Shown here: positions 1 to 64,000 of the stretch, piece by piece
How positions within the stretch are numbered: the stretch's first letter is position 1
Layout: every line of letters begins with the position of its first letter
Source of the DNA: Paenibacillus tundrae
Lineage (GTDB): Bacteria; Bacillota; Bacilli; Paenibacillales; Paenibacillaceae
Direction: 5' to 3'
NCBI RefSeq assembly: GCF_036884255.1
Contig: NZ_CP145605.1
Coordinates: 4,340,001 to 4,404,000 of the forward strand
DNA length: 64,000 nucleotides
Notes under the pieces: model-generated
Seen by the model: the letters and a program-made list of their open reading frames with translations, nothing else
Database searches by the model: none
Told to the model about the DNA's origin: nothing
Program-made: the position numbers and the translations under genes

Positions 1-101
1 TGAGAGAACCACTTGAGCAGCCAGGGCAGAAGCAGCAGGCAAAATATCAGTGCCAGAAGTACCCATTTTGCCTTCACCGGAACCTTCCTCCATCGTGTCA
101 T
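1..101 (-). CDS. Partial membrane protein, N-terminus only (end of EPS operon)
   Basis: An ATG at 99-101 opens a frame that runs off the left edge after 33 codons without a stop. It begins MTRWRKVPVKAKW, a basic head, followed by a very hydrophobic stretch rich in Leu (about residues 14-31), so it is a signal anchor or first membrane helix with the N-terminus inside. A GAGGA Shine-Dalgarno lies about 5 bases upstream, and the gene starts 8 bases after the stop of the UDP-sugar dehydrogenase, so it is translationally linked to that operon. The family cannot be told from this fragment; a further membrane-anchored polysaccharide enzyme or export component would fit the neighbours, which is inference. 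Confidence 0.6.
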   Translation of the reverse strand, partial: MTRWRKVPVKAKWVLLALIFCLLLLPWLLKWFS

Positions 102-109
102 TGGATTCC

Positions 110-1477
110 TCAGACGAGCAACGCTTCACTTGGTTCAAGCACAGGGTGTTGTACCGAGTGACCAATCTTATAAATATGAGGCTGTGTATATGTGCGGAAT
201 GCATTACGTGTATCAAGAATCGGTACACCGAGCTCCGAAATTTCACGATATGGAAGATCCTTATGATTGGTAATCAGCACGATGCAATCGTATGTTTTGA
301 ACTGTTCCAGATTGAACACTTCGCTGTGTACGGTATCGCCATGTTTGTCCAAGAATGAATCAGCATACGGATCGTAGTAGCTTACATTAGCTCCACTTTC
401 CTTGAACAATTCATATACTTCCAGTCCTGGGGACTCACGCAGATCTGCAATATTCGGCTTGTATGACATACCCAGCAGCAATATATTGGAATTTCGAACA
501 GATTTGGCGTATTCGTTCAAAATGGTTGACGTTTTATTCAGAACATAATATGGCATGTTGTCATTCGTCGATTGTGCCAGCTCAATGAATTTACTGTAGA
601 AACGGAATCCTTTTGCTTTCCATGACAGATACATTGGATCCAGCGGAATGCAGTGACCACCGATGCCGGGACCCGGATAGAATGGCATGAAGCCAAACGG
701 TTTGGTTGCAGCTGCATCAATGACTTCCCAAATGTCGATGCCCATGCGATCACACATCATCGCCATTTCATTCACGAAGGCGATATTCACGCTGCGGAAT
801 GTATTTTCAAGCAATTTAGACATCTCCGCTACTTTTGGTGAAGATACGGGTACAACGGTTTGCACATATTTACCATACAACGCCGTTCCTAGCTTAAGGC
901 AAGCTTCGGTAGTGCCTCCAATGACCTTAGGCGTATTAAACGTAGTGAATCGTCCGTTGGACGGGTCAACCCGCTCTGGCGAGAAGCAGAGGAAGTAGTC
1001 TTTGCCTGCTTCATGTCCGATTTTGTCCAGCTTCTGTTGAATCAGCTCTTCGGTAGTTCCCGGATAGGTTGTACTCTCCAGCGTGATCAACATACCTGGT
1101 TTCATATGCAATTTAATCTGATCCACTACCGTCTCAATGTACGACGTATCTGGATCTTGGTTCTCGCTCAGTGGTGTTGGTACACAGATACTCAACGCAT
1201 CGATGACACGCAGCATACTATAATCTGTCGTTGGTTGGAAACGACCTGTCTCCATTACCTTTTTCAATTCCTCAGATGAGATATCGTGAATGTATGAATC
1301 TCCGTGATAGATACTCTCTACCTTAGAAGCATCGAGATCAATTCCGATGACAGTGAAGCCTTGATTCACCATTTCTACAGCAAGTGGAAGCCCTACATAA
1401 CCGAGCCCGACCACGCCGAGTACTGCTTCTTTATTTTCAATTGCATTTAATAATGAGTGGAAATGTTGATTATGCAT
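110..1477 (-). CDS. Nucleotide-sugar dehydrogenase, UDP-GlcNAc/UDP-Glc 6-dehydrogenase family (WbpA-like)
   Basis: NAD-dependent four-electron oxidation of a UDP-hexose or UDP-N-acetylhexosamine to the uronic acid is the family reaction. The 455-residue protein has the Rossmann motif GLGYVGLP at residues 24-31, the SPERVDPSN stretch near 166-174, and the catalytic cysteine in GIGGHCIPLDP (Cys276). The C-terminal UDP-binding domain starts around residue 335 (GMSYKPNIADLRESP). Length and the GGHCIPLDP form resemble WbpA/WecC-type UDP-N-acetylhexosamine dehydrogenases more than short UDP-glucose enzymes, but the substrate is not fixed by sequence alone. It is the fifth gene of a minus-strand exopolysaccharide operon and would supply a uronic-acid precursor to the glycosyltransferase two genes upstream. 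The start is the ATG at 1477. Confidence 0.88.
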   Translation of the reverse strand: MHNQHFHSLLNAIENKEAVLGVVGLGYVGLPLAVEMVNQGFTVIGIDLDASKVESIYHGDSYIHDISSEELKKVMETGRFQPTTDYSMLRVIDALSICVPTPLSENQDPDTSYIETVVDQIKLHMKPGMLITLESTTYPGTTEELIQQKLDKIGHEAGKDYFLCFSPERVDPSNGRFTTFNTPKVIGGTTEACLKLGTALYGKYVQTVVPVSSPKVAEMSKLLENTFRSVNIAFVNEMAMMCDRMGIDIWEVIDAAATKPFGFMPFYPGPGIGGHCIPLDPMYLSWKAKGFRFYSKFIELAQSTNDNMPYYVLNKTSTILNEYAKSVRNSNILLLGMSYKPNIADLRESPGLEVYELFKESGANVSYYDPYADSFLDKHGDTVHSEVFNLEQFKTYDCIVLITNHKDLPYREISELGVPILDTRNAFRTYTQPHIYKIGHSVQHPVLEPSEALLV

Positions 1478-1568
1478 GATAGTCCCTCCAACAATGATTT
1501 GATTTTGTGTGAAATTTGTTCTTTTGTCTATCGTTATCTCTTTGGCATTTGCATAAATTCACAACTAT

Positions 1569-2372
1569 CTAGTGCAGGCACCGCCGAATACGAGCATCCA
1601 GCTCTACAGGTGAGAACGGCTTGGTCATATAATCATCAACCCCGCTACGGAAGCATTGGCTGATCGTTTGCTCCACACGCTGCTCCGTCAGAACGACAAT
1701 TTTGGGGGGCTGCTCTATCCCCAACTTCTGGATATGATGAATGAACGGCAAGCCGTCAATGCCATACAGGTTCAATTCGGTCAGTACCAGATCTGGTGCC
1801 ACCTTCTCGATAAGCTCCAGTGCAGCCAGACCATCTACAGCCTCATACGTCTCGTAGCCTTGCATCTTCAATCGCAATTGCAGAAACTCACGTACGGTCG
1901 GATCATTATCTACAATTAAAATACGTTCTGGATCTGCTGATGTCTTGTCCAGCGTGTAGATATGAATCTCCGATGAGTCTACCAGCTTCGAGGATTCAGC
2001 CATATGCTGAATGGTCGCCTGTGAAGGACGATCCTTATCCGTGAAGCTAGCCAGTGTAATCTGTGGATCGGCACCGGGTACCGTTTCCTGTAGTTCATGC
2101 TTGATCCGAAGTCCTGCATAGTGAATTTCATCCAAGGTTAATCTCGGCAATAGAACCGCAATCGTCTGCGTAGCCCCATCTTTCCACAACTGGAAATCAT
2201 AATCATGTGTCTGCTCCAAATGTGTTCGGATCTGCTGTTCTGGCTGAATATTCCCTGCACAGTGGATGAACATTAAACCGCATGTTCCGGCACCCGTTTC
2301 CTTCAACCCTTGCTCTACACTTCGATACACATTGACCGCAGTCTCACGCTGCAATGTTGCCGTATTTGGCAT
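1569..2372 (-). CDS. Degenerate GGDEF-like domain fused to a pseudo-receiver domain
   Basis: Numbering starts at the first possible codon; the likely start is the ATG at 2372 (codon 5), preceded by a GGGTGG stretch. Residues about 10-145 resemble a GGDEF fold in spacing (AVLLPRLTLDEIHYAGLRI, then ITLASF) but have DGATQ where GGDEF would sit, so no cyclase activity is expected. Residues about 154-271 are a receiver domain: ILIVDNDPTVREF, VVLTEQ with the conserved Thr, and MTKPF with the conserved Lys. The phosphoacceptor Asp is replaced by Glu203 (LTELNLYGIDG), and the second acidic-pocket Asp is Asn160. This suggests a phosphorylation-independent or phospho-mimic module. It lies between the GT2 synthase and the sugar dehydrogenase, so a post-translational regulator of polysaccharide synthesis is a reasonable inference. 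Confidence 0.75.
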   Translation of the reverse strand: MPNTATLQRETAVNVYRSVEQGLKETGAGTCGLMFIHCAGNIQPEQQIRTHLEQTHDYDFQLWKDGATQTIAVLLPRLTLDEIHYAGLRIKHELQETVPGADPQITLASFTDKDRPSQATIQHMAESSKLVDSSEIHIYTLDKTSADPERILIVDNDPTVREFLQLRLKMQGYETYEAVDGLAALELIEKVAPDLVLTELNLYGIDGLPFIHHIQKLGIEQPPKIVVLTEQRVEQTISQCFRSGVDDYMTKPFSPVELDARIRRCLH

Positions 2373-2403
2373 GTTCTTTTCCACCCTTCTTCTTCAGTAA
2401 TAA

Positions 2404-3804
2404 TCAAGCAGCTTTGCTTGCACCCTTTTCTTCTTCTGACCAGCTCTGGCGAGTCATCGTGCCCCATGAATTGTTGTTTTGCATAAACTGAATGTGACCC
2501 TGCAATCTCCAGAGCACACCGAGCTGATGATAACCTACAAATTTCAAGGCAGAGAATACCAGCATTTTGACCAGATCAGATAGCTTGTTGTAACGTTTAA
2601 ATGCAATTTCCTCCAGCACTAGCGCGCCTACACTCAGCAGATAACCACTCACAAAATTCAACAATCCGAACAACACGAGGATCGGCCACTGCGTCATATC
2701 CATCAGCACGTATCCGGCAAGTGCCAGAAGTCCGGTAATCCGGAAATAAGGGTTGAGCGCTTCAAAAATGACATTGTACGGCATCGTCACCATGCCCATT
2801 ACTTTGTATTTCGGATTGAACAACATGCCACGATTCTCAAGCATGTTCTTCAGATTTCCCCGTCCCCAGCGCTTGCGCTGACTGGACAAGATCCGGTAGG
2901 AATCCGGCGCCTGTGTCCAACATACCGCTTCAGGACAGAACGCCACGCGATACTTCAATTTATTTTCCAGCATATAGCGGTGAAGCTTGATAATAATGTT
3001 CATGTCCTCCCCAGGATAACCATCCCGGTAGCCTCCGACGGCAATAACTGCATCCTTACGGAACATACCGAAGGCACCTGATACAATGATCAAGCCATTC
3101 ATATGGCTCCAGCCAATTCGTCCGCCGAGAAAGGCTTTGAGGTACTCAATGGACTGGAACATCGGCCACATTTTGCGAGGAAGAGATACATCCTGTACGG
3201 CTCCATTTTCGATCTTACAGCCATTAGCTATACGAACATCGCCGCCAATCGCCACCGTCTCTTCTGGGTTCTCCATGTACATGCGAGCCATACGGATCAA
3301 AGCATCCTTCTCCAGAAGCGAATCGGCATCAATTGAAGAGATAAGAGGGTAGTGAGACAGATTGATTCCTGCATTAAGTGAATCCGCCTTACCACCGTTC
3401 TCCTTATCAATGACATAGAGATCCGGGAATTCTGGATTATGATAGATGCCTCGTATGTTTTTACATGCGATTTTGCCATGCATTTTCGTGTTGGTCATGG
3501 GCTTAAGATTGTACTCTTGCAGTAACTTCTTCAACGTATCGTCACTCGAACCATCGTTAACCACGATGACCTCGTACGTTGGATAGTTCAGCGTCATGAG
3601 ACAGTTTACATTTTCAATAATCGTCAGTTCCTCATTGTATGCCGGTACCAGCAAGGAGACCGAAGGCACCAGTTCCGACCCTGACAACGTATTGTATTTG
3701 GAATAGTGCGAACGCCGGAATATCGTCCATATGTTGCGGAATGAAAGGGCTAAGATGGAGAAATATAGTGTGTTAACAAAAACCACATAATATATAGCCA
3801 CCAT
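2404..3804 (-). CDS. Membrane GT2 glycosyltransferase, processive polysaccharide synthase type
   Basis: A 466-residue synthase of the BcsA/IcaA/YdaM-like class. An N-terminal helix (residues 4-24) precedes a GT2 catalytic domain with NDGSSDD (83-89), DADS (159-162), GED (265-267) and the processive signature QRKRW (309-313). Two or more hydrophobic segments follow from about residue 345 to 415. All catalytic elements are intact. No PilZ domain is present, so any c-di-GMP control would have to come from a partner. It lies 22 bases after the HEAT-repeat gene and before the pseudo-receiver gene, and is probably the polymerising enzyme of the locus. The polymer is unknown; the adjacent dehydrogenase points to a uronic-acid-containing product. 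No strong Shine-Dalgarno precedes the ATG at 3804, so coupling to the upstream gene is likely. Confidence 0.85.
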   Translation of the reverse strand: MVAIYYVVFVNTLYFSILALSFRNIWTIFRRSHYSKYNTLSGSELVPSVSLLVPAYNEELTIIENVNCLMTLNYPTYEVIVVNDGSSDDTLKKLLQEYNLKPMTNTKMHGKIACKNIRGIYHNPEFPDLYVIDKENGGKADSLNAGINLSHYPLISSIDADSLLEKDALIRMARMYMENPEETVAIGGDVRIANGCKIENGAVQDVSLPRKMWPMFQSIEYLKAFLGGRIGWSHMNGLIIVSGAFGMFRKDAVIAVGGYRDGYPGEDMNIIIKLHRYMLENKLKYRVAFCPEAVCWTQAPDSYRILSSQRKRWGRGNLKNMLENRGMLFNPKYKVMGMVTMPYNVIFEALNPYFRITGLLALAGYVLMDMTQWPILVLFGLLNFVSGYLLSVGALVLEEIAFKRYNKLSDLVKMLVFSALKFVGYHQLGVLWRLQGHIQFMQNNNSWGTMTRQSWSEEEKGASKAA

Positions 3805-3826
3805 ACCGTAGATTAATAAAAGATCT

Positions 3827-5035
3827 CTAAGCAGTGTAATCCCCTCCTACCGTTGCCACACCTGTACGTTTCTTGCTAGTGCGATGGTCTATTGGTGAGC
3901 CAAAATACCGATCATAAAGCAGCCTTTTTTTGTTATGTGCGATCATCTGTTCAACAGCTCTATGATCCGTTCCCGTATGTTGCATCGTGCTCTCAATCTG
4001 CTGCATCGCAATTTCACGCTCTACATTTGTACCCTGTACAGCAGCTTGGCACAGCGCTTCAAATCCAGGCTCACCCAGCTTCGCCAAACTCTCGGCACTG
4101 TTGTATCGCACGCCCCAATCTTCATCTCGCAGCGCTTTGCGCAGTAACGGGATACTGCCTGATGCATGCTTCGAGCCCAGCGCTTGAGCGACTTCGGCGC
4201 GTACCTCAGGATCTGCATCCTGCATTAATTTCAAAATCGTCTCATCTCGCAGTGCAGGGCTTGCGCTAAGGTACAGCTTCACTGCCTCAGCACGTACATC
4301 CCGCTGCTCCGCGCCCACCAGTTTGTGAAGAGCAGGCATCACTTCTGGAACAGCCTGTCCCCACATAGCTACAAGTCCTACTTTTACAAAGTCGGGATTA
4401 CGGTCTTCTATTAATTCAATCAACAGCTTACTCGTATCCATGCTTGTTTCAAGTAGAATATCTGCAGCTAGGTGATGAATGGATTTGCCTTTGGTTAACA
4501 GCACCTCAAGCATCTCCTTTAACTCTCCTTGACGAACGGTGCTTCTCGCAATTGAGCGAGCAATCATGATCGCCATCGGACCAGGCTTCTCATCCTTCAG
4601 CAATTCCATAAGTCCCGGAACAGCCTCTGGACAACGCATGCCCCCTAAGCGAAACGCTGCATCGATCTGACGACCGTAACGCAGTCTGCCCAGTTCTTTT
4701 AGGTCATGCTCTACAAAACCTGACTCACGGCACAAAGCAATGAGCTTGTCGCGGTACTCTCCCTTGAACTGATCGATCCATTCAATCAACTTATTCTGGA
4801 TAACCCTGCGCTCTAACGGAGCAAGCTTGCCTGGTGGCAGCTTCAGTTGACGATTCTCCGTCAGTGCAGTTTGCAAGTACGTAAAGTAGTCCCGCTGCTT
4901 GGATTCGTACCACTCCATCTTGCGCTGTTTGCCATTGTGGGACATTTTCATGGCAAACAGCAGGATTACGCCTACAACAACAAGCGCTATACAGATATAT
5001 AGAAATAGATAAGCTAGTGCCAAATTGGGAAACAT
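3827..5035 (-). CDS. Membrane-anchored HEAT-repeat protein of the EPS operon
   Basis: The 402-residue protein starts with a hydrophobic helix (residues 5-28), a basic linker, then a long alpha-helical solenoid. Repeating units of about 30 residues with the pattern D.dp.VR..A...L (for example DADPEVRAEVAQAL and DEDWGVRYNSAESL) identify HEAT or PBS-lyase type repeats between about residues 120 and 345. Such solenoids serve as protein-binding scaffolds; a cytoplasmic scaffold joining synthase and regulator at the membrane is my inference. A good Shine-Dalgarno (AAGGAGGACT) lies upstream of the ATG at 5035. The gene is separated from the hydrolase upstream by a 167-bp palindromic repeat rather than by a tight junction. 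Confidence 0.8.
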   Translation of the reverse strand: MFPNLALAYLFLYICIALVVVGVILLFAMKMSHNGKQRKMEWYESKQRDYFTYLQTALTENRQLKLPPGKLAPLERRVIQNKLIEWIDQFKGEYRDKLIALCRESGFVEHDLKELGRLRYGRQIDAAFRLGGMRCPEAVPGLMELLKDEKPGPMAIMIARSIARSTVRQGELKEMLEVLLTKGKSIHHLAADILLETSMDTSKLLIELIEDRNPDFVKVGLVAMWGQAVPEVMPALHKLVGAEQRDVRAEAVKLYLSASPALRDETILKLMQDADPEVRAEVAQALGSKHASGSIPLLRKALRDEDWGVRYNSAESLAKLGEPGFEALCQAAVQGTNVEREIAMQQIESTMQHTGTDHRAVEQMIAHNKKRLLYDRYFGSPIDHRTSKKRTGVATVGGDYTA

Positions 5036-5061
5036 TCGAAAAAGTCCTCCTTATATTGCGT

Positions 5062-5228
5062 GTTCAAAAAGGTCGGTTTTCAGTACCAAGAAAATGGGAT
5101 GAAGATAGAAATGGAGTAGCGGAGCGTAGATTAAGCTACGTGAGCAACGGACATTTCGGCTGAATCCCATATTCGAAGCTGAGATGTCGCTTGCGCATCC
5201 TTCGTAATCAAAAGCGGACTTTTTGAAC
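5062..5228 (+). repeat. Dispersed palindromic repeat, full-length copy A
   Basis: Termini GTTCAAAAAGGTCGGTTTT and AAAAGCGGACTTTTTGAAC form a near-perfect inverted repeat around an interior with further self-complementary blocks (GATGGGAT/ATCCCAT, CGTAG/CTACG). Conserved flanks extend to GCGT on the left and AACCTCTTA on the right. Further copies: 16866-17062, 17073-17238, 17256-17422 and 36927-37092, plus short forms at 10161, 45732 and 55572. It has no ORF. The right end stops 8 bases from the stop codon of the upstream hydrolase gene. Confidence 0.9.
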
Positions 5229-5244
5229 AACCTCTTATCTTGAT

Positions 5245-7470
5245 TTATTCGGTCTGAAAACTAGGTATTCGTTCAAAACGTTTCTTCATTTCCTCATAAC
5301 TTAGCTTCAAACGCTCGCTGTACTCTACCTGTTCCCAAGGTTGCCACTTGTACATAGGCAATGTCTTCAAGTCCAGTGTGTTCGCTTCGCCTCCTGGCCA
5401 TGACACTTGACCAGTAGAACGCTCCATTAACCATGGAACCAGTGTAATGCCCTCTACGGTTTCAGTTTGGAATTGTCGTCCTTCCTGAAGTGCTCCATAG
5501 TTGATGACTTGCAGTGAGCTTGGATCACCGAACCCAAGCAACATCCAAGGAATTCGCATCTCTACCTGATTTCCGTTATACTGCCAGGCTGTTAACGAAT
5601 CTGTATCAGACTGCCCTGCCGCTGTAGTTCCTCGCTTCAGCGCCCCCACCTTTTCGTTCATAAACGGGTGAGCCGATCTGGTATCCGGCGGTGTCATCCT
5701 CAGGCTTACCGCCAGGTTCCACGGCTGGAATGGATTAGCTGAATCGGCTGAATCCTCTGGCAACATGTCATAGCCATCCTTACCATACAGACGACGATTA
5801 AAATCATAATCTTTGGCAATCTCCACTTGAGATTCAGCATCCTGCCCCAGCGTGATCACCGTTTCGAGTCCATCACTGATCGTTCGACCCGGAAGTCGCT
5901 CGCCAGGCTGATTGCCTCCTGCAAGTGTGTCTGTACCAATGTGCAGCACCGTCTGCTTCGGATCAAACGGCTGATCTAAGGTCATGCCGATGTACAGGTA
6001 AGCTTCGTCATGCGTCAGCTTCATCTCCTGAATGCCCTCCACTTTACCCTGCCAGACCGTTACCTCATCATCCTTCAGCTGCTCCCAATCATCCAAGCTG
6101 CCATCAATGGTCAACTGCTCCTGTTTCCCAGGATCCATCGCGAGCAAACCAAACATCTTCTCGTTGGTCAGCACGTTTAACCAATACGCACGCCTGTCTG
6201 CTGGAATTTCGAGTGGCATCGTGTTCCAAGTTTTCTTGAACCATTCGTCCTGCCACATGAACAAGATCGCTCCTGCATACCCTTCATCGTAGATATCTTG
6301 AGTTAGTGAAGCGTCGATTTCACCTTGCTCTGCCTCGTTATGCCCTCCCTGATTCCTTCCTCCCATGCCTAGATGAGAAATACCAAGCGAGGAAGGTACA
6401 CCGTACTCTGTAATCATTACAGGCATATCGGAAAACTCGGCTTTAAGCTTGCGTAGATAGCTTTTGTACGTGTTGTACTCTCCATTGGCATCCTTAATGG
6501 TTTGAAGCGTCTTATCGATGTGGAACAAGTCAGGATAGTAAGGATACACATGATACGCTGCAAAATATCCTCCTTGCCAGTCCTTCGACTCAATATGACG
6601 GGCATCCACACTGACCAGATCCTCTTCATACAATGGTTCACCTGGATGATCAAGCACATCGGTCGTCACCCAATTCGTAAACGTCATTGGATGCTCCCAA
6701 CCGTACTCTTTCTCTAATACGGCGGTATAGTCCATCAATTCTGCCAACCAGTTCTCGAATGGTGAAGCATCCGGGGTTCCCGAAAAATGGACTCCCTTGT
6801 ACTGCGGCACATCAGGATGTGTCTTATTCGTGTTATCCACCATCATAGGATCCCACTCCGTTCCGACATGCCAAGCCATCAGATATTTCCCTGCATTCGC
6901 CTTATACTTCCCGCTAGAAGCTCCCGGTTTATCAGGAATGTCCGCATCCCCATAGACAGCAGATACTGCTTTTTCAATTTCCTGTTTAAATGTTTGCTCG
7001 ATATGGTCGAGATAAGCATCCTGCTTCTCAATCAACTCTTCCTCAGGTGACCATATCCCCTGTATAAAATATAAAGGCTGCTGCTTACCCCGATTATAAT
7101 CGACCAAGGCAGTATAAAAAATCGGCTCATGAACCGTATATACCCGGATTACATTAGCGCCCAGATCTTGAATCTGCTGGAACCACCTCAGATAATCCTC
7201 TTTAGTCAGCGGGAATTCACCCGGATAGTGTCCTGGTGACGTTGCGCCCAGATTGACGCCTTTGACGAACATCTCCTTCCACGTACCGTCCGATCCGTAT
7301 TCCATGAATCGGTCTCCCTCTGTCTTGAACTTCATTTCTGTACCATTCTGCGCTGTATAGGTGACCAGTTTGGGCTGCATATAGTACATGCCGGCAAATA
7401 TTCCTCCGGTCAATACTACGGCTCCAGCCAGCACCGTTAGCATCCAGCGTTTTCGTCTTCGTCTACTCAT
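5245..7470 (-). CDS. Membrane-anchored TIM-barrel glycoside hydrolase-like protein with C-terminal CBM9/DOMON-like domain
   Basis: The 741-residue protein has a basic head and one membrane helix (residues 9-31), leaving the rest outside. Residues about 50-430 form a clan-A type barrel: KGVNLGA after strand 1, GANVIRVYTVHEP, then AWHVGTEWDP with Glu205 and VMITEYGVPS with Glu355, which fit the acid/base and nucleophile positions. A second region from about 458 (IDGSLDDWEQL...LYIGMTLD) resembles a CBM9/DOMON beta-sandwich found on carbohydrate-active proteins. As first gene of the operon it may trim or transfer the polymer made by the GT2 enzyme. The exact GH family was not recognised. The start at 7470 lacks a strong Shine-Dalgarno; an AGAGAGGTGAG lies rather far upstream. 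Confidence 0.75.
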   Translation of the reverse strand: MSRRRRKRWMLTVLAGAVVLTGGIFAGMYYMQPKLVTYTAQNGTEMKFKTEGDRFMEYGSDGTWKEMFVKGVNLGATSPGHYPGEFPLTKEDYLRWFQQIQDLGANVIRVYTVHEPIFYTALVDYNRGKQQPLYFIQGIWSPEEELIEKQDAYLDHIEQTFKQEIEKAVSAVYGDADIPDKPGASSGKYKANAGKYLMAWHVGTEWDPMMVDNTNKTHPDVPQYKGVHFSGTPDASPFENWLAELMDYTAVLEKEYGWEHPMTFTNWVTTDVLDHPGEPLYEEDLVSVDARHIESKDWQGGYFAAYHVYPYYPDLFHIDKTLQTIKDANGEYNTYKSYLRKLKAEFSDMPVMITEYGVPSSLGISHLGMGGRNQGGHNEAEQGEIDASLTQDIYDEGYAGAILFMWQDEWFKKTWNTMPLEIPADRRAYWLNVLTNEKMFGLLAMDPGKQEQLTIDGSLDDWEQLKDDEVTVWQGKVEGIQEMKLTHDEAYLYIGMTLDQPFDPKQTVLHIGTDTLAGGNQPGERLPGRTISDGLETVITLGQDAESQVEIAKDYDFNRRLYGKDGYDMLPEDSADSANPFQPWNLAVSLRMTPPDTRSAHPFMNEKVGALKRGTTAAGQSDTDSLTAWQYNGNQVEMRIPWMLLGFGDPSSLQVINYGALQEGRQFQTETVEGITLVPWLMERSTGQVSWPGGEANTLDLKTLPMYKWQPWEQVEYSERLKLSYEEMKKRFERIPSFQTE

Positions 7471-8225
7471 GCTCTCGTTTGCTCACCTCTCTAGTATGCA
7501 TCCCGTCTTATGCCTGTGTTATAGATCAAACATGAAGACATGCGGCATATTCCGCATAGGATGACCGCATGGAATAGAGCTGTCAGCGGTGTAGTTCTCA
7601 CTATAGCGCTAAGCGTCTGCATTTGTAACTAGGCTGATGGGAGCAAACATAAACTGCAACATTCTGCCCATTATTCGTAAAATACGCCATCAACTAGCAT
7701 GCTTTCCCTCTGAACTTCATCCTCTGCTCACCATTGTATCTTCCCCCTGTGAACTGAGGATTTAAGATCTGTTCCTGTAGGGACGTATATGCCTGTTATT
7801 GTTATATGCAACGCGGATTACAGCATCTGAGTGTGCTTAGACACTTATCCCATTAAACGCAGGTTGTTTTTTAAAGTTGCGGCCTTTTTTACAGTATTAA
7901 CCATAAAGATTACAAAATTGATACTATAGTCCGATAACGTATCCGTGAAAATCCGCGTCCTATCAAGCTTTTCTGAAATATGCAGAAAATCAAAAAAGGA
8001 CATCAGTCCTGCACTGTAGGACTGTGCCCATTTATATCCCTTTTACAAATCCGTGAATGAACCAGGGGTCATCACCCAGAGGTCACAGATCTCTAACATT
8101 AAATGTAAAAATCCACGTCTTATTTCCTACAATCTGCTCTTCAGCAAGCAATGTAGTAATTGTGTCCAATTTGCAAAATAATTCCGCTTGCCGCATTTTA
8201 AATTGTCAGATATGCTTATAAAACA
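7471..8225. other. Long intergenic region between EPS operon and polymerase operon
   Basis: About 750 bases between divergent genes without a convincing ORF or tRNA. It must carry the EPS operon promoter. A hairpin at about 8003-8023 (CAGTCCT/AGGACTG) is followed on the minus strand by a T-run and could end a short transcript. Two loosely similar 16-base blocks (AAAATCCGCGTCCTAT near 7949 and AAAATCCACGTCTTAT near 8109) may be regulator sites, but I cannot assign them. Confidence 0.4.
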
Positions 8226-8239
8226 AGAACACATGTTCC
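8226..8239 (+). promoter_or_regulatory. LexA (SOS/Din) box
   Basis: AGAACACATGTTCC matches the Gram-positive LexA operator CGAAC-RNRY-GTTYC in all but the first base and is a perfect GAAC-N4-GTTC palindrome. It lies about 90 bases before a Y-family polymerase gene and just downstream of a possible promoter (TTGCCG at 8189, 16-base spacer, TATGCT at 8211), where a repressor would block initiation. Confidence 0.85.
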
Positions 8240-8327
8240 ATACTGTAAATAAACTGTAAAACAATCACCGAAATGAACCTATTTTGATTCAAACCTATGG
8301 ATTGAGAAGTCAAAGGAGAGACTTGTT

Positions 8328-9572
8328 ATGCCCCGCAAAGCCACACGTGTCATTATGCTAGCCGATTGCCAGTCGTTCTATGCCAGCGTAGAGAAATCTG
8401 CACACCCTGAATACAGGGACCGTCCACTCGTTGTAGCCGGAGATCCCGCACGACGTTCGGGCATTATTCTGGCTGCCTGCCCTTTGGCCAAATCTTATGG
8501 CATTACTACTGCTGAGCGACTAGGCGAAGCCTTAGCGAAATGTCCGGACGTTGTCGTCATTCGCCCAAGAATGGCGGAGTATATTCGGGTCTCCCTGCAC
8601 ATTACGAGCATTCTACAGACGTACACCGATCTCGTTGAACCTTACAGCATTGATGAACAGTTTCTAGATGTCACCGGAAGTCTCGATCTGTTCGGCAGTC
8701 CGGAAGAGATCGCTAAGAGCATTCAATCCAGAGTCATGGAGGAGACCGGCGTATACATCCGCATTGGTATTAGCGACACAAAGGTCGTAAGCAAAATGGC
8801 TTGTGACCTATACGCCAAAAAAGTCCCCGGAGGCATCTACACCCTTCCCCGTAAGGATGTACAGACAACATTATGGCAGATGCCAGTCAGAGATATGTTT
8901 ATGGTTGGTTCTCGTATGGCGAACCATCTCTATAAGATGGGTATTCATACCATTGGTCAGCTGGCTCAGACTCCACTCTCCCGACTTCGAGATCGTTGGG
9001 GCGTAAACGGCGAGGTATTGTGGCGAATCGCTCGTGGTATAGACGATTCTCCAGTGAAGCCGGGAACATATGCCCACCAGCAAAAGGGGATTGGGCATCA
9101 GATGACGTTACCTCGTGACTATGAATCCTGGGAGGACATCAAGGTTGTTTTGCTTGAGTTAGCCGAACTTGTTAGCCGGCGCGCACGGGATAAATCACTG
9201 ATGGGGGACGTTGTATCTGTCGGATGTCGTGGACAGGATTATGATCGTCCTACTGGCTTTTCGCGCCAAATGAAGGTGAATGAACCTACGAACATTACGG
9301 ATGAGGTATACGATGCTGCGGCAGCCCTCTTCTTACGCCATTGGGACGGATTACCCATCCGCCGAATCAGCGTATCCTTAACTGGGCTTGTCGCTGATTC
9401 CGACATACAGCTATCCTGGTTCGACGATCGTGAACGAAAAAGAGAACTGGAACGTGCCACAGATGATATCAAACGTAAGTTCGGAGACACCGCGATTATG
9501 CGAGCCTCTTCCTTATGCTCATCCGCCCAGGCACAGGATCGTTCTCATAAAATTGGAGGTCATTATAAATGA
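8328..9572 (+). CDS. Y-family translesion DNA polymerase (DinB2/UvrX/YqjW type)
   Basis: The 414-residue protein has the polymerase-IV-like palm: MLADCQSFYASVE with the first metal-binding Asp, and YSIDEQFLDV with the second acidic pair. Helix-hairpin-helix segments follow around residue 190-220, then a little-finger domain from about 250. The combination with a downstream YolD gene and a LexA box is the pattern of the B. subtilis YqjW/UvrX subgroup rather than of housekeeping DinB. It would copy damaged templates during the SOS response. The Shine-Dalgarno AAAGGAG lies 9 bases before the ATG. The stop overlaps the next gene start (ATGA), so the two are co-translated. Confidence 0.92.
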   Translation: MPRKATRVIMLADCQSFYASVEKSAHPEYRDRPLVVAGDPARRSGIILAACPLAKSYGITTAERLGEALAKCPDVVVIRPRMAEYIRVSLHITSILQTYTDLVEPYSIDEQFLDVTGSLDLFGSPEEIAKSIQSRVMEETGVYIRIGISDTKVVSKMACDLYAKKVPGGIYTLPRKDVQTTLWQMPVRDMFMVGSRMANHLYKMGIHTIGQLAQTPLSRLRDRWGVNGEVLWRIARGIDDSPVKPGTYAHQQKGIGHQMTLPRDYESWEDIKVVLLELAELVSRRARDKSLMGDVVSVGCRGQDYDRPTGFSRQMKVNEPTNITDEVYDAAAALFLRHWDGLPIRRISVSLTGLVADSDIQLSWFDDRERKRELERATDDIKRKFGDTAIMRASSLCSSAQAQDRSHKIGGHYK

Positions 9573-9910
9573 GTAAAAAATTACAGCAAAACGGAATCTT
9601 TGAATCTTCTCGCATGATGCTCCCTGAACACCGAGAAGCTTATATTCTTCATCAAGAGCATCTGGCTCCACGCACTCGTCCTTCTCTGGATGCTCAGGCA
9701 GCAGAGGAAATGTCTCGGTTACTCAGCGATTCGATGGTGTTAGGAGATGCCATCACCATTACTCTGTTCGACGAATATGACGATATTCGTATCACCGGGC
9801 AGGTGCTGCGAATGAACCGTCCCGCCCGCACCCTTAAACTACTTACGAATAACGGGACTCGGGACATTCAGATGAATCTAATCACAGACGTCACCCTAGC
9901 CGGTGAGTAA
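9569..9910 (+). CDS. YolD-like protein, partner of the Y-family polymerase
   Basis: 113 residues. The central part (RPSLDAQAAEEMSRLLSDSM, then an IRITGQVLRMNRPARTLKL beta-rich segment) is typical of the YolD family, which in bacilli is encoded next to UvrX/YqjW polymerases and is thought to support or control them. The start codon overlaps the polymerase stop by four bases and is preceded by GGAGGT. Same SOS operon. The biochemical role is not established. Confidence 0.85.
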   Translation: MSKKLQQNGIFESSRMMLPEHREAYILHQEHLAPRTRPSLDAQAAEEMSRLLSDSMVLGDAITITLFDEYDDIRITGQVLRMNRPARTLKLLTNNGTRDIQMNLITDVTLAGE

Positions 9911-9961
9911 TACATCGCCCACATACTAACGTCTATATCGTCAATAGGAACTATTGGCTCG

Positions 9962-10051
9962 TGAAGTCAGATTTGCGGATTTTCGGAGATAGTTGCAGTT
10001 CAATTCACGGGGACAGGACTGCTTTCCTACACGAATTGGACTCACTTCATA
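9962..10051. repeat. Long imperfect palindrome downstream of the YolD gene
   Basis: Arms AGTTCAATTC (about 9996-10005) and GAATTGGACT pair with one mismatch, enclosed by outer GAAGT/ACTTC and enclosing smaller pairings (AGG/CCT). There is no T-run, so a terminator is unlikely. Only one copy was seen. The rest of 9911-10160 shows no gene. Confidence 0.4.
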
Positions 10052-10160
10052 TATCAAGAATAACGATATAGAAGGCAGCTCTCTCGTACTAAAGGAGCAA
10101 AAGGAACCAGAAGTGATTCAAAAGATCATCTTAAGGGTATATTTCGCTTTCTTCATGCGT

Positions 10161-10183
10161 GTTCAAAAAGATCGGTTTTGAAC
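10161..10183 (+). repeat. Dispersed palindromic repeat, end-only miniature (copy F)
   Basis: GTTCAAAAAGATCGGTTTTGAAC is the left terminus joined almost directly to the right terminus, flanked by the family-typical GCGT and AACCTCTTTTA. It has lost the whole interior. The terminal TTA of the right flank is the stop codon of the glutaminase gene on the minus strand. Confidence 0.85.
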
Positions 10184-10191
10184 AACCTCTT

Positions 10192-11133
10192 TTAGAAGAA
10201 GCTCCAGTCGAACTCCTTAGAGAGACGCTCAAGCAGATGCACCCCGGCAATACTATTTCCTTTGCGATTTAAAGCTGGCCCCACCAGTCCTATACCGAAT
10301 TGACCGGGTACTAGTGTCAAAATCCCACCAGATACACCGCTCTTCGCAGGCAGTCCAACCTGAATAGCAAATTCACCGGATGCATTGTACATTCCGCAGG
10401 TGGTCATAAATGTTTTGGCAATCTGTACATAACGACGCGGAATTAACTCTTCTCCGGTGACTGGGTCTGTCCCGTTGTACGCAAGCACCAAAGCCATACG
10501 TGCGAGATCCGAACAGGTTACCTCAATGGAGCAATGACGGAAATACACGGCGAGTACATCTTCAACATCATCCTTCAGCACCCCGTTGTGCTTGAGGAAA
10601 TATCCAAGTGACCGGTTTAGATGACCGCTCTCTGACTCAGACTGAAATACTGCCTCGTTGTAGTTTAATTGTTCATTGTTTGCGAGCTTACGGAAAAACT
10701 CTAGGATACGTCGGGACTTCTCTTCCTTGCAATCTCCTGCAATTAGAGAGGACACCGTGATTGCACCAGCATTGATTAACGGATTAAATGGGATTCCTGG
10801 ATCAACTAATTCCAGCTTAATCATGGAGTCATAATCGTCGCCTGTTGGTTCTTTTCCTACATTAAAGAATACAGCTTCTTCTCCATGATCCATCAAAGCG
10901 AGAATTAAGGTGAACACTTTAGAAATACTCTGCATCGTAAAAGGTACACCACAATCGCCGGCTGATACATGGTTACCCTCAGCGTCCATGATATGTATGC
11001 CAAGCTCATCCTGCGAAGCTTTGACCAGCTCCGGAATATAGGAAGCTACCTTACCTTGCCCTGTATGCAAACGACTCGTTTCCAACCATTCGGGCAGTAG
11101 GGAGTTCAATTGATCCATCGTAGAATTGCTCAT
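10192..11133 (-). CDS. glsA: Glutaminase (beta-lactamase-fold, GlsA/YbgJ type)
   Basis: Hydrolyses L-glutamine to glutamate and ammonia in the cytoplasm. The 313-residue protein has the serine-hydrolase SxxK motif (QSISK, Ser69/Lys72), the NPLINAGAI segment, FxxHCSIEVTC, and GLPAKSGVSGG near the C-terminus, all typical of the family, with normal length. An ATG at 11133 is chosen over an earlier in-frame one at 11166 because GGAGGA lies 8 bases before it while the longer form would start with a repetitive Met/Glu head. It is monocistronic: a 12-bp hairpin separates it from the acetyltransferase upstream, and a palindromic repeat remnant lies at its stop codon. Confidence 0.95.
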   Translation of the reverse strand: MSNSTMDQLNSLLPEWLETSRLHTGQGKVASYIPELVKASQDELGIHIMDAEGNHVSAGDCGVPFTMQSISKVFTLILALMDHGEEAVFFNVGKEPTGDDYDSMIKLELVDPGIPFNPLINAGAITVSSLIAGDCKEEKSRRILEFFRKLANNEQLNYNEAVFQSESESGHLNRSLGYFLKHNGVLKDDVEDVLAVYFRHCSIEVTCSDLARMALVLAYNGTDPVTGEELIPRRYVQIAKTFMTTCGMYNASGEFAIQVGLPAKSGVSGGILTLVPGQFGIGLVGPALNRKGNSIAGVHLLERLSKEFDWSFF

Positions 11134-11176
11134 CTCCATCTCCTCCATCTCTCTAATTATGATCATACGGTATTAG

Positions 11177-11205
11177 AAAGGATTACCCGGAGTGGGTAAT
11201 CCTTT
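11177..11205 (-). terminator. Intrinsic terminator after the GNAT gene
   Basis: A perfect 12-bp stem (AAAGGATTACCC/GGGTAATCCTTT) with a 5-base loop lies 20 bases after the acetyltransferase stop. The minus-strand tail is CTTTCTAAT, so the U-tract is short. Confidence 0.7.
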
Positions 11206-11224
11206 ACCATACGTTAACATCATT

Positions 11225-11707
11225 TTAGCGTTTCGCTCGCAAGCTCAGTTCCAGAATCTCCCCTGGTAACCCGTCATAATCGCCCACCCAAGTGGAAACA
11301 AAGTTCTGTCTGAGCAGAATTTGACGTGAGGCTGCATTCGTTGGATCAATCACAGCGTAGAGCTCGCTAATTCCTGCTGCCTGTGCCTTTATAATTAACC
11401 GAGCGGCAATGGAAGTCCCATGACCTTGTCCCCAATGTTGAGGCAATATCATATATCCGATCTCCGCCCGATCTGGGTTGGCCTCATCTGGAATTAGTTT
11501 AGCGTAAGCGATGCCGTTCCCCTCCTTGCTGGAGACCCGATAGAATCCGGTATCATTGTTGAGGTTGTAATCCAGCATGCTTCCGAATTCCTCTTTTGCT
11601 TCCTGTTCAGGAAATGCACGTTCGGTAATCTGTTTCATCACTTCACTATTGGAGACAAGCGCATAATAATCTGCAAAATCAGGCTCTGTGTATTTCATAA
11701 AATTCAT
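11225..11707 (-). CDS. GNAT-family N-acetyltransferase
   Basis: 160 residues with a GNAT fold: the acetyl-CoA-binding segment QHWGQGHGTSIAARLIIKA, followed by ELYAVIDPTNAASRQILLRQNF, which is the RimJ/RimL-like C-terminal strand-helix pattern. The N-terminus (LVSNSEVMKQI) also looks like the ribosomal-protein acetyltransferase group, but the substrate cannot be predicted. GAGGAGGT precedes the ATG at 11707. A single-gene unit with its own terminator. Confidence 0.85.
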   Translation of the reverse strand: MNFMKYTEPDFADYYALVSNSEVMKQITERAFPEQEAKEEFGSMLDYNLNNDTGFYRVSSKEGNGIAYAKLIPDEANPDRAEIGYMILPQHWGQGHGTSIAARLIIKAQAAGISELYAVIDPTNAASRQILLRQNFVSTWVGDYDGLPGEILELSLRAKR

Positions 11708-11964
11708 TATATTCGTACCTCCTCTGAATGAACATCAGGGCTTGCCCTTTTGATTTCCCCTAGAGTATACCAGAAGCAAAGTATGCAATGCACATCCCCC
11801 ACATCACCGATTCGCCCCCCTCCGTTCTTTTCCCTCACAGAACCGTATAAGAAGAACGTCGATCGACGTACTTTCACAGAAGATAGACCAGTGTAGATTG
11901 GGATTTTTCTTACGATAATCAAATGATTCATGTCCGCTAAAAACGTAGACTTTCAATTAACTTC

Positions 11965-11991
11965 AAAAAAAAGCGACCTCTTAGAGGTCGC
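11965..11991 (-). terminator. Intrinsic terminator of the MFS carrier gene
   Basis: GCGACCTC/GAGGTCGC stem with a 3-base loop followed on the minus strand by eight T residues, about 40 bases after the carrier stop codon. Confidence 0.92.
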
Positions 11992-12031
11992 CCAGTTCAT
12001 TACAGATTCTAATATATATGTCCGTTCCGTA

Positions 12032-13327
12032 TTAGCTTGCCCGGGATGAAGGATGCAGATTCAGCTTTCCTTCCCGCTGACGTGTACGACGTTGTTGCCC
12101 CGGAGGTGTGATAATACATGCAAGTAACAATGAGATCGTACAGAGAACGGCAATCACGATAAAGGTAAGATGGAACCCGCCCAGCAATGCGCTGATAAAT
12201 GATCCGGCAAGTGCCCCAAAACCAAACCCTTGATAAATGACACCATAGTTTTTGCTCTGGTTTTTCAATCCGAAATAGTCTGCCACAATGGCTGGAAATA
12301 CCGTGATATTCCCACCAAAACAAAAAGCAATGGCTGCCACACAGGCGAAGAACACTCCAAAACTTAGCGGAACCAGACTCAGCGTCATCACGGCTATCGC
12401 TGTAACCAGCAATGCTCCAGCGATAACCTTCATCCGTCCTACTTTATCCGACAATGCACCTAGGATGATGCGACCAGCCGTGTTAAATATGGCGACCATA
12501 GCAACCGCGTTAGCAGCCGTGGCTGCGTTTAAACCCGCGAGCTGAACACCAATGTCTTTCACGATCCCGATAAGGTATAGACCACTCATACATGCCGTGA
12601 AGAAAATAACAAACAGCATGTAGGCTTCTTTTGTACGCAGCATTTCTTTGACCGTATAATCCTGGCGTACATTCGAGGGCTGGTCTCCTTCTTTTTGACC
12701 CGCTGCAGCTTGATTACGAACCACCGCTTCACGGATCAAGAACGAGCCTGCCACGATTAGAACGAGTACGATGATTCCCCAATACATAAATGCCTGAGCC
12801 GGGCCTACCGAACTAATGAGTGCAGAATTCACATATTTGAACAGAAGACTGCCTGTACCAAAGGCTCCGACCGAAATACCTGAGATCAGACCTTTGCGCT
12901 CGGGAAACCACTTAATTAGATTAGACAACGAAGTGATATAAGCAGTACCGTCTGCGAATCCAACCACAAATCCAGCCAGAAGATAGAGCAGCGTTAACGA
13001 AGTAACTTGAGAACTAAGAACAAGTCCGAGCCCAAGCAGGATTCCTGCAATACGAATCAAGCGCTGAAGTCCCCATCGTTCCTGCAAACGTCCTGCAAAC
13101 AATGTAGCAAATGCTAATGCAAAACTCGTTATTGAAAAAGTGATCGCTACAGAGCTCACGTCCCATCCGAATCGATCGGAGAGCGGTTGGTTGAACAAGC
13201 TCCATGTGTAAATTGTACCTAGACCCATCTGTACAATAATGGTGCCCAGTACGATAAGCCAGCGATTAATGGATGTAGATTCAGTCGTTGATGCCATATT
13301 AGTTGCTGATGAAATGATTGCTTTCAT
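12032..13327 (-). CDS. OFA-family MFS transporter (OxlT/YhjX-like monocarboxylate carrier)
   Basis: 431 residues with twelve predicted membrane helices. The N-terminal WLIVLGTIIVQMGLGTIYTWSL pattern, the GFADGTAYITSLSNLIKWFPERKGL stretch in the first half and YVNS around helix 6 are typical of oxalate/formate-antiporter-like carriers such as E. coli YhjX. The substrate is probably a small organic acid; pyruvate is suggested by its neighbours, a LytS/LytTR pair resembling YpdAB, which controls yhjX in E. coli. GGGGAG precedes the ATG. A weak promoter with a good -10 (TATGAT at 13378-13383) is preceded by a direct repeat at 13416-13446. Confidence 0.88.
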   Translation of the reverse strand: MKAIISSATNMASTTESTSINRWLIVLGTIIVQMGLGTIYTWSLFNQPLSDRFGWDVSSVAITFSITSFALAFATLFAGRLQERWGLQRLIRIAGILLGLGLVLSSQVTSLTLLYLLAGFVVGFADGTAYITSLSNLIKWFPERKGLISGISVGAFGTGSLLFKYVNSALISSVGPAQAFMYWGIIVLVLIVAGSFLIREAVVRNQAAAGQKEGDQPSNVRQDYTVKEMLRTKEAYMLFVIFFTACMSGLYLIGIVKDIGVQLAGLNAATAANAVAMVAIFNTAGRIILGALSDKVGRMKVIAGALLVTAIAVMTLSLVPLSFGVFFACVAAIAFCFGGNITVFPAIVADYFGLKNQSKNYGVIYQGFGFGALAGSFISALLGGFHLTFIVIAVLCTISLLLACIITPPGQQRRTRQREGKLNLHPSSRAS

Positions 13328-13415
13328 CGTAATCTCCCCTTTGCCGATGTCAAATGCTTGAATGCGTTCACAAGCTAATCATACATGAAAGGGGATTCAT
13401 TACACCGATTTTGGC

Positions 13416-13446
13416 ATGAGTTGCATCAGGGCGGGAATGAAATGCC
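13416..13446 (-). promoter_or_regulatory. Direct-repeat operator resembling the YpdB (LytTR) site
   Basis: On the minus strand GGCATTTCAT (13437-13446) is followed after exactly 11 bases by TGCAACTCAT (13416-13425), 7 of 10 identical. The E. coli LytTR regulator YpdB, as I recall, recognises GGCATTTCAT-type direct repeats with an 11-bp spacer before yhjX. Here the site lies about 33 bases upstream of a candidate -10 (TATGAT, 13378-13383) with no recognisable -35, as expected for an activator-dependent promoter of the YhjX-like carrier. Confidence 0.7.
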
Positions 13447-13447
13447 T

Positions 13448-14275
13448 CTAAATGCGCATGAGCTGCCTGAACTCTTTTACCTTCCCACGACTTACAGGCA
13501 CTTCTGCCTCCAGATCACGTAGGCGTAACAGATAAGTATTGTTAAACCAAGGCACAATTTCACGGATTTGAGCCAGATTAACCACATACGAACGGTGGCA
13601 GCGGAAGAAAGTTTCCTGTGGTAAACGTCCATGGAAATCCGTAATACTGACGGGCATCGTAAATTCACCATTTTTCGTGTATACCTTCGTTACCTTTTCC
13701 TGTGCTTCCGCATAATAAATATCCGTAGTATCCGTCACAATGATGTTGTCGTTCCGTAACAGGTTAATCCGCCTCACATCATGGCTGTTCGCTTCCCTCA
13801 CCTGTTGCGTTCCAGATACCGAGCTTAATACCGACGAGCCGTCATGTGTAGAAGTCGTATGCTGAACTGATCCTTCGCCCATACCACGTTCATGCTCCCC
13901 CTGCTCCTGATCCCGGCGGAATGTGGATTCCAGCTTGTTCAGCATGGCTGCAATCCGTTTCTCGTCATAAGGCTTCAATATATAATCCAACGCTTCCAGC
14001 TCAAATGCCTCCACTGCATGTTCCTTGTACGCTGTCGTAAATACGATGTAGGGCTTACGGGCAAACTTCCCAATATGATGCGCCAGCGTCATGCCGTCTA
14101 ACGAAGGTATGTTAATATCCAGAAAAATAACGTCAACTTCCTGCTCTTGCAGAAACTTCAGCACATCCAGTCCATCTTCAAGACAAGCAACGACCTCAAT
14201 CTGGCTATGCTCCTGAATTAAATAATTCAACTCCTCACTCGCGAGGATCTCATCTTCAACAATAAGGGCTCTCAT
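13448..14275 (-). CDS. LytTR-family response regulator (YpdB/BtsR/LytT type)
   Basis: The 275-residue protein has an N-terminal receiver domain with acidic pocket VEDE (7-10) and phosphoacceptor Asp53 (FLDINIPSLDG), TTAYKEHAVEAF and ILKPYDE with the conserved Lys. After a Gly/Ser-rich linker (about 120-165) comes a LytTR DNA-binding domain with EAQEKVTKVYT and FFRCHRSYVVNLAQI. It is encoded directly after the LytS-like kinase and just upstream of the carrier gene, whose promoter carries a YpdB-like direct repeat beginning at the regulator stop codon. It is therefore the probable activator of the carrier. Confidence 0.92.
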   Translation of the reverse strand: MRALIVEDEILASEELNYLIQEHSQIEVVACLEDGLDVLKFLQEQEVDVIFLDINIPSLDGMTLAHHIGKFARKPYIVFTTAYKEHAVEAFELEALDYILKPYDEKRIAAMLNKLESTFRRDQEQGEHERGMGEGSVQHTTSTHDGSSVLSSVSGTQQVREANSHDVRRINLLRNDNIIVTDTTDIYYAEAQEKVTKVYTKNGEFTMPVSITDFHGRLPQETFFRCHRSYVVNLAQIREIVPWFNNTYLLRLRDLEAEVPVSRGKVKEFRQLMRI

Positions 14276-14290
14276 CGACCAATCACCTTG

Positions 14291-15952
14291 TTATGCATCT
14301 CCTTTGGGCACATCAAATAAAATATCTGTTCCTTGTTCCAGCCGGGTAATGGTTAAGCCTTGTCCATAAATAAGCTTCACGCGCCGGTGTACGTTATATA
14401 ATCCGATCTGATTCCCAGGCATCCGGTCATGGTACACCTGTTCAATAATGTCTGGATGGATACCTGATCCTGTATCGCTGACACCCACCCGCACAAAATT
14501 AGGACAATCCTGTACTCGAATGCGCACTGTTCCCGGTCCTTTCACTTTAAGGATACCGTGGATAATGGCATTTTCAACAAGTGGCTGAATCACCAGACTT
14601 GGAATATGCACAGCCACCTCATCAATCTCATAGATCACTTGCAGCCTGTTGCCGAAGCGTGCCTTTTCAATTTCCACATAATTACGAACCTGCTCCAATT
14701 CCTTATGAATATCGATCAGCTCGTCTGACAGCTCCAGATTATAGCGCATATATCCCGACAAATTCACAATTAACTCCCTTGCTCGATCGGGCTTGGTACG
14801 AATGGAGGAGGCAATGGCATTTAACGCATTAAACAGAAAATGAGGATGGATGGTCGTTTGCAGAGCCCTAAGCTCTGCTTTGTTCGCAGCAGCCTTAATC
14901 TCCTCAACACGGGATACCTCCATCTGTGTAGAAATAATCTGAGATAGCCCTACTGCCATGGTCTGCAGAGGATACGTGATCTTGTACGCTTTTCGATAAT
15001 AAATTTTTAGTGCTCCAGTCACTTCGCCTCGCTCTTCTAGCGGAATAATAAGCAGGGAGTGAATATCCGGCGTTTTCTCATCAATCACATCATTACTAAT
15101 AGTAATCTCACCACTGGAGATCGTTTTCTTCGTCATCTCACTAATAATCTCATTTCCGATATGATACCGTTCTTCACCAAATCCCACATAAGCGAGTACA
15201 TTTCGTGTATCGGTAATGGCCACCGCATCTGCCTGGATGTCCTCCTGAATAATTCGGCAGATTGTACGAAGAGAGTCTTCGTCAATAGAACGGAAATACG
15301 GCAGCGTTTTGTTGGCAATATCTAATGCGAGCTTCGCCTGGCGAGCTGCGATCATTTCTTTTTCCCCTTCAACACTCTGCACGAGAAGCACAATCAGCCC
15401 GATATTCATCTCACCTAGAATCATTGGTAGTGCAATCTGAGATACGATATCCGCCCCCAGTGGGTCTGGATAGGAATACAACAAAATAAGTAACATCGTC
15501 AGTGCTTCACAGATCATGCCAGCGCCGATCCCGATAATCCAGCGTTTGGACTTCGGCGTGTACTTGTGAATATAACCCGATACGAGACCTGCAATAATAC
15601 TTGTAATGAGACAAGGAATAGCCGTTACTCCGTCCATATCAATCAAATAACGGTGCACTCCGGATACAATCCCTGTAATAATCCCCACTGGCGCTCCAAA
15701 CAAAATACCACCAGATAACACGGCGATGATTCGTACGTTGACAAGAGAACCCTCTACATTAATTCCCGTATATGTCCCGAAAATCGCAAAAGCACAGAAC
15801 AGTAGTGTAACTGCCACATATTCCTGCCACCTTAATTTGCCCTTCTGCAGGATCTGCCGAAATCGGGGTACTCTGGACAAAAAGAATAAAAAGATAATTA
15901 ACAATGCCGCCCGTTCAAACAACCCAAGCAGCATAATAAACATTTCAGACAA
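14291..15952 (-). CDS. LytS/YpdA-type sensor histidine kinase (5TM-GAF-HisKA_7TM/HATPase)
   Basis: Numbering from the upstream ATG at 15967, which itself contains the GGAGG; a TTG at 15952, 8 bases after GGAGG, is the better start. Five to six hydrophobic helices span residues about 9-198 (5TMR_LYT domain), a GAF domain about 215-350, and the phosphoacceptor motif [14 protein letters not shown] at 372-385. A HATPase domain follows with [10 protein letters not shown] and DTGSGI. This architecture is that of LytS, BtsS and YpdA, which sense extracellular pyruvate or cell-envelope state. It forms a two-gene operon with the LytTR regulator (15 bases apart). The ligand is not determinable from sequence; a monocarboxylate such as pyruvate is suggested by the adjacent YhjX-like carrier. 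Confidence 0.92.
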
Positions 15953-16361
15953 TCGAACTTCCTCCATATCTATTAGACATTAGCGTACCTATGTTAGTAC
16001 AAAAGCTCCTATGTGTAGAACCCACTCATCATGCTCGTATGCAACAGTTTACCGCTACCCCTACAGGAAAGCAAAGCCCTACCCAAAAATTCAGAATCCA
16101 TAGGTAATCCTTCGAATGCAATTTTAATATTAATTCTAATTGTATCTTTGATACCTATTGGTTCTCCACATGTCCAACATCATAACAAAAACAAGAAGTG
16201 AGATTCCAAGCGCATGCATCGGCTTCCTAACATACATATGTACTTATTCATGATCCTTTACTATCTGTTTATTAGACGGATTGCCATAATCCTTGTACAG
16301 ATAAATGGATTGCGTTACCAAGCAAACTCCTATTCAACTGAAATAGTAAATAGCAAATAGC
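15953..16361. other. Intergenic region upstream of the sensor kinase
   Basis: About 400 AT-rich bases that must contain the kinase promoter on the minus strand. No ORF, tRNA or repeat of the families described here was recognised. Confidence 0.4.
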
Positions 16362-16408
16362 AAAGGAGCCATCCCGTCATAATCATGACTTTTGGGATAG
16401 CTCCTTTT
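16362..16408 (-). terminator. Terminator of the SpoVIF-like gene (probably bidirectional)
   Basis: Long hairpin with outer stem AAGGAGC.ATCCC/GGGAT.GCTCCTT and an inner GTCAT/ATGAC pairing, followed by T residues on both strands, 45 bases after the SpoVIF-like stop. Confidence 0.85.
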
Positions 16409-16452
16409 TAACACATCATTGTTAGATCTCCATTATACATCAGACGTTACAC

Positions 16453-16740
16453 CTATCTAAACATTCCCCATAGCTTAATCAGATGGAACGTATTATTTGG
16501 GTCAATCTTCTGTGCGATAACAAAAGCTACAAATTGCTCCTCTTGAGCAGACGAGAAGCTCTCATTCATAATGACTGCTGAAGACTTCACAAGTCTTCTC
16601 ACCTTTGCACGATCCTGAAGATCCGACTTGGTTACTCCATCGATCAGTTTTTTGATGCGCTCTTTTACAGCAGGATTTTTCATCTTTGTTTTGATCCGCT
16701 CCACTAACTGCGGACTAATTCCATATTGTTGATAACCCAA
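16453..16740 (-). CDS. spoVIF: Stage VI sporulation protein F-like (SpoVIF/YjcC)
   Basis: About 95 residues, highly basic and helical. The core VTKSDLQDRAKVRRLVKSS and the C-terminal FVIAQKIDPNNTFHLIKLWGMF match my memory of the SpoVIF family, which in B. subtilis acts late in the mother cell to help GerE-dependent coat gene expression. A GTG at 16752 would overlap the Shine-Dalgarno AGGAGGT, so the in-frame TTG at 16740, 11 bases downstream of it, is the better start. Single gene with its own terminator; the tandem palindromic repeats lie upstream. Confidence 0.72.
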   Translation of the reverse strand: MGYQQYGISPQLVERIKTKMKNPAVKERIKKLIDGVTKSDLQDRAKVRRLVKSSAVIMNESFSSAQEEQFVAFVIAQKIDPNNTFHLIKLWGMFR

Positions 16741-16865
16741 GGGACTTAGCACCTCCTGAATAATGAACTCACTTCTTATTCATATGACAGGAGGGCTTGT
16801 ACACTTGACCTTTTTCCCAAGGAAATACGGAAAGCGGCAATTATCATCTATTTGCTAAAATCCTT

Positions 16866-17062
16866 TTTTTCAGTACCAAGAAGATGGGACGAAGCTAGAA
16901 ATGGAGTAGCGGAGCGTAGATAAGACTACGTGAGCAACTACATTGTTTCCGAAGGAAACAACCTTCGTAAGCATCTACTTATTTCGGCTGAGTCCCAGCT
17001 TCGCCGCTGATGATGCCGCAGGCATCTTTCGTAATCAAAGGCGGACTTTTTGAACTACCTCT
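16866..17062 (+). repeat. Dispersed palindromic repeat, copy B (tandem array, first unit)
   Basis: Lacks the leftmost GTTCAAAAAG terminus but keeps the rest of the unit and a full right end. It carries an insertion of about 42 bases after GTGAGCAAC (16938 onward), containing its own small hairpin (GTTTCC/GGAAAC), that copies C and D do not have. Confidence 0.88.
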
Positions 17063-17072
17063 TACAATCGAA

Positions 17073-17238
17073 GTTCAAAAAGTACGGTTTTCAGTACCAA
17101 GAAGATGGGATGAAGCTAGAAATGGAGTAGCGGAGCGTAGATAAAACTACGTGAGCAACGGACATTTCGGCTGAGTCCCAGCTTCGACGCTGATGATGCC
17201 GCAGGCATCTTTCGTAATCAAAAGCGGACTTTTTGAAC
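17073..17238 (+). repeat. Dispersed palindromic repeat, copy C (tandem array, second unit)
   Basis: Complete 166-bp unit with inverted termini GTTCAAAAAGTACGGTTTT and AAAAGCGGACTTTTTGAAC. The period to copy D is 183 bases, including an identical linker, so the array grew by duplication of element plus linker. Confidence 0.92.
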
Positions 17239-17255
17239 TACCTCTTACAATCGAA

Positions 17256-17422
17256 GTTCAAAAAGTACGGTTTTCAGTACCAAGAAGATGGGATGAAGCT
17301 AGAAATGGAGTAGCGGAGCGTAGATAAAACTACGTGAGCAACGGACATTTCGGTTGAATCCCAGCTTCGACGCTGATGATGCCGCTAGGCATCTATCGTA
17401 ATCAAAAGCGGACTTTTTGAAC
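17256..17422 (+). repeat. Dispersed palindromic repeat, copy D (tandem array, third unit)
   Basis: 167-bp unit nearly identical to copy C with a few substitutions and one inserted base (GCTAGGC). Its right flank TACCTCTA ends 3 bases before the recG stop codon on the minus strand. Confidence 0.92.
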
Positions 17423-17432
17423 TACCTCTAAG

Positions 17433-19478
17433 TTAATCGATGAGGTCGCCTTGGAACACTTGTTGCCCCTGTAAATACTCACGCAGTGGTGCGTAGTCGA
17501 TGGATGTCCAGAAGTTTGCATCGGTAATTAAACTGGAGACGTCATCTCTGGCCTGCTCCAATACTGCAAAGTCAGCAACCATATCTGCCAATCGAAACTC
17601 GGGCAATCCGCTCTGCTTGGTGCCGAAGAAATCACCAGGACCTCGCAAATCCAGATCGCGCCGAGACACCTCGAAGCCATCATCCGTTTCCGTCATGACC
17701 TTCATGCGTTCTTGTCCAACTTCTGACTTCGGATCAGCAATGAGTACACAGTAGGAAGCATGAGCCCCACGGCCAACACGGCCCCGAAGCTGGTGAAGCT
17801 GTGACAGACCGAAACGATCCGCATCCATGATCACCATAAGCGTAGCATTAGGTACATCTACCCCTACCTCGATGACCGTCGTCGAAACGAGCAGCTGAAT
17901 ATCGTTACTGTAAAAGTCACGCATCATTTCCTCTTTTTCCGTCGCCGTCATTCGTCCATGAAGCAAACCCACACGATAGTGAGGAAAATTCTGCTGCATC
18001 TGTACATGCAGATCAATCGCATTCTGAACGTCCAGCTTCTCCGATTCTTCAATGAGTGGACAGATCAGATATGCTTGCCGCCCCTGATCCACTTCTCGAG
18101 ATATAAAGCCCAGCACTCGCTCCATCTTGTCATGCTTCACCCAGTAGGTGGAGATCGGGATACGCCCTTTAGGTCGCTCTGAGATCGTAGATACTTCAAT
18201 GTCGCCAAAAGCCGTAATCGCCAGTGTCCTAGGAATCGGCGTAGCTGTCATCGTCAACACATCCGGGTTATATCCCTTACGGCGGAGAACACTGCGCTGA
18301 TTCACACCGAAACGGTGCTGCTCATCGGTTACCACGAGTCCTAAATCACGGAAGAATACATCCTCCTGAATCAGAGCATGCGTGCCTACCACGATATCAA
18401 TCATGCCCATTTGCAAAGAAGCAATCAGATCTTTACGTTTGCGGCCGTTCACACTACCTGTAAGCAGTCCAACGGTCACCCCAAACGGTTCGAACAGCTT
18501 TTGCAATGACCTCATATGCTGCTCTGCCAGAATCTCCGTAGGCACCATTAGAGCTCCCTGAAACCCAGACCGCACCGTGGTGTAGAGGGCAATCGCCGCA
18601 ATGACGGTTTTGCCTGACCCTACATCTCCCTGAAGCAGACGGTTCATCGAATACGGCGAGCGCATATCATGCAAAATTTCAAGCTCTACCTTCTTCTGTG
18701 CATCTGTGAGCTCAAACGGCAAACTACGTACAAATTCGCGAATGGTCGTATTATCCGTCGTATGCACGACCCCATCCATACGATCTCGGTTAAGAGCACG
18801 ATATGCCTGCATTTTAAGTTGGAATAAGAAGAGCTCTTCATACACCATCCGTTGTCTGGCTCGCTGGCCTTCCTGGTTATCCTGTGGATGATGAATTCCA
18901 GCAATCGCTTGTTTACGAGGCAAGAGACTGTATTTATTTAATAAGCTTCGAGGCAAAATTTCAGGAATTAACTCCCCATATTGTACGAGTCCTTGCTGAA
19001 TGGTTTTGCGCATCCACGTTTGTGTGAGCTTACCCGTTACTGAGTATACAGGTTGAAGTGTACCTGTACGTCCTTCCCCTTTATCGGGAAATTCAGAATC
19101 GGATACCGTCATCTGCATGCGCTTTTGTTCCCATTTGCCTGTGATGACAATCTCACGGTTAGGTGTTAGCTGGTCTTTCAGGAAATGTCGATTAAACCAC
19201 GTAGCTGTAATCATCCATTCCTCTGTCATCACCTTACACGTAAGCCTTGATTTCTTCCCGTATCTCTGCAGCATAGGAATGCCCATAATTTTGCCCTGAA
19301 TGGTAATCTTGTCTCCATCCTTCACTTCACTGAGAGAACGCAGACGATAATCCTCGTATCTGAACGGATAATATTCTAATAAATCTTTTACAGTAGAGAT
19401 GCCAAAGGCGTGAAGCTCTCCCTCTTTGAGAGCACTCACGCCGTTGATTTGTTTTACGGATATTTCATCCCATTTCAT
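17433..19478 (-). CDS. recG: ATP-dependent DNA helicase RecG
   Basis: Branch-migration helicase that remodels stalled forks and Holliday junctions. The 681-residue protein has an N-terminal OB/wedge domain (KDGDKITIQGKI), Walker A GDVGSGKT, Walker B box DEQHRFGV, TATPIPRT, and the C-terminal QLRGRVGRG and RGPGDFFGTKQSGLP motifs, in normal order and length. The start is the ATG at 19478 (MKWDEISVKQING); an upstream in-frame codon at 19520 lies inside the previous gene. It follows the degV gene by 10 bases, as part of the fakA-degV-recG operon. Its 3-prime end abuts a tandem array of palindromic repeats rather than a classical terminator. Confidence 0.97.
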   Translation of the reverse strand: MKWDEISVKQINGVSALKEGELHAFGISTVKDLLEYYPFRYEDYRLRSLSEVKDGDKITIQGKIMGIPMLQRYGKKSRLTCKVMTEEWMITATWFNRHFLKDQLTPNREIVITGKWEQKRMQMTVSDSEFPDKGEGRTGTLQPVYSVTGKLTQTWMRKTIQQGLVQYGELIPEILPRSLLNKYSLLPRKQAIAGIHHPQDNQEGQRARQRMVYEELFLFQLKMQAYRALNRDRMDGVVHTTDNTTIREFVRSLPFELTDAQKKVELEILHDMRSPYSMNRLLQGDVGSGKTVIAAIALYTTVRSGFQGALMVPTEILAEQHMRSLQKLFEPFGVTVGLLTGSVNGRKRKDLIASLQMGMIDIVVGTHALIQEDVFFRDLGLVVTDEQHRFGVNQRSVLRRKGYNPDVLTMTATPIPRTLAITAFGDIEVSTISERPKGRIPISTYWVKHDKMERVLGFISREVDQGRQAYLICPLIEESEKLDVQNAIDLHVQMQQNFPHYRVGLLHGRMTATEKEEMMRDFYSNDIQLLVSTTVIEVGVDVPNATLMVIMDADRFGLSQLHQLRGRVGRGAHASYCVLIADPKSEVGQERMKVMTETDDGFEVSRRDLDLRGPGDFFGTKQSGLPEFRLADMVADFAVLEQARDDVSSLITDANFWTSIDYAPLREYLQGQQVFQGDLID

Positions 19479-19488
19479 GTCTAATCCC

Positions 19489-20352
19489 TCATTCCGGAAC
19501 AGGCCACATAAAGATCGCAATTACACCAGGACCGACATGGCTACCGATGACAGCGCCGATGTTGGTATACACTACCTCATTCAGTGTAAAATGCCCACGT
19601 AACTGCTCTGCACAAGCAATGGCTGATCCGGGATCTGCGGTGTGGCCGATTGCCACATTCACGCGTTTACCCGCGAAATCCTGCTGAAACAGCTCAATGA
19701 TGCGAGCCATGGCCTTTTTTTGACCTCTGACCTTCTCAACGGCATAAATAATGCCTTCTTCATCGATAGATAGAATTGGCTTAATATTCAAAAGCGTTCC
19801 AAAAATCGCTGCCGCTTTGCCGATCCGACCGCCTTTCTGTAGATACTCCAGCGTATCCACAAGGAAGAACAGCTTACGAGTCCGGTGCATGCCTTCTACA
19901 GCACTAGCAATGTCGGCTGCTGATTTGCCCTGTAAGGCAAGCTCAGCGGCCTGCACCACCAGCAAACCATATCCATAAGATGCCGACTTGGAGTCCAGCA
20001 CCGTAATGTCACCTTCACGCTCTAACAGAGACTTGCCAAGCAGAGCAGACTGATACGTGCCACTCATGCCAGACGACAAGTGAATGGATACGATGGCACG
20101 TTCCGGATCCTCATCCAGCAGTGACTGATATACGTTCATGAACTCGGTTGGAGAAGGCTGTGACGTCGTTGGCAATGTCGCAGCCTTTCCAAGTTTCGTA
20201 TAAAACTCCTCTGGGGTCAGTTCAACTCCGTCAGCATACGTTTCTTCACCAAACAATACACGCAACGGCACAACATGAATCCCATACTTGCGAATCAGTT
20301 CTTCCGGTATATCTGCTGTACTATCCGTTACAATCGCAACCTTATGGCTCAC
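19489..20352 (-). CDS. DegV-family fatty-acid-binding protein (FakB-type)
   Basis: 287 residues with the DegV pattern: IVTDSTADIPEEL at the N-terminus, TTSQPSPTEF, LSSGMSGTYQSA, and a GGRIGKAAA segment. DegV/FakB proteins bind a fatty acid and present it to the FakA kinase for phosphorylation. FakA is encoded directly upstream on the same strand (30 bases apart), so this is probably a dedicated FakB. In B. subtilis sdaAB/sdaAA occupy the place between fakA (yloV) and recG, so this pairing is a local rearrangement. The start is GTG at 20352 with GGAGG 10 bases upstream. Confidence 0.9.
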   Translation of the reverse strand: MSHKVAIVTDSTADIPEELIRKYGIHVVPLRVLFGEETYADGVELTPEEFYTKLGKAATLPTTSQPSPTEFMNVYQSLLDEDPERAIVSIHLSSGMSGTYQSALLGKSLLEREGDITVLDSKSASYGYGLLVVQAAELALQGKSAADIASAVEGMHRTRKLFFLVDTLEYLQKGGRIGKAAAIFGTLLNIKPILSIDEEGIIYAVEKVRGQKKAMARIIELFQQDFAGKRVNVAIGHTADPGSAIACAEQLRGHFTLNEVVYTNIGAVIGSHVGPGVIAIFMWPVPE

Positions 20353-20382
20353 TACATCCCCTCCTTCTTGGCTAGGTGAACA

Positions 20383-22191
20383 CTAAGACTCTACAGAGAA
20401 CAAATAATAGTAAACAGGCTGTCCTCCAGCATGTACCTCTACCTCAGCATCCGGATACTGCTCTTCGAGCCAAGCAACCAGTGCAGTTGTAACCTCAGAA
20501 GACGCTTCTTCTCCTTCAAGCAGGGTAACAACCTCGTCCCCACTCTCTAGCATGCGTGCAAGCAAACCTTGGCAGGCCTGCAACAGGTCTTCATCCGTAG
20601 CCACGATTTTGGAGTTGTGAATTCCAATATAATGACCTTCTTTAATATCCAGCTCATCATACTGAGTATCTCTCACCGCATGAGTTACTTGACCAGATTG
20701 CACCCGTGCCAGAGCATCCAGCATCTGATCCCGATTCACCTCAGCCGATTCATCTTCCTGGAAAGCAAATGCAGCCGCCATACCTTGTGGAATGGTCTTA
20801 CTTGGAATGACAGTAATACGGCGTTCATCCTCCAGCAATTCACGTGCCTGCTCTGCAGCAAGTACGATATTAGAATTGTTCGGCAAAATAAAAATTTGTT
20901 CCGCTGCAATTGAACGCACCGCTTTCACAAAATCCTCCGTGCTCGGATTCATCGTTTGTCCACCAGACAGAACGACATCCACACCGAGGCTACGGAAAAT
21001 CTCAGCAATCCCTTCACCTGAAGATACAGCGATAAATCCATATGGTGCCATCTCATCCGCAGGTGGTACAGCTTCCTCGTGACTACGCGACACTTCTGGT
21101 GGAATCTCTGCGAACAGTTCAGGCGAAGGCGCGATATCCATGCCAGCCGTAAGCAGGTCTCTATGCTGTTCACGCATGTTCAGAATGTGAATCTGCGTAA
21201 TTTCACCATAGCGTAGAGCCAGGTTTAATACATCGCCAGGCGTCTTGGAATGCACATGCACTTTGATGATTTCATCATCGGCAATAATGATAATGGAGTC
21301 TCCGTTCACTGATAACGCTTTCCGGAAAACATCCTCATCGAATGTGACTCCTGCGTTGTCGCCAAGCTGACGGTTAATGAAAAATTCCATATCATACAGG
21401 AATTCGATATCTTCCGTAACAAGTCTAGCCTGTGCCGATAAGGGCATCTCTGGCGCGATAACCTGTTGTACAGGTTTAGCAGGTGTTACTTCTGGCTTCG
21501 CAGCAGGTTTGAGCGCGGAAGACGATACCGAAGGTTGAACTTCTTTTGGCAGAGTCGTCAGGCTTCCTCCATCTTGCTGCAATAAAACTTCCATGAAACC
21601 TTCGTAAATATATACAAGCCCCTGACCACCTGAATCCACAACCCCTACCTGTTTCAGTACAGGCAGCAATTCTGGAGTCATCGCCAGTGCTTCTTTTGCT
21701 TTTAACAATACTTCATTCATTAATTCAGTAATATCATTCGTCCGTCTAGCGTAATAGTTGGCATGCTTAGCAGCTTCCTTAGCTACGGTCAGAATGGTGC
21801 CTTCTACAGGCTTTACCACTGCTTTGTATGCTGCATCCACACCGTTCTGGAGGGCTGCTGCAAATTGGATTGTATTCAGTTCCTCGTAAGGCGCAGCGGA
21901 ACGGCTGAATCCTCGGAACAATTGAGATAAAATAACTCCGGAATTGCCGCGAGCACCCATAAGCAGGCCTTTCGATAAAATACCAGCAGCTTCTCCGATT
22001 GAGGCAGAGCTCTTGCGTTTAATCTCAGCAACTCCTGCACTCATTGTCAAATTCATGTTCGTTCCCGTGTCGCCATCTGGCACAGGGAACACATTCAGGG
22101 AATTGACGTGCTCTGCATGCTGCCCAAGTTGTTCCGCTCCGGCAAGTACCATTGCGGTGAAATCTGTTCCATTTAAAGAACGTATACTCAA
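20383..22191 (-). CDS. fakA: Fatty acid kinase FakA (DAK2 domain, YloV)
   Basis: ATP-dependent kinase that phosphorylates FakB-bound fatty acids for entry into phospholipid synthesis. The 602-residue protein has the DAK-like ATP-binding domain (NVFPVPDGDTGTNM, GARGNSGVILSQL) at residues about 10-200, a middle linker rich in Pro/Ala/Val (about 220-260), and a C-terminal DegV-like lobe. Best start is TTG at 22191, preceded by AGGAAGGGG; an upstream ATG frame begins without a ribosome site. It is the first gene of the fakA-degV-recG operon, with divergent rpmB upstream as in B. subtilis, but the Asp23 gene (yloU) normally beside it is missing here and found at 58747. Confidence 0.93.
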   Translation of the reverse strand: MSIRSLNGTDFTAMVLAGAEQLGQHAEHVNSLNVFPVPDGDTGTNMNLTMSAGVAEIKRKSSASIGEAAGILSKGLLMGARGNSGVILSQLFRGFSRSAAPYEELNTIQFAAALQNGVDAAYKAVVKPVEGTILTVAKEAAKHANYYARRTNDITELMNEVLLKAKEALAMTPELLPVLKQVGVVDSGGQGLVYIYEGFMEVLLQQDGGSLTTLPKEVQPSVSSSALKPAAKPEVTPAKPVQQVIAPEMPLSAQARLVTEDIEFLYDMEFFINRQLGDNAGVTFDEDVFRKALSVNGDSIIIIADDEIIKVHVHSKTPGDVLNLALRYGEITQIHILNMREQHRDLLTAGMDIAPSPELFAEIPPEVSRSHEEAVPPADEMAPYGFIAVSSGEGIAEIFRSLGVDVVLSGGQTMNPSTEDFVKAVRSIAAEQIFILPNNSNIVLAAEQARELLEDERRITVIPSKTIPQGMAAAFAFQEDESAEVNRDQMLDALARVQSGQVTHAVRDTQYDELDIKEGHYIGIHNSKIVATDEDLLQACQGLLARMLESGDEVVTLLEGEEASSEVTTALVAWLEEQYPDAEVEVHAGGQPVYYYLFSVES

Positions 22192-22249
22192 GTGAGAATT
22201 CCCCTTCCTAGCTTGATACACGAACATCTTGCACCAAGATGTTATCTGG

Positions 22250-22520
22250 TCTGTTCATGCGTTAACGCTATTGCGTTATTCTTCGTCCATACCTTGTCCG
22301 GCATAGGCATATAATACAACATGTCAGCCGGGTTTAACGGTCTGGGCGGCCTGGCCACCGATATCCTGCAACCAATTACAGCCCCAAGTTCGGGGCATAC
22401 GGATATGCACCGGTATCGAGAGCCGGCATGAATGCCGCATGGAGACTGGTGCCAATGATGGAATGCCGCAGCGCGCAGCGTTGCCAAAAAGCAGACCCCC
22501 GACCTTTAAGGCCGGTCTTT
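22250..22520. other. GC-rich, hairpin-dense interval between fakA and rpmB
   Basis: About 270 bases clearly richer in GC than their surroundings. Self-pairing blocks on the plus strand include GCCCC-AAGTTC-GGGGC nested in ATATCC/GGATAT and ACCG/CCGGT, CGGCAT-GA-ATGCCG, and at the end a bidirectional hairpin 22493-22518 (AGACC.../GGTCT with inner CCTT/AAGG) followed by T-runs on either strand. An 81-codon frame across it has no coding character. A structured leader of fakA or an independent small RNA are possible; no known family was recognised. Confidence 0.45.
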
Positions 22521-22622
22521 TCTCCGGCTTCCCCGCGGCAAAAGCCTATTCACCGCTGTATTATGGACTATTCAACATTGTACTATATTAGACAGGAGAA
22601 ATAAATAAAGTTTTTGGATCAG

Positions 22623-22652
22623 TTGACGAAGCTTTTTTCGGTATGATATTAT
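22623..22652 (+). promoter_or_regulatory. Promoter of rpmB
   Basis: TTGACG at 22623-22628 and TATTAT at 22647-22652 with an 18-base spacer rich in T. Transcription would begin near 22660, giving a leader of about 170 bases. Confidence 0.65.
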
Positions 22653-22659
22653 ATTCAAG

Positions 22660-22829
22660 TATTGTTTTAAGCAGGTTTAGTAATGGTAATGATCCGGCGA
22701 TGCTGGCTTGAACAACCCATTAGCTACTGGAAACTGACTTTTTCTAGTCAGGTAGAACAATTTAGTCCTTATGGAATGACTTTCGTCTCTCCGAAGGCAC
22801 TGGTTATTTTAGGATAGGAGGTGTAATCT
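22660..22829 (+). other. Long, structured 5-prime leader of rpmB
   Basis: The leader contains a hairpin CTAC...CTGACT-TTTTC-TAGTCAG-GTAG at about 22725-22755, a CCGGC/GCTGG pairing near 22694, and ends with AGGAGGTG before the ATG. No terminator is inside it. Such length and structure are unusual for an L28 gene and could serve autoregulation by the ribosomal protein, which is inference. Confidence 0.45.
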
Positions 22830-23018
22830 ATGTCTCGCAAATGTTATGTGACAGGTAAGAAACCGGGCACCGGTAACCACGTATCCCACGCTAACAACCG
22901 TAACCGTCGTTCTTGGGGCGTAAACGTTCAGAAGGTCCGCATTCTCGTGAACGGCAAACCGAAACGTGTATACGTAAGCACCCGTGCACTGAAAGCCGGT
23001 AAAGTGACTCGCGTATAA
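22830..23018 (+). CDS. rpmB: 50S ribosomal protein L28
   Basis: 62 residues, strongly basic, starting [16 protein letters not shown], with [17 protein letters not shown] and the final [11 protein letters not shown], the complete standard L28. It has one N-terminal Cys and no zinc ribbon (Cys-minus paralogue type). A perfect AGGAGGTG precedes the ATG. It is divergent from fakA and convergent to spoVM, as in B. subtilis, with its own promoter, leader and terminator. Confidence 0.98.
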
Positions 23019-23048
23019 TCACGCAAAGCTACTATAAATCGGATAAGC

Positions 23049-23081
23049 AAAAAGCACCTTGTCTATTGCAGGTGCTTTTTT
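23049..23081 (+). terminator. Terminator of rpmB
   Basis: AAAAAGCACCT/AGGTGCTTTTTT stem with a 10-base loop and a T-run, 30 bases after the rpmB stop. Confidence 0.95.
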
Positions 23082-23130
23082 GGTATTTAAACATAAAAGC
23101 CCCCACCTTAACACCATAGACATGTGAATG

Positions 23131-23192
23131 GCCGCCGCATCGTGCTTCGAAAGCTAATTTTCAGAACGCCCTGAAGCTAACAAAGCGGCGGT
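23131..23192 (-). other. GC-clamped stem-loop downstream of spoVM
   Basis: CCGCCGC (23132-23138) pairs with GCGGCGG (23185-23191), enclosing a second hairpin TTCAG-AACGCC-CTGAA. It begins about 18 bases after the spoVM stop on the minus strand. There is no clean T-run, so it may stabilise the mRNA end rather than terminate. Confidence 0.45.
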
Positions 23193-23209
23193 ATTCGCAT
23201 TGTAATGGA

Positions 23210-23290
23210 TCAGTTCTTTTGAAACGTATTAAGAATCGCCTTTACAAACCCTCCCAAAAACTTCGGCAGTTTGAACGTGTAAAATTTCAT
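23210..23290 (-). CDS. spoVM: Stage V sporulation protein SpoVM (26 residues)
   Basis: A tiny frame from ATG (23288-23290) to TGA (23210-23212) encodes 26 residues beginning MKFYTFKLPKFLGGFVKAI, then LNTFQKN. This matches the B. subtilis SpoVM peptide at most positions, including the amphipathic helix and the essential Pro9. SpoVM recognises the convex forespore membrane and anchors SpoIVA for coat and cortex assembly. A strong Shine-Dalgarno (GGAGGGTGAAGT) precedes it. Position between rpe and rpmB is the conserved one. Such a short gene is easily missed by automatic calling. Confidence 0.95.
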   Translation of the reverse strand: MKFYTFKLPKFLGGFVKAILNTFQKN

Positions 23291-23362
23291 ACTTCACCCT
23301 CCCCATCATGCTCATACATCCGCCGTATCCTATGCTTCATGCCTTTCCCACCGCAAACACGA

Positions 23363-23399
23363 CAAAAAAGGCTACATGAGAAACCTGCTCATGTAACCA
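23363..23399 (-). terminator. Terminator after the small membrane protein gene
   Basis: TACATGAG/CTCATGTA stem with a 7-base loop, followed on the minus strand by GCC and six T residues. It separates the rpe operon end from spoVM. Confidence 0.88.
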
Positions 23400-23455
23400 T
23401 ATTTATGCGGAACTACCTGTCCCTATTCCATAATGACGAGCCTGAAACAAGGGAT

Positions 23456-23707
23456 TTACATCTGGGTCGGAACAAATTGATAGACAGCGATCATGAATAC
23501 ACTCATTAAGTAGTAGAGTATGCTAAAAATGACAAATGTAACCCGAAGTCTCGTTCGGTCAAATTTACGGAAGTACAAGATGACAATCCCAACTCCAAGT
23601 AAAGAGGTAAATGCATTAAATGGAGATTGTACTACCGCAAATAATGCGAGCACTAATCCTGTAACGAGACTTGCAGCCATGGTCCACAGCGTCTCTTTCA
23701 GATTCAT
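23456..23707 (-). CDS. Small integral membrane protein of unknown function
   Basis: 83 residues with two or three hydrophobic helices (about 8-25, 30-46 and 58-77) separated by a basic loop RKFDRTRLR. It lies 2 bases after rpe, so it is co-transcribed and probably co-translated (GGGGGC just upstream serves as ribosome site). In B. subtilis the thiamine pyrophosphokinase gene thiN holds this place; this protein is unrelated to it. I do not recognise the family. Confidence 0.7.
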   Translation of the reverse strand: MNLKETLWTMAASLVTGLVLALFAVVQSPFNAFTSLLGVGIVILYFRKFDRTRLRVTFVIFSILYYLMSVFMIAVYQFVPTQM

Positions 23708-23709
23708 GT

Positions 23710-24369
23710 TTAGCCCCCGTAGCTGTTGCGAATGTCAGTAATTGCAGCTGCACGATCTTCACGTCCAAATACTGCACTTCCTGCAACGAGCACATCTGCA
23801 CCAGCTTCCACCACGAGTGGAGCCGTATCGGCAGCGATTCCGCCATCCACTTCAATATGAACGTCATGACGTCCTTTTTCATTCAGCCAACTGCGAATTT
23901 GCTTTATTTTGTTCATTGTTCCGGAGATGAAGGCTTGTCCACCGAACCCCGGGTTAACCGTCATGACCAGCACTAAATCCACATCATCAAGTACTTCTTG
24001 AATTGCACTTGCAGGTGTACCCGGATTCAGAGCAACGCCTGCTTTTACACCTTGTTCTTTGATCAAGTGAATAACACGGTGAAGGTGCACACAAGCTTCA
24101 GCATGAACAGTAATGACTGCAGCGCCTGCTTTGGCAAACTCCTCAACATACCGCTCTGGATTCTCAATCATCAGATGCACATCAAGCGGCAAGCTCGTAT
24201 GAGGCGCAATGGCTTTTACAATTGCAGAACCAAGCGTAATATTAGGGACAAAGTGACCGTCCATGACATCAACGTGAATCCAGTCTCCACCTGCGGTTTG
24301 AGCTTCCGCTACTTCTGCACCAAGACGGGCAAAGTCAGCAGATAAAATGGATGGGGCAATTTTAATCAT
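23710..24369 (-). CDS. rpe: Ribulose-phosphate 3-epimerase
   Basis: Interconverts ribulose-5-phosphate and xylulose-5-phosphate in the pentose phosphate pathway. 219 residues, complete TIM barrel, with APSILSADFARL at the N-terminus, the metal site in WIHVDVMDGHFVPN, HLMIENPE, VNPGFGGQAF and the catalytic/phosphate part EVDGGI and VAGSAVFG. GGAGGT precedes the ATG. It follows rsgA by one base on the minus strand, part of the prpC-prkC-rsgA-rpe series. Confidence 0.97.
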   Translation of the reverse strand: MIKIAPSILSADFARLGAEVAEAQTAGGDWIHVDVMDGHFVPNITLGSAIVKAIAPHTSLPLDVHLMIENPERYVEEFAKAGAAVITVHAEACVHLHRVIHLIKEQGVKAGVALNPGTPASAIQEVLDDVDLVLVMTVNPGFGGQAFISGTMNKIKQIRSWLNEKGRHDVHIEVDGGIAADTAPLVVEAGADVLVAGSAVFGREDRAAAITDIRNSYGG

Positions 24370-24370
24370 G

Positions 24371-25288
24371 TTAGTACCTCCGCTTCTTGTCTTTCATTTC
24401 TGTAAGAAACAACTCATAGTGCCGGTACCGGCTTTCGGCGATTAGTCCTTCTTCCTTAGCTTCAAGTACCTTGCATGACGGTTCGTGGGTGTGTGTACAG
24501 CCTCGGAATTTACACTGATCTGCATACTGAGCAAATTCACGGAAACAGGTAGATAGCTCCTCTACACCAATCTCTAGAAAGTCCAGCTGGCTGAAACCAG
24601 GAGTATCGGCAACAAAGCCCCCATTATCCAGTGGAATTAACTCCACGTGCCTAGTGGTGTGTCTGCCTCGCCCTAGACGCATGCTGATCTCACTCGTTTC
24701 CAACGTAAGACCTGGCATCAAAGCATTCAGCATGGAAGACTTACCTACCCCGGATTGACCAGCAAATACGCTAATCTTACCTGCCAGCCGTTCCTTCAGC
24801 ATTTCACTGCCTTCCCCGGTTCGCGAACTGGTAGAGATGACTTCATAACCAATCTGTTCATAGAGCGCCTTAACTTCAGCGACAGTATCTTTGTCATCTG
24901 CTTCTGAATTAGCTAAGTCTTGCTTCGTTACGACGATAAGCGCATCCAGCCCTGCCTGTTCGATATGAACCAGGAACTTGTCCAGAAGATTCAGATTCAT
25001 ATCCGGTTCCTTGACGGAGAATAGGAGAACAGCCAGATTGACATTAGCCACAGGAGGACGGATCAGTTCCGTGTCACGCTTTTTAATTTCATCTACTGTT
25101 CCTTCCCCATTCTCAGTCAACATGTAGCTAACACGGTCACCCACAAGCGGTGAAGTACCCCGCTTCCTAAAAATGCCTCTAGCTCGGCATTGAACGGCAG
25201 AGCCTTCAACCGAAGGCACCCCGTTATCTTCCAGTGGCATGACATAGTAGTAACCGCTTAGCGCTTTAACGATGATACCTTCAGGCAT
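24371..25288 (-). CDS. rsgA: Small ribosomal subunit biogenesis GTPase RsgA (YloQ/CpgA)
   Basis: Circularly permuted GTPase acting in late 30S maturation, and a known PrkC substrate in B. subtilis. The 305-residue protein has an N-terminal OB domain (residues 5-75), then permuted G motifs: VVTKQDL (G4), GQSGVGKSS (G1), DTPGF (G3), and a C-terminal zinc knuckle with Cys-x4-Cys-x-His and later Cys (QCKFRGCTHTHEPSC). The ATG at 25288 is chosen because AAAGGAGGG lies 9 bases upstream; the longer frame begins without a ribosome site. Located next to prkC, consistent with functional linkage. Confidence 0.96.
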   Translation of the reverse strand: MPEGIIVKALSGYYYVMPLEDNGVPSVEGSAVQCRARGIFRKRGTSPLVGDRVSYMLTENGEGTVDEIKKRDTELIRPPVANVNLAVLLFSVKEPDMNLNLLDKFLVHIEQAGLDALIVVTKQDLANSEADDKDTVAEVKALYEQIGYEVISTSSRTGEGSEMLKERLAGKISVFAGQSGVGKSSMLNALMPGLTLETSEISMRLGRGRHTTRHVELIPLDNGGFVADTPGFSQLDFLEIGVEELSTCFREFAQYADQCKFRGCTHTHEPSCKVLEAKEEGLIAESRYRHYELFLTEMKDKKRRY

Positions 25289-25393
25289 AGCTCCGTCGCC
25301 CTCCTTTAATTTGGCAATACGATTGTGCAAGCTCCAGACATACGATTTTCAGTGAATGGTTAAACTAACCTTTACTGGCTAAACGTCAGCAAT

Positions 25394-25416
25394 AAGCCGT
25401 CCTTTAAGGACGGCTT
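25394..25416 (-). terminator. Hairpin overlapping the prkC stop codon
   Basis: AAGCCGTCC/GGACGGCTT forms a 9-bp perfect stem whose 5-base loop contains most of the prkC stop codon (25404-25406). The minus-strand tail TATTGC is weakly U-rich. It may be a partial terminator that reduces rsgA expression relative to prkC. Confidence 0.55.
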
Positions 25417-27626
25417 GATGCATTAACGACTTCCTTGGTTCTCCCCTTGGCCTTACCGTTACCATTGCCATTGCCATTCCCTTGATCCATCGCTGAGGTG
25501 TCTCCCTCTTCGTTGTCAGTTTCACCATCCGCAGGCGTTGACTCAGGTTCACCTTCCTGGTTGGTTTCCGTATTATCCTCTTCCACATTTCCTGGATCCG
25601 GTTGTTGCTCATCCGGTGGTGGCTGCACGCCGCCCTCAGGCTCAATAGAAGGTACAACAACGGTTCCATTCTTGGCATCAATGTAGGTAACAAGGTACGT
25701 ATCAAGGAATTTCCCATCCCGATAGACGGACACAGCGCCATTCTCATTTGGTGCAAGTACCAGTGGGATCGTCAACGCTTGGTTAGACTTGTTAATGGTA
25801 CGTGTTCCCCACTCTTGGTTTTTGCCACGTGCATCTTCAAATGTAATTCGAATACTGCTGTTTTTGCCCTCTTCTTTTGGTGAGACATTAATATTAAACG
25901 AATATTCTAACGCTTCTGGCGGATATCCTGTACTGATGTAAATAGTAATATTGTCACCAGGACTAACCTCTGCACCCGCTTCAAAAGGCCATTGTTGGGT
26001 TACTTTACCGCGGTCAATGGTATAACTTGACTCTTCTTGAACCTGAGCTAGCGTTAATCCGGCGGATTTAAGCAAACGCTCCGCTTCACTACGGGTTTGA
26101 TTTTTAAGATCAGGCATCTTAATCGTTTCAGCGCCTCTACTTACGGTTAAAACAATTTGAACTGATTCCAGATCGAAATCTTCATTGACTCCAGGCGTCT
26201 GGGAGATCACGTTTCCGGATTGGACTTCGTTGGAATACTCGTCTTTACGCTGAATTTGTTCCTCTTTAATACCCAGAGCAGTCAGACTTTTCACAGCAGC
26301 ATCATAGGAGGAGCCTTTGACATCTATCATTTTGGTCGGCTCTTTCTCTATGCTGACACTAAGCTGGATCTCAGAGCCCTCTTTGACGACATCGCCTTCT
26401 TTTCTACTCTGATCAAAGACAATACCTGGATCAAAACCTTCTTCTGGGGCGCGAATGACCTCATTACTTACCACAAGCCCACTATCTTCCAAGATCTTGC
26501 GGGCATTTTCCTCAGTCTCGTTAATGACACTAGGAACCGTTATTTCAGGTACAACGAGCATGCCCTTGACGTACCACACCACGCCGACCATAGCTATCAG
26601 AATTAGAAGCGTCAACGAAATAAGCAGTGTTGGCTTTTTCCAATTCTTTGTTTTGCCCTTCTCTTTGCCTTCCTCAGCGTCAGATTCCATAACAGGAACT
26701 GCACCCGTTGACGTTACACCACGCGGTTCAGGCTTAATTGCAGGCATGACACGAGTTTGATCAATATCATCCTCATCCGGAAAATCAATCTTGTTTTCAT
26801 TGCGACGCTCTGGCATCAAACAAGTTTCCAGATCGGTCTGCATTTCTTTCGCCGATTGATACCGCTCGTGCGGGTTTTTACGCATAGATTTCAGAATTAC
26901 ATTTTCCACACTTTGCGGAATCAATGGATTGAATTTGCGTGGTTCATCGAATTCTTCCTGCAAATGCTTCAAAGCAACGCTAATTGGACTCTCTCCCAAA
27001 AACGGAAGCTGCCCAGTCAACATTTGATAGAGTACGATACCAAGAGAATATAAGTCCGATTTTTCGCCTGTTACAATGCCTTTGGCATGCTCAGGCGAGA
27101 AATAATGAACAGAACCGATCACAGAACCAGTCTGAGTAATCGTCGTTGAGGTTACGGCACGAGCAATTCCGAAATCCGTCACCTTCACACGCCCATTACG
27201 TCCAATCAATATGTTATGCGGTTTAATATCCCGATGAATAATCTGATTATGATGTGCGTGATCCAGGGCATCTGCGATTTGAGAAGCGATACGAACGGCT
27301 TCATCAACTTGTAGAGGCGCCCTTTCCTTTATAATTTCATTCAAGTTTTTGCCTTCGACGTATTCCATAACAATATAATGCACATCATCTTCTTGTCCTA
27401 CATCATAGATACTCACTACGTTAGGGTGAGACAGTGATGCAGCAGATTGTGCTTCTCTGCGGAAACGTCGAATAAACTCTTCGTCATGGACGAATTGCTG
27501 TCTTAACACTTTGATCGCGACATTTCGATTCAGCAGCAGATCCTGTGCTTTATATACAAGCGCCATGCCGCCGCCACCGACCCGCTCAATCACTTCATAG
27601 CGTCCGCCTAGCTGGTGCCCAATCAT
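25404..27626 (-). CDS. prkC: PASTA-domain Ser/Thr protein kinase PrkC
   Basis: Membrane kinase that senses muropeptides and cell-wall state and controls germination and stationary-phase processes. From the ATG at 27626 the 740-residue protein has a kinase domain (about 1-265) with GGGGMALVYKA, catalytic HRDIKPHN and DFGIA, a membrane helix at about 335-360, three PASTA repeats (about 365-570), and an immunoglobulin-like tail domain. A long acidic, Pro/Glu-rich C-terminus ends in a (Asn-Gly) run, more than most orthologues. Its ATG overlaps the prpC stop (ATGA); a GTG nine bases upstream is less likely. Operon prpC-prkC-rsgA-rpe. Confidence 0.96.
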   Translation of the reverse strand: MIGHQLGGRYEVIERVGGGGMALVYKAQDLLLNRNVAIKVLRQQFVHDEEFIRRFRREAQSAASLSHPNVVSIYDVGQEDDVHYIVMEYVEGKNLNEIIKERAPLQVDEAVRIASQIADALDHAHHNQIIHRDIKPHNILIGRNGRVKVTDFGIARAVTSTTITQTGSVIGSVHYFSPEHAKGIVTGEKSDLYSLGIVLYQMLTGQLPFLGESPISVALKHLQEEFDEPRKFNPLIPQSVENVILKSMRKNPHERYQSAKEMQTDLETCLMPERRNENKIDFPDEDDIDQTRVMPAIKPEPRGVTSTGAVPVMESDAEEGKEKGKTKNWKKPTLLISLTLLILIAMVGVVWYVKGMLVVPEITVPSVINETEENARKILEDSGLVVSNEVIRAPEEGFDPGIVFDQSRKEGDVVKEGSEIQLSVSIEKEPTKMIDVKGSSYDAAVKSLTALGIKEEQIQRKDEYSNEVQSGNVISQTPGVNEDFDLESVQIVLTVSRGAETIKMPDLKNQTRSEAERLLKSAGLTLAQVQEESSYTIDRGKVTQQWPFEAGAEVSPGDNITIYISTGYPPEALEYSFNINVSPKEEGKNSSIRITFEDARGKNQEWGTRTINKSNQALTIPLVLAPNENGAVSVYRDGKFLDTYLVTYIDAKNGTVVVPSIEPEGGVQPPPDEQQPDPGNVEEDNTETNQEGEPESTPADGETDNEEGDTSAMDQGNGNGNGNGKAKGRTKEVVNASSRP

Positions 27627-28396
27627 GACTCGCACCCCGTTTCCGCTACGGAACTTTCCTCTTGAGCCTCAAACAACGCAACGGTGATATTATCATCTCC
27701 GCCAGCGAGCAGAGCGAGCTGGAGTAGACGATCCGCTCGTTCCTCCAGAGGAAGATCCAGATTGCCAGCAACTTGAATGAGCTGCTCATTGCTGACCAGG
27801 TTGCTTAACCCATCACTGCATAACAAAAGGACTTCGCCCTTATCCAGCTTAACGGGATCCAAATCTACCTTTACCTCAGCATCTGTGCCAAGTGCACGAG
27901 TCAGTACATTACGACGTGGATGGTGAGAAGCGTCTTCCTTTTTAATGATACCGTTCTTTAACAAGTCATTGACCAGTGTGTGATCTTCCGTCAACTGAGT
28001 TAATGATTTGTTGGCAATTTTGTAAGCGCGGCTATCTCCGATATGACCGATAACTCCCTCAGCATCATTCAATAAGGCAGCAACCACTGTCGTCCCCATG
28101 TTATGGTACTTTTCATCTGCAGATGCTGTACGGAATATAACCTCATTCGCATGCAGTATCGCGTCGCTGAGAGCAGCAGACAAAGAGGCATGTGACAAGC
28201 CCGGTTCTAATGTACCGAGATCGCTCACGAGTGTCTCCACCGCAAGACGACTTGCGGTATCTCCCGCAAGATGTCCTCCCATGCCATCGGCAACAATGCC
28301 TAAGATATAACCTGTTTCCAAATTGCGAATCCAAGCTGAATCTTCATTAACCGAACGCACACGTCCGATATGGCTCACATGAACTGTTTTGATCAA
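27623..28396 (-). CDS. prpC: PP2C-type protein phosphatase PrpC (Stp)
   Basis: Metal-dependent Ser/Thr phosphatase that reverses PrkC phosphorylation. 257 residues with all PP2C motifs: GRVRSVNEDS, VADGMGGHLAGD, GTTVVAALL, GHIGDSRAYK, LLLCSDGLSNLV and GGDDNITVA. The start is TTG at 28396, with GAGGTGAG 6-8 bases upstream. It overlaps prkC by four bases, the usual coupling of kinase and phosphatase. Confidence 0.96.
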   Translation of the reverse strand: MIKTVHVSHIGRVRSVNEDSAWIRNLETGYILGIVADGMGGHLAGDTASRLAVETLVSDLGTLEPGLSHASLSAALSDAILHANEVIFRTASADEKYHNMGTTVVAALLNDAEGVIGHIGDSRAYKIANKSLTQLTEDHTLVNDLLKNGIIKKEDASHHPRRNVLTRALGTDAEVKVDLDPVKLDKGEVLLLCSDGLSNLVSNEQLIQVAGNLDLPLEERADRLLQLALLAGGDDNITVALFEAQEESSVAETGCES

Positions 28397-28403
28397 AACG
28401 TTC

Positions 28404-29444
28404 TCACCTCAACTCCATATGCTTGGCACGAAGCTGACCGCAAGCGGCAGCAATATCATGTCCCTGTTCACGACGAATCGTTACATTGACGCCTTGCTCC
28501 GAGAGAATTCTCTGGAAGTTAAATATATCGCTTCGTGATGTTCTTACGTATTTGCGCTCAGGCACGTGATTGACCGGAATCAAGTTAACGTGGCACAGCA
28601 TGTTCTTGAGCACACCTGCTAGTTCAGCAGCATGTTCAGGCTGATCATTAACTCCGCCAATCAGGGCATACTCAAACGTAATTCTCCGACCTGTTTTGGC
28701 CAAGTAATAACGCAAGGATTCCATAACATCTTCAAATGGGAAACGACGGTTAACCGGCATCAATTTGGAACGAAGCGCATCGTTCGGTGCGTGAATGGAG
28801 ATCGCCAGATTAATCTGTGTATCTTCATCAGCAAATTTGTAGATGTTCGGTACGATGCCGCTCGTAGATACGGTAATATGACGTTGACCGATATTCAATC
28901 CTTTTTCATGAATCATCGTGCGTAAGAAGGTCATCGTAGCTTCATAGTTTTCAAATGGTTCACCTGAACCCATGATAACAATGCTGCTGACACGCTCGCC
29001 ACGTTCATCCAGGATTTTCTGTGCCTGTACCACTTGAGCAGTAATTTCTCCAGCCGTAAGGTTACGTTTGAGACCACCCAGCGTAGAAGCACAGAATGTA
29101 CAACCAATTCGGCAACCAACCTGTGTCGTTACACAGATGCTGTTCCCGTAGTTATGCTTCATGATAACTGTTTCAATGGCATGATCATCATGCAGACCAA
29201 ACAGGAACTTAACCGTTCCATCCTTGGATTCAAATTTCGTGATTTCTGTGAGCGTTACAAATTCGAATTGCTCTGTCAATTTTTCGCGTAGTGCCTTCGG
29301 TAAGTTACTCATTTCATTAAAATCATTCACACGTTTCACGTAGATCCAGTCAAAAATCTGACCCCCACGAAACGCAGGCTCCCCGTTATTAACAGCCCAC
29401 TGCTGCAGCTCTTCTAGGGAATAATCATATATAAAAGGTTTCAT
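28404..29444 (-). CDS. rlmN: Dual-specificity 23S rRNA/tRNA adenine-C2 methyltransferase RlmN
   Basis: Radical-SAM enzyme methylating A2503 of 23S rRNA and A37 of some tRNAs. 346 residues; the CxxxCxxC cluster is in [13 protein letters not shown] (about residues 113-125), followed by GSGEPFENY and HAPND. The C-terminal catalytic cysteine is in AACGQL, the N-terminal RNA-binding domain is intact. It lies 7 bases upstream of prpC. The 70 bases before it hold no strong Shine-Dalgarno, but an AGGTG is present. Confidence 0.97.
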
Positions 29445-29513
29445 TTTGTTTTCAACACCTATTCCTTCTTTTCATTTAGATTGAACTATAAATATTTACA
29501 CTTCCACTCCGAT

Positions 29514-29624
29514 GACAGAATAACCTTCCGATCGCTGTTATCCCCAGATTTTTTGAATTCTCTTTTGCAAAGAGAAAATCCGGTGATAAAGGCGAACGCT
29601 TCGCTTCTTCACGTTATTTCTGTC
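29514..29624. repeat. Long imperfect palindrome between rsmB and rlmN
   Basis: Ends GACAGAATAAC and GTTATTTCTGTC are inverted; inside, GTTATCCCCAGATTTT pairs with AAAATCCGGTGATAAA, and the centre is TTCTCTTT-TGC-AAAGAGAA. The whole 111 bases can fold into one long arm. It differs in sequence from the GTTCAAAAAG family and occurs once in the window. The surrounding stretch 29445-29888 shows no gene. Confidence 0.7.
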
Positions 29625-29888
29625 CTCTCCGTTCTCGTGTAAATGTCTAATTCAATCTATATAGCTTCCTTCTTATCGTTCCATTCGTCCTATTCTATCA
29701 TAAAGACCACTTTACATCCATGTATACCCTCGGAGCACACACTTCATGCATTATAACACCTCTATGCGCCTATCGCACCCTAAGATCGTTCGCCAATCAC
29801 GAAAATCGCCCACTTCTATGGCCTAATGATGTGATATTAAAGTGTTCAAACATTTCATTATGACCTTCAAAAAAGACATGCTTCTCAC

Positions 29889-29920
29889 AAAGAAATCCGC
29901 CGAAGTTTCCCTCGGCGGCT
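29889..29920 (-). terminator. Terminator of the rsmB operon segment
   Basis: CCGCCGAAG/CTCGGCGG stem with a short loop, followed on the minus strand by ATTTCTTTG, 22 bases after the rsmB stop. Confidence 0.8.
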
Positions 29921-29941
29921 CTTGCTACAACGCTATACGAT

Positions 29942-31459
29942 TCATCCATTCGCCGTACGGATCAAACGGGCAATGTAAAATCCGTCGCTGTGTGCATATT
30001 GCGGCAAAATTTGCACACCTCCGTTGACTGATCTCCATTCAGCCAATGCCGTATCAGACCATGTCGAATCAGCCGCTTCGAATTCAGGATGACGTTGCAA
30101 GAAGTCAGACACCATCATTTCATTTTCCGCTGGTTCAATCGTACATGTGCTGTATATCAGCATCCCTCCTGGCTTCAGAAGTGGAGCTACACGATCAAGC
30201 AACTCACGCTGTAGACCCGAAATGTCGTCGATATCTTCAGGAGACTTCGTCCATTTGACATCTGGCTTGCGACGGATAACACCAAGACCTGAGCATGGCG
30301 CATCCAGCAAAATCCGATCAAATGAAGCGGCAGGATAACGTTCATTCAGATCTAGTGCATCACCCGTAACGGCATCAATACAGCCTAATCCCAGACGATC
30401 CGCCTGATCCATAATCAATTGACGTTTATGAGCATGCAGGTCATTCGCTATAATTCGCCCACGATCTTGCATTTTCTCAGCCATATGTGCTGTCTTGCCA
30501 CCAGGGGCTGCACAGCAATCCAGCACGGTTTGTCCTTCTTCGGGCGCGACCGCTTCAGCCACCAGCATGGAACTCTCATCCTGCACAGATAACAGACCAT
30601 CACGATACCAGGATGTAAGAGCCATATTGCCTCCGCTACGCACCAGAATACCATCAGGACTCAGTCGGGAAGGCTCCACCGTTGCTCCCGCGCTCTCCAT
30701 CTCGCCCATCAGCTTCTCTCGTGTTGTCATCGTTGTATTCACACGAACACTGACCGCAGGAGGCTCATTATTGGCACGGCAGATGTCTTCTGCTGTCTCT
30801 TCACCATATTGAGCGATCCAGCGCTCTACCATCCACAGTGGGTGTGAATGCTCCAGCGCAATCCGTTCAGCAACAGGCAGATTATCCGGTATCCGAAGCT
30901 CATTGCGATTACGAATCATATTCCGCAAAACGCCATTCACCATACCAGAAATACCTTGGTGACCCAGCTTTTTCGCAAGATTCACCGCTTCACTGACAAC
31001 GGCATGCTCAGGAATCCGATCCAGATACAACATTTGATACACACTGATCCGTAACAAGCTTCTTACCCACGGCTGTAACTTAGACACACCTTTGGCTACA
31101 TAACGCTCCAAATAATAATCCAGTGTGTTCAGCCTTGCGATTGTTCCATAGACTAATTCGGTCGCTAAACCTACGTCTGCTGGACTTAAATCAGCTTCTT
31201 TTAATCGGCGATTCAACTCTAGATTGCTGTATGCTCCATCCTGTTCAACTGCACTAAGTACCTTTACGGCAACGTTACGGGCAGAGGTTTTGGGACCAGA
31301 AGAGCGTTCAGCCCCTCGTGAAGCAGGCCTAGCAGCGCTTTTATTTTGAGTATGCGCAGGTTTGCCGTTGCTCTGATCCTTCTTAGAGTGGGTACGCGTC
31401 GTTGAATGTTGTGCTTGTTTCCCCTGACCTGATGTACGGCCTGATGTATTTCCGTTCAT
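29942..31459 (-). CDS. rsmB: 16S rRNA (cytosine-967-C5)-methyltransferase RsmB (Sun)
   Basis: Methylates C967 of 16S rRNA using SAM. 505 residues: an N-terminal Ser/Thr/Gln/Lys-rich extension of about 58 residues that looks disordered, a NusB-like domain (about 60-195), then the Rossmann methyltransferase with DCCAAPGGKT, the motif IV cysteine in DAPCSGLGV and the motif VI cysteine in STCTIEPAEN. The extension is not part of the standard enzyme (about 440-450 residues); its start ATG overlaps the fmt stop (ATGA), which supports it. Its role is unknown, possibly RNA binding. Confidence 0.95.
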   Translation of the reverse strand: MNGNTSGRTSGQGKQAQHSTTRTHSKKDQSNGKPAHTQNKSAARPASRGAERSSGPKTSARNVAVKVLSAVEQDGAYSNLELNRRLKEADLSPADVGLATELVYGTIARLNTLDYYLERYVAKGVSKLQPWVRSLLRISVYQMLYLDRIPEHAVVSEAVNLAKKLGHQGISGMVNGVLRNMIRNRNELRIPDNLPVAERIALEHSHPLWMVERWIAQYGEETAEDICRANNEPPAVSVRVNTTMTTREKLMGEMESAGATVEPSRLSPDGILVRSGGNMALTSWYRDGLLSVQDESSMLVAEAVAPEEGQTVLDCCAAPGGKTAHMAEKMQDRGRIIANDLHAHKRQLIMDQADRLGLGCIDAVTGDALDLNERYPAASFDRILLDAPCSGLGVIRRKPDVKWTKSPEDIDDISGLQRELLDRVAPLLKPGGMLIYSTCTIEPAENEMMVSDFLQRHPEFEAADSTWSDTALAEWRSVNGGVQILPQYAHSDGFYIARLIRTANG

Positions 31460-32409
31460 CGCAGCACCGTGCCTGGTTTCAAGGTACCACCACGACCAAA
31501 GTCTACAGCCTTCATCACTTTTTTACCTGCCGGCTGAACTTCAGTCAACCAGAGTGAACCGCTGCCTGTTGACACCTCGATACCATTAGCACCCAGTTGC
31601 AGAACAGTGCCCGGCTCGGTTTGACCCGTTTGAGAAGCTCCTTGTGCATCTGGATGATTTGGATTCGTCGCTGCCCATACTTTGAAGACTTGATCATCCC
31701 ACATGGTGAATGCTCCAGAGAATGGCACAAGACCACGGATCTGATTAAACAGCTCTCGTGAGGAGCGACTCCAGTCTAGTTTTTCATCTTCTCGAGTCAG
31801 ATTACGGGCATACGAAGCTTCGGCATCATCCTGAGGGACAGCCGTTGTTTCTCCTGCTATTAATCTAGGCATCTCTTCCTGTAACAATTTAGAGCCTGCT
31901 TCACTCAGCTTGATAAACATCGAGCCTGATGTATCTTCATCCGTGATTGGTACTTCTACGCGGGAGATCATGTCCCCGGTGTCCAGTCCTTCTGCCATAT
32001 ACATGAGCGTTACTCCAGTAACCGACTCCCCATTGATAATGGAGCGTTGAATTGGGGCACCTCCACGATATTTAGGCAAAAGCGATCCATGTACGTTCAC
32101 ACAGCCACGAACAGGCATGTCCAACACGGCTTTGGGCAGAATCTGCCCAAATGCTGCGGTAACAATGAGATCAGGTTTCCACTCTGCAAGCCGAGCCACT
32201 GCTTCTGGATCACGAAGTTTAACCGGTTGAAACACAGGCAAGCCATAACGCTCAGCTGCAGCTTTCACAGGTGTTGGTGTGAGTATCTTTTTGCGGCCTT
32301 GTGGTTTATCCGGCTGTGTTACGACACCGACCACATTGTATCCTTCCGCAATTAGCATATCTAGAGAAGGAACAGCAAAATCTGGGGTTCCCATAAAAAC
32401 AATATTCAA
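31456..32409 (-). CDS. fmt: Methionyl-tRNA formyltransferase
   Basis: Formylates initiator Met-tRNA with 10-formyl-THF. About 317 residues with IVFMGTPDFAVPSL, the folate-site HGSLLPKYRGGAPIQ, and the C-terminal tRNA-binding domain with GSLWLTEVQPAGKK. A TTG at 32409 is the best start: AAGGAG lies 8 bases upstream, and it aligns with normal Fmt N-termini, whereas the ATG six bases earlier sits only two bases from the ribosome site. It overlaps rsmB by four bases and follows def by 12 bases. Confidence 0.95.
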   Translation of the reverse strand: MNIVFMGTPDFAVPSLDMLIAEGYNVVGVVTQPDKPQGRKKILTPTPVKAAAERYGLPVFQPVKLRDPEAVARLAEWKPDLIVTAAFGQILPKAVLDMPVRGCVNVHGSLLPKYRGGAPIQRSIINGESVTGVTLMYMAEGLDTGDMISRVEVPITDEDTSGSMFIKLSEAGSKLLQEEMPRLIAGETTAVPQDDAEASYARNLTREDEKLDWSRSSRELFNQIRGLVPFSGAFTMWDDQVFKVWAATNPNHPDAQGASQTGQTEPGTVLQLGANGIEVSTGSGSLWLTEVQPAGKKVMKAVDFGRGGTLKPGTVLR

Positions 32410-32421
32410 ATCCATCACTCC

Positions 32422-32910
32422 TTAATTACGTCGAGGTCCTGTCTGATCCGCAGAAATTTCGTACACTTTCTCGGCAATATCAGTAAAGAGAACTCCATCC
32501 AGATGATCAATTTCATGTTGGAATGCACGGGACAACAGACCGCTGCCCGTAATAATCAGTTCATTACCTTCACGATCCAGTCCTTTGACGGTCACCGTCT
32601 CAAAGCGACGTACATCCCCATTAATTCCAGGAATACTCAAGCAACCTTCCGGTCCGAACTGCTCGCCTTCACTTGAGATAATTTCAGGATTAATCATTTT
32701 GATCAGGCCCTGTTCATCTCCAGCATCAATAACAATCAAACGCTTCAAAATACCTACTTGTGGCGCCGCAAGCCCTACACCCTCAGCATCGTACATCGTA
32801 TCTGCCATATCATCCAGCAGCTTTTGTACATTCGGTGTGACTTTGGTTACTTCCTTAGCTCTTTTGTGTAGCACTTCATCCGGTTCTTTCACGATAATGC
32901 GAATCGACAT
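32422..32910 (-). CDS. def: Peptide deformylase
   Basis: Removes the N-formyl group from nascent proteins. 162 residues with all three metal-site motifs: GVGLAAPQVGI, PEGCLSIPG (Cys ligand) and QHEIDHLDGVLF (two His ligands and the catalytic Glu). GGAAGGTG lies upstream of the ATG at 32910. Placed between priA and fmt as in other Bacilli; def-fmt linkage reflects their paired action on initiator Met. Confidence 0.97.
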   Translation of the reverse strand: MSIRIIVKEPDEVLHKRAKEVTKVTPNVQKLLDDMADTMYDAEGVGLAAPQVGILKRLIVIDAGDEQGLIKMINPEIISSEGEQFGPEGCLSIPGINGDVRRFETVTVKGLDREGNELIITGSGLLSRAFQHEIDHLDGVLFTDIAEKVYEISADQTGPRRN

Positions 32911-33018
32911 GTTGTAAGCACCTTCCTAATCCTCATCATAATTTCAAGACATCAAGCTGTGTAGTTATATCTCCAGCTATGATGCATGTTTTTACTAATC
33001 TATGTTTATACCGCCTGT

Positions 33019-35568
33019 TCACATTAACATTTGCGGGTCTACATCAAGACTAATTAGCAACTTCTGCGCTTGCACATCATCGTCCATGCGCCGAGCTGTC
33101 GCTAGAGCGAGCCCAATAGCGTCTACATCCCCACGCCATTTTATCATACATTGGAATCTGTATCTATTCTTGATCCGAGGAATCGGCGATGCTACAGGCC
33201 CGAGTACGTCAAAGGCTTCGTTACTAAAACGATCCAAACTGCCTAACCAGCCTGCTGCGTTTGCACGTTCTTTTAACATTCGCGTGTAGTTTTCAGCAAG
33301 CCGGATCAGCACTGGTAGTTGCTCGTGTGAAAAAGTCACCAGAATGAGCCGACAGTATGGTGGATATTGAAGATTACGTCGATGCAGCAATTCTTCTCGT
33401 ACAAACGATACATAATCATGCTGACTAGCATGACCGATCGAGTAGTGCTCTGGCGTATAAGATTGCACAAAAACTTCACCTGGAAGCTGATGTCGTCCTG
33501 CCCTGCCGGCAACTTGAGTTAGCAGCTGGAATGTTTTTTCTGCAGCTCGGAAATCAGGTAAATTCAATGCCGAATCGGCCGTAATGACCCCTACCAGCGT
33601 CACATCTGGGAAGTCCAACCCTTTAGCGACCATCTGTGTACCCAGCAGGACATCTGCCTTCTTCTCCCGAAACTGCTTCAGCAACTTCTCGTGCGAACCC
33701 TTCTCAGTTGTTGTATCCACATCCATCCGAATGACGCGAATTCCGGGGAATAACTTAGCAAGCTCTTCCTCTACACGCTGAGTCCCTGTTCCGAAGTATC
33801 GAATGTGTTCACTTCCGCAATCCGGACACACTTCCGGAGCCGCTTCCGCATAACCACAATAGTGACAACGAAGATTATTAGATCGTTGGTGGTACGTCAG
33901 GGAAATATCACACTCTGGGCAACCGGCTACATAACCACAACTTCGGCACATCACAAAAGTAGAGTATCCGCGCCGGTTTAGAAGCAGCACCGTTTGTTCT
34001 CCACGTTCCAAGCGTTCCTCCAGACCTTTGTGTAACGCCCGGCTGAACATCGAACGATTGCCGTCCTTAAGTTCCTCACGCATATCAATAATGCGCACGT
34101 CAGGCAAGTTATTACCAAGAGCTCGCGTTGGCATCTCCAGCAGGAGTGGTGCGAATTCATCATTACTTTGAGAGCGAGCAGCGTAATAACTTTCTAGCGA
34201 GGGCGTCGCAGAACCAAGAACGACAACGGCTTGGTGCTGCTGGGCTCTTTTTACCGCAACATCACGAGCATGATATTTTGGCGTTTCCTCTTGCTTGTAG
34301 GAGGTCTCATGCTCCTCATCCATAATAATTAATCCAAGACGGCTGAACGGTGCAAACACCGCTGATCGTGCGCCAATCGCCACCTTGACCTGACCCTCTC
34401 TAATTTTACGCCATTCATCGTAACGCTCCCCACCTGACAGACGACTGTGCATAACCGCAACTTGATCCCCAAAGCGTCCTTTAAAACGCTCAACCATTTG
34501 AGGAGTCAAGGCAATTTCGGGTACAAGCACGATGGCCTGCCGATCCTGGTCAATGCACTGTTGTATCGTTTGCAGATAGACTTCCGTTTTGCCACTTCCT
34601 GTTACACCATGAAGCAAAAAGACGCCGTGGCGTCTCTCCAGTAATCTACCGTTGATGCTATCATACACATGTTGCTGTTCCGGCGTGAGCAAGAGCGGTT
34701 CGGTCGCCCGAAACTTCCTGCCCTGATAAGGATCACGAAAGACTTCAACATCCTCTGTTACGAGTAATCCCTTCTCTTCCAGTCCTTTGACAGTGGCCGC
34801 AGATACCTGAAGCGTTGACAACAATTCCTTCATTGGCATAGGCAACAGTTCTTTCATCTCGAGCAAAAAGGACAATACTTCCTTCTGACGCTGCGCCTTC
34901 GCTGGAAATGCATCAAGTGCTTCTTGTGCTGCCGAGGCGTCAACCGCAAGATCCACAGACTTCATCATCTTTTTGCCCATTTTATCCTTGATGGCCTGGC
35001 TTTCTAACAATATGCCGCCTAGAAGCAGTTTTTTGATTAAGGGTGCATGATTAGGGTACTTTCGACTTAGCTGTTGAAGAGGGACTTGTCCACGGCTTTG
35101 TACGAACCGAATGATATCCTGCTGTACCTTCTCCGTAGTTGATTCTTCTCCCCACACAAAAAGAACCTCTTCATTCGGCGACGAATTCGCCGTCTTAGCA
35201 TCGAGTGCATCTCCAATAGAGATGTAACGCTCTGCTTTTCCTTTTAAAGCTGTGGGTACCATCACCTGCAAAGATAGAATGCGATTGCTCGCATAACGAT
35301 CACTCATCCATTCTGCTAGTTCCACCAGATCTTTGGACAACGGCGGAACAATATCTAGCAGCTCCTGAACAGGCTTGAGCTTAAATGTCTCATTTCCAGT
35401 GCGAGGTACGAGATCAACGACGAATCCCTGCACCGTCCGATGTCCAAAAGGTACACCTACCCGACTGCCAATTTCGATCCATTCTCGCATCGATTCTGGC
35501 ACAAGATAATCAAAAGGTCGGTCGGTTTCCTTCACAGGAACATCGACAATCACCTTGGCGATCTCCAT
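33019..35568 (-). CDS. priA: Primosomal replication-restart helicase PriA
   Basis: DNA helicase that reloads DnaB at repaired forks. 849 residues: an N-terminal 3-prime DNA-binding domain (MEIAKVIVDVPVKETDRPFDY), a winged helix, Walker A GVTGSGKTEVY, Walker B DEEH, SATPSLES, and a zinc-binding region with eight cysteines (CRSCGYVAGCPEC to CHYCG and CPDCGS), then TQMVAKGLDFPDV and QVAGRAGR. The ATG at 35568 follows the coaBC stop by one base and has GGGGGG as ribosome site; the longer in-frame start would overlap coaBC. Confidence 0.97.
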   Translation of the reverse strand: MEIAKVIVDVPVKETDRPFDYLVPESMREWIEIGSRVGVPFGHRTVQGFVVDLVPRTGNETFKLKPVQELLDIVPPLSKDLVELAEWMSDRYASNRILSLQVMVPTALKGKAERYISIGDALDAKTANSSPNEEVLFVWGEESTTEKVQQDIIRFVQSRGQVPLQQLSRKYPNHAPLIKKLLLGGILLESQAIKDKMGKKMMKSVDLAVDASAAQEALDAFPAKAQRQKEVLSFLLEMKELLPMPMKELLSTLQVSAATVKGLEEKGLLVTEDVEVFRDPYQGRKFRATEPLLLTPEQQHVYDSINGRLLERRHGVFLLHGVTGSGKTEVYLQTIQQCIDQDRQAIVLVPEIALTPQMVERFKGRFGDQVAVMHSRLSGGERYDEWRKIREGQVKVAIGARSAVFAPFSRLGLIIMDEEHETSYKQEETPKYHARDVAVKRAQQHQAVVVLGSATPSLESYYAARSQSNDEFAPLLLEMPTRALGNNLPDVRIIDMREELKDGNRSMFSRALHKGLEERLERGEQTVLLLNRRGYSTFVMCRSCGYVAGCPECDISLTYHQRSNNLRCHYCGYAEAAPEVCPDCGSEHIRYFGTGTQRVEEELAKLFPGIRVIRMDVDTTTEKGSHEKLLKQFREKKADVLLGTQMVAKGLDFPDVTLVGVITADSALNLPDFRAAEKTFQLLTQVAGRAGRHQLPGEVFVQSYTPEHYSIGHASQHDYVSFVREELLHRRNLQYPPYCRLILVTFSHEQLPVLIRLAENYTRMLKERANAAGWLGSLDRFSNEAFDVLGPVASPIPRIKNRYRFQCMIKWRGDVDAIGLALATARRMDDDVQAQKLLISLDVDPQMLM

Positions 35569-35569
35569 A

Positions 35570-36856
35570 TTAATTCCCCCCGGCAATGCGCTCCGCCGCA
35601 ATTGAAAGCAACTGGCGTGCCACGTCTTCCTTGGCCATTACCTGAAGCTCTTCTACCAAACCCTCACGGTCATAAATGTTCACCGCATTGGTATCTGTTC
35701 CAAATCCTACACCTGCACGGGTGACATCATTGGCTACGATCAGATCACAGTTTTTCCGTTCCAGTTTTTCTCGTGCATACCGTTCAATATCATTCGTCTC
35801 TGCTGCAAAACCGATCAGAAATTGATGGGTCTTCTGCTTCCCTAAGGTTTCGAGAATATCTATATTTTTAATAAGTTCAAGCGATAATGTATCGCCAGTT
35901 TTCTTCAACTTTTCCTTATAAACTTCTTTAGGGCGATAATCAGCTACAGCCGCTGCCTTCACTACAATATCTGCTTCATCCCATTGGCTTAGGACAGCAT
36001 CATACATTTCATCAGCAGACTGCACCCGAATTACCTGTACATTCGCAGGTGGGCTGACCTGTGTATTGCCCATGATGAGTGTAACTTCAGCTCCAAGCTC
36101 CTGCGCTATAGCCGCAACTGCAAAGCCCATCTTGCCTGAAGAGTCATTCGTAATGTAGCGAACAGGGTCAATACGTTCAATGGTACCTCCCGCTGTGACA
36201 ACAACTTTTTTTCCTGTTAATAGCTGTGCTTCTGTAGCCGTTTGTGTGGTCATAGGGTTGATAGCGGGTGCCGGAACATAGGATACCTGTCCAGTATTGT
36301 TGCCACTCGCTTTAGCAGCGAAAAATTGTTCAACCACGTCAACGATTGTGTCTGGCTCTTCAAGCCTTCCTTTGCCTACATAACCACAGGCCAATTGTCC
36401 TTCGCTTGGCTCAATCATTAACGTTCCACGCTGGACTAATAGGTTCATATTATGTTGCACAGCTGGGTGATCATACATATGAACATTCATAGCCGGTGCA
36501 ATCATTACTGGAGCAGTAGTAGCTAGGAGCGTGGTGGATAACATATCATCCGCCATGCCATGTGCCATTTTTGCAATCACATTCGCGGTGGCTGGAGCTA
36601 CCAATACAAGATCGGCGAGATCAGCCAAATGAATATGTGAAACAACCGATGGTTCGCGCTCATCAAACGTATCGCTATATACAACATTACGCGTCAACGT
36701 TTGCAGTGTTAACTCCGTAATAAACTGTTTAGCAGATTCCGTCATGATGACATGAACATCCGCTCCTCTTTGCACAAGTCTACTGCATAGTGTTGCCGCT
36801 TTGTAAGCAGCGATGCCTCCCGTGACTCCAAGCACGATCTTTTTGCCGTTCAACAT
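35570..36856 (-). CDS. coaBC: Bifunctional phosphopantothenoylcysteine decarboxylase/synthetase
   Basis: Two consecutive steps of coenzyme A synthesis. 428 residues: an FMN-dependent CoaC flavoprotein half (LGVTGGIAAYKA, then PAMNVHMYDHPAVQ and CGYVGKGRLEEP), and after a short linker with an insertion around 190-210 the CTP-dependent CoaB half (VTAGGTIERIDPVRYITNDSSGKMG). GGGGGAAATAAC before the ATG. Normal size. Directly upstream of priA and downstream of rpoZ, the usual order; a reversed palindromic repeat lies between it and rpoZ. Confidence 0.97.
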   Translation of the reverse strand: MLNGKKIVLGVTGGIAAYKAATLCSRLVQRGADVHVIMTESAKQFITELTLQTLTRNVVYSDTFDEREPSVVSHIHLADLADLVLVAPATANVIAKMAHGMADDMLSTTLLATTAPVMIAPAMNVHMYDHPAVQHNMNLLVQRGTLMIEPSEGQLACGYVGKGRLEEPDTIVDVVEQFFAAKASGNNTGQVSYVPAPAINPMTTQTATEAQLLTGKKVVVTAGGTIERIDPVRYITNDSSGKMGFAVAAIAQELGAEVTLIMGNTQVSPPANVQVIRVQSADEMYDAVLSQWDEADIVVKAAAVADYRPKEVYKEKLKKTGDTLSLELIKNIDILETLGKQKTHQFLIGFAAETNDIERYAREKLERKNCDLIVANDVTRAGVGFGTDTNAVNIYDREGLVEELQVMAKEDVARQLLSIAAERIAGGN

Positions 36857-36926
36857 GTTATTTCCCCCAGTCTATGCGACATTTAAACGATAAATAGGAA
36901 TCTATCTTGTAAACCCTTTAGAGGTT

Positions 36927-37092
36927 GTTCAAAAAGTCCGCTTTTGATTACGAAGGATGCCTGGAGGCATCTCAGCGTCGAAGATGGGATTCAGCCGAAA
37001 TGTCCGTTGCTCACGTAGTTTGGCCTACGCTCCGCTATTCCATTTCTACCTTCATCCCATCTTCTCGGTACTGAAAACCGACCTTTTTGAAC
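36927..37092 (-). repeat. Dispersed palindromic repeat, full-length copy E (reverse orientation)
   Basis: 166-bp element with inverted termini, running opposite to copies A-D: AGAGGTTGTTCAAAAAG on the left and CTTTTTGAACACGT on the right. Interior blocks match copy A at most positions. It lies between rpoZ and coaBC. Confidence 0.92.
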
Positions 37093-37128
37093 ACGTACCT
37101 TTAGTTCGTTATAAGAAGAATTCAATAG

Positions 37129-37156
37129 AGAAAAAAATAACAACCTCGCGGTTGTC
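37129..37156 (-). terminator. Terminator downstream of rpoZ
   Basis: ACAACC/GGTTGT stem with a 4-base loop followed on the minus strand by TATTTTTTTC, about 50 bases after the rpoZ stop. It isolates gmk-rpoZ from coaBC. Confidence 0.82.
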
Positions 37157-37206
37157 AAATAAATCCGGCTTACGCCGTATGCAGTTGAAGAGCAGCCGTT
37201 GACGGC

Positions 37207-37422
37207 TTACTCTTCCTCTTCTTCGTCCTGTCCTTTGATGACAACGAGCAAGTCACCATAAATCTCTTCAAGCGCAACGCCAACCTGTTTATTAGATTTT
37301 GCATTTCTCAGATCGGATTTTTCGCCTTCACGAAGTTGTCTAGCCCGGCGAGAAGCAGCAACAACAAGAGAATACTTGCTGTCGACTTTGTTCATCATTT
37401 CATCAATAGAAGGATACAGCAT
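37207..37422 (-). CDS. rpoZ: RNA polymerase omega subunit
   Basis: 71 residues: MLYPSIDEMMNKVDSKYSL followed by VAASRRARQLREG and a very acidic C-terminus (five Glu at the end), the standard Bacillota omega subunit. It assists assembly of the beta-prime subunit. The frame is open much further upstream, but conservation begins at the ATG at 37422, which has AGAGGTG about 11 bases before it. It stands after gmk in the order conserved in Bacilli. Confidence 0.95.
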   Translation of the reverse strand: MLYPSIDEMMNKVDSKYSLVVAASRRARQLREGEKSDLRNAKSNKQVGVALEEIYGDLLVVIKGQDEEEEE

Positions 37423-37648
37423 AGTTACAAAACACCTCTTCACATTAGTATAATCACCCTTCACCGCCAGACCGAACTTCAAGAGGCTGTTCAAATAGGT
37501 CATTTTCACGATAATGAAAACACGATTAATTCGAACATGCATCTACACAGTCCGGTCTGTATCCGTCATCCACACGAACGCGTTCTTTATCTATATATCC
37601 TATGACTGTAGTCGTGTGGAATATCGCATGTTGCTGCGGTAAAAGAGA

Positions 37649-38221
37649 TTATTTATTGATCTTACAATGTTCGGCGATAATGATGCTTTCTATTCGTTTA
37701 CACGCCAAATCAATTTCATCATTAACAACTGCGTAATCATACTGCTCCAATAAGCTGATCTCATCTACAGCAACGGACATCCGGTGGTCAATTGTTGCCT
37801 GACTTTCCGTGCCGCGGCCTTGAATGCGATCTTTAAGCTCGTCCAAAGAAGGAGGAAGTAGAAACACAAAGATCCCTTCCGGGAACTTTTCTTTTACTTT
37901 TAACGCACCTTGGACTTCAATCTCAAGAATGATGTCCCGGCCTTCGTTAATTGTTTTCTCCACAAAATCACGTGGAGTTCCATAATAGTTGCCAACATAT
38001 TCTGCATGTTCCAGCAGTTGATCTTCAGCAATCATACTTAGAAACTCATCATGCGAATGGAAGAAGTAGTTAACTCCATGCTCTTCACCCAGACGAGGCT
38101 GGCGGGTTGTTGCCGATACGGAATAAGTCAAATTCGGCACCCGTTTGCGCAGCGCGCTGCATACTGTACCCTTCCCGACCCCAGATGGGCCGGACAACAC
38201 TATCAGTAATCCCTTAGACAT
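37649..38221 (-). CDS. gmk: Guanylate kinase
   Basis: Phosphorylates GMP to GDP. 190 residues with P-loop GPSGVGKGT near the N-terminus, the GMP-binding [19 protein letters not shown], and the lid region [12 protein letters not shown]. The ATG at 38221 has GGAG six bases upstream; the upstream open frame is not conserved. Next to remA and rpoZ as in B. subtilis. Confidence 0.96.
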
Positions 38222-38234
38222 ATTACACTCCATT

Positions 38235-38495
38235 TTATTCGTCGTTATCATCATCTTTCGAAGAAAGACGATGGGCAACCGTTTCTGGCTGTACCGCAGA
38301 CAGAATGACATGATCACTATCCGTAATAATTACGGCACGAGTACGTCTTCCATACGTTGCATCAATCAGCATATGACGGTCTCTTGCCTCTTGTATAATC
38401 CTCTTGATCGGCGCCGATTCCGGGCTTACGATGGATATAATCCGGTTCGCCGATACGATGTTACCGAATCCAATGTTAATGAGTTTGATTGCCAT
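38235..38495 (-). CDS. remA: Extracellular matrix regulator RemA (DUF370)
   Basis: 86 residues beginning [19 protein letters not shown] and continuing with ESAPIKRII and [16 protein letters not shown], matching RemA/YlzA. In B. subtilis RemA is an oligomeric DNA-binding activator of matrix (eps and tapA) operons and of osmoprotection genes. A GGGGGAAG ribosome site precedes the ATG at 38495. It lies between yicC and gmk (13 bases). The EPS locus at the left end of this window is a plausible, untested target. Confidence 0.94.
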
Positions 38496-38546
38496 AATCA
38501 GGTTCTTCCCCCTATACATGCGACTCTTCTGCCGAAATATGACCGT

Positions 38547-39446
38547 TCATTCGATATTCGCTGCTTGCTCACGAATTTTCTCCAGTTCCGCCTTCATCTC
38601 GACAACACGGTTCACTAGAGCCAAATGGTTGGCTTTTGATCCAATCGTGTTAACTTCACGATTCATCTCTTGAATAAGAAAGTCCAGCTTGCGTCCCACA
38701 GGTTCATCACTCTTCAGCAGTTCCCTGCTCTGTCCAAAGTGACTGAGTAAACGCGTAAGCTCTTCTTCTATGTTAGAACGATCGGCAAACACAGCAATTT
38801 CCATACCCAATTTATGCTCATCAAAAGGGAAAGAGCCTTCTTCCTGCATTTCCGTAAGCCTTTGTCTTAGCTTGTTGCGGTAATCACTTACCACAGTAGG
38901 TGCAAGAGTAAGCATCTCGGTATGCAGTGACTCCAGACGACTTATTCGACGTTCCAGGTCACTGGCCAGATGAAGACCCTCGCGAGCGCGCATCTGTTCC
39001 AGACCGGACAGAGCTTCTTCAAGTCCCTCCTGCAGAACACGTTCCCATTCGTCCTTCTGTTCTTCCGTCAGGAGATTAACCCCTTCTGAATGAACCATGA
39101 CATCTGGCAACGAAAGTATGTCCATAATGGTCGGCTTGCCCTGCATCCCATACCGGGTCTCCAACTGCTCTGCAGCCTGCAGATAGGCTCTAACCGCCTG
39201 CTCATTGAGCACGGCAGGAAGAGCCTGGTCTTCATCTTTTTCTTTCATTACATAAACATCAATCCGCCCGCGTTTCAAACGGCCCTGTACGATTTTCCTC
39301 AATCCGTCTTCATAACATGTCCACTCTTTCGGTAGACGCATCATCACTTCACAATAACGATGATTGACCGATTTGACTTCCAACTGTACCTTATAGCCTC
39401 CAAAATGAAAAGCGGATTGACCGTATCCGGTCATACTGAATGACAT
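38547..39446 (-). CDS. yicC: YicC-family endoribonuclease-like protein (YloC)
   Basis: About 299 residues starting MSFSMTGYGQS, with VEVKSVNHRYCE-type pattern (LEVKSVNHRYCEVMMRLP) and the C-terminal DUF1732 (GRKLDFLIQEMNREVNTIGSKAN). E. coli YicC is implicated in RNA degradation and cleaves RNA; the cellular role in Bacilli is poorly known. The long open frame upstream overlaps the methyltransferase gene and is not used; ATG at 39446 (or two codons upstream at 39452) fits a GGATGTG ribosome site. Confidence 0.92.
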   Translation of the reverse strand: MSFSMTGYGQSAFHFGGYKVQLEVKSVNHRYCEVMMRLPKEWTCYEDGLRKIVQGRLKRGRIDVYVMKEKDEDQALPAVLNEQAVRAYLQAAEQLETRYGMQGKPTIMDILSLPDVMVHSEGVNLLTEEQKDEWERVLQEGLEEALSGLEQMRAREGLHLASDLERRISRLESLHTEMLTLAPTVVSDYRNKLRQRLTEMQEEGSFPFDEHKLGMEIAVFADRSNIEEELTRLLSHFGQSRELLKSDEPVGRKLDFLIQEMNREVNTIGSKANHLALVNRVVEMKAELEKIREQAANIE

Positions 39447-39465
39447 CGGCATCACATCCGTTACA

Positions 39466-41355
39466 CTATTGTAATTGATTATTAGGGTTGAAACAAGTGG
39501 GACATTGGTGCTCTGACTTCTCCCACACATATTGCGTAAGTTCCGCCGTCATGTTGTAGAACATAAATGGCGTCATTAGATAGATGCCTTTAAAATACGT
39601 GGTGGCTACATCCAATAGTTCCTTGGCGATTTTCACGCCCATCGCGCGGCCTTCTTCGCCTTCCAAACCAGCCATGCGTGACCGCACCTCATCCGACAGC
39701 TGAATTCCCGGCACCTCGTTATGGAGATATTCCGCATTTCGTCCACTTGCGAGCGGCATTACGCCAACGAAAATAGGGATTTCCAGATGTTTGGTTGCTT
39801 CATGCATTGCGACAATTAATTGTGGATCGTAAATCGGCTGGGTCATAATGTAATCGGCGCCGGAGGCAATCTTTTTCTCCAAACGTTGAACGGCTTTGTC
39901 CAGATGTTTCACGTTTGGATTGAATGCAGCTCCAATAACGAACCCCGCTTTTTGCTTGAGCGGTTTACCCGAGAAGGCTACACCATCGTTCAGTTGCTTA
40001 ATCATCCGAATAATTTCGAAGGAAGTTAGATCATATACCGAGCTTGAACCCGGGAGGTCACCGAAACGGGCTGGATCTCCGGTTACGGCGAGCACATGAT
40101 TAATTCCGAGCGCATCAAAGCCCATCATGTGGGATTGCGTACCGATCAGATTACGATCCCGGCATGCGATATGCACAAGCGGGCGCAGTCCTGTGCGATC
40201 TTGAACGAGATGTCCCAGAGCCATATTACTCATCCGGGTAACAGCAAGCGAGTTATCAGCAAGTGTTAATGCGTCAGCTCCTGCTGCTTTGAGTACCTCG
40301 GCGCCTTTCATGAATTTGGCGATATCCAGATCACGTGGTGGGTCAAGTTCAACGATAACCGTATGACGTTGCTTCACTAGATCAACAATTGTAGGTTGTC
40401 CTCCACGACCAGCACGTTCATCTACATTTTCATGTAGGACAATGCGTGGTTTGGGATCTGTTAGGTCAGGCTGGACAATCGGAGCAGCTTGATAGTCGGC
40501 CAAGGCTCCAGCCATAGCAGCGATATGATCAGGCGTTGTTCCGCAGCAACCACCGATAATCCGAGCACCCAAGTCTGCAAACTGTACTGCTGTCTGACCG
40601 AAGTACTCTGGAGTTGCACCATAACGGAATTCACCATCTACATAATCCGCGGCTCCCGCATTAGGATAGACGGACATCGGAATACCAATCCGCCCAGATA
40701 CCGTTTCCATCGCACGCATAATACCGTTAGGACCTGTGCGACAGTTGAAGCCAATCACATCAGCACCTTGTTCACGCATAATCCGGAACGCCTCAGGCAT
40801 TGTATATCCATCCAGTGTATGACCAACATGCTCAACCGCAAATTGTCCAATTACGGGCAGGTCACTCAGCTTACGAGTCTGCAGAAGGGCAATGTCCATC
40901 TCCTCGATATCATAGAAGGTTTCAAGGAGAATGCCGTCTACTCCTTCGTCAAGAAGTGCAAAAATCTGTTGCTCATAAAAGCGTTTCAGCTCGCTTGTAG
41001 ATACATTCGTGCGTTTCCCCCCGCGAATTGAACCTACAGCACCAAGCACATAACCTTTACTACCTGCCACTTCCTTGGCGATACGCACACCAGCCCGATT
41101 CACACTCTCAACCTTAGACTCCAGGCCAAACTTGGATAACTTATCATAATTGGCAGAGTATGTGTTCGTCTCGAATATTTCTGTTCCTGCATCTCGATAA
41201 CGACGATGTACATCAGCCACCACTTCAGGTGAAATTAAATTCAACTCTTCATATGAAATGCCTACCGGGAATCCCATTTGATAAAGGAATGTTCCCATCG
41301 CCCCGTCTCCCACGAGAACCCGCTCCTGCATTACGCTCCGTAAATCCGCCTTCAT
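39466..41355 (-). CDS. yitJ: Bifunctional homocysteine S-methyltransferase/5,10-methylenetetrahydrofolate reductase (YitJ-like)
   Basis: 629-residue fusion. Residues about 1-300: Zn-dependent homocysteine methyltransferase with GDGAMGTFLY, the zinc cysteine in GFNCRTGP and the pair in GGCCGTTPDH. Residues about 320-605: an MTHFR barrel (ELDPPRDLD, LTLADNSLAV, DYIMTQPIYDP, GVMPL). It would make 5-methyl-THF and methylate homocysteine. In B. subtilis yitJ is elsewhere and under a SAM riboswitch; none was seen in the 180 bases upstream here. The location between dapF and yicC is not the B. subtilis one. Confidence 0.93.
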   Translation of the reverse strand: MKADLRSVMQERVLVGDGAMGTFLYQMGFPVGISYEELNLISPEVVADVHRRYRDAGTEIFETNTYSANYDKLSKFGLESKVESVNRAGVRIAKEVAGSKGYVLGAVGSIRGGKRTNVSTSELKRFYEQQIFALLDEGVDGILLETFYDIEEMDIALLQTRKLSDLPVIGQFAVEHVGHTLDGYTMPEAFRIMREQGADVIGFNCRTGPNGIMRAMETVSGRIGIPMSVYPNAGAADYVDGEFRYGATPEYFGQTAVQFADLGARIIGGCCGTTPDHIAAMAGALADYQAAPIVQPDLTDPKPRIVLHENVDERAGRGGQPTIVDLVKQRHTVIVELDPPRDLDIAKFMKGAEVLKAAGADALTLADNSLAVTRMSNMALGHLVQDRTGLRPLVHIACRDRNLIGTQSHMMGFDALGINHVLAVTGDPARFGDLPGSSSVYDLTSFEIIRMIKQLNDGVAFSGKPLKQKAGFVIGAAFNPNVKHLDKAVQRLEKKIASGADYIMTQPIYDPQLIVAMHEATKHLEIPIFVGVMPLASGRNAEYLHNEVPGIQLSDEVRSRMAGLEGEEGRAMGVKIAKELLDVATTYFKGIYLMTPFMFYNMTAELTQYVWEKSEHQCPTCFNPNNQLQ

Positions 41356-41531
41356 CCCATTTCCCCCCGCCTGGCTGTGATCAATTTCATACTAATGTAA
41401 CACAAAAAACGCTAAAAAACGAAGGAAAACACAGGTTTTTTCCCGGAATTATGATGATATATGTTCTGTTCTGTCTGTTCTCATGGAATGTATGGCTGAA
41501 CATATATACCCAAATTCTATTTCTGCAATAC

Positions 41532-41558
41532 AAAAAGAGAGGCGCACAGGCCTCTCTT
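41532..41558 (-). terminator. Terminator of dapF
   Basis: AAGAGAGGC/GCCTCTCTT perfect 9-bp stem with a 6-base loop followed on the minus strand by TTTTTG, 16 bases after the dapF stop. Confidence 0.92.
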
Positions 41559-41574
41559 GGCTTAAATCTCCATT

Positions 41575-42408
41575 TTATGAGGTGATCCCTTTGAACACAA
41601 CTTCCGCAGGCCCTGTCATATAAACGTGGTTATCTGATTCATTCCACTCAATGTGCAAATCTCCACCTTTGAGGCTAACGACAGCAGTACGGTCGGTGTG
41701 TCCGTTCAGAACTGACGATACGAGTGTTGCACAGGCTCCTGTTCCACATGCCAGCGTTGGTCCCGCTCCACGTTCCCATACACGCATATCTACATAACCC
41801 CGGTCACGAACAGTGGCGAATTCTACATTAATTTTTTTCGGGAACATCGGATGTACCTCTAGCAGTGGCCCCCATGTTGAGAGATCAAAATTCACAGCAT
41901 CTTCTACATAAATAACAGCGTGCGGGTTCCCCATGGATACGGCGGTAAACTTAAATTGTTGACCATTCGCTTCAATGGAATGATCCACCACAGGATTTGC
42001 ATCCACTGTTGTTGGAACCTTAAGCCCGTCCAAAATCGGCTCACCCATATCCACACGAACCGTCTCTACCTTACCATCACGAATGTTAAGGTTAACCGGT
42101 TGTACGCCTGCACCAATCGTCTCTATCGTAATATTCTCACCGGATACATGACCGTGATCATACACATATTTTGCGACACATCGAATGGCATTACCACATT
42201 GTTCGGCTTCGGAACCGTCTGAATTCATAATGCGCATCTGAAAATCTGCTTTCTCGGAAGGCAGTATATAGACGAGCCCATCCGCACCAATTCCGAAAAA
42301 TCGGTTACACCATTTCACAGCCAATTCTGGCGCGTCTGCGGGAAGCTTTTCTTCTCCAAATACAACGATAAAGTCGTTGCCTAGTCCATGCATTTTCGTA
42401 AATTCCAT
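41575..42408 (-). CDS. dapF: Diaminopimelate epimerase
   Basis: PLP-independent racemisation of LL- to meso-diaminopimelate for lysine and peptidoglycan synthesis. About 277 residues; both catalytic cysteines are present, in EQCGNAIRC and in LACGTGACA. The N-terminus MEFTKMHGLGNDF is standard. AAGGAG lies 12 bases before the ATG at 42408; an earlier in-frame codon gives an atypical Trp/Glu-rich head. Monocistronic, between two terminators, inserted between yicC and the Ca2+-ATPase compared with B. subtilis. Confidence 0.96.
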   Translation of the reverse strand: MEFTKMHGLGNDFIVVFGEEKLPADAPELAVKWCNRFFGIGADGLVYILPSEKADFQMRIMNSDGSEAEQCGNAIRCVAKYVYDHGHVSGENITIETIGAGVQPVNLNIRDGKVETVRVDMGEPILDGLKVPTTVDANPVVDHSIEANGQQFKFTAVSMGNPHAVIYVEDAVNFDLSTWGPLLEVHPMFPKKINVEFATVRDRGYVDMRVWERGAGPTLACGTGACATLVSSVLNGHTDRTAVVSLKGGDLHIEWNESDNHVYMTGPAEVVFKGITS

Positions 42409-42524
42409 ATAATCTTCCCACTCCTTTTGGCAGTCTGCTGCCAAAGCATTTATTCATTTCAAGTTATGTTTTTTTTGAAAAGTCAGGCTCTTATGACTGG
42501 AAGAAGAGATGAAGCTCCGCTTCC

Positions 42525-42584
42525 AAAAAAAAGCTATCCTGCAAAATGGCGAAGCCGTTTGCTTCGACGCATTTTGAGGATAGC
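42525..42584 (-). terminator. Terminator of the Ca2+-ATPase gene
   Basis: A 50-base hairpin with outer stem GCTATCC/GGATAGC, CAAAATG/CATTTTG and inner GAAG/CTTC, followed on the minus strand by eight T residues. Very strong. Confidence 0.95.
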
Positions 42585-42616
42585 ATAACGAAATTGGGAA
42601 GTAAAAGGTATTGATT

Positions 42617-45427
42617 TTATGCAGAAAACTTTGTACTTTTCGGAACGAAACGACCTGGTCCCATACGGCGACGGTTGCGACGGCCTCCCCACACGCTACC
42701 TGCCCCCATAAGGAACGTAGGAATTCCGGCAGCAACGATACAGATCGCCCATTCACGCAAGCCGAGTGGTACAGTTTTGAAGATCGGTTGCAGCGGCTCT
42801 ACGTACATTACAATCAGCATCAGCACGACAGATGAAATGACTGCAAGGACCAAATATTTGTTTTGAAGCGGATTCCGATGAAAAATAGAACGCGAACTCC
42901 GGCAGTCAAACACATGGATCAGTTGAGCCAGAACCAATGTCGCAAAAGCCACAGACTGCGCCTTGATCAGTTGACCCGGATGATCCGGAGCGGCTTGTAA
43001 TGTAAGCCAGAAAGCTCCCAGCGTACATAAACCGATCAGGACACCACGACTTATAATTTTCCAGCCCAATCTACGGGCAAAAATATTTTCCTTCGCACCA
43101 CGTGGCTTGTGCTCCATGAGATCTTTCTCTGGCTGATCCACGCCCAGTGCCATAGCTGGAAGACCATCCGTCACGAGATTGACCCATAAAATCTGGATCG
43201 GTACGAGTGGCAAAGGCAAACCCATCATCATTGCGAAGAACATGGTCAATATCTCACCCACATTGGAGGCAAGTAAGTAACGAATAAATTTACGAATGTT
43301 CTCATAGATGTTACGCCCTTCTTCAATAGCAGCTACAATGGTTGAGAAGTTATCGTCACTCAAAATCAGGGCAGACGCTTCTTTCGTTACATCGGTGCCG
43401 GTAATCCCCATCGCGATACCGATATCCGCCGCTTTGATGGCCGGAGCGTCATTAACGCCATCCCCCGTCATCGCAACGACATGTCCTTTCCTTTGTAGCG
43501 ATTTGACTATTCGTAATTTATGCTCAGGAGACACCCTTGAGAAGACATAAATCCCCTCAACGTGTTTATCCAGTTCGTCATCCGCCATGCCCGCTAACTG
43601 AAGTCCACTTAATGACTTTCCTCCTCGCGGAAGAATGCCGAGTTGTTGTGCAATGGCTTCAGCAGTTGTGCCATGATCACCCGTGATCATCACCGTTCGT
43701 ATACCCGCTCTGCGGCAGGTTGCAATAGCATCCCTAACTTCACGGCGCGGTGGATCAATCATGCCTGCTAAGCCTACAAACACAAGCTGACTCTCCGCAG
43801 CGTTCTCATCTTCGACTCTTTCTTCTGGTCGTACATCACGATAAGCCATTCCAAGCACCCGAAGTGCTGAAGCAGCCATATTTTCGTTTGCAGCCATGAC
43901 CTTCTGTCGTAAGGTTCCTGTGAAGGGTACTACTTTACCCTCCCATAAAATGTAGTTACATTGTCCAATCAGGACATCAGGAGCACCCTTGGTGTAGATC
44001 ATTCGTCCTCCCTGATGATGAACAAGGACAGACATACGCTTTCGATCAGAATCGAATGGGAACTCTTGCTGACGTGCGTATAATTCTTTGAGCCCGTTAG
44101 GTGTTAGTCCCATTTTGGAAGCCAGCGCAACCAGTGAGCCCTCTGTCGGGTCACCTTTCAGTTCCCATACCACATCTTGGTCGGAATCTTTCTTCGAATC
44201 TTTGCCTTTTTTCTTATTCCGAAGCTCTTCTCCTCTATTCTCTACAATACTTGCGTTATTACAAAGAGCACTGATCTGCAATAGGCGTCGCAGCGTCTGG
44301 TCACTCTTCAGATCAACAGGACGTCCATTCTCAAGCATCTGTCCTTCTGGCGAATACCCGTCCCCGGTTACCTTAATTCCACGGCCCTCTAACCAGACAT
44401 CTGTTACCGTCATTTTGTTTTGGGTGAGTGTACCAGTCTTATCTGAACAGATGACTGATGCGCAGCCTAACGTTTCGACAGATGGCAATTTCCGCACGAT
44501 GGCTTTTCGCTTGATCATACGCTGTACACCTAACGCCAGAGCGATGGTAACAATCGCGGGCAATCCTTCTGGAATTGCGGCAACCGCAAGGCTGACCCCA
44601 GCGAGAAACATGCCTACAGCTGGTTGTCCATGAAGAATACCTGCAACGACAACCATGACAGTGAGTCCAAGAGCGACAAAAATCAATATCTTCCCCAACT
44701 GTTCAAGCCTGTGCTGTAGTGGTGTTTCCTGTTCATCGGTATTTTGGATCAGATCAGCGATTTTGCCCATCTCGGTATCCATACCCGTACGAATAACAAC
44801 ACCACGTGCCGTTCCGCGTGTTACCATCGTTCCCATGAATCCGATGTTCTTCTGATCTCCGAGCGGCACATCATCAGCGGCAATAGGCATACAATGCTTG
44901 CTTACAGGTACGGATTCACCAGTCAGAGCGGATTCCTCCACATCCAGGCTGTTCGTTTCCAGCCAGCGCACATCGGCAGGAATACGATCCCCACTTTCAA
45001 CCAGCACAATATCACCAGGCACAAGCAGTTTAGCCGCAACCTGAATCTCTTGCCCTGATCGAAGTACTTTGGCGGCAGGAGCTGATAATTGCTTCAAGGC
45101 ACGAAGAGATCGCTCCGCCCGAAATTCCTGTACAAACCCCAAAATAGCGTTGAGTACAATAATGGCCACAATCGTTACCGCGTCCAGATACTCCCCGAGC
45201 AGTCCGGATACCAGCGTCGCTCCCATCAACACGAGTACCATAAAATCCTTAAACTGATTCAGCAATAATGTGATTGGAGATATGCGTTTTCCTTCGCTCA
45301 GTTCGTTTGAACCGGCAACTTTCCTCTTCTCTGTTACAGCTTCGTCCGTTAATCCCTCCTGCGGGCTAACGCCAAGAGTATTACGCAGCTCTTCATCACT
45401 TAGCTGATGCCACTTGGTATGTTCCAT
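42617..45427 (-). CDS. P-type Ca2+-transporting ATPase (YloB, SERCA-like)
   Basis: 936 residues with complete P2A ATPase architecture: N-terminal cation_ATPase_N ([17 protein letters not shown]), actuator TGES, membrane helix 4 with IPEGLPA, phosphorylation motif [15 protein letters not shown] nucleotide site, [16 protein letters not shown], and six C-terminal helices with NLVTDGLPA. It exports or sequesters Ca2+; YloB of B. subtilis supports spore heat resistance. Divergent from rqcH, as yloB is adjacent to yloA in B. subtilis (where they face the same way). A Lys/Asp-rich insertion near residue 410 is a minor oddity. Confidence 0.94.
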
Positions 45428-45731
45428 GCTCCTTGGTTCCCTCCCAGTCTGTATTTCATCTGCAAAACTAGCTCACATGCATCACCGGCGCGCTGGTCGA
45501 CAGGCTGTACACTATGCCGGACAAACTACCTAATCTATATGTATTCGGACAGACCCTTGATTAGCACACGGAAGGTGAATCCTTTCCCTAAGGGGCATAA
45601 TAGGCTAAAATAAAAGTCTGTGGTTATATATACGCAACCGAGTTTAGCGTCCCATAGGTAGTAACAGCAAAACTACAACCGCCCTATCTTTTGTATACAT
45701 AGCCCGGTTGCTCGTTTCAGTTAAAGAAGTT

Positions 45732-45755
45732 GTTCAAACATTGGTCTTTTTGAAC
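45732..45755 (-). repeat. Dispersed palindromic repeat, end-only miniature (copy H)
   Basis: GTTCAAACATTGGTCTTTTTGAAC, flanked by AAGTT on the left and ACACAC on the right, is a decayed end-to-end form in the reverse orientation. The rest of the 390-base divergent interval 45428-45818 shows no gene; it must hold promoters of both neighbours. Confidence 0.7.
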
Positions 45756-45818
45756 ACACACTTATAGATGTAGCATCTGGCATGAAGTCAGACGCTCGAT
45801 AGAGAGGAAGTGGAGAAA

Positions 45819-47585
45819 ATGGCACTCGACGGCATTGTAACCCGAGCCATTGTTCATGAACTACAAGGTTGTATCGGTGGACGTATCAGTAAGATCCATC
45901 AGCCTAATGGTCATGATGTCGTGCTCACCCTGCGTGCTCAGCGCGGTAACAGTAAACTGCTCGTATCAGCAAGTCCAACCTATCCCCGCGTGCATTATAC
46001 AGAAAAGACGTTCCTGAATCCCACGGAAGCTCCGATGTTCTGTATGTTGCTTCGTAAACATTGTGAAGGGGCAATTATAGAGAACATTCGGCAGATTGGC
46101 ATGGAACGTATCATTCATATCGATGTGCGGCAGCGCGACGAATTGGGAGATGTTTCGGTAAAACGCATCATCATTGAACTTATGGGAAGGCACAGTAATA
46201 TTATTTTGCTTGATCCTATCACCGAAACTATTCTAGACGGTATTCATCATGTCACTCCATCCATCAGCAGTTACCGGGTAGTCATGCCTGGTTTCTCGTA
46301 TACTGCACCGCCAGAACAACATAAGAGTAATCCGCTTGAAATTAGCAAAACGGAGTTCGAGAATAGCTACACCGCTGCCGAAGAGGATGCTTCACGCTGG
46401 CTCGTGAATGCGTTTAGCGGTCTAAGTCCGCTAATTGCAGGTGAGATTACTGCTCGGGCCGTTGCTGCTGACAGCGAAAAGCTATCTTCAACCGAGGGTG
46501 AGGGCCGCATCGAGGCGGAAGCGCTATGGAATGCTTTTGAATCCGTAATGGGACTCGTTAAGGACAATGTCTACACCCCTGTCACTGGCATGAACGCCAA
46601 GGGCAAAATGATCTTCTCTGCCATTCAGCTTCAGAGCATTCAAGATGGCGAGAAAACGTATGACACGATCAGCAAATGTATGGAAGATTACTACGGAGAT
46701 AAAGCCGAACGGGATACCGTGAAGCAAAGAGTAAGTGACTTGCTCCGCTTCCTGCAAAACGAACGAAGTAAAAATATCAAAAAGTTGGATAACCTGAATA
46801 AGGATCTACTAGAAGCGGATGATGCGGACAAGTTCAGATTGTGGGGAGAGCTTCTATTTGCCTCGCTGCACCAGGTTAACAAAGGCGACAAAACAGCTCA
46901 GCTTGTTAATTTCTATGATGAAGATCAAGCAACCATTACGATCCAGCTTGACCCGTTACTTACGCCGTCCGATAACGCTCAGCGTTATTTCAAGCGGTAT
47001 AACAAGTACAAGAACAGTCTAGCTGTCATTCATGATCAGCTTGGAAAAACGAAGGACGAGATCGCTTATCTAGACAACCTGCTGCAACAGCTATCCATCG
47101 CATCCATGAACGACATTGAAGAAATTCGAGATGAGCTTGTGCAACAGGGATACCTTCGTGACCGTAACAAAAAGGGCAAAAAGAAAAAGAAAAATGATCG
47201 TCCTACTGTACATCAGTTCACCTCCTCAGAGGGGATTGATATTCTTGTAGGTAAGAACAATTTGCAGAATGAATATGTGACGAACCGCTTAGCATCCGCT
47301 AATGATACGTGGCTGCATACAAAAGACATCCCAGGATCACATGTTGTCATCCGCAGCACTGACTTTGGCGAAGCTACATTGGAAGAAGCCGCACAGCTCG
47401 CAGCCTATTTCAGTCAAGCCAAAGAGTCCAGCAGCGTACCTGTGGATTACACGTTTATCCGCCATGTGCGTAAGCCAAGTGGTGCCAAACCTGGTTTTGT
47501 CATCTATGATCACCAGAAAACCTTGTTTGTTACACCCAATGAGGAACTGATCAAGAGTCTGCCTTCCACCATCAAAAATGGATAG
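45819..47585 (+). CDS. rqcH: Ribosome quality control protein RqcH (NFACT family, YloA)
   Basis: Recruits tRNA-Ala to stalled 50S subunits and adds C-terminal alanine tails. From ATG 45819 the protein has 588 residues: NFACT-N (ALDGIVTRAIVHELQG, GGRISKIHQP), helix-hairpin-helix, a coiled coil (about 280-430), a basic loop (KKGKKKKKN) and NFACT-R (NDTWLHTKDIPGSHVVIR). At the position corresponding to the tRNA-contacting Asp-Arg of RqcH the sequence reads GMERI (Glu96-Arg97), a conservative D-to-E change. GTG at 45810 would sit inside the ribosome-binding region and is less likely. Confidence 0.94.
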   Translation: MALDGIVTRAIVHELQGCIGGRISKIHQPNGHDVVLTLRAQRGNSKLLVSASPTYPRVHYTEKTFLNPTEAPMFCMLLRKHCEGAIIENIRQIGMERIIHIDVRQRDELGDVSVKRIIIELMGRHSNIILLDPITETILDGIHHVTPSISSYRVVMPGFSYTAPPEQHKSNPLEISKTEFENSYTAAEEDASRWLVNAFSGLSPLIAGEITARAVAADSEKLSSTEGEGRIEAEALWNAFESVMGLVKDNVYTPVTGMNAKGKMIFSAIQLQSIQDGEKTYDTISKCMEDYYGDKAERDTVKQRVSDLLRFLQNERSKNIKKLDNLNKDLLEADDADKFRLWGELLFASLHQVNKGDKTAQLVNFYDEDQATITIQLDPLLTPSDNAQRYFKRYNKYKNSLAVIHDQLGKTKDEIAYLDNLLQQLSIASMNDIEEIRDELVQQGYLRDRNKKGKKKKKNDRPTVHQFTSSEGIDILVGKNNLQNEYVTNRLASANDTWLHTKDIPGSHVVIRSTDFGEATLEEAAQLAAYFSQAKESSSVPVDYTFIRHVRKPSGAKPGFVIYDHQKTLFVTPNEELIKSLPSTIKNG

Positions 47586-47621
47586 ATCATTACTCATCCT
47601 AAATTGAGTGCAAATACAATT

Positions 47622-47660
47622 AATCCCCTGACCATCCCATGGTTAGGGGATTTTAATTTT
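47622..47660 (+). terminator. Terminator of rqcH
   Basis: TCCCCT.ACCAT/ATGGT.AGGGGA stem with a short CCC-centred loop and TTTTAATTTTT tail, about 37 bases after the rqcH stop. Confidence 0.93.
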
Positions 47661-47702
47661 TCGGGAATAGACGGGCTTACGTATCAACCCAGATATGCAG
47701 TA

Positions 47703-47731
47703 TTGAATTTTTATTCATCAAACAGTATTAT
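47703..47731 (+). promoter_or_regulatory. Promoter of the GNAT gene at 47777
   Basis: TTGAAT at 47703-47708 and TATTAT at 47726-47731 with a 17-base spacer, 45 bases before the start codon. Confidence 0.6.
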
Positions 47732-47776
47732 AATTCAATTAATATTTTATTATCTTATCGAAAAGAGGGTTATTAC

Positions 47777-48223
47777 ATGACTGTTATTATTCGAACTACC
47801 CAACCTGAGGATTTAATTCCACTTACTGCACTCATGCATGAATATATAGTAGGATTTTATAACAACCTTTGGCCTGGTGACGAAGCTATCCACCTTTTGA
47901 TCAACAACCTGCTCAATCATCAGATCGGGGTTCAATTCGTGGCGGAGCAAGATAATCAACTGATTGGATTCTCCACATTATATTTTACCTACAGCACAAT
48001 GAAAGCAGAACGTGTAGCGATTATGAATGATCTTTTTGTTGTAGAAGCATTCCGAGACAGCGAAGTTGAAACTAAATTATTCGAACAGTGTCAGCAATAT
48101 ACGCGTGAACACGGGTGCCCTTATATGTCCTGGATCACAGCAGAAACCAATGTACGCGCGCAGCAATTATTCGAACGTCTTGGAGCAACGCGTGGTGCAT
48201 GGGTGAATTACTCAATCACATAA
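47777..48223 (+). CDS. GNAT-family N-acetyltransferase
   Basis: 148 residues with a GNAT fold: IRTTQPEDLIPLTALMHEY at the N-terminus, central strands VQFVAEQDNQLIGFSTLYF, IMNDLFVVEAFRDSEVETKLF as the acetyl-CoA-binding segment (the usual RGxGxG loop is degenerate), and ITAETNVRAQQLFERLGAT at the end. Substrate unknown. Single gene with own promoter; GAGGG ribosome site. Confidence 0.85.
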   Translation: MTVIIRTTQPEDLIPLTALMHEYIVGFYNNLWPGDEAIHLLINNLLNHQIGVQFVAEQDNQLIGFSTLYFTYSTMKAERVAIMNDLFVVEAFRDSEVETKLFEQCQQYTREHGCPYMSWITAETNVRAQQLFERLGATRGAWVNYSIT

Positions 48224-48233
48224 TTTTATAATT

Positions 48234-48280
48234 CAAAAAAAACATGTGAGCACGATGGGTTACCCCCTCATGTTCACATG
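48234..48280 (-). terminator. Terminator of the PHP gene
   Basis: CATGTGA/TCACATG outer stem with further pairing inside, followed on the minus strand by eight T residues. Lies 90 bases after the PHP gene stop and also just after the convergent GNAT gene. Confidence 0.85.
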
Positions 48281-48369
48281 CCTACAATGATTATTTAACC
48301 TGACTATCCATCTTCGGAAAAGAGAAATCATTTCTACGTTGTTCTTAGGCTCTCTTCTCTAACCAACGA

Positions 48370-49239
48370 TCAAGACTCCCTATTGCGCCTCGCTGCTATT
48401 TGCAGGCTCTGCAACACGTCAACTGCGACCGACTTGCTGCCAAGATCCCCATGGAAAACCACACCTTGTCTCACACCGTGATAATCCGACCCTCCGGTCT
48501 GAATCAAGCCAAATTCAAGAGCAAGGTCAGCATACTTGCGCTCCTCTGCCAAATCATGATCCGCGTGGAACACCTCAATACCGTCGGGTTTCGAGTTCTG
48601 AATGATCTCTCGAACAAGCTCGTCATTCCCATACAAACCAGGATGTGCTATAACAGCGGCTCCGCCTGCCTCCCGAATCCATCGGCACGCCTCCTCTGGA
48701 GCCACCCGGGGAACGGACACAAATCCCGGCTTTCCTTCTGCTAGATAACGATCAAATGCATCTCGCATATCCGTCGCATATCCTTTGTTTACTAGTACAT
48801 CAGCCATATGTGGTCTGCCAATGCTCTCATCCGGCTCCAGTGGACGCCCAAGTCCTTCAATTACTTCCTGCCAGCTAATCGCGAGTCCCAGCTCTTGCAG
48901 CTTGGCAATAATCCGATGATTGCGCTCCTCACGCGCTTCCCTTAAGTTTCGCAAGCGCTCCAGAAACGTCTTATCCTCAATATTTACATAATAGCCAAGC
49001 ACGTGAATGTCTCTTCCACCTGCACGAGTACTAATTTCAACGCCAGCTACAACCTTAATTCCGAGTTCTTCCCCTGCACGTAGTGCTTCAGCTACACCAG
49101 CTACCGTATCATGATCCGTGAGCGCCACTGCCGCCAAACCTTTATGTTTAGCAAGCTCCACATTGGCCGTGGGTGACTGCATCCCGTCAGAAGCTTGGCT
49201 ATGAGTATGAAGATCGCAACGTCCGTTAGGCTGATTCAT
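48370..49239 (-). CDS. PHP-domain phosphoesterase (YciV/RNase AM-like)
   Basis: 289 residues. PHP metal-binding motifs are complete: DLHTHSQASDG, ALTDHDTVAG, GVEIST, and late VIAHPGLYG, FHADHD and GGSDYHG. The arrangement matches the YciV/TrpH-like group, whose studied members are 3-prime,5-prime-nucleotide bisphosphatases or 5-to-3-prime exoribonucleases. The exact substrate cannot be assigned. ATG at 49239 preferred (GGGAG upstream). Transcribed after the LysR gene with 30 bases between, so possibly co-transcribed. Confidence 0.88.
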   Translation of the reverse strand: MNQPNGRCDLHTHSQASDGMQSPTANVELAKHKGLAAVALTDHDTVAGVAEALRAGEELGIKVVAGVEISTRAGGRDIHVLGYYVNIEDKTFLERLRNLREAREERNHRIIAKLQELGLAISWQEVIEGLGRPLEPDESIGRPHMADVLVNKGYATDMRDAFDRYLAEGKPGFVSVPRVAPEEACRWIREAGGAAVIAHPGLYGNDELVREIIQNSKPDGIEVFHADHDLAEERKYADLALEFGLIQTGGSDYHGVRQGVVFHGDLGSKSVAVDVLQSLQIAARRNRES

Positions 49240-49269
49240 CAAGAACGACTCCCTTCGATATGGCTTGAA

Positions 49270-50178
49270 TTATTGTTGTAACTCGACCTGCTCCTGCTCC
49301 CGCAAATAGTTTAGAAAAGCTACCGCTGATAAGGGCAGTAACGAAGATTTGAGATGAATCGCATAGAATTGACGTTTGAATTCCAGTCCACGAATATCGA
49401 CGATATGAACCAGACCAAGCGCAATTTCGTGTTGAACAGATGATGGTGATAACATCGTTATGCCCACACCGGCCTCAACGGCTGATTTTACCGCACCAGT
49501 ACTGCCGAGTTCCATGACTACGTTCATGTCCTGAGGATCTATTTTTCTTTTTTGCAGCTGATCTTCCATCACTTGCCGTGTCCCCGAACCCTTCTCCCGC
49601 AATACAAATGGATAAGACATTACTTCTTCCAGCTCTACCTCACCTCGCTGAGCAAGGGCATGCCCCGCCGGAACGATCAGCTTCAGCTCATCCTTCATCA
49701 CAGGCTCTACGATCATATCCGGATGATGAATAGGCGCTTCAATCAAGCCAAAGTTTAACTGGTGCTTCAGAATCTCATCCATGATTTGTGTTGTATTCAT
49801 GACTTTCATTACGATTGAAATATCGGGATATTGACGAGCAAAAGGTCCTAGCATTCGAGGCAACACATACTCTCCAATCGTCAAGCTAGCCCCGAGCTGT
49901 AATCTCCCCTGGAGCTTTTGTGTGAATGCAGACATCGCTTCATCTGTGTGTCTAACCAATTCAACACTTCGTTTCGCATGAGGGAGTAATGTCATTCCCG
50001 CCTCAGATAATTCTATTTTTTTGGTGGAACGGTGCAGTAGTTTGGTGCCAAAGTAATCCTCCAGCGACTGAATCTGCATCGTCACCGCAGGTTGAGTCAT
50101 ATGTAACGCCTGAGCAGCCGCAGAGAAGCTTCCCTTTTCGGCAACTGTATAGAAAATGTGTAATTGATGAAAATTCAT
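49270..50178 (-). CDS. LysR-family transcriptional regulator
   Basis: 302 residues: winged helix-turn-helix at 1-60 (FYTVAEKGSFSAAAQALHMTQPAVTMQIQ is the recognition region) and a type-2 periplasmic-binding-like effector domain at about 90-295. It resembles the CysL/YwfK group of Bacilli (LQLGASLTIGEYVLPRMLGPF), but the effector is unknown. GAGGGGCGAAG before the ATG. Its targets may include the downstream PHP gene. Confidence 0.9.
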   Translation of the reverse strand: MNFHQLHIFYTVAEKGSFSAAAQALHMTQPAVTMQIQSLEDYFGTKLLHRSTKKIELSEAGMTLLPHAKRSVELVRHTDEAMSAFTQKLQGRLQLGASLTIGEYVLPRMLGPFARQYPDISIVMKVMNTTQIMDEILKHQLNFGLIEAPIHHPDMIVEPVMKDELKLIVPAGHALAQRGEVELEEVMSYPFVLREKGSGTRQVMEDQLQKRKIDPQDMNVVMELGSTGAVKSAVEAGVGITMLSPSSVQHEIALGLVHIVDIRGLEFKRQFYAIHLKSSLLPLSAVAFLNYLREQEQVELQQ

Positions 50179-50234
50179 ATCTTCGCCCCTCTTCTGTACA
50201 CTTACCTCATTGTATCCGATTTCGCGAATTCCAA

Positions 50235-50264
50235 CAAAAAAAGCATGCAGCTTGTCTGCATGCC
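50235..50264 (-). terminator. Terminator of the 145-residue unknown gene
   Basis: GCATGCA/TGCATGC 7-bp stem followed on the minus strand by seven T residues, 45 bases after the stop at 50311. A near-identical hairpin ends ylaN at 60614. Confidence 0.9.
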
Positions 50265-50310
50265 ATGTAGCCTGAATCTATCATTTAAGAAAATGTGAGA
50301 TCTCCCGATA

Positions 50311-50748
50311 TCACTTATGCTTGCGACTGTTCTTGACTAGAGTCATCCGTCTTGAATGTCTCAGCCACGAATAATACGATTTCAAATCACGTAGCTCAAT
50401 GGTCTCTGACATACGACCCAGAAACGTAACCACAATCATTTTGTGAAGTGGATTGCCGGCAATATCATATTCTCCTTCAAGTTCGGAAAATTCAGCAACA
50501 ACAACCAGATCTTCATCAATCAGGTATACATCCTGCTCATTACGGTAGTATGGTGTAATACGATCCTGCTTCAGACACTCCCATAACCATGCCGCAATAT
50601 GGTCATCATCATTACGTGTCGGCTCAATGCGATCTGCATACCGCATCTTGGCATGATGGGTAATGACGATGTCTGCCACTTTTTTGTCTCCAAGAGCTAC
50701 GAAAAACGGCTCGTAGGTGCTCCAACGTTGCATCACCTTATCACGCAT
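50311..50748 (-). CDS. Conserved-looking protein of unknown function with HAKxRxxxR motif
   Basis: About 145 residues. The segment VITHHAKMRYADRIEP followed by a helix and two strands (VYLIDEDLVVVAEFSELEG, MIVVTFLGRM) resembles the small beta-rich fold of DUF4258/RelE-like proteins, but there is no firm family match. The C-terminus is very basic. GGAG lies about 10 bases before the ATG at 50748; a GTG just upstream is less likely. Single gene with its own strong terminator; no toxin or antitoxin partner was seen beside it. Confidence 0.65.
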   Translation of the reverse strand: MRDKVMQRWSTYEPFFVALGDKKVADIVITHHAKMRYADRIEPTRNDDDHIAAWLWECLKQDRITPYYRNEQDVYLIDEDLVVVAEFSELEGEYDIAGNPLHKMIVVTFLGRMSETIELRDLKSYYSWLRHSRRMTLVKNSRKHK

Positions 50749-50873
50749 GGGAATCACTCTCCACCAGATAGGACTTTCTATCTATTTATTACCAAATATA
50801 TTACAACATAAGTCCCGTAAGCTCAAGGTATATGTTAAGATTTTTTCATAAGACATGTACGATGTCAATTGAA

Positions 50874-50901
50874 TAAAAGAGCGACTCCGAGGAGTCACTC
50901 T
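50874..50901 (-). terminator. Terminator of ylbG
   Basis: AGAGCGACTCC/GGAGTCACTCT stem with a 2-base apex, followed on the minus strand by TTTTATTC, 60 bases after the ylbG stop. Confidence 0.88.
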
Positions 50902-50961
50902 ATATACTTGATGCACCATGAATCATAGATAATCGTTTGTTTTGCGATCATACTTTGATAT

Positions 50962-51225
50962 TTAGATGCCGTAATAACTTGTCTTGTCCATCGTTTTACT
51001 TGCGTACTCCGTTTTGATCTCATTCCGATAGGAACGTTCAATTTTGCGCACATAGGAAAGTCGTTTCACATTTTTCATCGTATCTTCAGCACGTTCTGCA
51101 TTAACATACATCACAACATAATGCATACGACGGGAGATGTAATGAACAGTGCCATACTTTTCTAAATTACGAGCCGCTTTCAAATCACTTACCCAAATAA
51201 TGAATCCTGTCCTTTCCGCAAACAT
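50962..51225 (-). CDS. ylbG: YlbG-family protein (DUF2129)
   Basis: 87 residues with the family start MFAERTGFIIWVSDLKAARNLEKYG and YVVMYVNAE. Structure of family members is a small ferredoxin-like fold; function unknown. The ATG at 51225 is preferred over one at 51249 on ribosome-site and length grounds. It follows ricF, the usual ylbF-ylbG pair, whereas the rsmD (ylbH) gene normally next is absent. Confidence 0.9.
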   Translation of the reverse strand: MFAERTGFIIWVSDLKAARNLEKYGTVHYISRRMHYVVMYVNAERAEDTMKNVKRLSYVRKIERSYRNEIKTEYASKTMDKTSYYGI

Positions 51226-51301
51226 CTTCTTCCCCCGCCTTTCGATCATGGAGACCGGATGCTCACGCAGTCCGGCCTAATGGATTAAATCAAACGTCAC
51301 T

Positions 51302-51739
51302 TTAACCGCAACTGCACTTCCCGCCGCTTCCGCAACCACCTTTGGGATTCGGATCATTGCTTGGAACTTTAATCGTAGTAGACACAGCATAAGCAATCGT
51401 CTCAGACATCTGATGCAGCATGTCGTCCAGGGCTTTCTCAGCCTGCTTGAAACGCGCCACTGCCTCAAAACCCTCTAATTCTAGTTCCAACGCTGTAACC
51501 TGATCCTTGGCTGCATGGAAGTCTGGATGAAAATGTCCAAAGCGCTGGGTTTCCTCGAATAGCTCTTTCTTGGCATTCAGCTTGCGTATACCGGCTTGAA
51601 TCTCCGGGTTCGTCTCAACTTGCTGTTTCCAATATAAATAATCCGATACTTCGGCAGATTGGTTAATCATGTCGCCTAATTCATATGCGCCCGTTAACAC
51701 TTGGGCCATATCGACCGTGTTCAATTCCGCTACGCTCAT
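51302..51739 (-). CDS. ricF: RicF (YlbF), Y-complex subunit
   Basis: About 145 residues, helical, matching the YlbF/YmcA superfamily (SDYLYWKQQVETNPEIQAGIRKLNAKKELFEETQRFG). In B. subtilis RicF joins RicA and RicT to promote RNase Y action, Spo0A activation and biofilm formation, and binds [4Fe-4S] clusters. The C-terminal tail GGCGSGGKCSCG brings three cysteines that fit cluster binding. ATG at 51739 has AGGA about 8 bases upstream. Confidence 0.9.
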   Translation of the reverse strand: MSVAELNTVDMAQVLTGAYELGDMINQSAEVSDYLYWKQQVETNPEIQAGIRKLNAKKELFEETQRFGHFHPDFHAAKDQVTALELELEGFEAVARFKQAEKALDDMLHQMSETIAYAVSTTIKVPSNDPNPKGGCGSGGKCSCG

Positions 51740-51919
51740 GAAATTCATCCTATCTATATATAAAGTTCTACGTAAGGTAGATTACATTATCATAGCATAT
51801 CCCCGATTAGTTAAGAAGCGTTTTTCCTGCAAATAGAAAACAAGGTAACGCAGAGGGTTAAGCTGGTCAAGGTCTATTGATGTGATCTACCTCACTCTTG
51901 CCCCATACTAGGCGTCACT

Positions 51920-53707
51920 TCATTCATGCTCAGGAACAATTAACCGTATGTTACCCCAGTCTCTTGGAGAGAGCACCTGTCGCTCAAAGACATTCTCTCC
52001 CCTACTGAAAGTCACCCAACCCGATAATGTCCAGTCACCGTGACCCTCAATCCGATCCGGTATGATATAGACTATATCTTCATTTCGTTTCAGCTCTAGC
52101 TTTGTCTGCCATTCAATCGCCTTGGAGGCAATTTGCCGAGCGGTTGATAGGTGGTACTTCCTCCATTCTCTGTGCCACATTTCCGGAATATCCTTATAGC
52201 CAGGCCATAGGTTATCTCGTTCTGTGATCACATATGGTTCATCTTCTTCCTCGTAAGTTTTATCTGCTGTGTGTATAATTCCCTGACTTCGTACATTTAG
52301 ATTGACGGCTGATTCATCACCCTGGTGTGCCACTTCTAAAGTGGAGTCACTTGAGTTAATCGGTTTAGCTAAATGTTCTTCCGGCACTTGTCCCCATTGC
52401 TGCAGCGCCAAGTGCACATGTTCTGGAATGCCAGTCATGGCATGATTATTCAAGAAAAGAACGATCTGATCCAGCGGAAAGCCAATCCTTACCGCTTTCA
52501 TTACCGATTCCTTTGTAAGCCGGTAAATACTCATTCGATCACGAGTCACAAGCTCAGCACATAGCGCAAGTCTCCAGCGGACATGCGGAGGTGCTTCGGG
52601 GGGAAGCAAAATCTCAAAATCAGGCTGTATAAACAGTCCCGATTTCTCTTCTTCTAATCTTTTATCATGTAGCGGATGAACCGAGCAGCATAAATCGGTC
52701 GGCGGAACTAACCAACGATAAACCGCTTCACCTGTCGCATCATGACCTACTTCGCCGAACCCCAAGCCTACAAGAGCTCGTAACCAGCTTTGAACAACAT
52801 GGAGAGACGATAAACTCTTTGGATTGGAATTCTCGCATCTCAATAGATCTTGTTCTTCGACCTGTAGCTCGTCACTCCACGGAAGCAAAGGTCTTATAGG
52901 AAACCACTCATTCATTGCGGGTGCAAGTATGAGCAATCGAGATCGAAAATGCTGAGCATATGGTTCGGACATTCCGTAACGTTTTGCGCAAATGTTATAA
53001 ATTTCACAATACATAGATGACCAAGATCGATTAATCCAGGCTTGCAACTGTTCATTGGATATGAACACGTGTTTATCACTCTTTTCAAGCAAACCTAAAT
53101 GCAAAAGCAAATCCAGTACGATGGCGATATGAACAGGATATACCTCTGGATCATCATAACGAATATGCAATGCTTGAAAATGACTTTCGTTTAACGCAGT
53201 TATGTTACATAATTGTCGAATCGATTTTTTATGTATTGTACCTTTACTGGTTAATGGCAAGCCCTCATGTATGATCCATGCCATAAGATGAAGAAGTTCA
53301 GCAGCAATATCCACTTCGGCCTCATAAAGCACCTGTATGTGACCCTTTGTTATCATTTCAGATCGCTCAACATGCTGTTCACCTACTGACCCATCATGTG
53401 TATTTCCAGCACCAACTTTAATGGCAAAAACTTCAGTCAATTGGGGAAGCAGGACATTAGGAATATAGTACAGATGCTCCCCCCAGGTTTTGCGAGTCGT
53501 TTTGATCCAACCCTTCTGCCTAAGACCGATTAGAGCCATTCTGGCTTCGGCACCACTCAATCCTTCTGTTACCCACACTGCGGAAGAAAACTTCGGAGAG
53601 AAAAAGGCTGCAGCATGCTGCCGAAAAAGAGTACTTAGTACAATTTGCTCCGCGGATGATAGGAGCTCTGTACTCCATTGCACTTGTTGTGTGTTATGAT
53701 TCCGCAT
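51920..53707 (-). CDS. XPB-partner protein with winged-helix and helicase C-terminal domain 3 (PF13625-like)
   Basis: 595 residues. The N-terminus (SSAEQIVLSTLFRQHAAAFFSP...ARMALIGLRQKGWIKTTRKT) has two winged-helix-like parts; the middle contains GLFIQPDFEILLPPEAPPHVRWRLALCAELV and RMSIYRLTKESVMKAVRIG, the pattern of the helicase_C_3 domain. It has no Walker motifs. Its start overlaps the XPB helicase stop by 14 bases, so they are translationally coupled. Proteins of this kind accompany XPB in other bacteria, analogous to archaeal XPB-Bax1; nuclease or loader functions are untested here. Confidence 0.8.
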   Translation of the reverse strand: MRNHNTQQVQWSTELLSSAEQIVLSTLFRQHAAAFFSPKFSSAVWVTEGLSGAEARMALIGLRQKGWIKTTRKTWGEHLYYIPNVLLPQLTEVFAIKVGAGNTHDGSVGEQHVERSEMITKGHIQVLYEAEVDIAAELLHLMAWIIHEGLPLTSKGTIHKKSIRQLCNITALNESHFQALHIRYDDPEVYPVHIAIVLDLLLHLGLLEKSDKHVFISNEQLQAWINRSWSSMYCEIYNICAKRYGMSEPYAQHFRSRLLILAPAMNEWFPIRPLLPWSDELQVEEQDLLRCENSNPKSLSSLHVVQSWLRALVGLGFGEVGHDATGEAVYRWLVPPTDLCCSVHPLHDKRLEEEKSGLFIQPDFEILLPPEAPPHVRWRLALCAELVTRDRMSIYRLTKESVMKAVRIGFPLDQIVLFLNNHAMTGIPEHVHLALQQWGQVPEEHLAKPINSSDSTLEVAHQGDESAVNLNVRSQGIIHTADKTYEEEDEPYVITERDNLWPGYKDIPEMWHREWRKYHLSTARQIASKAIEWQTKLELKRNEDIVYIIPDRIEGHGDWTLSGWVTFSRGENVFERQVLSPRDWGNIRLIVPEHE

Positions 53708-55382
53708 TGGTTAGTGCACTCCTTTCACGAACAATCGCATATTCATAACCCTGCTCCACCAAAAACATCTGCCGCCGCAATGCAAACTCTTGTTCCTTGC
53801 TGTCCTCGGATACAAGCGCATAAAAATATGCTTTATTATCTCCTGGCTTAGGTCTTAGAATTCGTCCCAAACGCTGTGCTTCTTCTTGCCTTGAACCGTA
53901 ACTACCCGATATTTCCAAGGCAACAGCAGCATCAGGCAGGTCAACAGCGAAGTTCGCTACCTTAGAGACAACAATCGTTTGAATCTCGCCGCGCCGGAAT
54001 GCAGCAAACCATTTCACTCGTTCTTGTTGTGACATTGCACCAGATACGAGAGGAGCCTCAATTTCCCGGGCAATGGTCTCCAGTTGATCTAAATACTGCC
54101 CAATGACGAGTGCCGGAAGACCTTGATGATGATCTAAAAGCCTTCTAATCACATCTAATTTAGCCGGATTCTCAGCAGCTAGGCGAAACTTGTGCTTCCC
54201 TTCTGCCTCCAGATAGGTCAATTTGAGTTCAGGAGGTAACGGAATCCGTATTTCCTGACATTTCACATCTGCAATCCAGCCCTGCTGCTCTAGCTCCTTC
54301 CAAGGCATGTCGTACAATTTAGGGCCAATCAGCGAAAAAACATCTTGCTCACAGCCATCTTCTCGAACCAATGTTGCCGTCAATCCCAATCTTCGAGTAG
54401 CTTGAATATCCGCTGTCGCTCGGAATACAGGTGCTGGAAGCAGATGAACCTCGTCATAGATGATCAATCCCCATTTCCGTTCACTAAGCAGTTTGATATG
54501 GGTAAAATCAGCGTCCTTGGACTTTCGATGAGTTAGAATCTGATACGTTGCCACAGTGATTGGCCTCACCTGCTTTTTCTGACCTGAGTATTCGCCGATG
54601 AGTTCTCCAGTAATCGTTGTCTTGCGCTGTAATTCTTCGATCCATTGTCGTACCGATGTTGTGTTCGAGGTCAAAATAAGACATTCACATTGAAGTCGTT
54701 CTAATACCCCCATACCAATAACCGTTTTGCCTGCCCCGCAAGGTAATACCAGCAACCCACTTCCACCCATCCCTTCGCTACCCTCGAATGCTTCTATCGC
54801 TCTTTGCTGATAGGGACGCAGCTCAAACGCATCATCGTCGTCTGTCTTCTTCCAGCCAAAATGAAGCTGTGTTCCTTGACGATAGCCTGCATAATCAAGA
54901 ACCGGATAGCCTAGGCGAGTGAGTTCCTGCTTCAACAACCCACGCTGTTCTCCTCGCACGATGAATTCCTCAGGTGCAGCACGTTCCATTCGAAAGGCCG
55001 CAACTGTTTTCATCATGGATAATTCATTCAACAGCTGCTCATGGTCTCCAACTAGACGCATATTCTCCTGATCTTGATCCCAGTGCAGCTTCAGCCTGCC
55101 ATACTGCTCAACTATTCTCCGAATATCTTGTATCAGCGCTGAAGGCACAGTCCAACGTGAAATAGACTCCAAGCTATGGATAATGCGATCCGCATTCCAA
55201 CCAATGGCCGCAGCATTCCACAGGGATAAGGAAGTCATCCGATACGTATGGAAGCCAGCCGGGGTTTTAATGAGTTCAGCATACATGCCGATCTGTGATC
55301 TAGCTTGTTCAAATTGGGGATGACCTACCTCAAGTAATAGGGTAAAATCCCGTTGGACAATACAGGCACCTGAAATTTCCAT
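53694..55382 (-). CDS. Bacterial XPB-type DNA repair helicase (SF2)
   Basis: 562 residues. A damage-recognition-like N-terminal part (1-180) precedes RecA-like domains: LRPYQQRAIEAFEG (Q-like motif), Walker A LPCGAGKTVIGM, DEVH (Walker B), TATLVREDG, which includes the XPB RED motif, and EAQRLGRILRPKPGDNKAY (motif VI). This is the family of archaeal and mycobacterial XPB with 3-to-5-prime translocase activity in nucleotide-excision-like repair. AGGAGG is 8 bases before the ATG. First gene of a two-gene operon. Confidence 0.93.
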   Translation of the reverse strand: MEISGACIVQRDFTLLLEVGHPQFEQARSQIGMYAELIKTPAGFHTYRMTSLSLWNAAAIGWNADRIIHSLESISRWTVPSALIQDIRRIVEQYGRLKLHWDQDQENMRLVGDHEQLLNELSMMKTVAAFRMERAAPEEFIVRGEQRGLLKQELTRLGYPVLDYAGYRQGTQLHFGWKKTDDDDAFELRPYQQRAIEAFEGSEGMGGSGLLVLPCGAGKTVIGMGVLERLQCECLILTSNTTSVRQWIEELQRKTTITGELIGEYSGQKKQVRPITVATYQILTHRKSKDADFTHIKLLSERKWGLIIYDEVHLLPAPVFRATADIQATRRLGLTATLVREDGCEQDVFSLIGPKLYDMPWKELEQQGWIADVKCQEIRIPLPPELKLTYLEAEGKHKFRLAAENPAKLDVIRRLLDHHQGLPALVIGQYLDQLETIAREIEAPLVSGAMSQQERVKWFAAFRRGEIQTIVVSKVANFAVDLPDAAVALEISGSYGSRQEEAQRLGRILRPKPGDNKAYFYALVSEDSKEQEFALRRQMFLVEQGYEYAIVRERSALTNAES

Positions 55383-55506
55383 TACACACGCCTCCTAACT
55401 GCTGTTCTGTTCGTTGCTGAATGGGTATCACATGCATGACAAAAAGCCCAGTCCCGGTAAGCTCCGAAAATGAACCTTATGAACCTACTACCGATCTAGA
55501 TCTCAA

Positions 55507-55538
55507 ATAAAAAAAGAGCATCCTATGTTTAAGGATGC
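55507..55538 (-). terminator. Terminator of the M20 amidohydrolase gene
   Basis: GCATCCT/AGGATGC stem with a 7-base loop followed on the minus strand by TCTTTTTTTA. It stands about 70 bases after the stop, beyond the repeat remnant. Confidence 0.92.
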
Positions 55539-55571
55539 CCAATGAGTTGGTTAATCATTCTATAAGTGCGT

Positions 55572-55600
55572 GTTCAAAAAGGACGGTGGACTTTATGAAC
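55572..55600 (+). repeat. Dispersed palindromic repeat, end-only miniature (copy G)
   Basis: GTTCAAAAAGGACGGTGGACTTTATGAAC with the family flanks GTGC.GT on the left and AACCTCTA on the right. The final CTA of the right flank is the stop codon of the M20 amidohydrolase on the minus strand. Confidence 0.85.
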
Positions 55601-55605
55601 AACCT

Positions 55606-56778
55606 CTATAATTCAGCCGTATAACCTGTCGCCATCGCAATAAACAGCTTAACTGCATGCTGCATCGCATCTTCATCAAAGTCAAACTTCGGATGATGGT
55701 GCGGATAGATTGCGCCTTTATCTGGATTGCCTGCACCAACAAACATAAAGCAGCCAGGAATCTGCTGTAAATAATAAGCAAAATCCTCTGCAGGCATGAT
55801 CATTGGTGAAGCTTGTACATTTTGTGAGCCAAATACATGCACCGCTTCTTGGAAGAACCGTTCTGTTTCCCGCTCATCATTAACAACTGGCGGGTAACCC
55901 ATGATATATTTGATATCCGTCTTAGCTCCATAGGCTGCACCCGTCTGAGCCACCATGGTGTGAATGCGTTCTTTCATCCCCGATCGGGTCTCTTCATCAA
56001 ACGTTCTGACCGTGCCACTCATTTTACAGGATTCCGCAATAACGTTCTGTGCAGCTCCAGCTTGCATTGTACCAATTGTCAGCACCGCCGGTCGCAATGG
56101 ATCGACGGAACGACTAACTACCGTCTGTAATTGCATCACCAGTGCTGATCCTGCCACCAAGCTGTCTACAGTCGACTGCGGCATCCCCCCATGACCACCT
56201 TTGCCTGTGATCTCAATATAGAAATCATCCGCCGCGGCCATCATTGATCCCGCCGTACTCGCGGCAACACCTACAGGTAGAGGTGTCCACAGATGAATTC
56301 CATAGATGACATCTACGCCATCAAGCCCACCGTCGGCAATGACGTGAACTGCTCCGCCAGGCAATAGCTCTTCTGCTGGTTGGAACAGAAAACGAATCTC
56401 TCCTTTAATTGCAGCCTTATTACGACTGAAATACAATGCTGTTCCTAGCAGAATCGAAACGTGTCCATCATGACCACATGCGTGCATGGCTCCATCTTTT
56501 CTAGAAGCATATTCTATATCCTTCTCGTCTTGGATAGGCAAAGCGTCCATATCAGCTCGAAGCATGACTACAGGACCTGGCTGATCTCCGCGGATCGTAC
56601 CGATAACTCCATGCCCCCCCACATGACGCTTCACTTCCACGCCAAAGCTCTCCAGCATATCTGCTACAAAAGATGAGGTCTTCTCCTCATGAAAGGAAAC
56701 TTCAGGATTGCGATGAAGATGACGGCGCCACTCCACCATATGGATTTGCAGATCATCCCACCATATATTATTTGTCAT
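55606..56778 (-). CDS. M20-family amidohydrolase (N-acyl-amino-acid hydrolase/HipO-like)
   Basis: 390 residues with the M20D metal-site pattern: LHRNPEVSFHEEKT, MLRADMDALPIQ, HACGHDGHVSILLG, FQPAEELLPGG, and late MPAEDFAYY and HHHPKFDFDEDAM. Members cleave acyl groups from amino acids (hippurate, indole-acetyl-amino acids, N-acetyl-diaminopimelate); the substrate is not predictable. GAGGAAAT before the ATG. Divergent from yugN. The C-terminal stop codon lies in a repeat remnant, so the last residues may have been altered by insertion. Confidence 0.9.
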   Translation of the reverse strand: MTNNIWWDDLQIHMVEWRRHLHRNPEVSFHEEKTSSFVADMLESFGVEVKRHVGGHGVIGTIRGDQPGPVVMLRADMDALPIQDEKDIEYASRKDGAMHACGHDGHVSILLGTALYFSRNKAAIKGEIRFLFQPAEELLPGGAVHVIADGGLDGVDVIYGIHLWTPLPVGVAASTAGSMMAAADDFYIEITGKGGHGGMPQSTVDSLVAGSALVMQLQTVVSRSVDPLRPAVLTIGTMQAGAAQNVIAESCKMSGTVRTFDEETRSGMKERIHTMVAQTGAAYGAKTDIKYIMGYPPVVNDERETERFFQEAVHVFGSQNVQASPMIMPAEDFAYYLQQIPGCFMFVGAGNPDKGAIYPHHHPKFDFDEDAMQHAVKLFIAMATGYTAEL

Positions 56779-56987
56779 ATTTCCTCATCCTTTCGCTCTC
56801 GATCGGTACTTTCATCAAGCCCGAACCTCTCACTTCAAACCTATTGCAGTATATTGTAGCAGAATTGGAAGAAAACCGATATGAACAAGCCCTTGAAAGC
56901 TTGCACGGGAAGGGGAAACATACTATCATAAACTAGAGAAACAACGAGAAATTATACTCGGAAGCTTATGAGGAGGATCAAACGCTT

Positions 56988-57335
56988 ATGATATTTGAGA
57001 ATACAGGCTTAGACGGCTTGAAAAGCGACTTGGCATACCTGGATGAGAGCGCCGAGAAAGTCGGATTTGTCCGGTGGCAATGGGAGTATTACCGTGCTAC
57101 ATATGACTACAAAATTGAAGATGAACTTACTAAATCGGAATACTTTGTACGTATTAATACCCGTGTTGTGGATGGCAAGCTTGAGAAACCAGATTCTGTT
57201 CTTTCTGTAGAAGCAGTCTATCTTGGAAAAGCGACTTTCCCGCATGGTCTGGATTATGACACTACCGTTCCACAGCCAGTCGTGAAGCTGGCCGCTCAAA
57301 AATTACAGCAGCTCAAAGAACTGCTGGAAGCTTAG
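56988..57335 (+). CDS. YugN-like family protein
   Basis: 115 residues, beginning MIFENTGLDGLKSDLAYLDES with WQWEYYRATYDYKIED and VYLRGKATFPHGLDYD-type sequence (YLGKATFPHGLDYD). This matches the YugN-like family of Bacillota, function unknown. AGGAGG lies 11 bases before the ATG. Thirteen bases upstream of ftsW, so probably co-transcribed with it. Confidence 0.82.
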   Translation: MIFENTGLDGLKSDLAYLDESAEKVGFVRWQWEYYRATYDYKIEDELTKSEYFVRINTRVVDGKLEKPDSVLSVEAVYLGKATFPHGLDYDTTVPQPVVKLAAQKLQQLKELLEA

Positions 57336-57348
57336 GTTGGGCTGAGCG

Positions 57349-58629
57349 ATGAAACAACAAACAGCCCAAACGAAAACGAAGAGAGGCACGCCGGATTTCC
57401 AACTGCTAATCCTCACTTTATTGTTGGTGGGCTTTGGACTGGTAATGGTATTCAGCTCCAGTTCCAGTATTGCAATTGCAAGCGAACGCTTCAACAATGA
57501 TCCCCTGTTCTTCACGAAAAAACAACTTATGTGGGCGCTCATTGGTGTAGTTGGTATGTTCTTTGCTATGAATATTCGTTTTAATAAGTACAAGAAGCTG
57601 TATGCGCCTTTTTTTCTCTTCACGACCGTCATGCTACTGCTTGTTCTCATTACGGGTAAGGTGCTCAACGGTGCTCGAAGCTGGATTCATATTTTTGGTT
57701 TTAGTGTTCAACCAGCCGAATTCGCCAAAATCGCCATTATTTTGTATCTCGCTGCGCTAATCACCAAGAAAGGCGAACGCTTTAGAGATCTTAAAACTGG
57801 TTATTTTCCTGTTCTTATCATTGTAGGTTTCGTTGCCGGACTCATTATGCTGCAGCCTGACTTCGGTACGTGCTTCATTCTCGTCTCCACGTGTGGTTTG
57901 GTGATCTACGCAGGCGGTGCAAGCATGAAGCATATTATGGGTTCAATTCTGCTCGTTGTCTTAGGAGGGGCGCTGGCTTTTGGAGCCAACGCCTTGTTCT
58001 CCTCTATGTCTTCGCCAGATGATGCGACAAGTACGGTAACAGAAGCCAAGACGAACTATAAGATCGGACGGATTCAGGCATTCCTTAACCCGCTCTCTGA
58101 CCCTACCGATGGAAGCCTTAACCTCTATCGCTCCCTTGTAGCGATTGGAGATGGCGGAATTACGGGTTCAGGAGTTGGACAAGGTACAATTAAATTACAT
58201 TACCTGCCCAATGCATATAACGATTTTATCTTCTCCGTTATTGGTGAAGAGCTTGGATTCTTAGGAAGTACCTTGTTCCTACTTGTCTATCTCTACTTTA
58301 TCTGGCGAGGCATCATTGTGTCTCTTCGTTGTCCCGATCCATTTGGTACATTGGTCGGCATTGGAATTATGGGACTCATCGCCATCCAAGCCTTTATTAA
58401 CATTGGCGGTGTTACTCAGACCATACCTGTAACAGGGGTCACGCTTCCGTTCATCAGTTATGGAGGTACGTCACTTTTCGTTATGATGGTCGCCATGGGC
58501 ATCGTGCTCAGTATTTCACGCACCAATAATCTGGACGTCATCAAGGAAGAGAGAACAAAGTCCGTAACCGTACAGACTCGAACCTCTCCTGCCCTTCGTT
58601 CAAGAGAAGCGATCCGTCGTATTCGATAA
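57349..58629 (+). CDS. ftsW: Peptidoglycan glycosyltransferase FtsW (SEDS family)
   Basis: 426 residues, ten membrane helices. SEDS motifs: GLVMVFSSSSSIA near the first helix, NGARSWIHIFGFSVQPAEFAKIA, the catalytic Asp in QPDFGTCFI, VGQGTIKLHYLPNAYNDFIFSVIGEELG and PFISYGGTSL. Polymerises lipid II at the septum together with a class B PBP. Adjacent to ylaN within 2.5 kb, as ylaN-ftsW in B. subtilis, which favours FtsW over RodA/SpoVE. A basic cytoplasmic tail ends the protein. Weak ribosome site; translation may depend on the yugN-like gene upstream. Confidence 0.93.
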   Translation: MKQQTAQTKTKRGTPDFQLLILTLLLVGFGLVMVFSSSSSIAIASERFNNDPLFFTKKQLMWALIGVVGMFFAMNIRFNKYKKLYAPFFLFTTVMLLLVLITGKVLNGARSWIHIFGFSVQPAEFAKIAIILYLAALITKKGERFRDLKTGYFPVLIIVGFVAGLIMLQPDFGTCFILVSTCGLVIYAGGASMKHIMGSILLVVLGGALAFGANALFSSMSSPDDATSTVTEAKTNYKIGRIQAFLNPLSDPTDGSLNLYRSLVAIGDGGITGSGVGQGTIKLHYLPNAYNDFIFSVIGEELGFLGSTLFLLVYLYFIWRGIIVSLRCPDPFGTLVGIGIMGLIAIQAFINIGGVTQTIPVTGVTLPFISYGGTSLFVMMVAMGIVLSISRTNNLDVIKEERTKSVTVQTRTSPALRSREAIRRIR

Positions 58630-58640
58630 TCAAAGAACGT

Positions 58641-58682
58641 AAAAAAAGACTTCCCATCCATTATGGATAGGAAGTCTTTTTT
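58641..58682. terminator. Bidirectional terminator between ftsW and the Asp23 gene
   Basis: AAAAAAGACTTCC.ATCCA/TGGAT.GGAAGTCTTTTTT with a 3-base loop; T-runs on both strands. It serves convergent ftsW (plus) and the Asp23 gene (minus). Confidence 0.95.
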
Positions 58683-58746
58683 GTTGAGTTTCACTTCGTG
58701 AGCGGAAGCTCTTCGGATAAACACTCTACGCTGGAAGCCGATCAGC

Positions 58747-59109
58747 TTATACGTCGTCGCCTTTGAAAGATACACCTTCTACCTTCACATTAACTTCGAC
58801 AACTCGTAATCCCGTCATGGTCTCTACCGCTTCTCTCACATTCTGCTGAAGCATGCGGGAAACTTCATGAATCGGTGTCTCGTACAGGACGATGATGCGC
58901 AGATCAATGGCTGTTTCCAGCTGGCCGACCTCAACGCCCACGCCTTTCTGTACGTTTTTACCGCTGAGACGTTTGGCCCAGCCCTCTGACAATCCTCCAG
59001 ACATTGCGGCAATCCCCGGTGTCTCAAGCGCAGCCATTCCGGCAATTTTCGCCACCACGTCGTCAGCAATCCGGATGTTACCGCCATCTAGTTGAAGTTG
59101 TTCTGCCAT
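58747..59109 (-). CDS. Asp23/Gls24-family envelope stress protein (YloU-like)
   Basis: 120 residues: GNIRIADDVVAKIAGMAALETPGIAAMSGG, KGVGVEVGQLETAIDLRIIVLYETPIHEV and REAVETMTGLRVVEVNVKVEGV cover the whole family. Such proteins sit under the membrane and affect cell-wall homeostasis or lipid metabolism. In B. subtilis the paralogue YloU is encoded directly before fakA; here that place is empty and this gene stands next to ftsW, so it could be the relocated YloU or a second paralogue. AGGAGGATGTGGC before the ATG. Confidence 0.92.
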   Translation of the reverse strand: MAEQLQLDGGNIRIADDVVAKIAGMAALETPGIAAMSGGLSEGWAKRLSGKNVQKGVGVEVGQLETAIDLRIIVLYETPIHEVSRMLQQNVREAVETMTGLRVVEVNVKVEGVSFKGDDV

Positions 59110-59347
59110 GCCACATCCTCCTTCACTTCGTTAATCGTATTTTAAATCCTTTCCACCCCAAAAAGCAAATTAAACTCAAAAAGTTGCGTTTACAACCTAC
59201 TATGATTTGGTTATATTGAAATATGAAAATAATCTCATAATCATTTCGTCACCTTTTCACAAGATATGGCATGATTCGAATGATTATGATGACCAACATG
59301 TGATCACGTGTTGCAAACCAAATAATATGTAACCGAGGTGTGTGTTT

Positions 59348-60418
59348 GTGAGAAACCGGATTTCATCCATTCTGCTGATTGTTACTTTTGCACTCAGCGC
59401 GATTGCCCACTACATGAAATGGGATTCGATTCTACAGTTTGTGATTTCAGCCATTTCGGTTATTTTTGTCGCTGGTTTTTTAGGCAAAGCTACTGAAAAT
59501 GTTGCCCACTATGCCGGACAGCGGCTGGGTGGGTTTTTGAATGCTACCTTCGGCAATGCTGCCGAGCTGATTATTGCGATCTTCCTCGTTAAAGAAGGAC
59601 TGTTCGACATGGTCAAAGCCAGTCTGACGGGCTCCATTATCGGAAACCTGTTACTTGTTCTAGGACTGAGCATTTTCGCAGGTGGACTCAAGTTCAAAAT
59701 CCAGAATTACAATGTTTCGCTTGCAGGCCTAAACGGCTCCTTGATGATTGTAGCTATCATCGCTTTATTCATTCCCGCCGTGTTCCTTAACACCCATTCT
59801 ATCACTCAACAAGACACAAATACACTCAGTCTTATTGTTGCGGGACTGTTGATTGTGGCCTACATTGCTTGGTTGCTGTTCTCTATGGTCACACATAAGA
59901 AGTATCTTGCCGATGTCACGGTAGACGAGGATGAAGAACTTCCACATGAACATGCACCTGAATGGTCGAAGAAAAAAGCAATCCTGTATCTCGTATTGGC
60001 AACGGTTATGGTGGCCTTTGTCAGTGAGTGGCTAGTTGGCACGCTTGAAGTATTTACAGAGCGATTCGGACTGAGTGAGCTATTTGTCGGTGCGTTCCTT
60101 GTTGCTATCATTGGTAATGCAGCGGAACACAGTGCAGCCATTATGTTAGCGATGAAAAATAAAATCGGTGCCGCAGTAGAGATTGCGGTCGGCAGTAGCT
60201 TGCAAATTGCATTATTTGTTGCACCTGTGCTGATTTTTGTCAGCTACTTCACAGGCAGAACAATGGATATTGTATTTACCACCATTGAACTTGTCGCGAT
60301 CGGTGTATCCGTGTTTATTGCCAAGTCGATCACGCAGGATGGTTCAACGAACTGGTATGAAGGCTTGCTGTTACTTGTGGTCTATATCATCCTTGGGGTG
60401 TCATTCTTTCTGGTATAA
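59348..60418 (+). CDS. cax: Calcium/proton exchanger (CaCA/ChaA family)
   Basis: About 356 residues, ten to eleven membrane helices in two inverted halves, with the alpha-repeat signatures NATFGNAAELIIAI and AIIGNAAEHSAAIMLA and an acidic cytoplasmic linker (VDEDEELPHEHAPEW). Exports Ca2+ (possibly other divalent ions) in exchange for protons, as in the Bacillus YfkE exchanger. The GTG at 59348 fits the ribosome site GAGGTG better than the GTG two codons upstream (59342). Single gene with its own terminator. Confidence 0.93.
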   Translation: MRNRISSILLIVTFALSAIAHYMKWDSILQFVISAISVIFVAGFLGKATENVAHYAGQRLGGFLNATFGNAAELIIAIFLVKEGLFDMVKASLTGSIIGNLLLVLGLSIFAGGLKFKIQNYNVSLAGLNGSLMIVAIIALFIPAVFLNTHSITQQDTNTLSLIVAGLLIVAYIAWLLFSMVTHKKYLADVTVDEDEELPHEHAPEWSKKKAILYLVLATVMVAFVSEWLVGTLEVFTERFGLSELFVGAFLVAIIGNAAEHSAAIMLAMKNKIGAAVEIAVGSSLQIALFVAPVLIFVSYFTGRTMDIVFTTIELVAIGVSVFIAKSITQDGSTNWYEGLLLLVVYIILGVSFFLV

Positions 60419-60430
60419 AATAAAGCACAT

Positions 60431-60474
60431 AAAAAAGGTAGCTAGGTGATGTTTTCACCCAGGCTACCTTTTTT
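60431..60474 (+). terminator. Terminator of the Ca2+/H+ exchanger gene
   Basis: AAAAAAGGTAGC.GGTGA/TCACC.GCTACCTTTTTT with a 4-base loop, 13 bases after the stop. Confidence 0.95.
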
Positions 60475-60613
60475 ACATCCGTTCACACAGAAGTTCCCTT
60501 CCGCTCTCAGGCTGCGGTTAGTTAACTACCCTTGGCATCAAGCTGAGCAGAGGACTACGTGCTACGTGCTGTAACTGCACACATTAGCGAGAAGAAATTC
60601 CAAAAGAGCACAC

Positions 60614-60640
60614 AAAAAAAGCATGCAATAACCTGCATGC
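60614..60640 (-). terminator. Terminator of ylaN
   Basis: GCATGCA/TGCATGC stem followed by seven T residues on the minus strand, 30 bases after the ylaN stop. Same stem sequence as the terminator at 50235. Confidence 0.88.
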
Positions 60641-60668
60641 CTTCTATTCTGACCCGCGCATATGCAGG

Positions 60669-60962
60669 CTATTGCTCATTCTTTTTGTTCAAGGCTTCAT
60701 ATAGAATCGCCAGATTCCGCTCAAGCGCGCTAACCATCTGCTTACCAGCACCTTCTGGAAGGAGACCTGCACGAACAGCAAAATCAACTTCTTTGGAGAA
60801 CCCATACATCTGTGTATCCAATACTTCCTCATAGAGAGGGCAGTAGCGGGTAGCCAGATTCTCCATCTGTACTTCAATAAGCTTCTGTATTTTATCTGCA
60901 TCTTCTTGAAGAAGACTGATCGCTTTCAAATTCAGCTGGTCCTGCAGATCAGATGAAGTCAT
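60669..60962 (-). CDS. ylaN: YlaN family protein (Fur-interacting iron-responsive factor)
   Basis: 97 residues, alpha-helical, from ATG 60962: NLKAISLLQEDADKIQKLIEVQMENL and RYCPLYEEVLDTQMYGFSKEVDFAVRAGL are near-complete YlaN signatures. In Bacillus and Staphylococcus YlaN is needed under iron limitation and has been reported to bind Fur and relieve repression. GGGGGG lies about 8 bases before this start. Encoded near ftsW as in B. subtilis. Confidence 0.93.
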   Translation of the reverse strand: MTSSDLQDQLNLKAISLLQEDADKIQKLIEVQMENLATRYCPLYEEVLDTQMYGFSKEVDFAVRAGLLPEGAGKQMVSALERNLAILYEALNKKNEQ

Positions 60963-61138
60963 GCATTTTTCCCCCCTATGTCCCAAAAATCGCGTAAAGA
61001 CGTTCTATCTCTAATATTAGACGAAATCAGTAGGTAATACAAGAACCTGACCAAAATATCCGAACAAAGTGAGTGTCTTTGGGAGTGCTTATTTCAGATA
61101 CAGCGCAAGGGGCTTTTTGTGTGATTCAGCTCAGTATA

Positions 61139-61177
61139 CAAAAGAAGCACCCTCGCCACCACTGGCGAAGGTGCTTC
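61139..61177 (-). terminator. Terminator of the HPr-like gene
   Basis: GAAGCACC.TCGCCA/TGGCGA.GGTGCTTC stem with a 4-base loop followed on the minus strand by TTTTG, 10 bases after the stop. Confidence 0.9.
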
Positions 61178-61186
61178 TCATAACCA

Positions 61187-61432
61187 TTACTCCGATGCGA
61201 TCTTTACATTCAGTCCATGCTTAGCAAACACATCAGACATGGCTGCTTTGGCCTCATCGGCATCTGGACCATGAACATGCAATTCATAGCTATGAGTGCT
61301 GATCAGTGTTGTAAACAATCCCAAGATACTTTTCACATCGATATACTTGTTGTCTGAATGAAGCACGATTGAAGAAGTAAACTTGCCTGCTGTTTGAGCA
61401 ATTTCCACTACAGCCGCGTTATTACTCGACAT
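61187..61432 (-). CDS. HPr/Crh-like protein lacking the catalytic histidine
   Basis: 81 residues with an HPr fold: VEIAQTAGKFTSS, YIDVKSILGLFTTL and ADEAKAAMSDVF. Alignment to B. subtilis HPr (offset 11) puts Ser35 at the HprK-target Ser46 within KSILG, but Asn4 at the PTS-phosphorylated His15 and Ala6 at Arg17, and the first beta-strand is missing. It therefore cannot act in sugar phosphotransfer, but could be phosphorylated on Ser like Crh, the CcpA cofactor. GGAGGG ribosome site. Monocistronic. Length is short of the usual 85-88. Confidence 0.82.
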   Translation of the reverse strand: MSSNNAAVVEIAQTAGKFTSSIVLHSDNKYIDVKSILGLFTTLISTHSYELHVHGPDADEAKAAMSDVFAKHGLNVKIASE

Positions 61433-61528
61433 AGGAATCCCTCCGTCTTTTCACTTTTGGTATCATCTATTAATTACCACTACATGATACCGTGAATCCG
61501 CTTTCCTAGCAACAGCAAAATACTGATG

Positions 61529-62644
61529 CTACTTCAAACGGTCTGGATTCAGGCATTCCAGCTCAGGAATAACGAAAATACCGTCTTTCCGGATCAGTAC
61601 ATCGTCAAAATAAATCTCTCCACCGCCGTAATCTGGACGTTGAATCAATACCAGATCCCAGTGAATGGATGAGCGGTTTCCATTATCTGTTTCTTCATAT
61701 GCCTGCCCTGGTGTGAAATGCAAGCTACCCGCAATTTTTTCATCAAACAAGATATCTTTCATGGGGTGAAGAATGTACGGATTGAATCCAATGGCGAATT
61801 CACCAATATGACGTGCACCATCATCCGAATCCAAAATATCATTCAGGCGCTCTGTATCATTGCTTGTCGCCTCAACAATTTTGCCGTCTTTGAACGTGAA
61901 CTTAATATTCTCAAACGTAACACCATTATACAGTGTTGCCGCGTTATAGCTGATCGTTCCATTAACGGAATCCCGTACAGGAGCACTATACACTTCCCCG
62001 TCTGGAATATTTTTTTGACCAGAGCACTTCACAGCACCGATATCCTTGATGGAGAAGCTGAGGTCTGTTCCAGGGCCTGTAATCCGAACTTTATCCGTAC
62101 GGTTCATTAGGTTAGCCAATGCATCTTGCGCTTTATCCATTTTGGCATAATCAAGGTTACATACATCAAAGTAGAAGTCTTCAAATGCCTCTGTACTCGT
62201 ATTCGCGAGTTGTGCCATACTTGCATTCGGGTAACGCAATACAACCCATTTGGTATGCTTCACACGCTGCTCGCTATGTACAGGATGAGAATATAATGAA
62301 TTATACATTTTCATCTTCTCTTCAGGTACATCGGACAGATCGTTGACGTTCTCGCCCGCACGAATCCCGATGTAACAATCCATTTGTTTCATCCGGTTCA
62401 GATCAATTTCTGCCCATGTTTTCATCATTTCTTCCGTTGCATTCTTGAGCATTGCACGTTGTACCGTTCGGTCAGTCAACTGCACAAATACGTTACCGCC
62501 CTTTTTCCCTACTTCCTCAACCACAGCGTTGATTAAGTCACGCTCGCTTCCGATCATTTCGACCAGAACGTTCTCGCCTGGTTGTACATCTACAGAGTAA
62601 CCGACCAAGTTAGCGGCAAGCTTCTGAATTCTTGGATCTTTCAT
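61529..62644 (-). CDS. M29-family aminopeptidase (AmpS/PepS type)
   Basis: About 371 residues, metal-dependent aminopeptidase. Family blocks: VGYSVDVQPGENVLVE, YPNASMAQLANTSTEAFEDFYFDVCNLDY, the ligand-bearing HIGEFAIGFNP, SSIHWDLVLIQR and the C-terminal GEIYFDDVLIRKDG. It trims N-terminal residues from peptides in the cytoplasm. ATG at 62644 has AGGAGG about 10 bases upstream; the earlier frame start is inside the ribosome site. Confidence 0.93.
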   Translation of the reverse strand: MKDPRIQKLAANLVGYSVDVQPGENVLVEMIGSERDLINAVVEEVGKKGGNVFVQLTDRTVQRAMLKNATEEMMKTWAEIDLNRMKQMDCYIGIRAGENVNDLSDVPEEKMKMYNSLYSHPVHSEQRVKHTKWVVLRYPNASMAQLANTSTEAFEDFYFDVCNLDYAKMDKAQDALANLMNRTDKVRITGPGTDLSFSIKDIGAVKCSGQKNIPDGEVYSAPVRDSVNGTISYNAATLYNGVTFENIKFTFKDGKIVEATSNDTERLNDILDSDDGARHIGEFAIGFNPYILHPMKDILFDEKIAGSLHFTPGQAYEETDNGNRSSIHWDLVLIQRPDYGGGEIYFDDVLIRKDGIFVIPELECLNPDRLK

Positions 62645-62911
62645 CTTGTATAATCCTCCTGTCATGTGTCATTCATAATTGAACAACGGTAAATTACGAT
62701 ACTATTGTAGCACGCTACCGTGATCCCGTCAGCAAGCAACCCGTAACTAGGGCTTGTCTTACATCACACTGAAGAGCTTCTTTAACCGCTTTTTCCGCAC
62801 CACTGCGTCACTTTCTCTTAATGCCCCCCGGTACGCCTAAGAAAAGGTTTCTGACTTTGAGCATAATTTCAGCATAACTGCTGCTTTTGAAGCTGTAGCA
62901 AACTCCCTTGT

Positions 62912-63769
62912 CTACTCATAAGCTCCAAAGTTTACATCTGTAACGAGAGCTTCTGTATTCTTTTTATTATTCATATCCCGATAGCTAACCTGACTTTCAG
63001 ATGAGAGCCGAAGAGGCAAGCTGGTTTTGCGATCGACGGTAAGATGGTACACGGTCTGCACACTAGCTTGCTTCATCATCTTATCCATCGTTACCTCCCC
63101 CTGCTCCCATACACGTTCCAGCTCCTGCTCAAGCTTCGCCTGGTTCGTGCCTCCGATTGCTTTTGCCTTCCGCATGTACTCCTCTCGCATAGCACTCATC
63201 TCAGCATCCAACTGTGTCGTAGCCCATGCCTTGGCATCCTCAGGCTTAAGCTCAATACGCAGAATCTGTGTGCGTCGTCCTCCGCCGTATTCCGATTTAA
63301 TCGTTTTATTCATACGGTCAATATTCTCTAGCTGTGAAATCGGGTTATAACGAGACAGCGCCCCACGTAAAGGCTCCTGATCATTAGACAAAGCCATCCA
63401 TTGCCCCTTCCTCCGCTGAAAGGATGCACTGAAACCCCCAGGTTGCTCGGCAGGAAGCACAGAGGTTGCGCTCATCTGTGTACCTCCGGAAGTGGTTACG
63501 CCGGGAAGCCGGGTCTGCAAAGTCAGACGGTTATGATCTTCCAATTTGCCTGCAAATTTGAATTGGTTCTCAAACACGCCGTTGCTCTCACGCCGCAGTC
63601 CTGCCTGACCCTCAAAACTGAGCTTCTCCTTGCCAGCAAGTCCGGATAAAGCAAGCGAAAAAATCTCCTCTGGCGTTTGATCTTTCTGTATAAATCCGCA
63701 ACCTGGTGTGCAGATCAGTATCAAACTCAAAATCAGTAACATTACGCGTATATTCCGATAACTAACCAT
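62912..63769 (-). CDS. Putative lipoprotein of unknown function
   Basis: About 285 residues from ATG 63769 (GGTGGGGGT upstream). A hydrophobic signal (about residues 7-22) ends in CTPGC, a weak lipobox, so lipid anchoring at the Cys is likely but not certain. The mature part is hydrophilic, with SFEGQAGLRRESNGVFENQFKFAGKLEDHNRLTLQ, a pattern like the LppX/LolA-like beta-sheet proteins, and a charged helical region at about 195-225. No family could be named. It stands alone before the GGDEF fragment. Confidence 0.7.
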   Translation of the reverse strand: MVSYRNIRVMLLILSLILICTPGCGFIQKDQTPEEIFSLALSGLAGKEKLSFEGQAGLRRESNGVFENQFKFAGKLEDHNRLTLQTRLPGVTTSGGTQMSATSVLPAEQPGGFSASFQRRKGQWMALSNDQEPLRGALSRYNPISQLENIDRMNKTIKSEYGGGRRTQILRIELKPEDAKAWATTQLDAEMSAMREEYMRKAKAIGGTNQAKLEQELERVWEQGEVTMDKMMKQASVQTVYHLTVDRKTSLPLRLSSESQVSYRDMNNKKNTEALVTDVNFGAYE

Positions 63770-63857
63770 GGCTACCCCCACCTTTTTTGTCAAACGTTCT
63801 CCATAGGCTACCCCTCCGTTAATGACTTATACTGTGTGACCCACAATCTGTTCGCAT

Positions 63858-63896
63858 AAAAAAAGAGAGAACGACTCCGACTTCGGAATTGTTCTC
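63858..63896 (-). terminator. Terminator of the GGDEF gene at the right edge
   Basis: GAGAACGACTCCG/CGGAATTGTTCTC stem followed on the minus strand by seven T residues, two bases after the stop. Confidence 0.92.
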
Positions 63897-63898
63897 CC

Positions 63899-64000
63899 TT
63901 AACGTGTAACTTCTTGTTCTTCTAATACGATACGGTTACGTCCTCCGTGCTTAGCTTGGTAGAGAGCCATATCTGCACGATAAAACAGCGACTCAACACT
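63899..64000 (-). CDS. C-terminal end of a GGDEF (diguanylate cyclase) protein, partial
   Basis: The last 33 codons of a minus-strand gene enter at the right edge and stop at TAA (63899-63901). They read ...LFYRADMALYQAKHGGRNR then IVLEEQEVTR, the invariant end of GGDEF domains (RADxALYxAKxxGRNR). The catalytic part is outside the window, so activity cannot be judged. A c-di-GMP enzyme here could connect to the polysaccharide locus at the other end; this is speculation. Confidence 0.9.
   Translation of the reverse strand, partial: SVESLFYRADMALYQAKHGGRNRIVLEEQEVTR

Follow-up and report, generated by a model that had tools for sequence, protein, structure and literature searches.

The window is a stretch of 64,000 nucleotides, positions 4,340,001-4,404,000 of a complete chromosome of 6.53 Mb, and it carries members of a family of short palindromic repeats (Table 1). 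The first-pass annotation had listed five long copies of 166 bp, a description that was partly confirmed. Four of these copies, starting at 5062, 17073 and 17256 on the plus strand and at 36927 on the minus strand, showed the reported inverted ends GTTCAAAAAG...CTTTTTGAAC together with the outer conserved bases GCGT and AACCTC; both orientations were indeed present, and no long ORF was found inside the element. The length, however, had to be corrected. Since GTGCGT and AACCTC are part of the element, its true size is about 178 bp (5056-5234 in the first copy). The copy at 16866 is a genuine repeat, but it has no left terminus and belongs to a longer 204 class instead of the 166 class. Positions 16866-17428 form one tandem array, the period of which, 183, corresponds to approximately one element (178) and one 5-bp duplication, and the window therefore holds three full-size insertion loci and not five. 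Four miniature derivatives ("minis"), included in Table 1, had been missed. The window contained 14 occurrences of the motif TGTTCAAAAAG with at most one mismatch, where 1.9 would be expected, and none of 100 shuffles reached as high a count.

Table 1. Repeat elements of the window, numbered from its first letter, and other located features mentioned in the text.
Location	Feature	Positions	Strand	Score (bits)	Flanks and other marks
Window	Full-length element, 166 class	5056..5234	+	208	GTTC 5062 to GAAC 5228; TTATA 5051-5055 left, TTATC 5235-5239 right
Window	Mini derivative, 35 bp, ends only	10155..10189	+		
Window	204-class element without left end, array unit 1	16866..17061	+	124	
Window	Full-length element, 166 class, array unit 2	17067..17244	+	207	TTACA on both sides, 17062-17066 and 17245-17249
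Window	Full-length element, 166 class, array unit 3	17250..17428	+	211	
Window	Full-length element, 166 class	36921..37098	-	210	Perfect 5-bp duplication CTTTA, 36916-36920 and 37099-37103
Window	Mini derivative, decayed, about 60 bp	37483..37542	-		
Window	Mini derivative, 36 bp	45726..45761	-		TTAAA / TTATA
Window	Mini derivative, 41 bp	55566..55606	+		Perfect duplication TATAA, 55561-55565 and 55607-55611
Host chromosome (G000)	Nine rve-type insertion sequences	705862, 1219361, 1228222, 1444280, 1667794, 2329728, 5574938, 5868485, 6025012			TGG...CCA ends
L201 (G060)	Sub-family copy	4929-5107			
L202 (G060)	Sub-family copy	4788-4966			
L203 (G060)	Sub-family copy	4813-4991			
L256 (prophage contig)	Variant of 329 bp	2297-2625			

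The element reads G[TA]GCGTGTTCAAAAAG...CTTTTTGAACAACCTC and is about 178 or about 216 bp long, with no ORF and no transposase gene. Its asymmetric inverted ends, G[TA]GCGTGTTCAAAAAG and GAGGTTGTTCAAAAAG, start with GTGCGTG and GAGGTTG, respectively. Measured from GTTC to GAAC, unit lengths fell sharply into two groups, 165-168 and 202-206, beside a tail of minis of 47-71 bp; a single central module distinguishes the 204 class from the 166 class. When 52 copies were aligned, left and right flanks matched above chance in one register, over 4-5 positions only. The target duplications proposed for inspection by the first-pass annotation were thus found; they are of fixed length, 5 bp, and follow the pattern TWWWA. 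All fetched loci together supplied 300 end pairs. A perfect 5-bp duplication flanked 84 of these, whereas shuffled flanks predict 8.2; T is the first base in 81 and A the last in 83, and the duplications fall into classes such as TATAA, TTAAA, TAAAA, TAATA and TACAA. A C to the left and a G to the right of the target were preferred, which makes the target roughly palindromic, C-TWWWA-G. Many perfect duplications were also present in other genomes, and minis consisting of ends only carried them likewise.

Occupied and empty versions of the same site were observed between species. Locus L029 is occupied where the host locus L126 has a single target TTTAA, and L025 is occupied where the host locus L069 has a single TTAAA; in the reverse direction, L069 is occupied at a TTAAA target that is empty in L025. 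Flank identity in these close pairs was 94-98%, and two further occupied/empty pairs were recorded between less close species. It had been argued from the window alone that mobility would be doubtful if all copies sat at the same sites in relatives; for several sites, however, one species was found to have the element and another the empty target. The site of the minus-strand window copy at 36921 is also occupied in a relative (L035). Since some sites are common to relatives while others are empty, some insertions are old and some new. Precise excision could in principle account for the empty sites, although the pattern runs in both directions. A non-coding unit with inverted ends was inserted into intergenic C-TWWWA-G sites and the 5-bp TWWWA was duplicated, which shows that the element transposed as a defined DNA unit. 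The MITE-like character suggested earlier is upheld by the inverted ends, the 5-bp duplications, the empty sites, the intergenic dispersal in both orientations and the lack of coding capacity, and we consider the repeat to be a family of non-autonomous transposons (MITEs) with a probability of about 0.92. In the mechanism that we envisage, a DDE-type transposase acting in trans would recognise the ends of approximately 16 bp and cut and join the element, and central modules would be swapped between copies by gene conversion.

The sampled host loci, 1.6 Mb in total and mostly picked for holding copies, contained about 93 distinct copies, among which 62 were near full-length; four control loci contained none. 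Over the whole chromosome one end pattern, which catches both ends of the element, matched 174 times and a second one 93 times; the respective reversed controls gave 3 and 0. All 62 full copies were intergenic, in sampled DNA that was 79% coding according to a simple gene caller. Of 250 genomes of the order, a covariance model recovered the repeat in 105, which represent 20 of 47 genera and four families. An exact-pattern scan of named genomes placed the relatives of the window's chromosome in the Paenibacillus tundrae / amylolyticus / xylanexedens group. Copies of the 204 class were present on prophage contigs (L265, L266, L285, L287), and prophages are a plausible vehicle for the spread of the element; the phage records searched gave no family match, and plasmid records gave matches in Paenibacillus only. 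The variant on prophage contig L256 has the same ends and no transposase gene inside. Sub-families with the same ends and partly different interiors also occurred (L201-L203, L204 and L205); the three copies L201-L203 of genome G060, 98% identical, suggest recent movement there.

Some features of the distribution along the host chromosome were recorded in passing. No right-end match was found at about 2.93-4.07 Mb, i.e., in 1.15 Mb around the terminus, where about 16 were expected from the genome-wide count. With arrays collapsed, 36 elements were oriented against the replication fork and 21 with it, a weak bias (binomial p about 0.06). Long ORFs ended at most 12 bp from the right end of the element in 16 cases and from the left end in 6 cases in the host loci. 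Examples of these right ends lie at window positions 5235 and 17429, and stop codons within the TWWWA targets account for part of the excess.

A transposase with matching ends, the search for which had also been proposed, was looked for in selected genomes and was not found. Exact-end patterns run against 76 genomes of the genus returned, among the matches listed, only MITEs, minis and chance matches in coding sequence. The host genome has no DDE_Tnp_1 or DDE_Tnp_1_6 protein (IS4, IS5 and IS1182 types) and no Tn3 transposase, and loci of four Pfam families (DDE_Tnp_1, DDE_Tnp_1_6, rve and Tn3) in selected genomes had no matching ends. Several candidates were rejected. The nine rve-type (IS3-type) insertion sequences of the host chromosome, nearly identical, with a protein of 327 aa and apparently recently active, have unrelated ends. 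A multi-copy DDE_Tnp_1 insertion sequence of about 1.25 kb in genome G046 (L211, L214, L216, L222, L228) has ends CACGCCTGTTGAATAACC, which are only superficially similar, and duplications of about 9 bp. A triplicate end in G060 proved to be another non-coding sub-family, the end pair spanning 1.9 kb in L071 corresponded to two ordinary genes, and the pairs in L066 (1465 bp) and L105 (1168 bp) enclosed ordinary genes as well. The partner transposase may have been lost, may be unsampled or may belong to another family. In a more specific form of the MITE reading, the element would be an internal-deletion derivative of an insertion sequence still living in an unsampled Paenibacillales genome. 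Such an origin is usual for MITEs, and the sub-families with the same ends, those of L201-L203, L204, L205 and the prophage L256, look like the products of one trans-acting enzyme. Against this, no such element with these ends was among the matches listed from the 76 genomes of the genus, and the conservation of the interior across families is unlike a chance deletion scar; we rate this origin at slightly less than even odds.

The interior is selected for a long imperfect hairpin on one strand, as was shown statistically. Compared with shuffles, single copies had fold z-scores of -4.0 as DNA and -6.0 as RNA. The consensus structure of 46 diverse copies comprised 48 pairs, 13 of them with two-sided changes; the 204-class alignment folded poorly at first, and that fold was left out. 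Covariation amounted to 40 cells versus 5.3 in shuffles, none of 500 being as high, and was far above that of slid registers. Non-Watson-Crick pairs on the top strand were G-U in 86 copies at 20 sites versus A-C in 13 copies at 10 sites, a tally that counts related copies and not independent events. Mutation bias was rejected as the cause of the G-U excess, as in unpaired columns G>A was commoner than C>U, a lean opposite to that of the paired columns. The reverse-strand alignment folded much worse (-11.3 versus -34.5) and G-U pairs become C-A mismatches on the complement, so that the top strand is apparently selected in single-stranded form. The folded molecule appears to be either RNA or single-stranded DNA, the strand asymmetry fitting both.

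The strong fold, the covariation, the top-strand bias and the order-wide conservation of the interior all suit a functional non-coding RNA family, regulatory or small RNA, which would be multi-copy only incidentally and in which the ends would form the base of a hairpin. Transposition, however, is evident from the target duplications and empty sites, and ends-only minis have target duplications as well; no Rfam family matched the element above the gathering score. Orientation relative to co-directional neighbour genes was near random (19 sense, 25 antisense), and broken pairs averaged 2.0 in sense and 1.4 in antisense copies. As broken pairs were no fewer in sense copies, a role in host mRNA is unlikely, and we regard the non-coding RNA explanation as a whole as improbable. 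Since structural integrity is independent of the orientation to host genes, the top strand of this MITE, folded as RNA or as single-stranded DNA, might matter to the propagation of the element itself rather than to adjacent genes of the host. The stronger proposal, that a strand-specific folded intermediate made from the interior is needed for spread and that the structure serves transposition rather than host gene control, is at present doubtful.

Three kinds of change were shown to affect copies after insertion: loss of internal sequence, in-place replacement of the central module, and tandem amplification, whose period is that of the element plus 5 bp. At least some minis were shown to be internal deletions, with a full copy in L027 facing 47 bp at the same site in the host locus L100. 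The 166 form and the 204 form were found at the same site in different species in L051/L033, L028+L006/L022+L013 and L118/L036. Both forms had the same flanks at these sites and private arm mutations in common, and at all three the swap exchanged GGAC for about 42 nt at one constant position. In L118/L036 both species carry a destroyed right end, which makes re-transposition of the element very unlikely. The module exchange would be explained most simply by gene conversion between copies. Tandem arrays had periods of about 183, one element and one duplication. The exchange in place implies that recombination between copies occurs, and together with the array period and the failure to find a transposase it would suit movement by site-specific or homologous recombination between short T/A motifs, as suggested for bcr elements, with no transposase involved. 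The duplication, however, varies freely within TWWWA, which would not result from a fixed-core recombinase, and apart from the target preference no homology links the new sites to the element, so that we find this route highly improbable. A REP/RAYT-type family mobilised by a Y1 (IS200/IS605-like) transposase, in line with the REP-like alternative of the first-pass annotation, has next to no chance of being correct: although the repeat is palindromic, intergenic and present in many copies, and strand-specific folding would suit single-stranded DNA transposition, 5-bp duplications and inverted ends of about 16 bp are not products of Y1 transposition, and the units measure about 178-216 bp, far above 20-40 bp.

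No description of the repeat in Paenibacillus was found in the open-licence literature, and the element appears to be a hitherto undescribed mobile repeat, an orphan MITE whose strand-specific fold is unusually well conserved. The repeat is common across Paenibacillaceae and neighbouring families, and with its exact boundaries, target rule and covariance model genomes can now be annotated for it. The top strand of the element has a covarying structure that different genera have retained whatever the gene orientation. This is unusual for a MITE, and it turns the purpose of a MITE interior into a testable question.

Among the known systems, REP/REPIN sequences with their RAYT partners are likewise palindromic, intergenic and numerous, but the Paenibacillus element has target duplications and a far longer unit. 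TIMEs, the Tn3-derived miniature elements, resemble it in the 5-bp A/T-rich duplication and in a size of a few hundred bp. TIMEs have 38-bp GGGG-type ends, whereas the Paenibacillus element has no such ends and its host genome no Tn3 transposase. Correia elements of Neisseria and RUP of Streptococcus are, like the element described here, short, non-coding and intergenic, with inverted ends, target duplication and mobilisation in trans. Correia and RUP duplicate TA; the Paenibacillus element differs in its 5-bp TWWWA duplication, in its conserved covarying interior and in having no known partner transposase. The closest analogue, compared by description, is bcr1 of Bacillus cereus. In the B. 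cereus group, bcr1 (group A repeats bcr1-bcr3) is described as mostly chromosomal and intergenic, of the 100-400 bp class, with up to about 130 copies and a T/A-rich 5-bp flanking motif, as MITE-like, and as often lying within transcripts (PMC6542083, PMC3446304). The two repeats agree in intergenic location, size class, T/A-rich 5-bp flank and MITE-like character; they differ in host group, in the ends, which are GTGCGTGTTCAAAAAG / GAGGTTGTTCAAAAAG in the Paenibacillus element, and in the flank, which is a fixed TTTAT in bcr1 and a variable TWWWA, a true duplication, in Paenibacillus.
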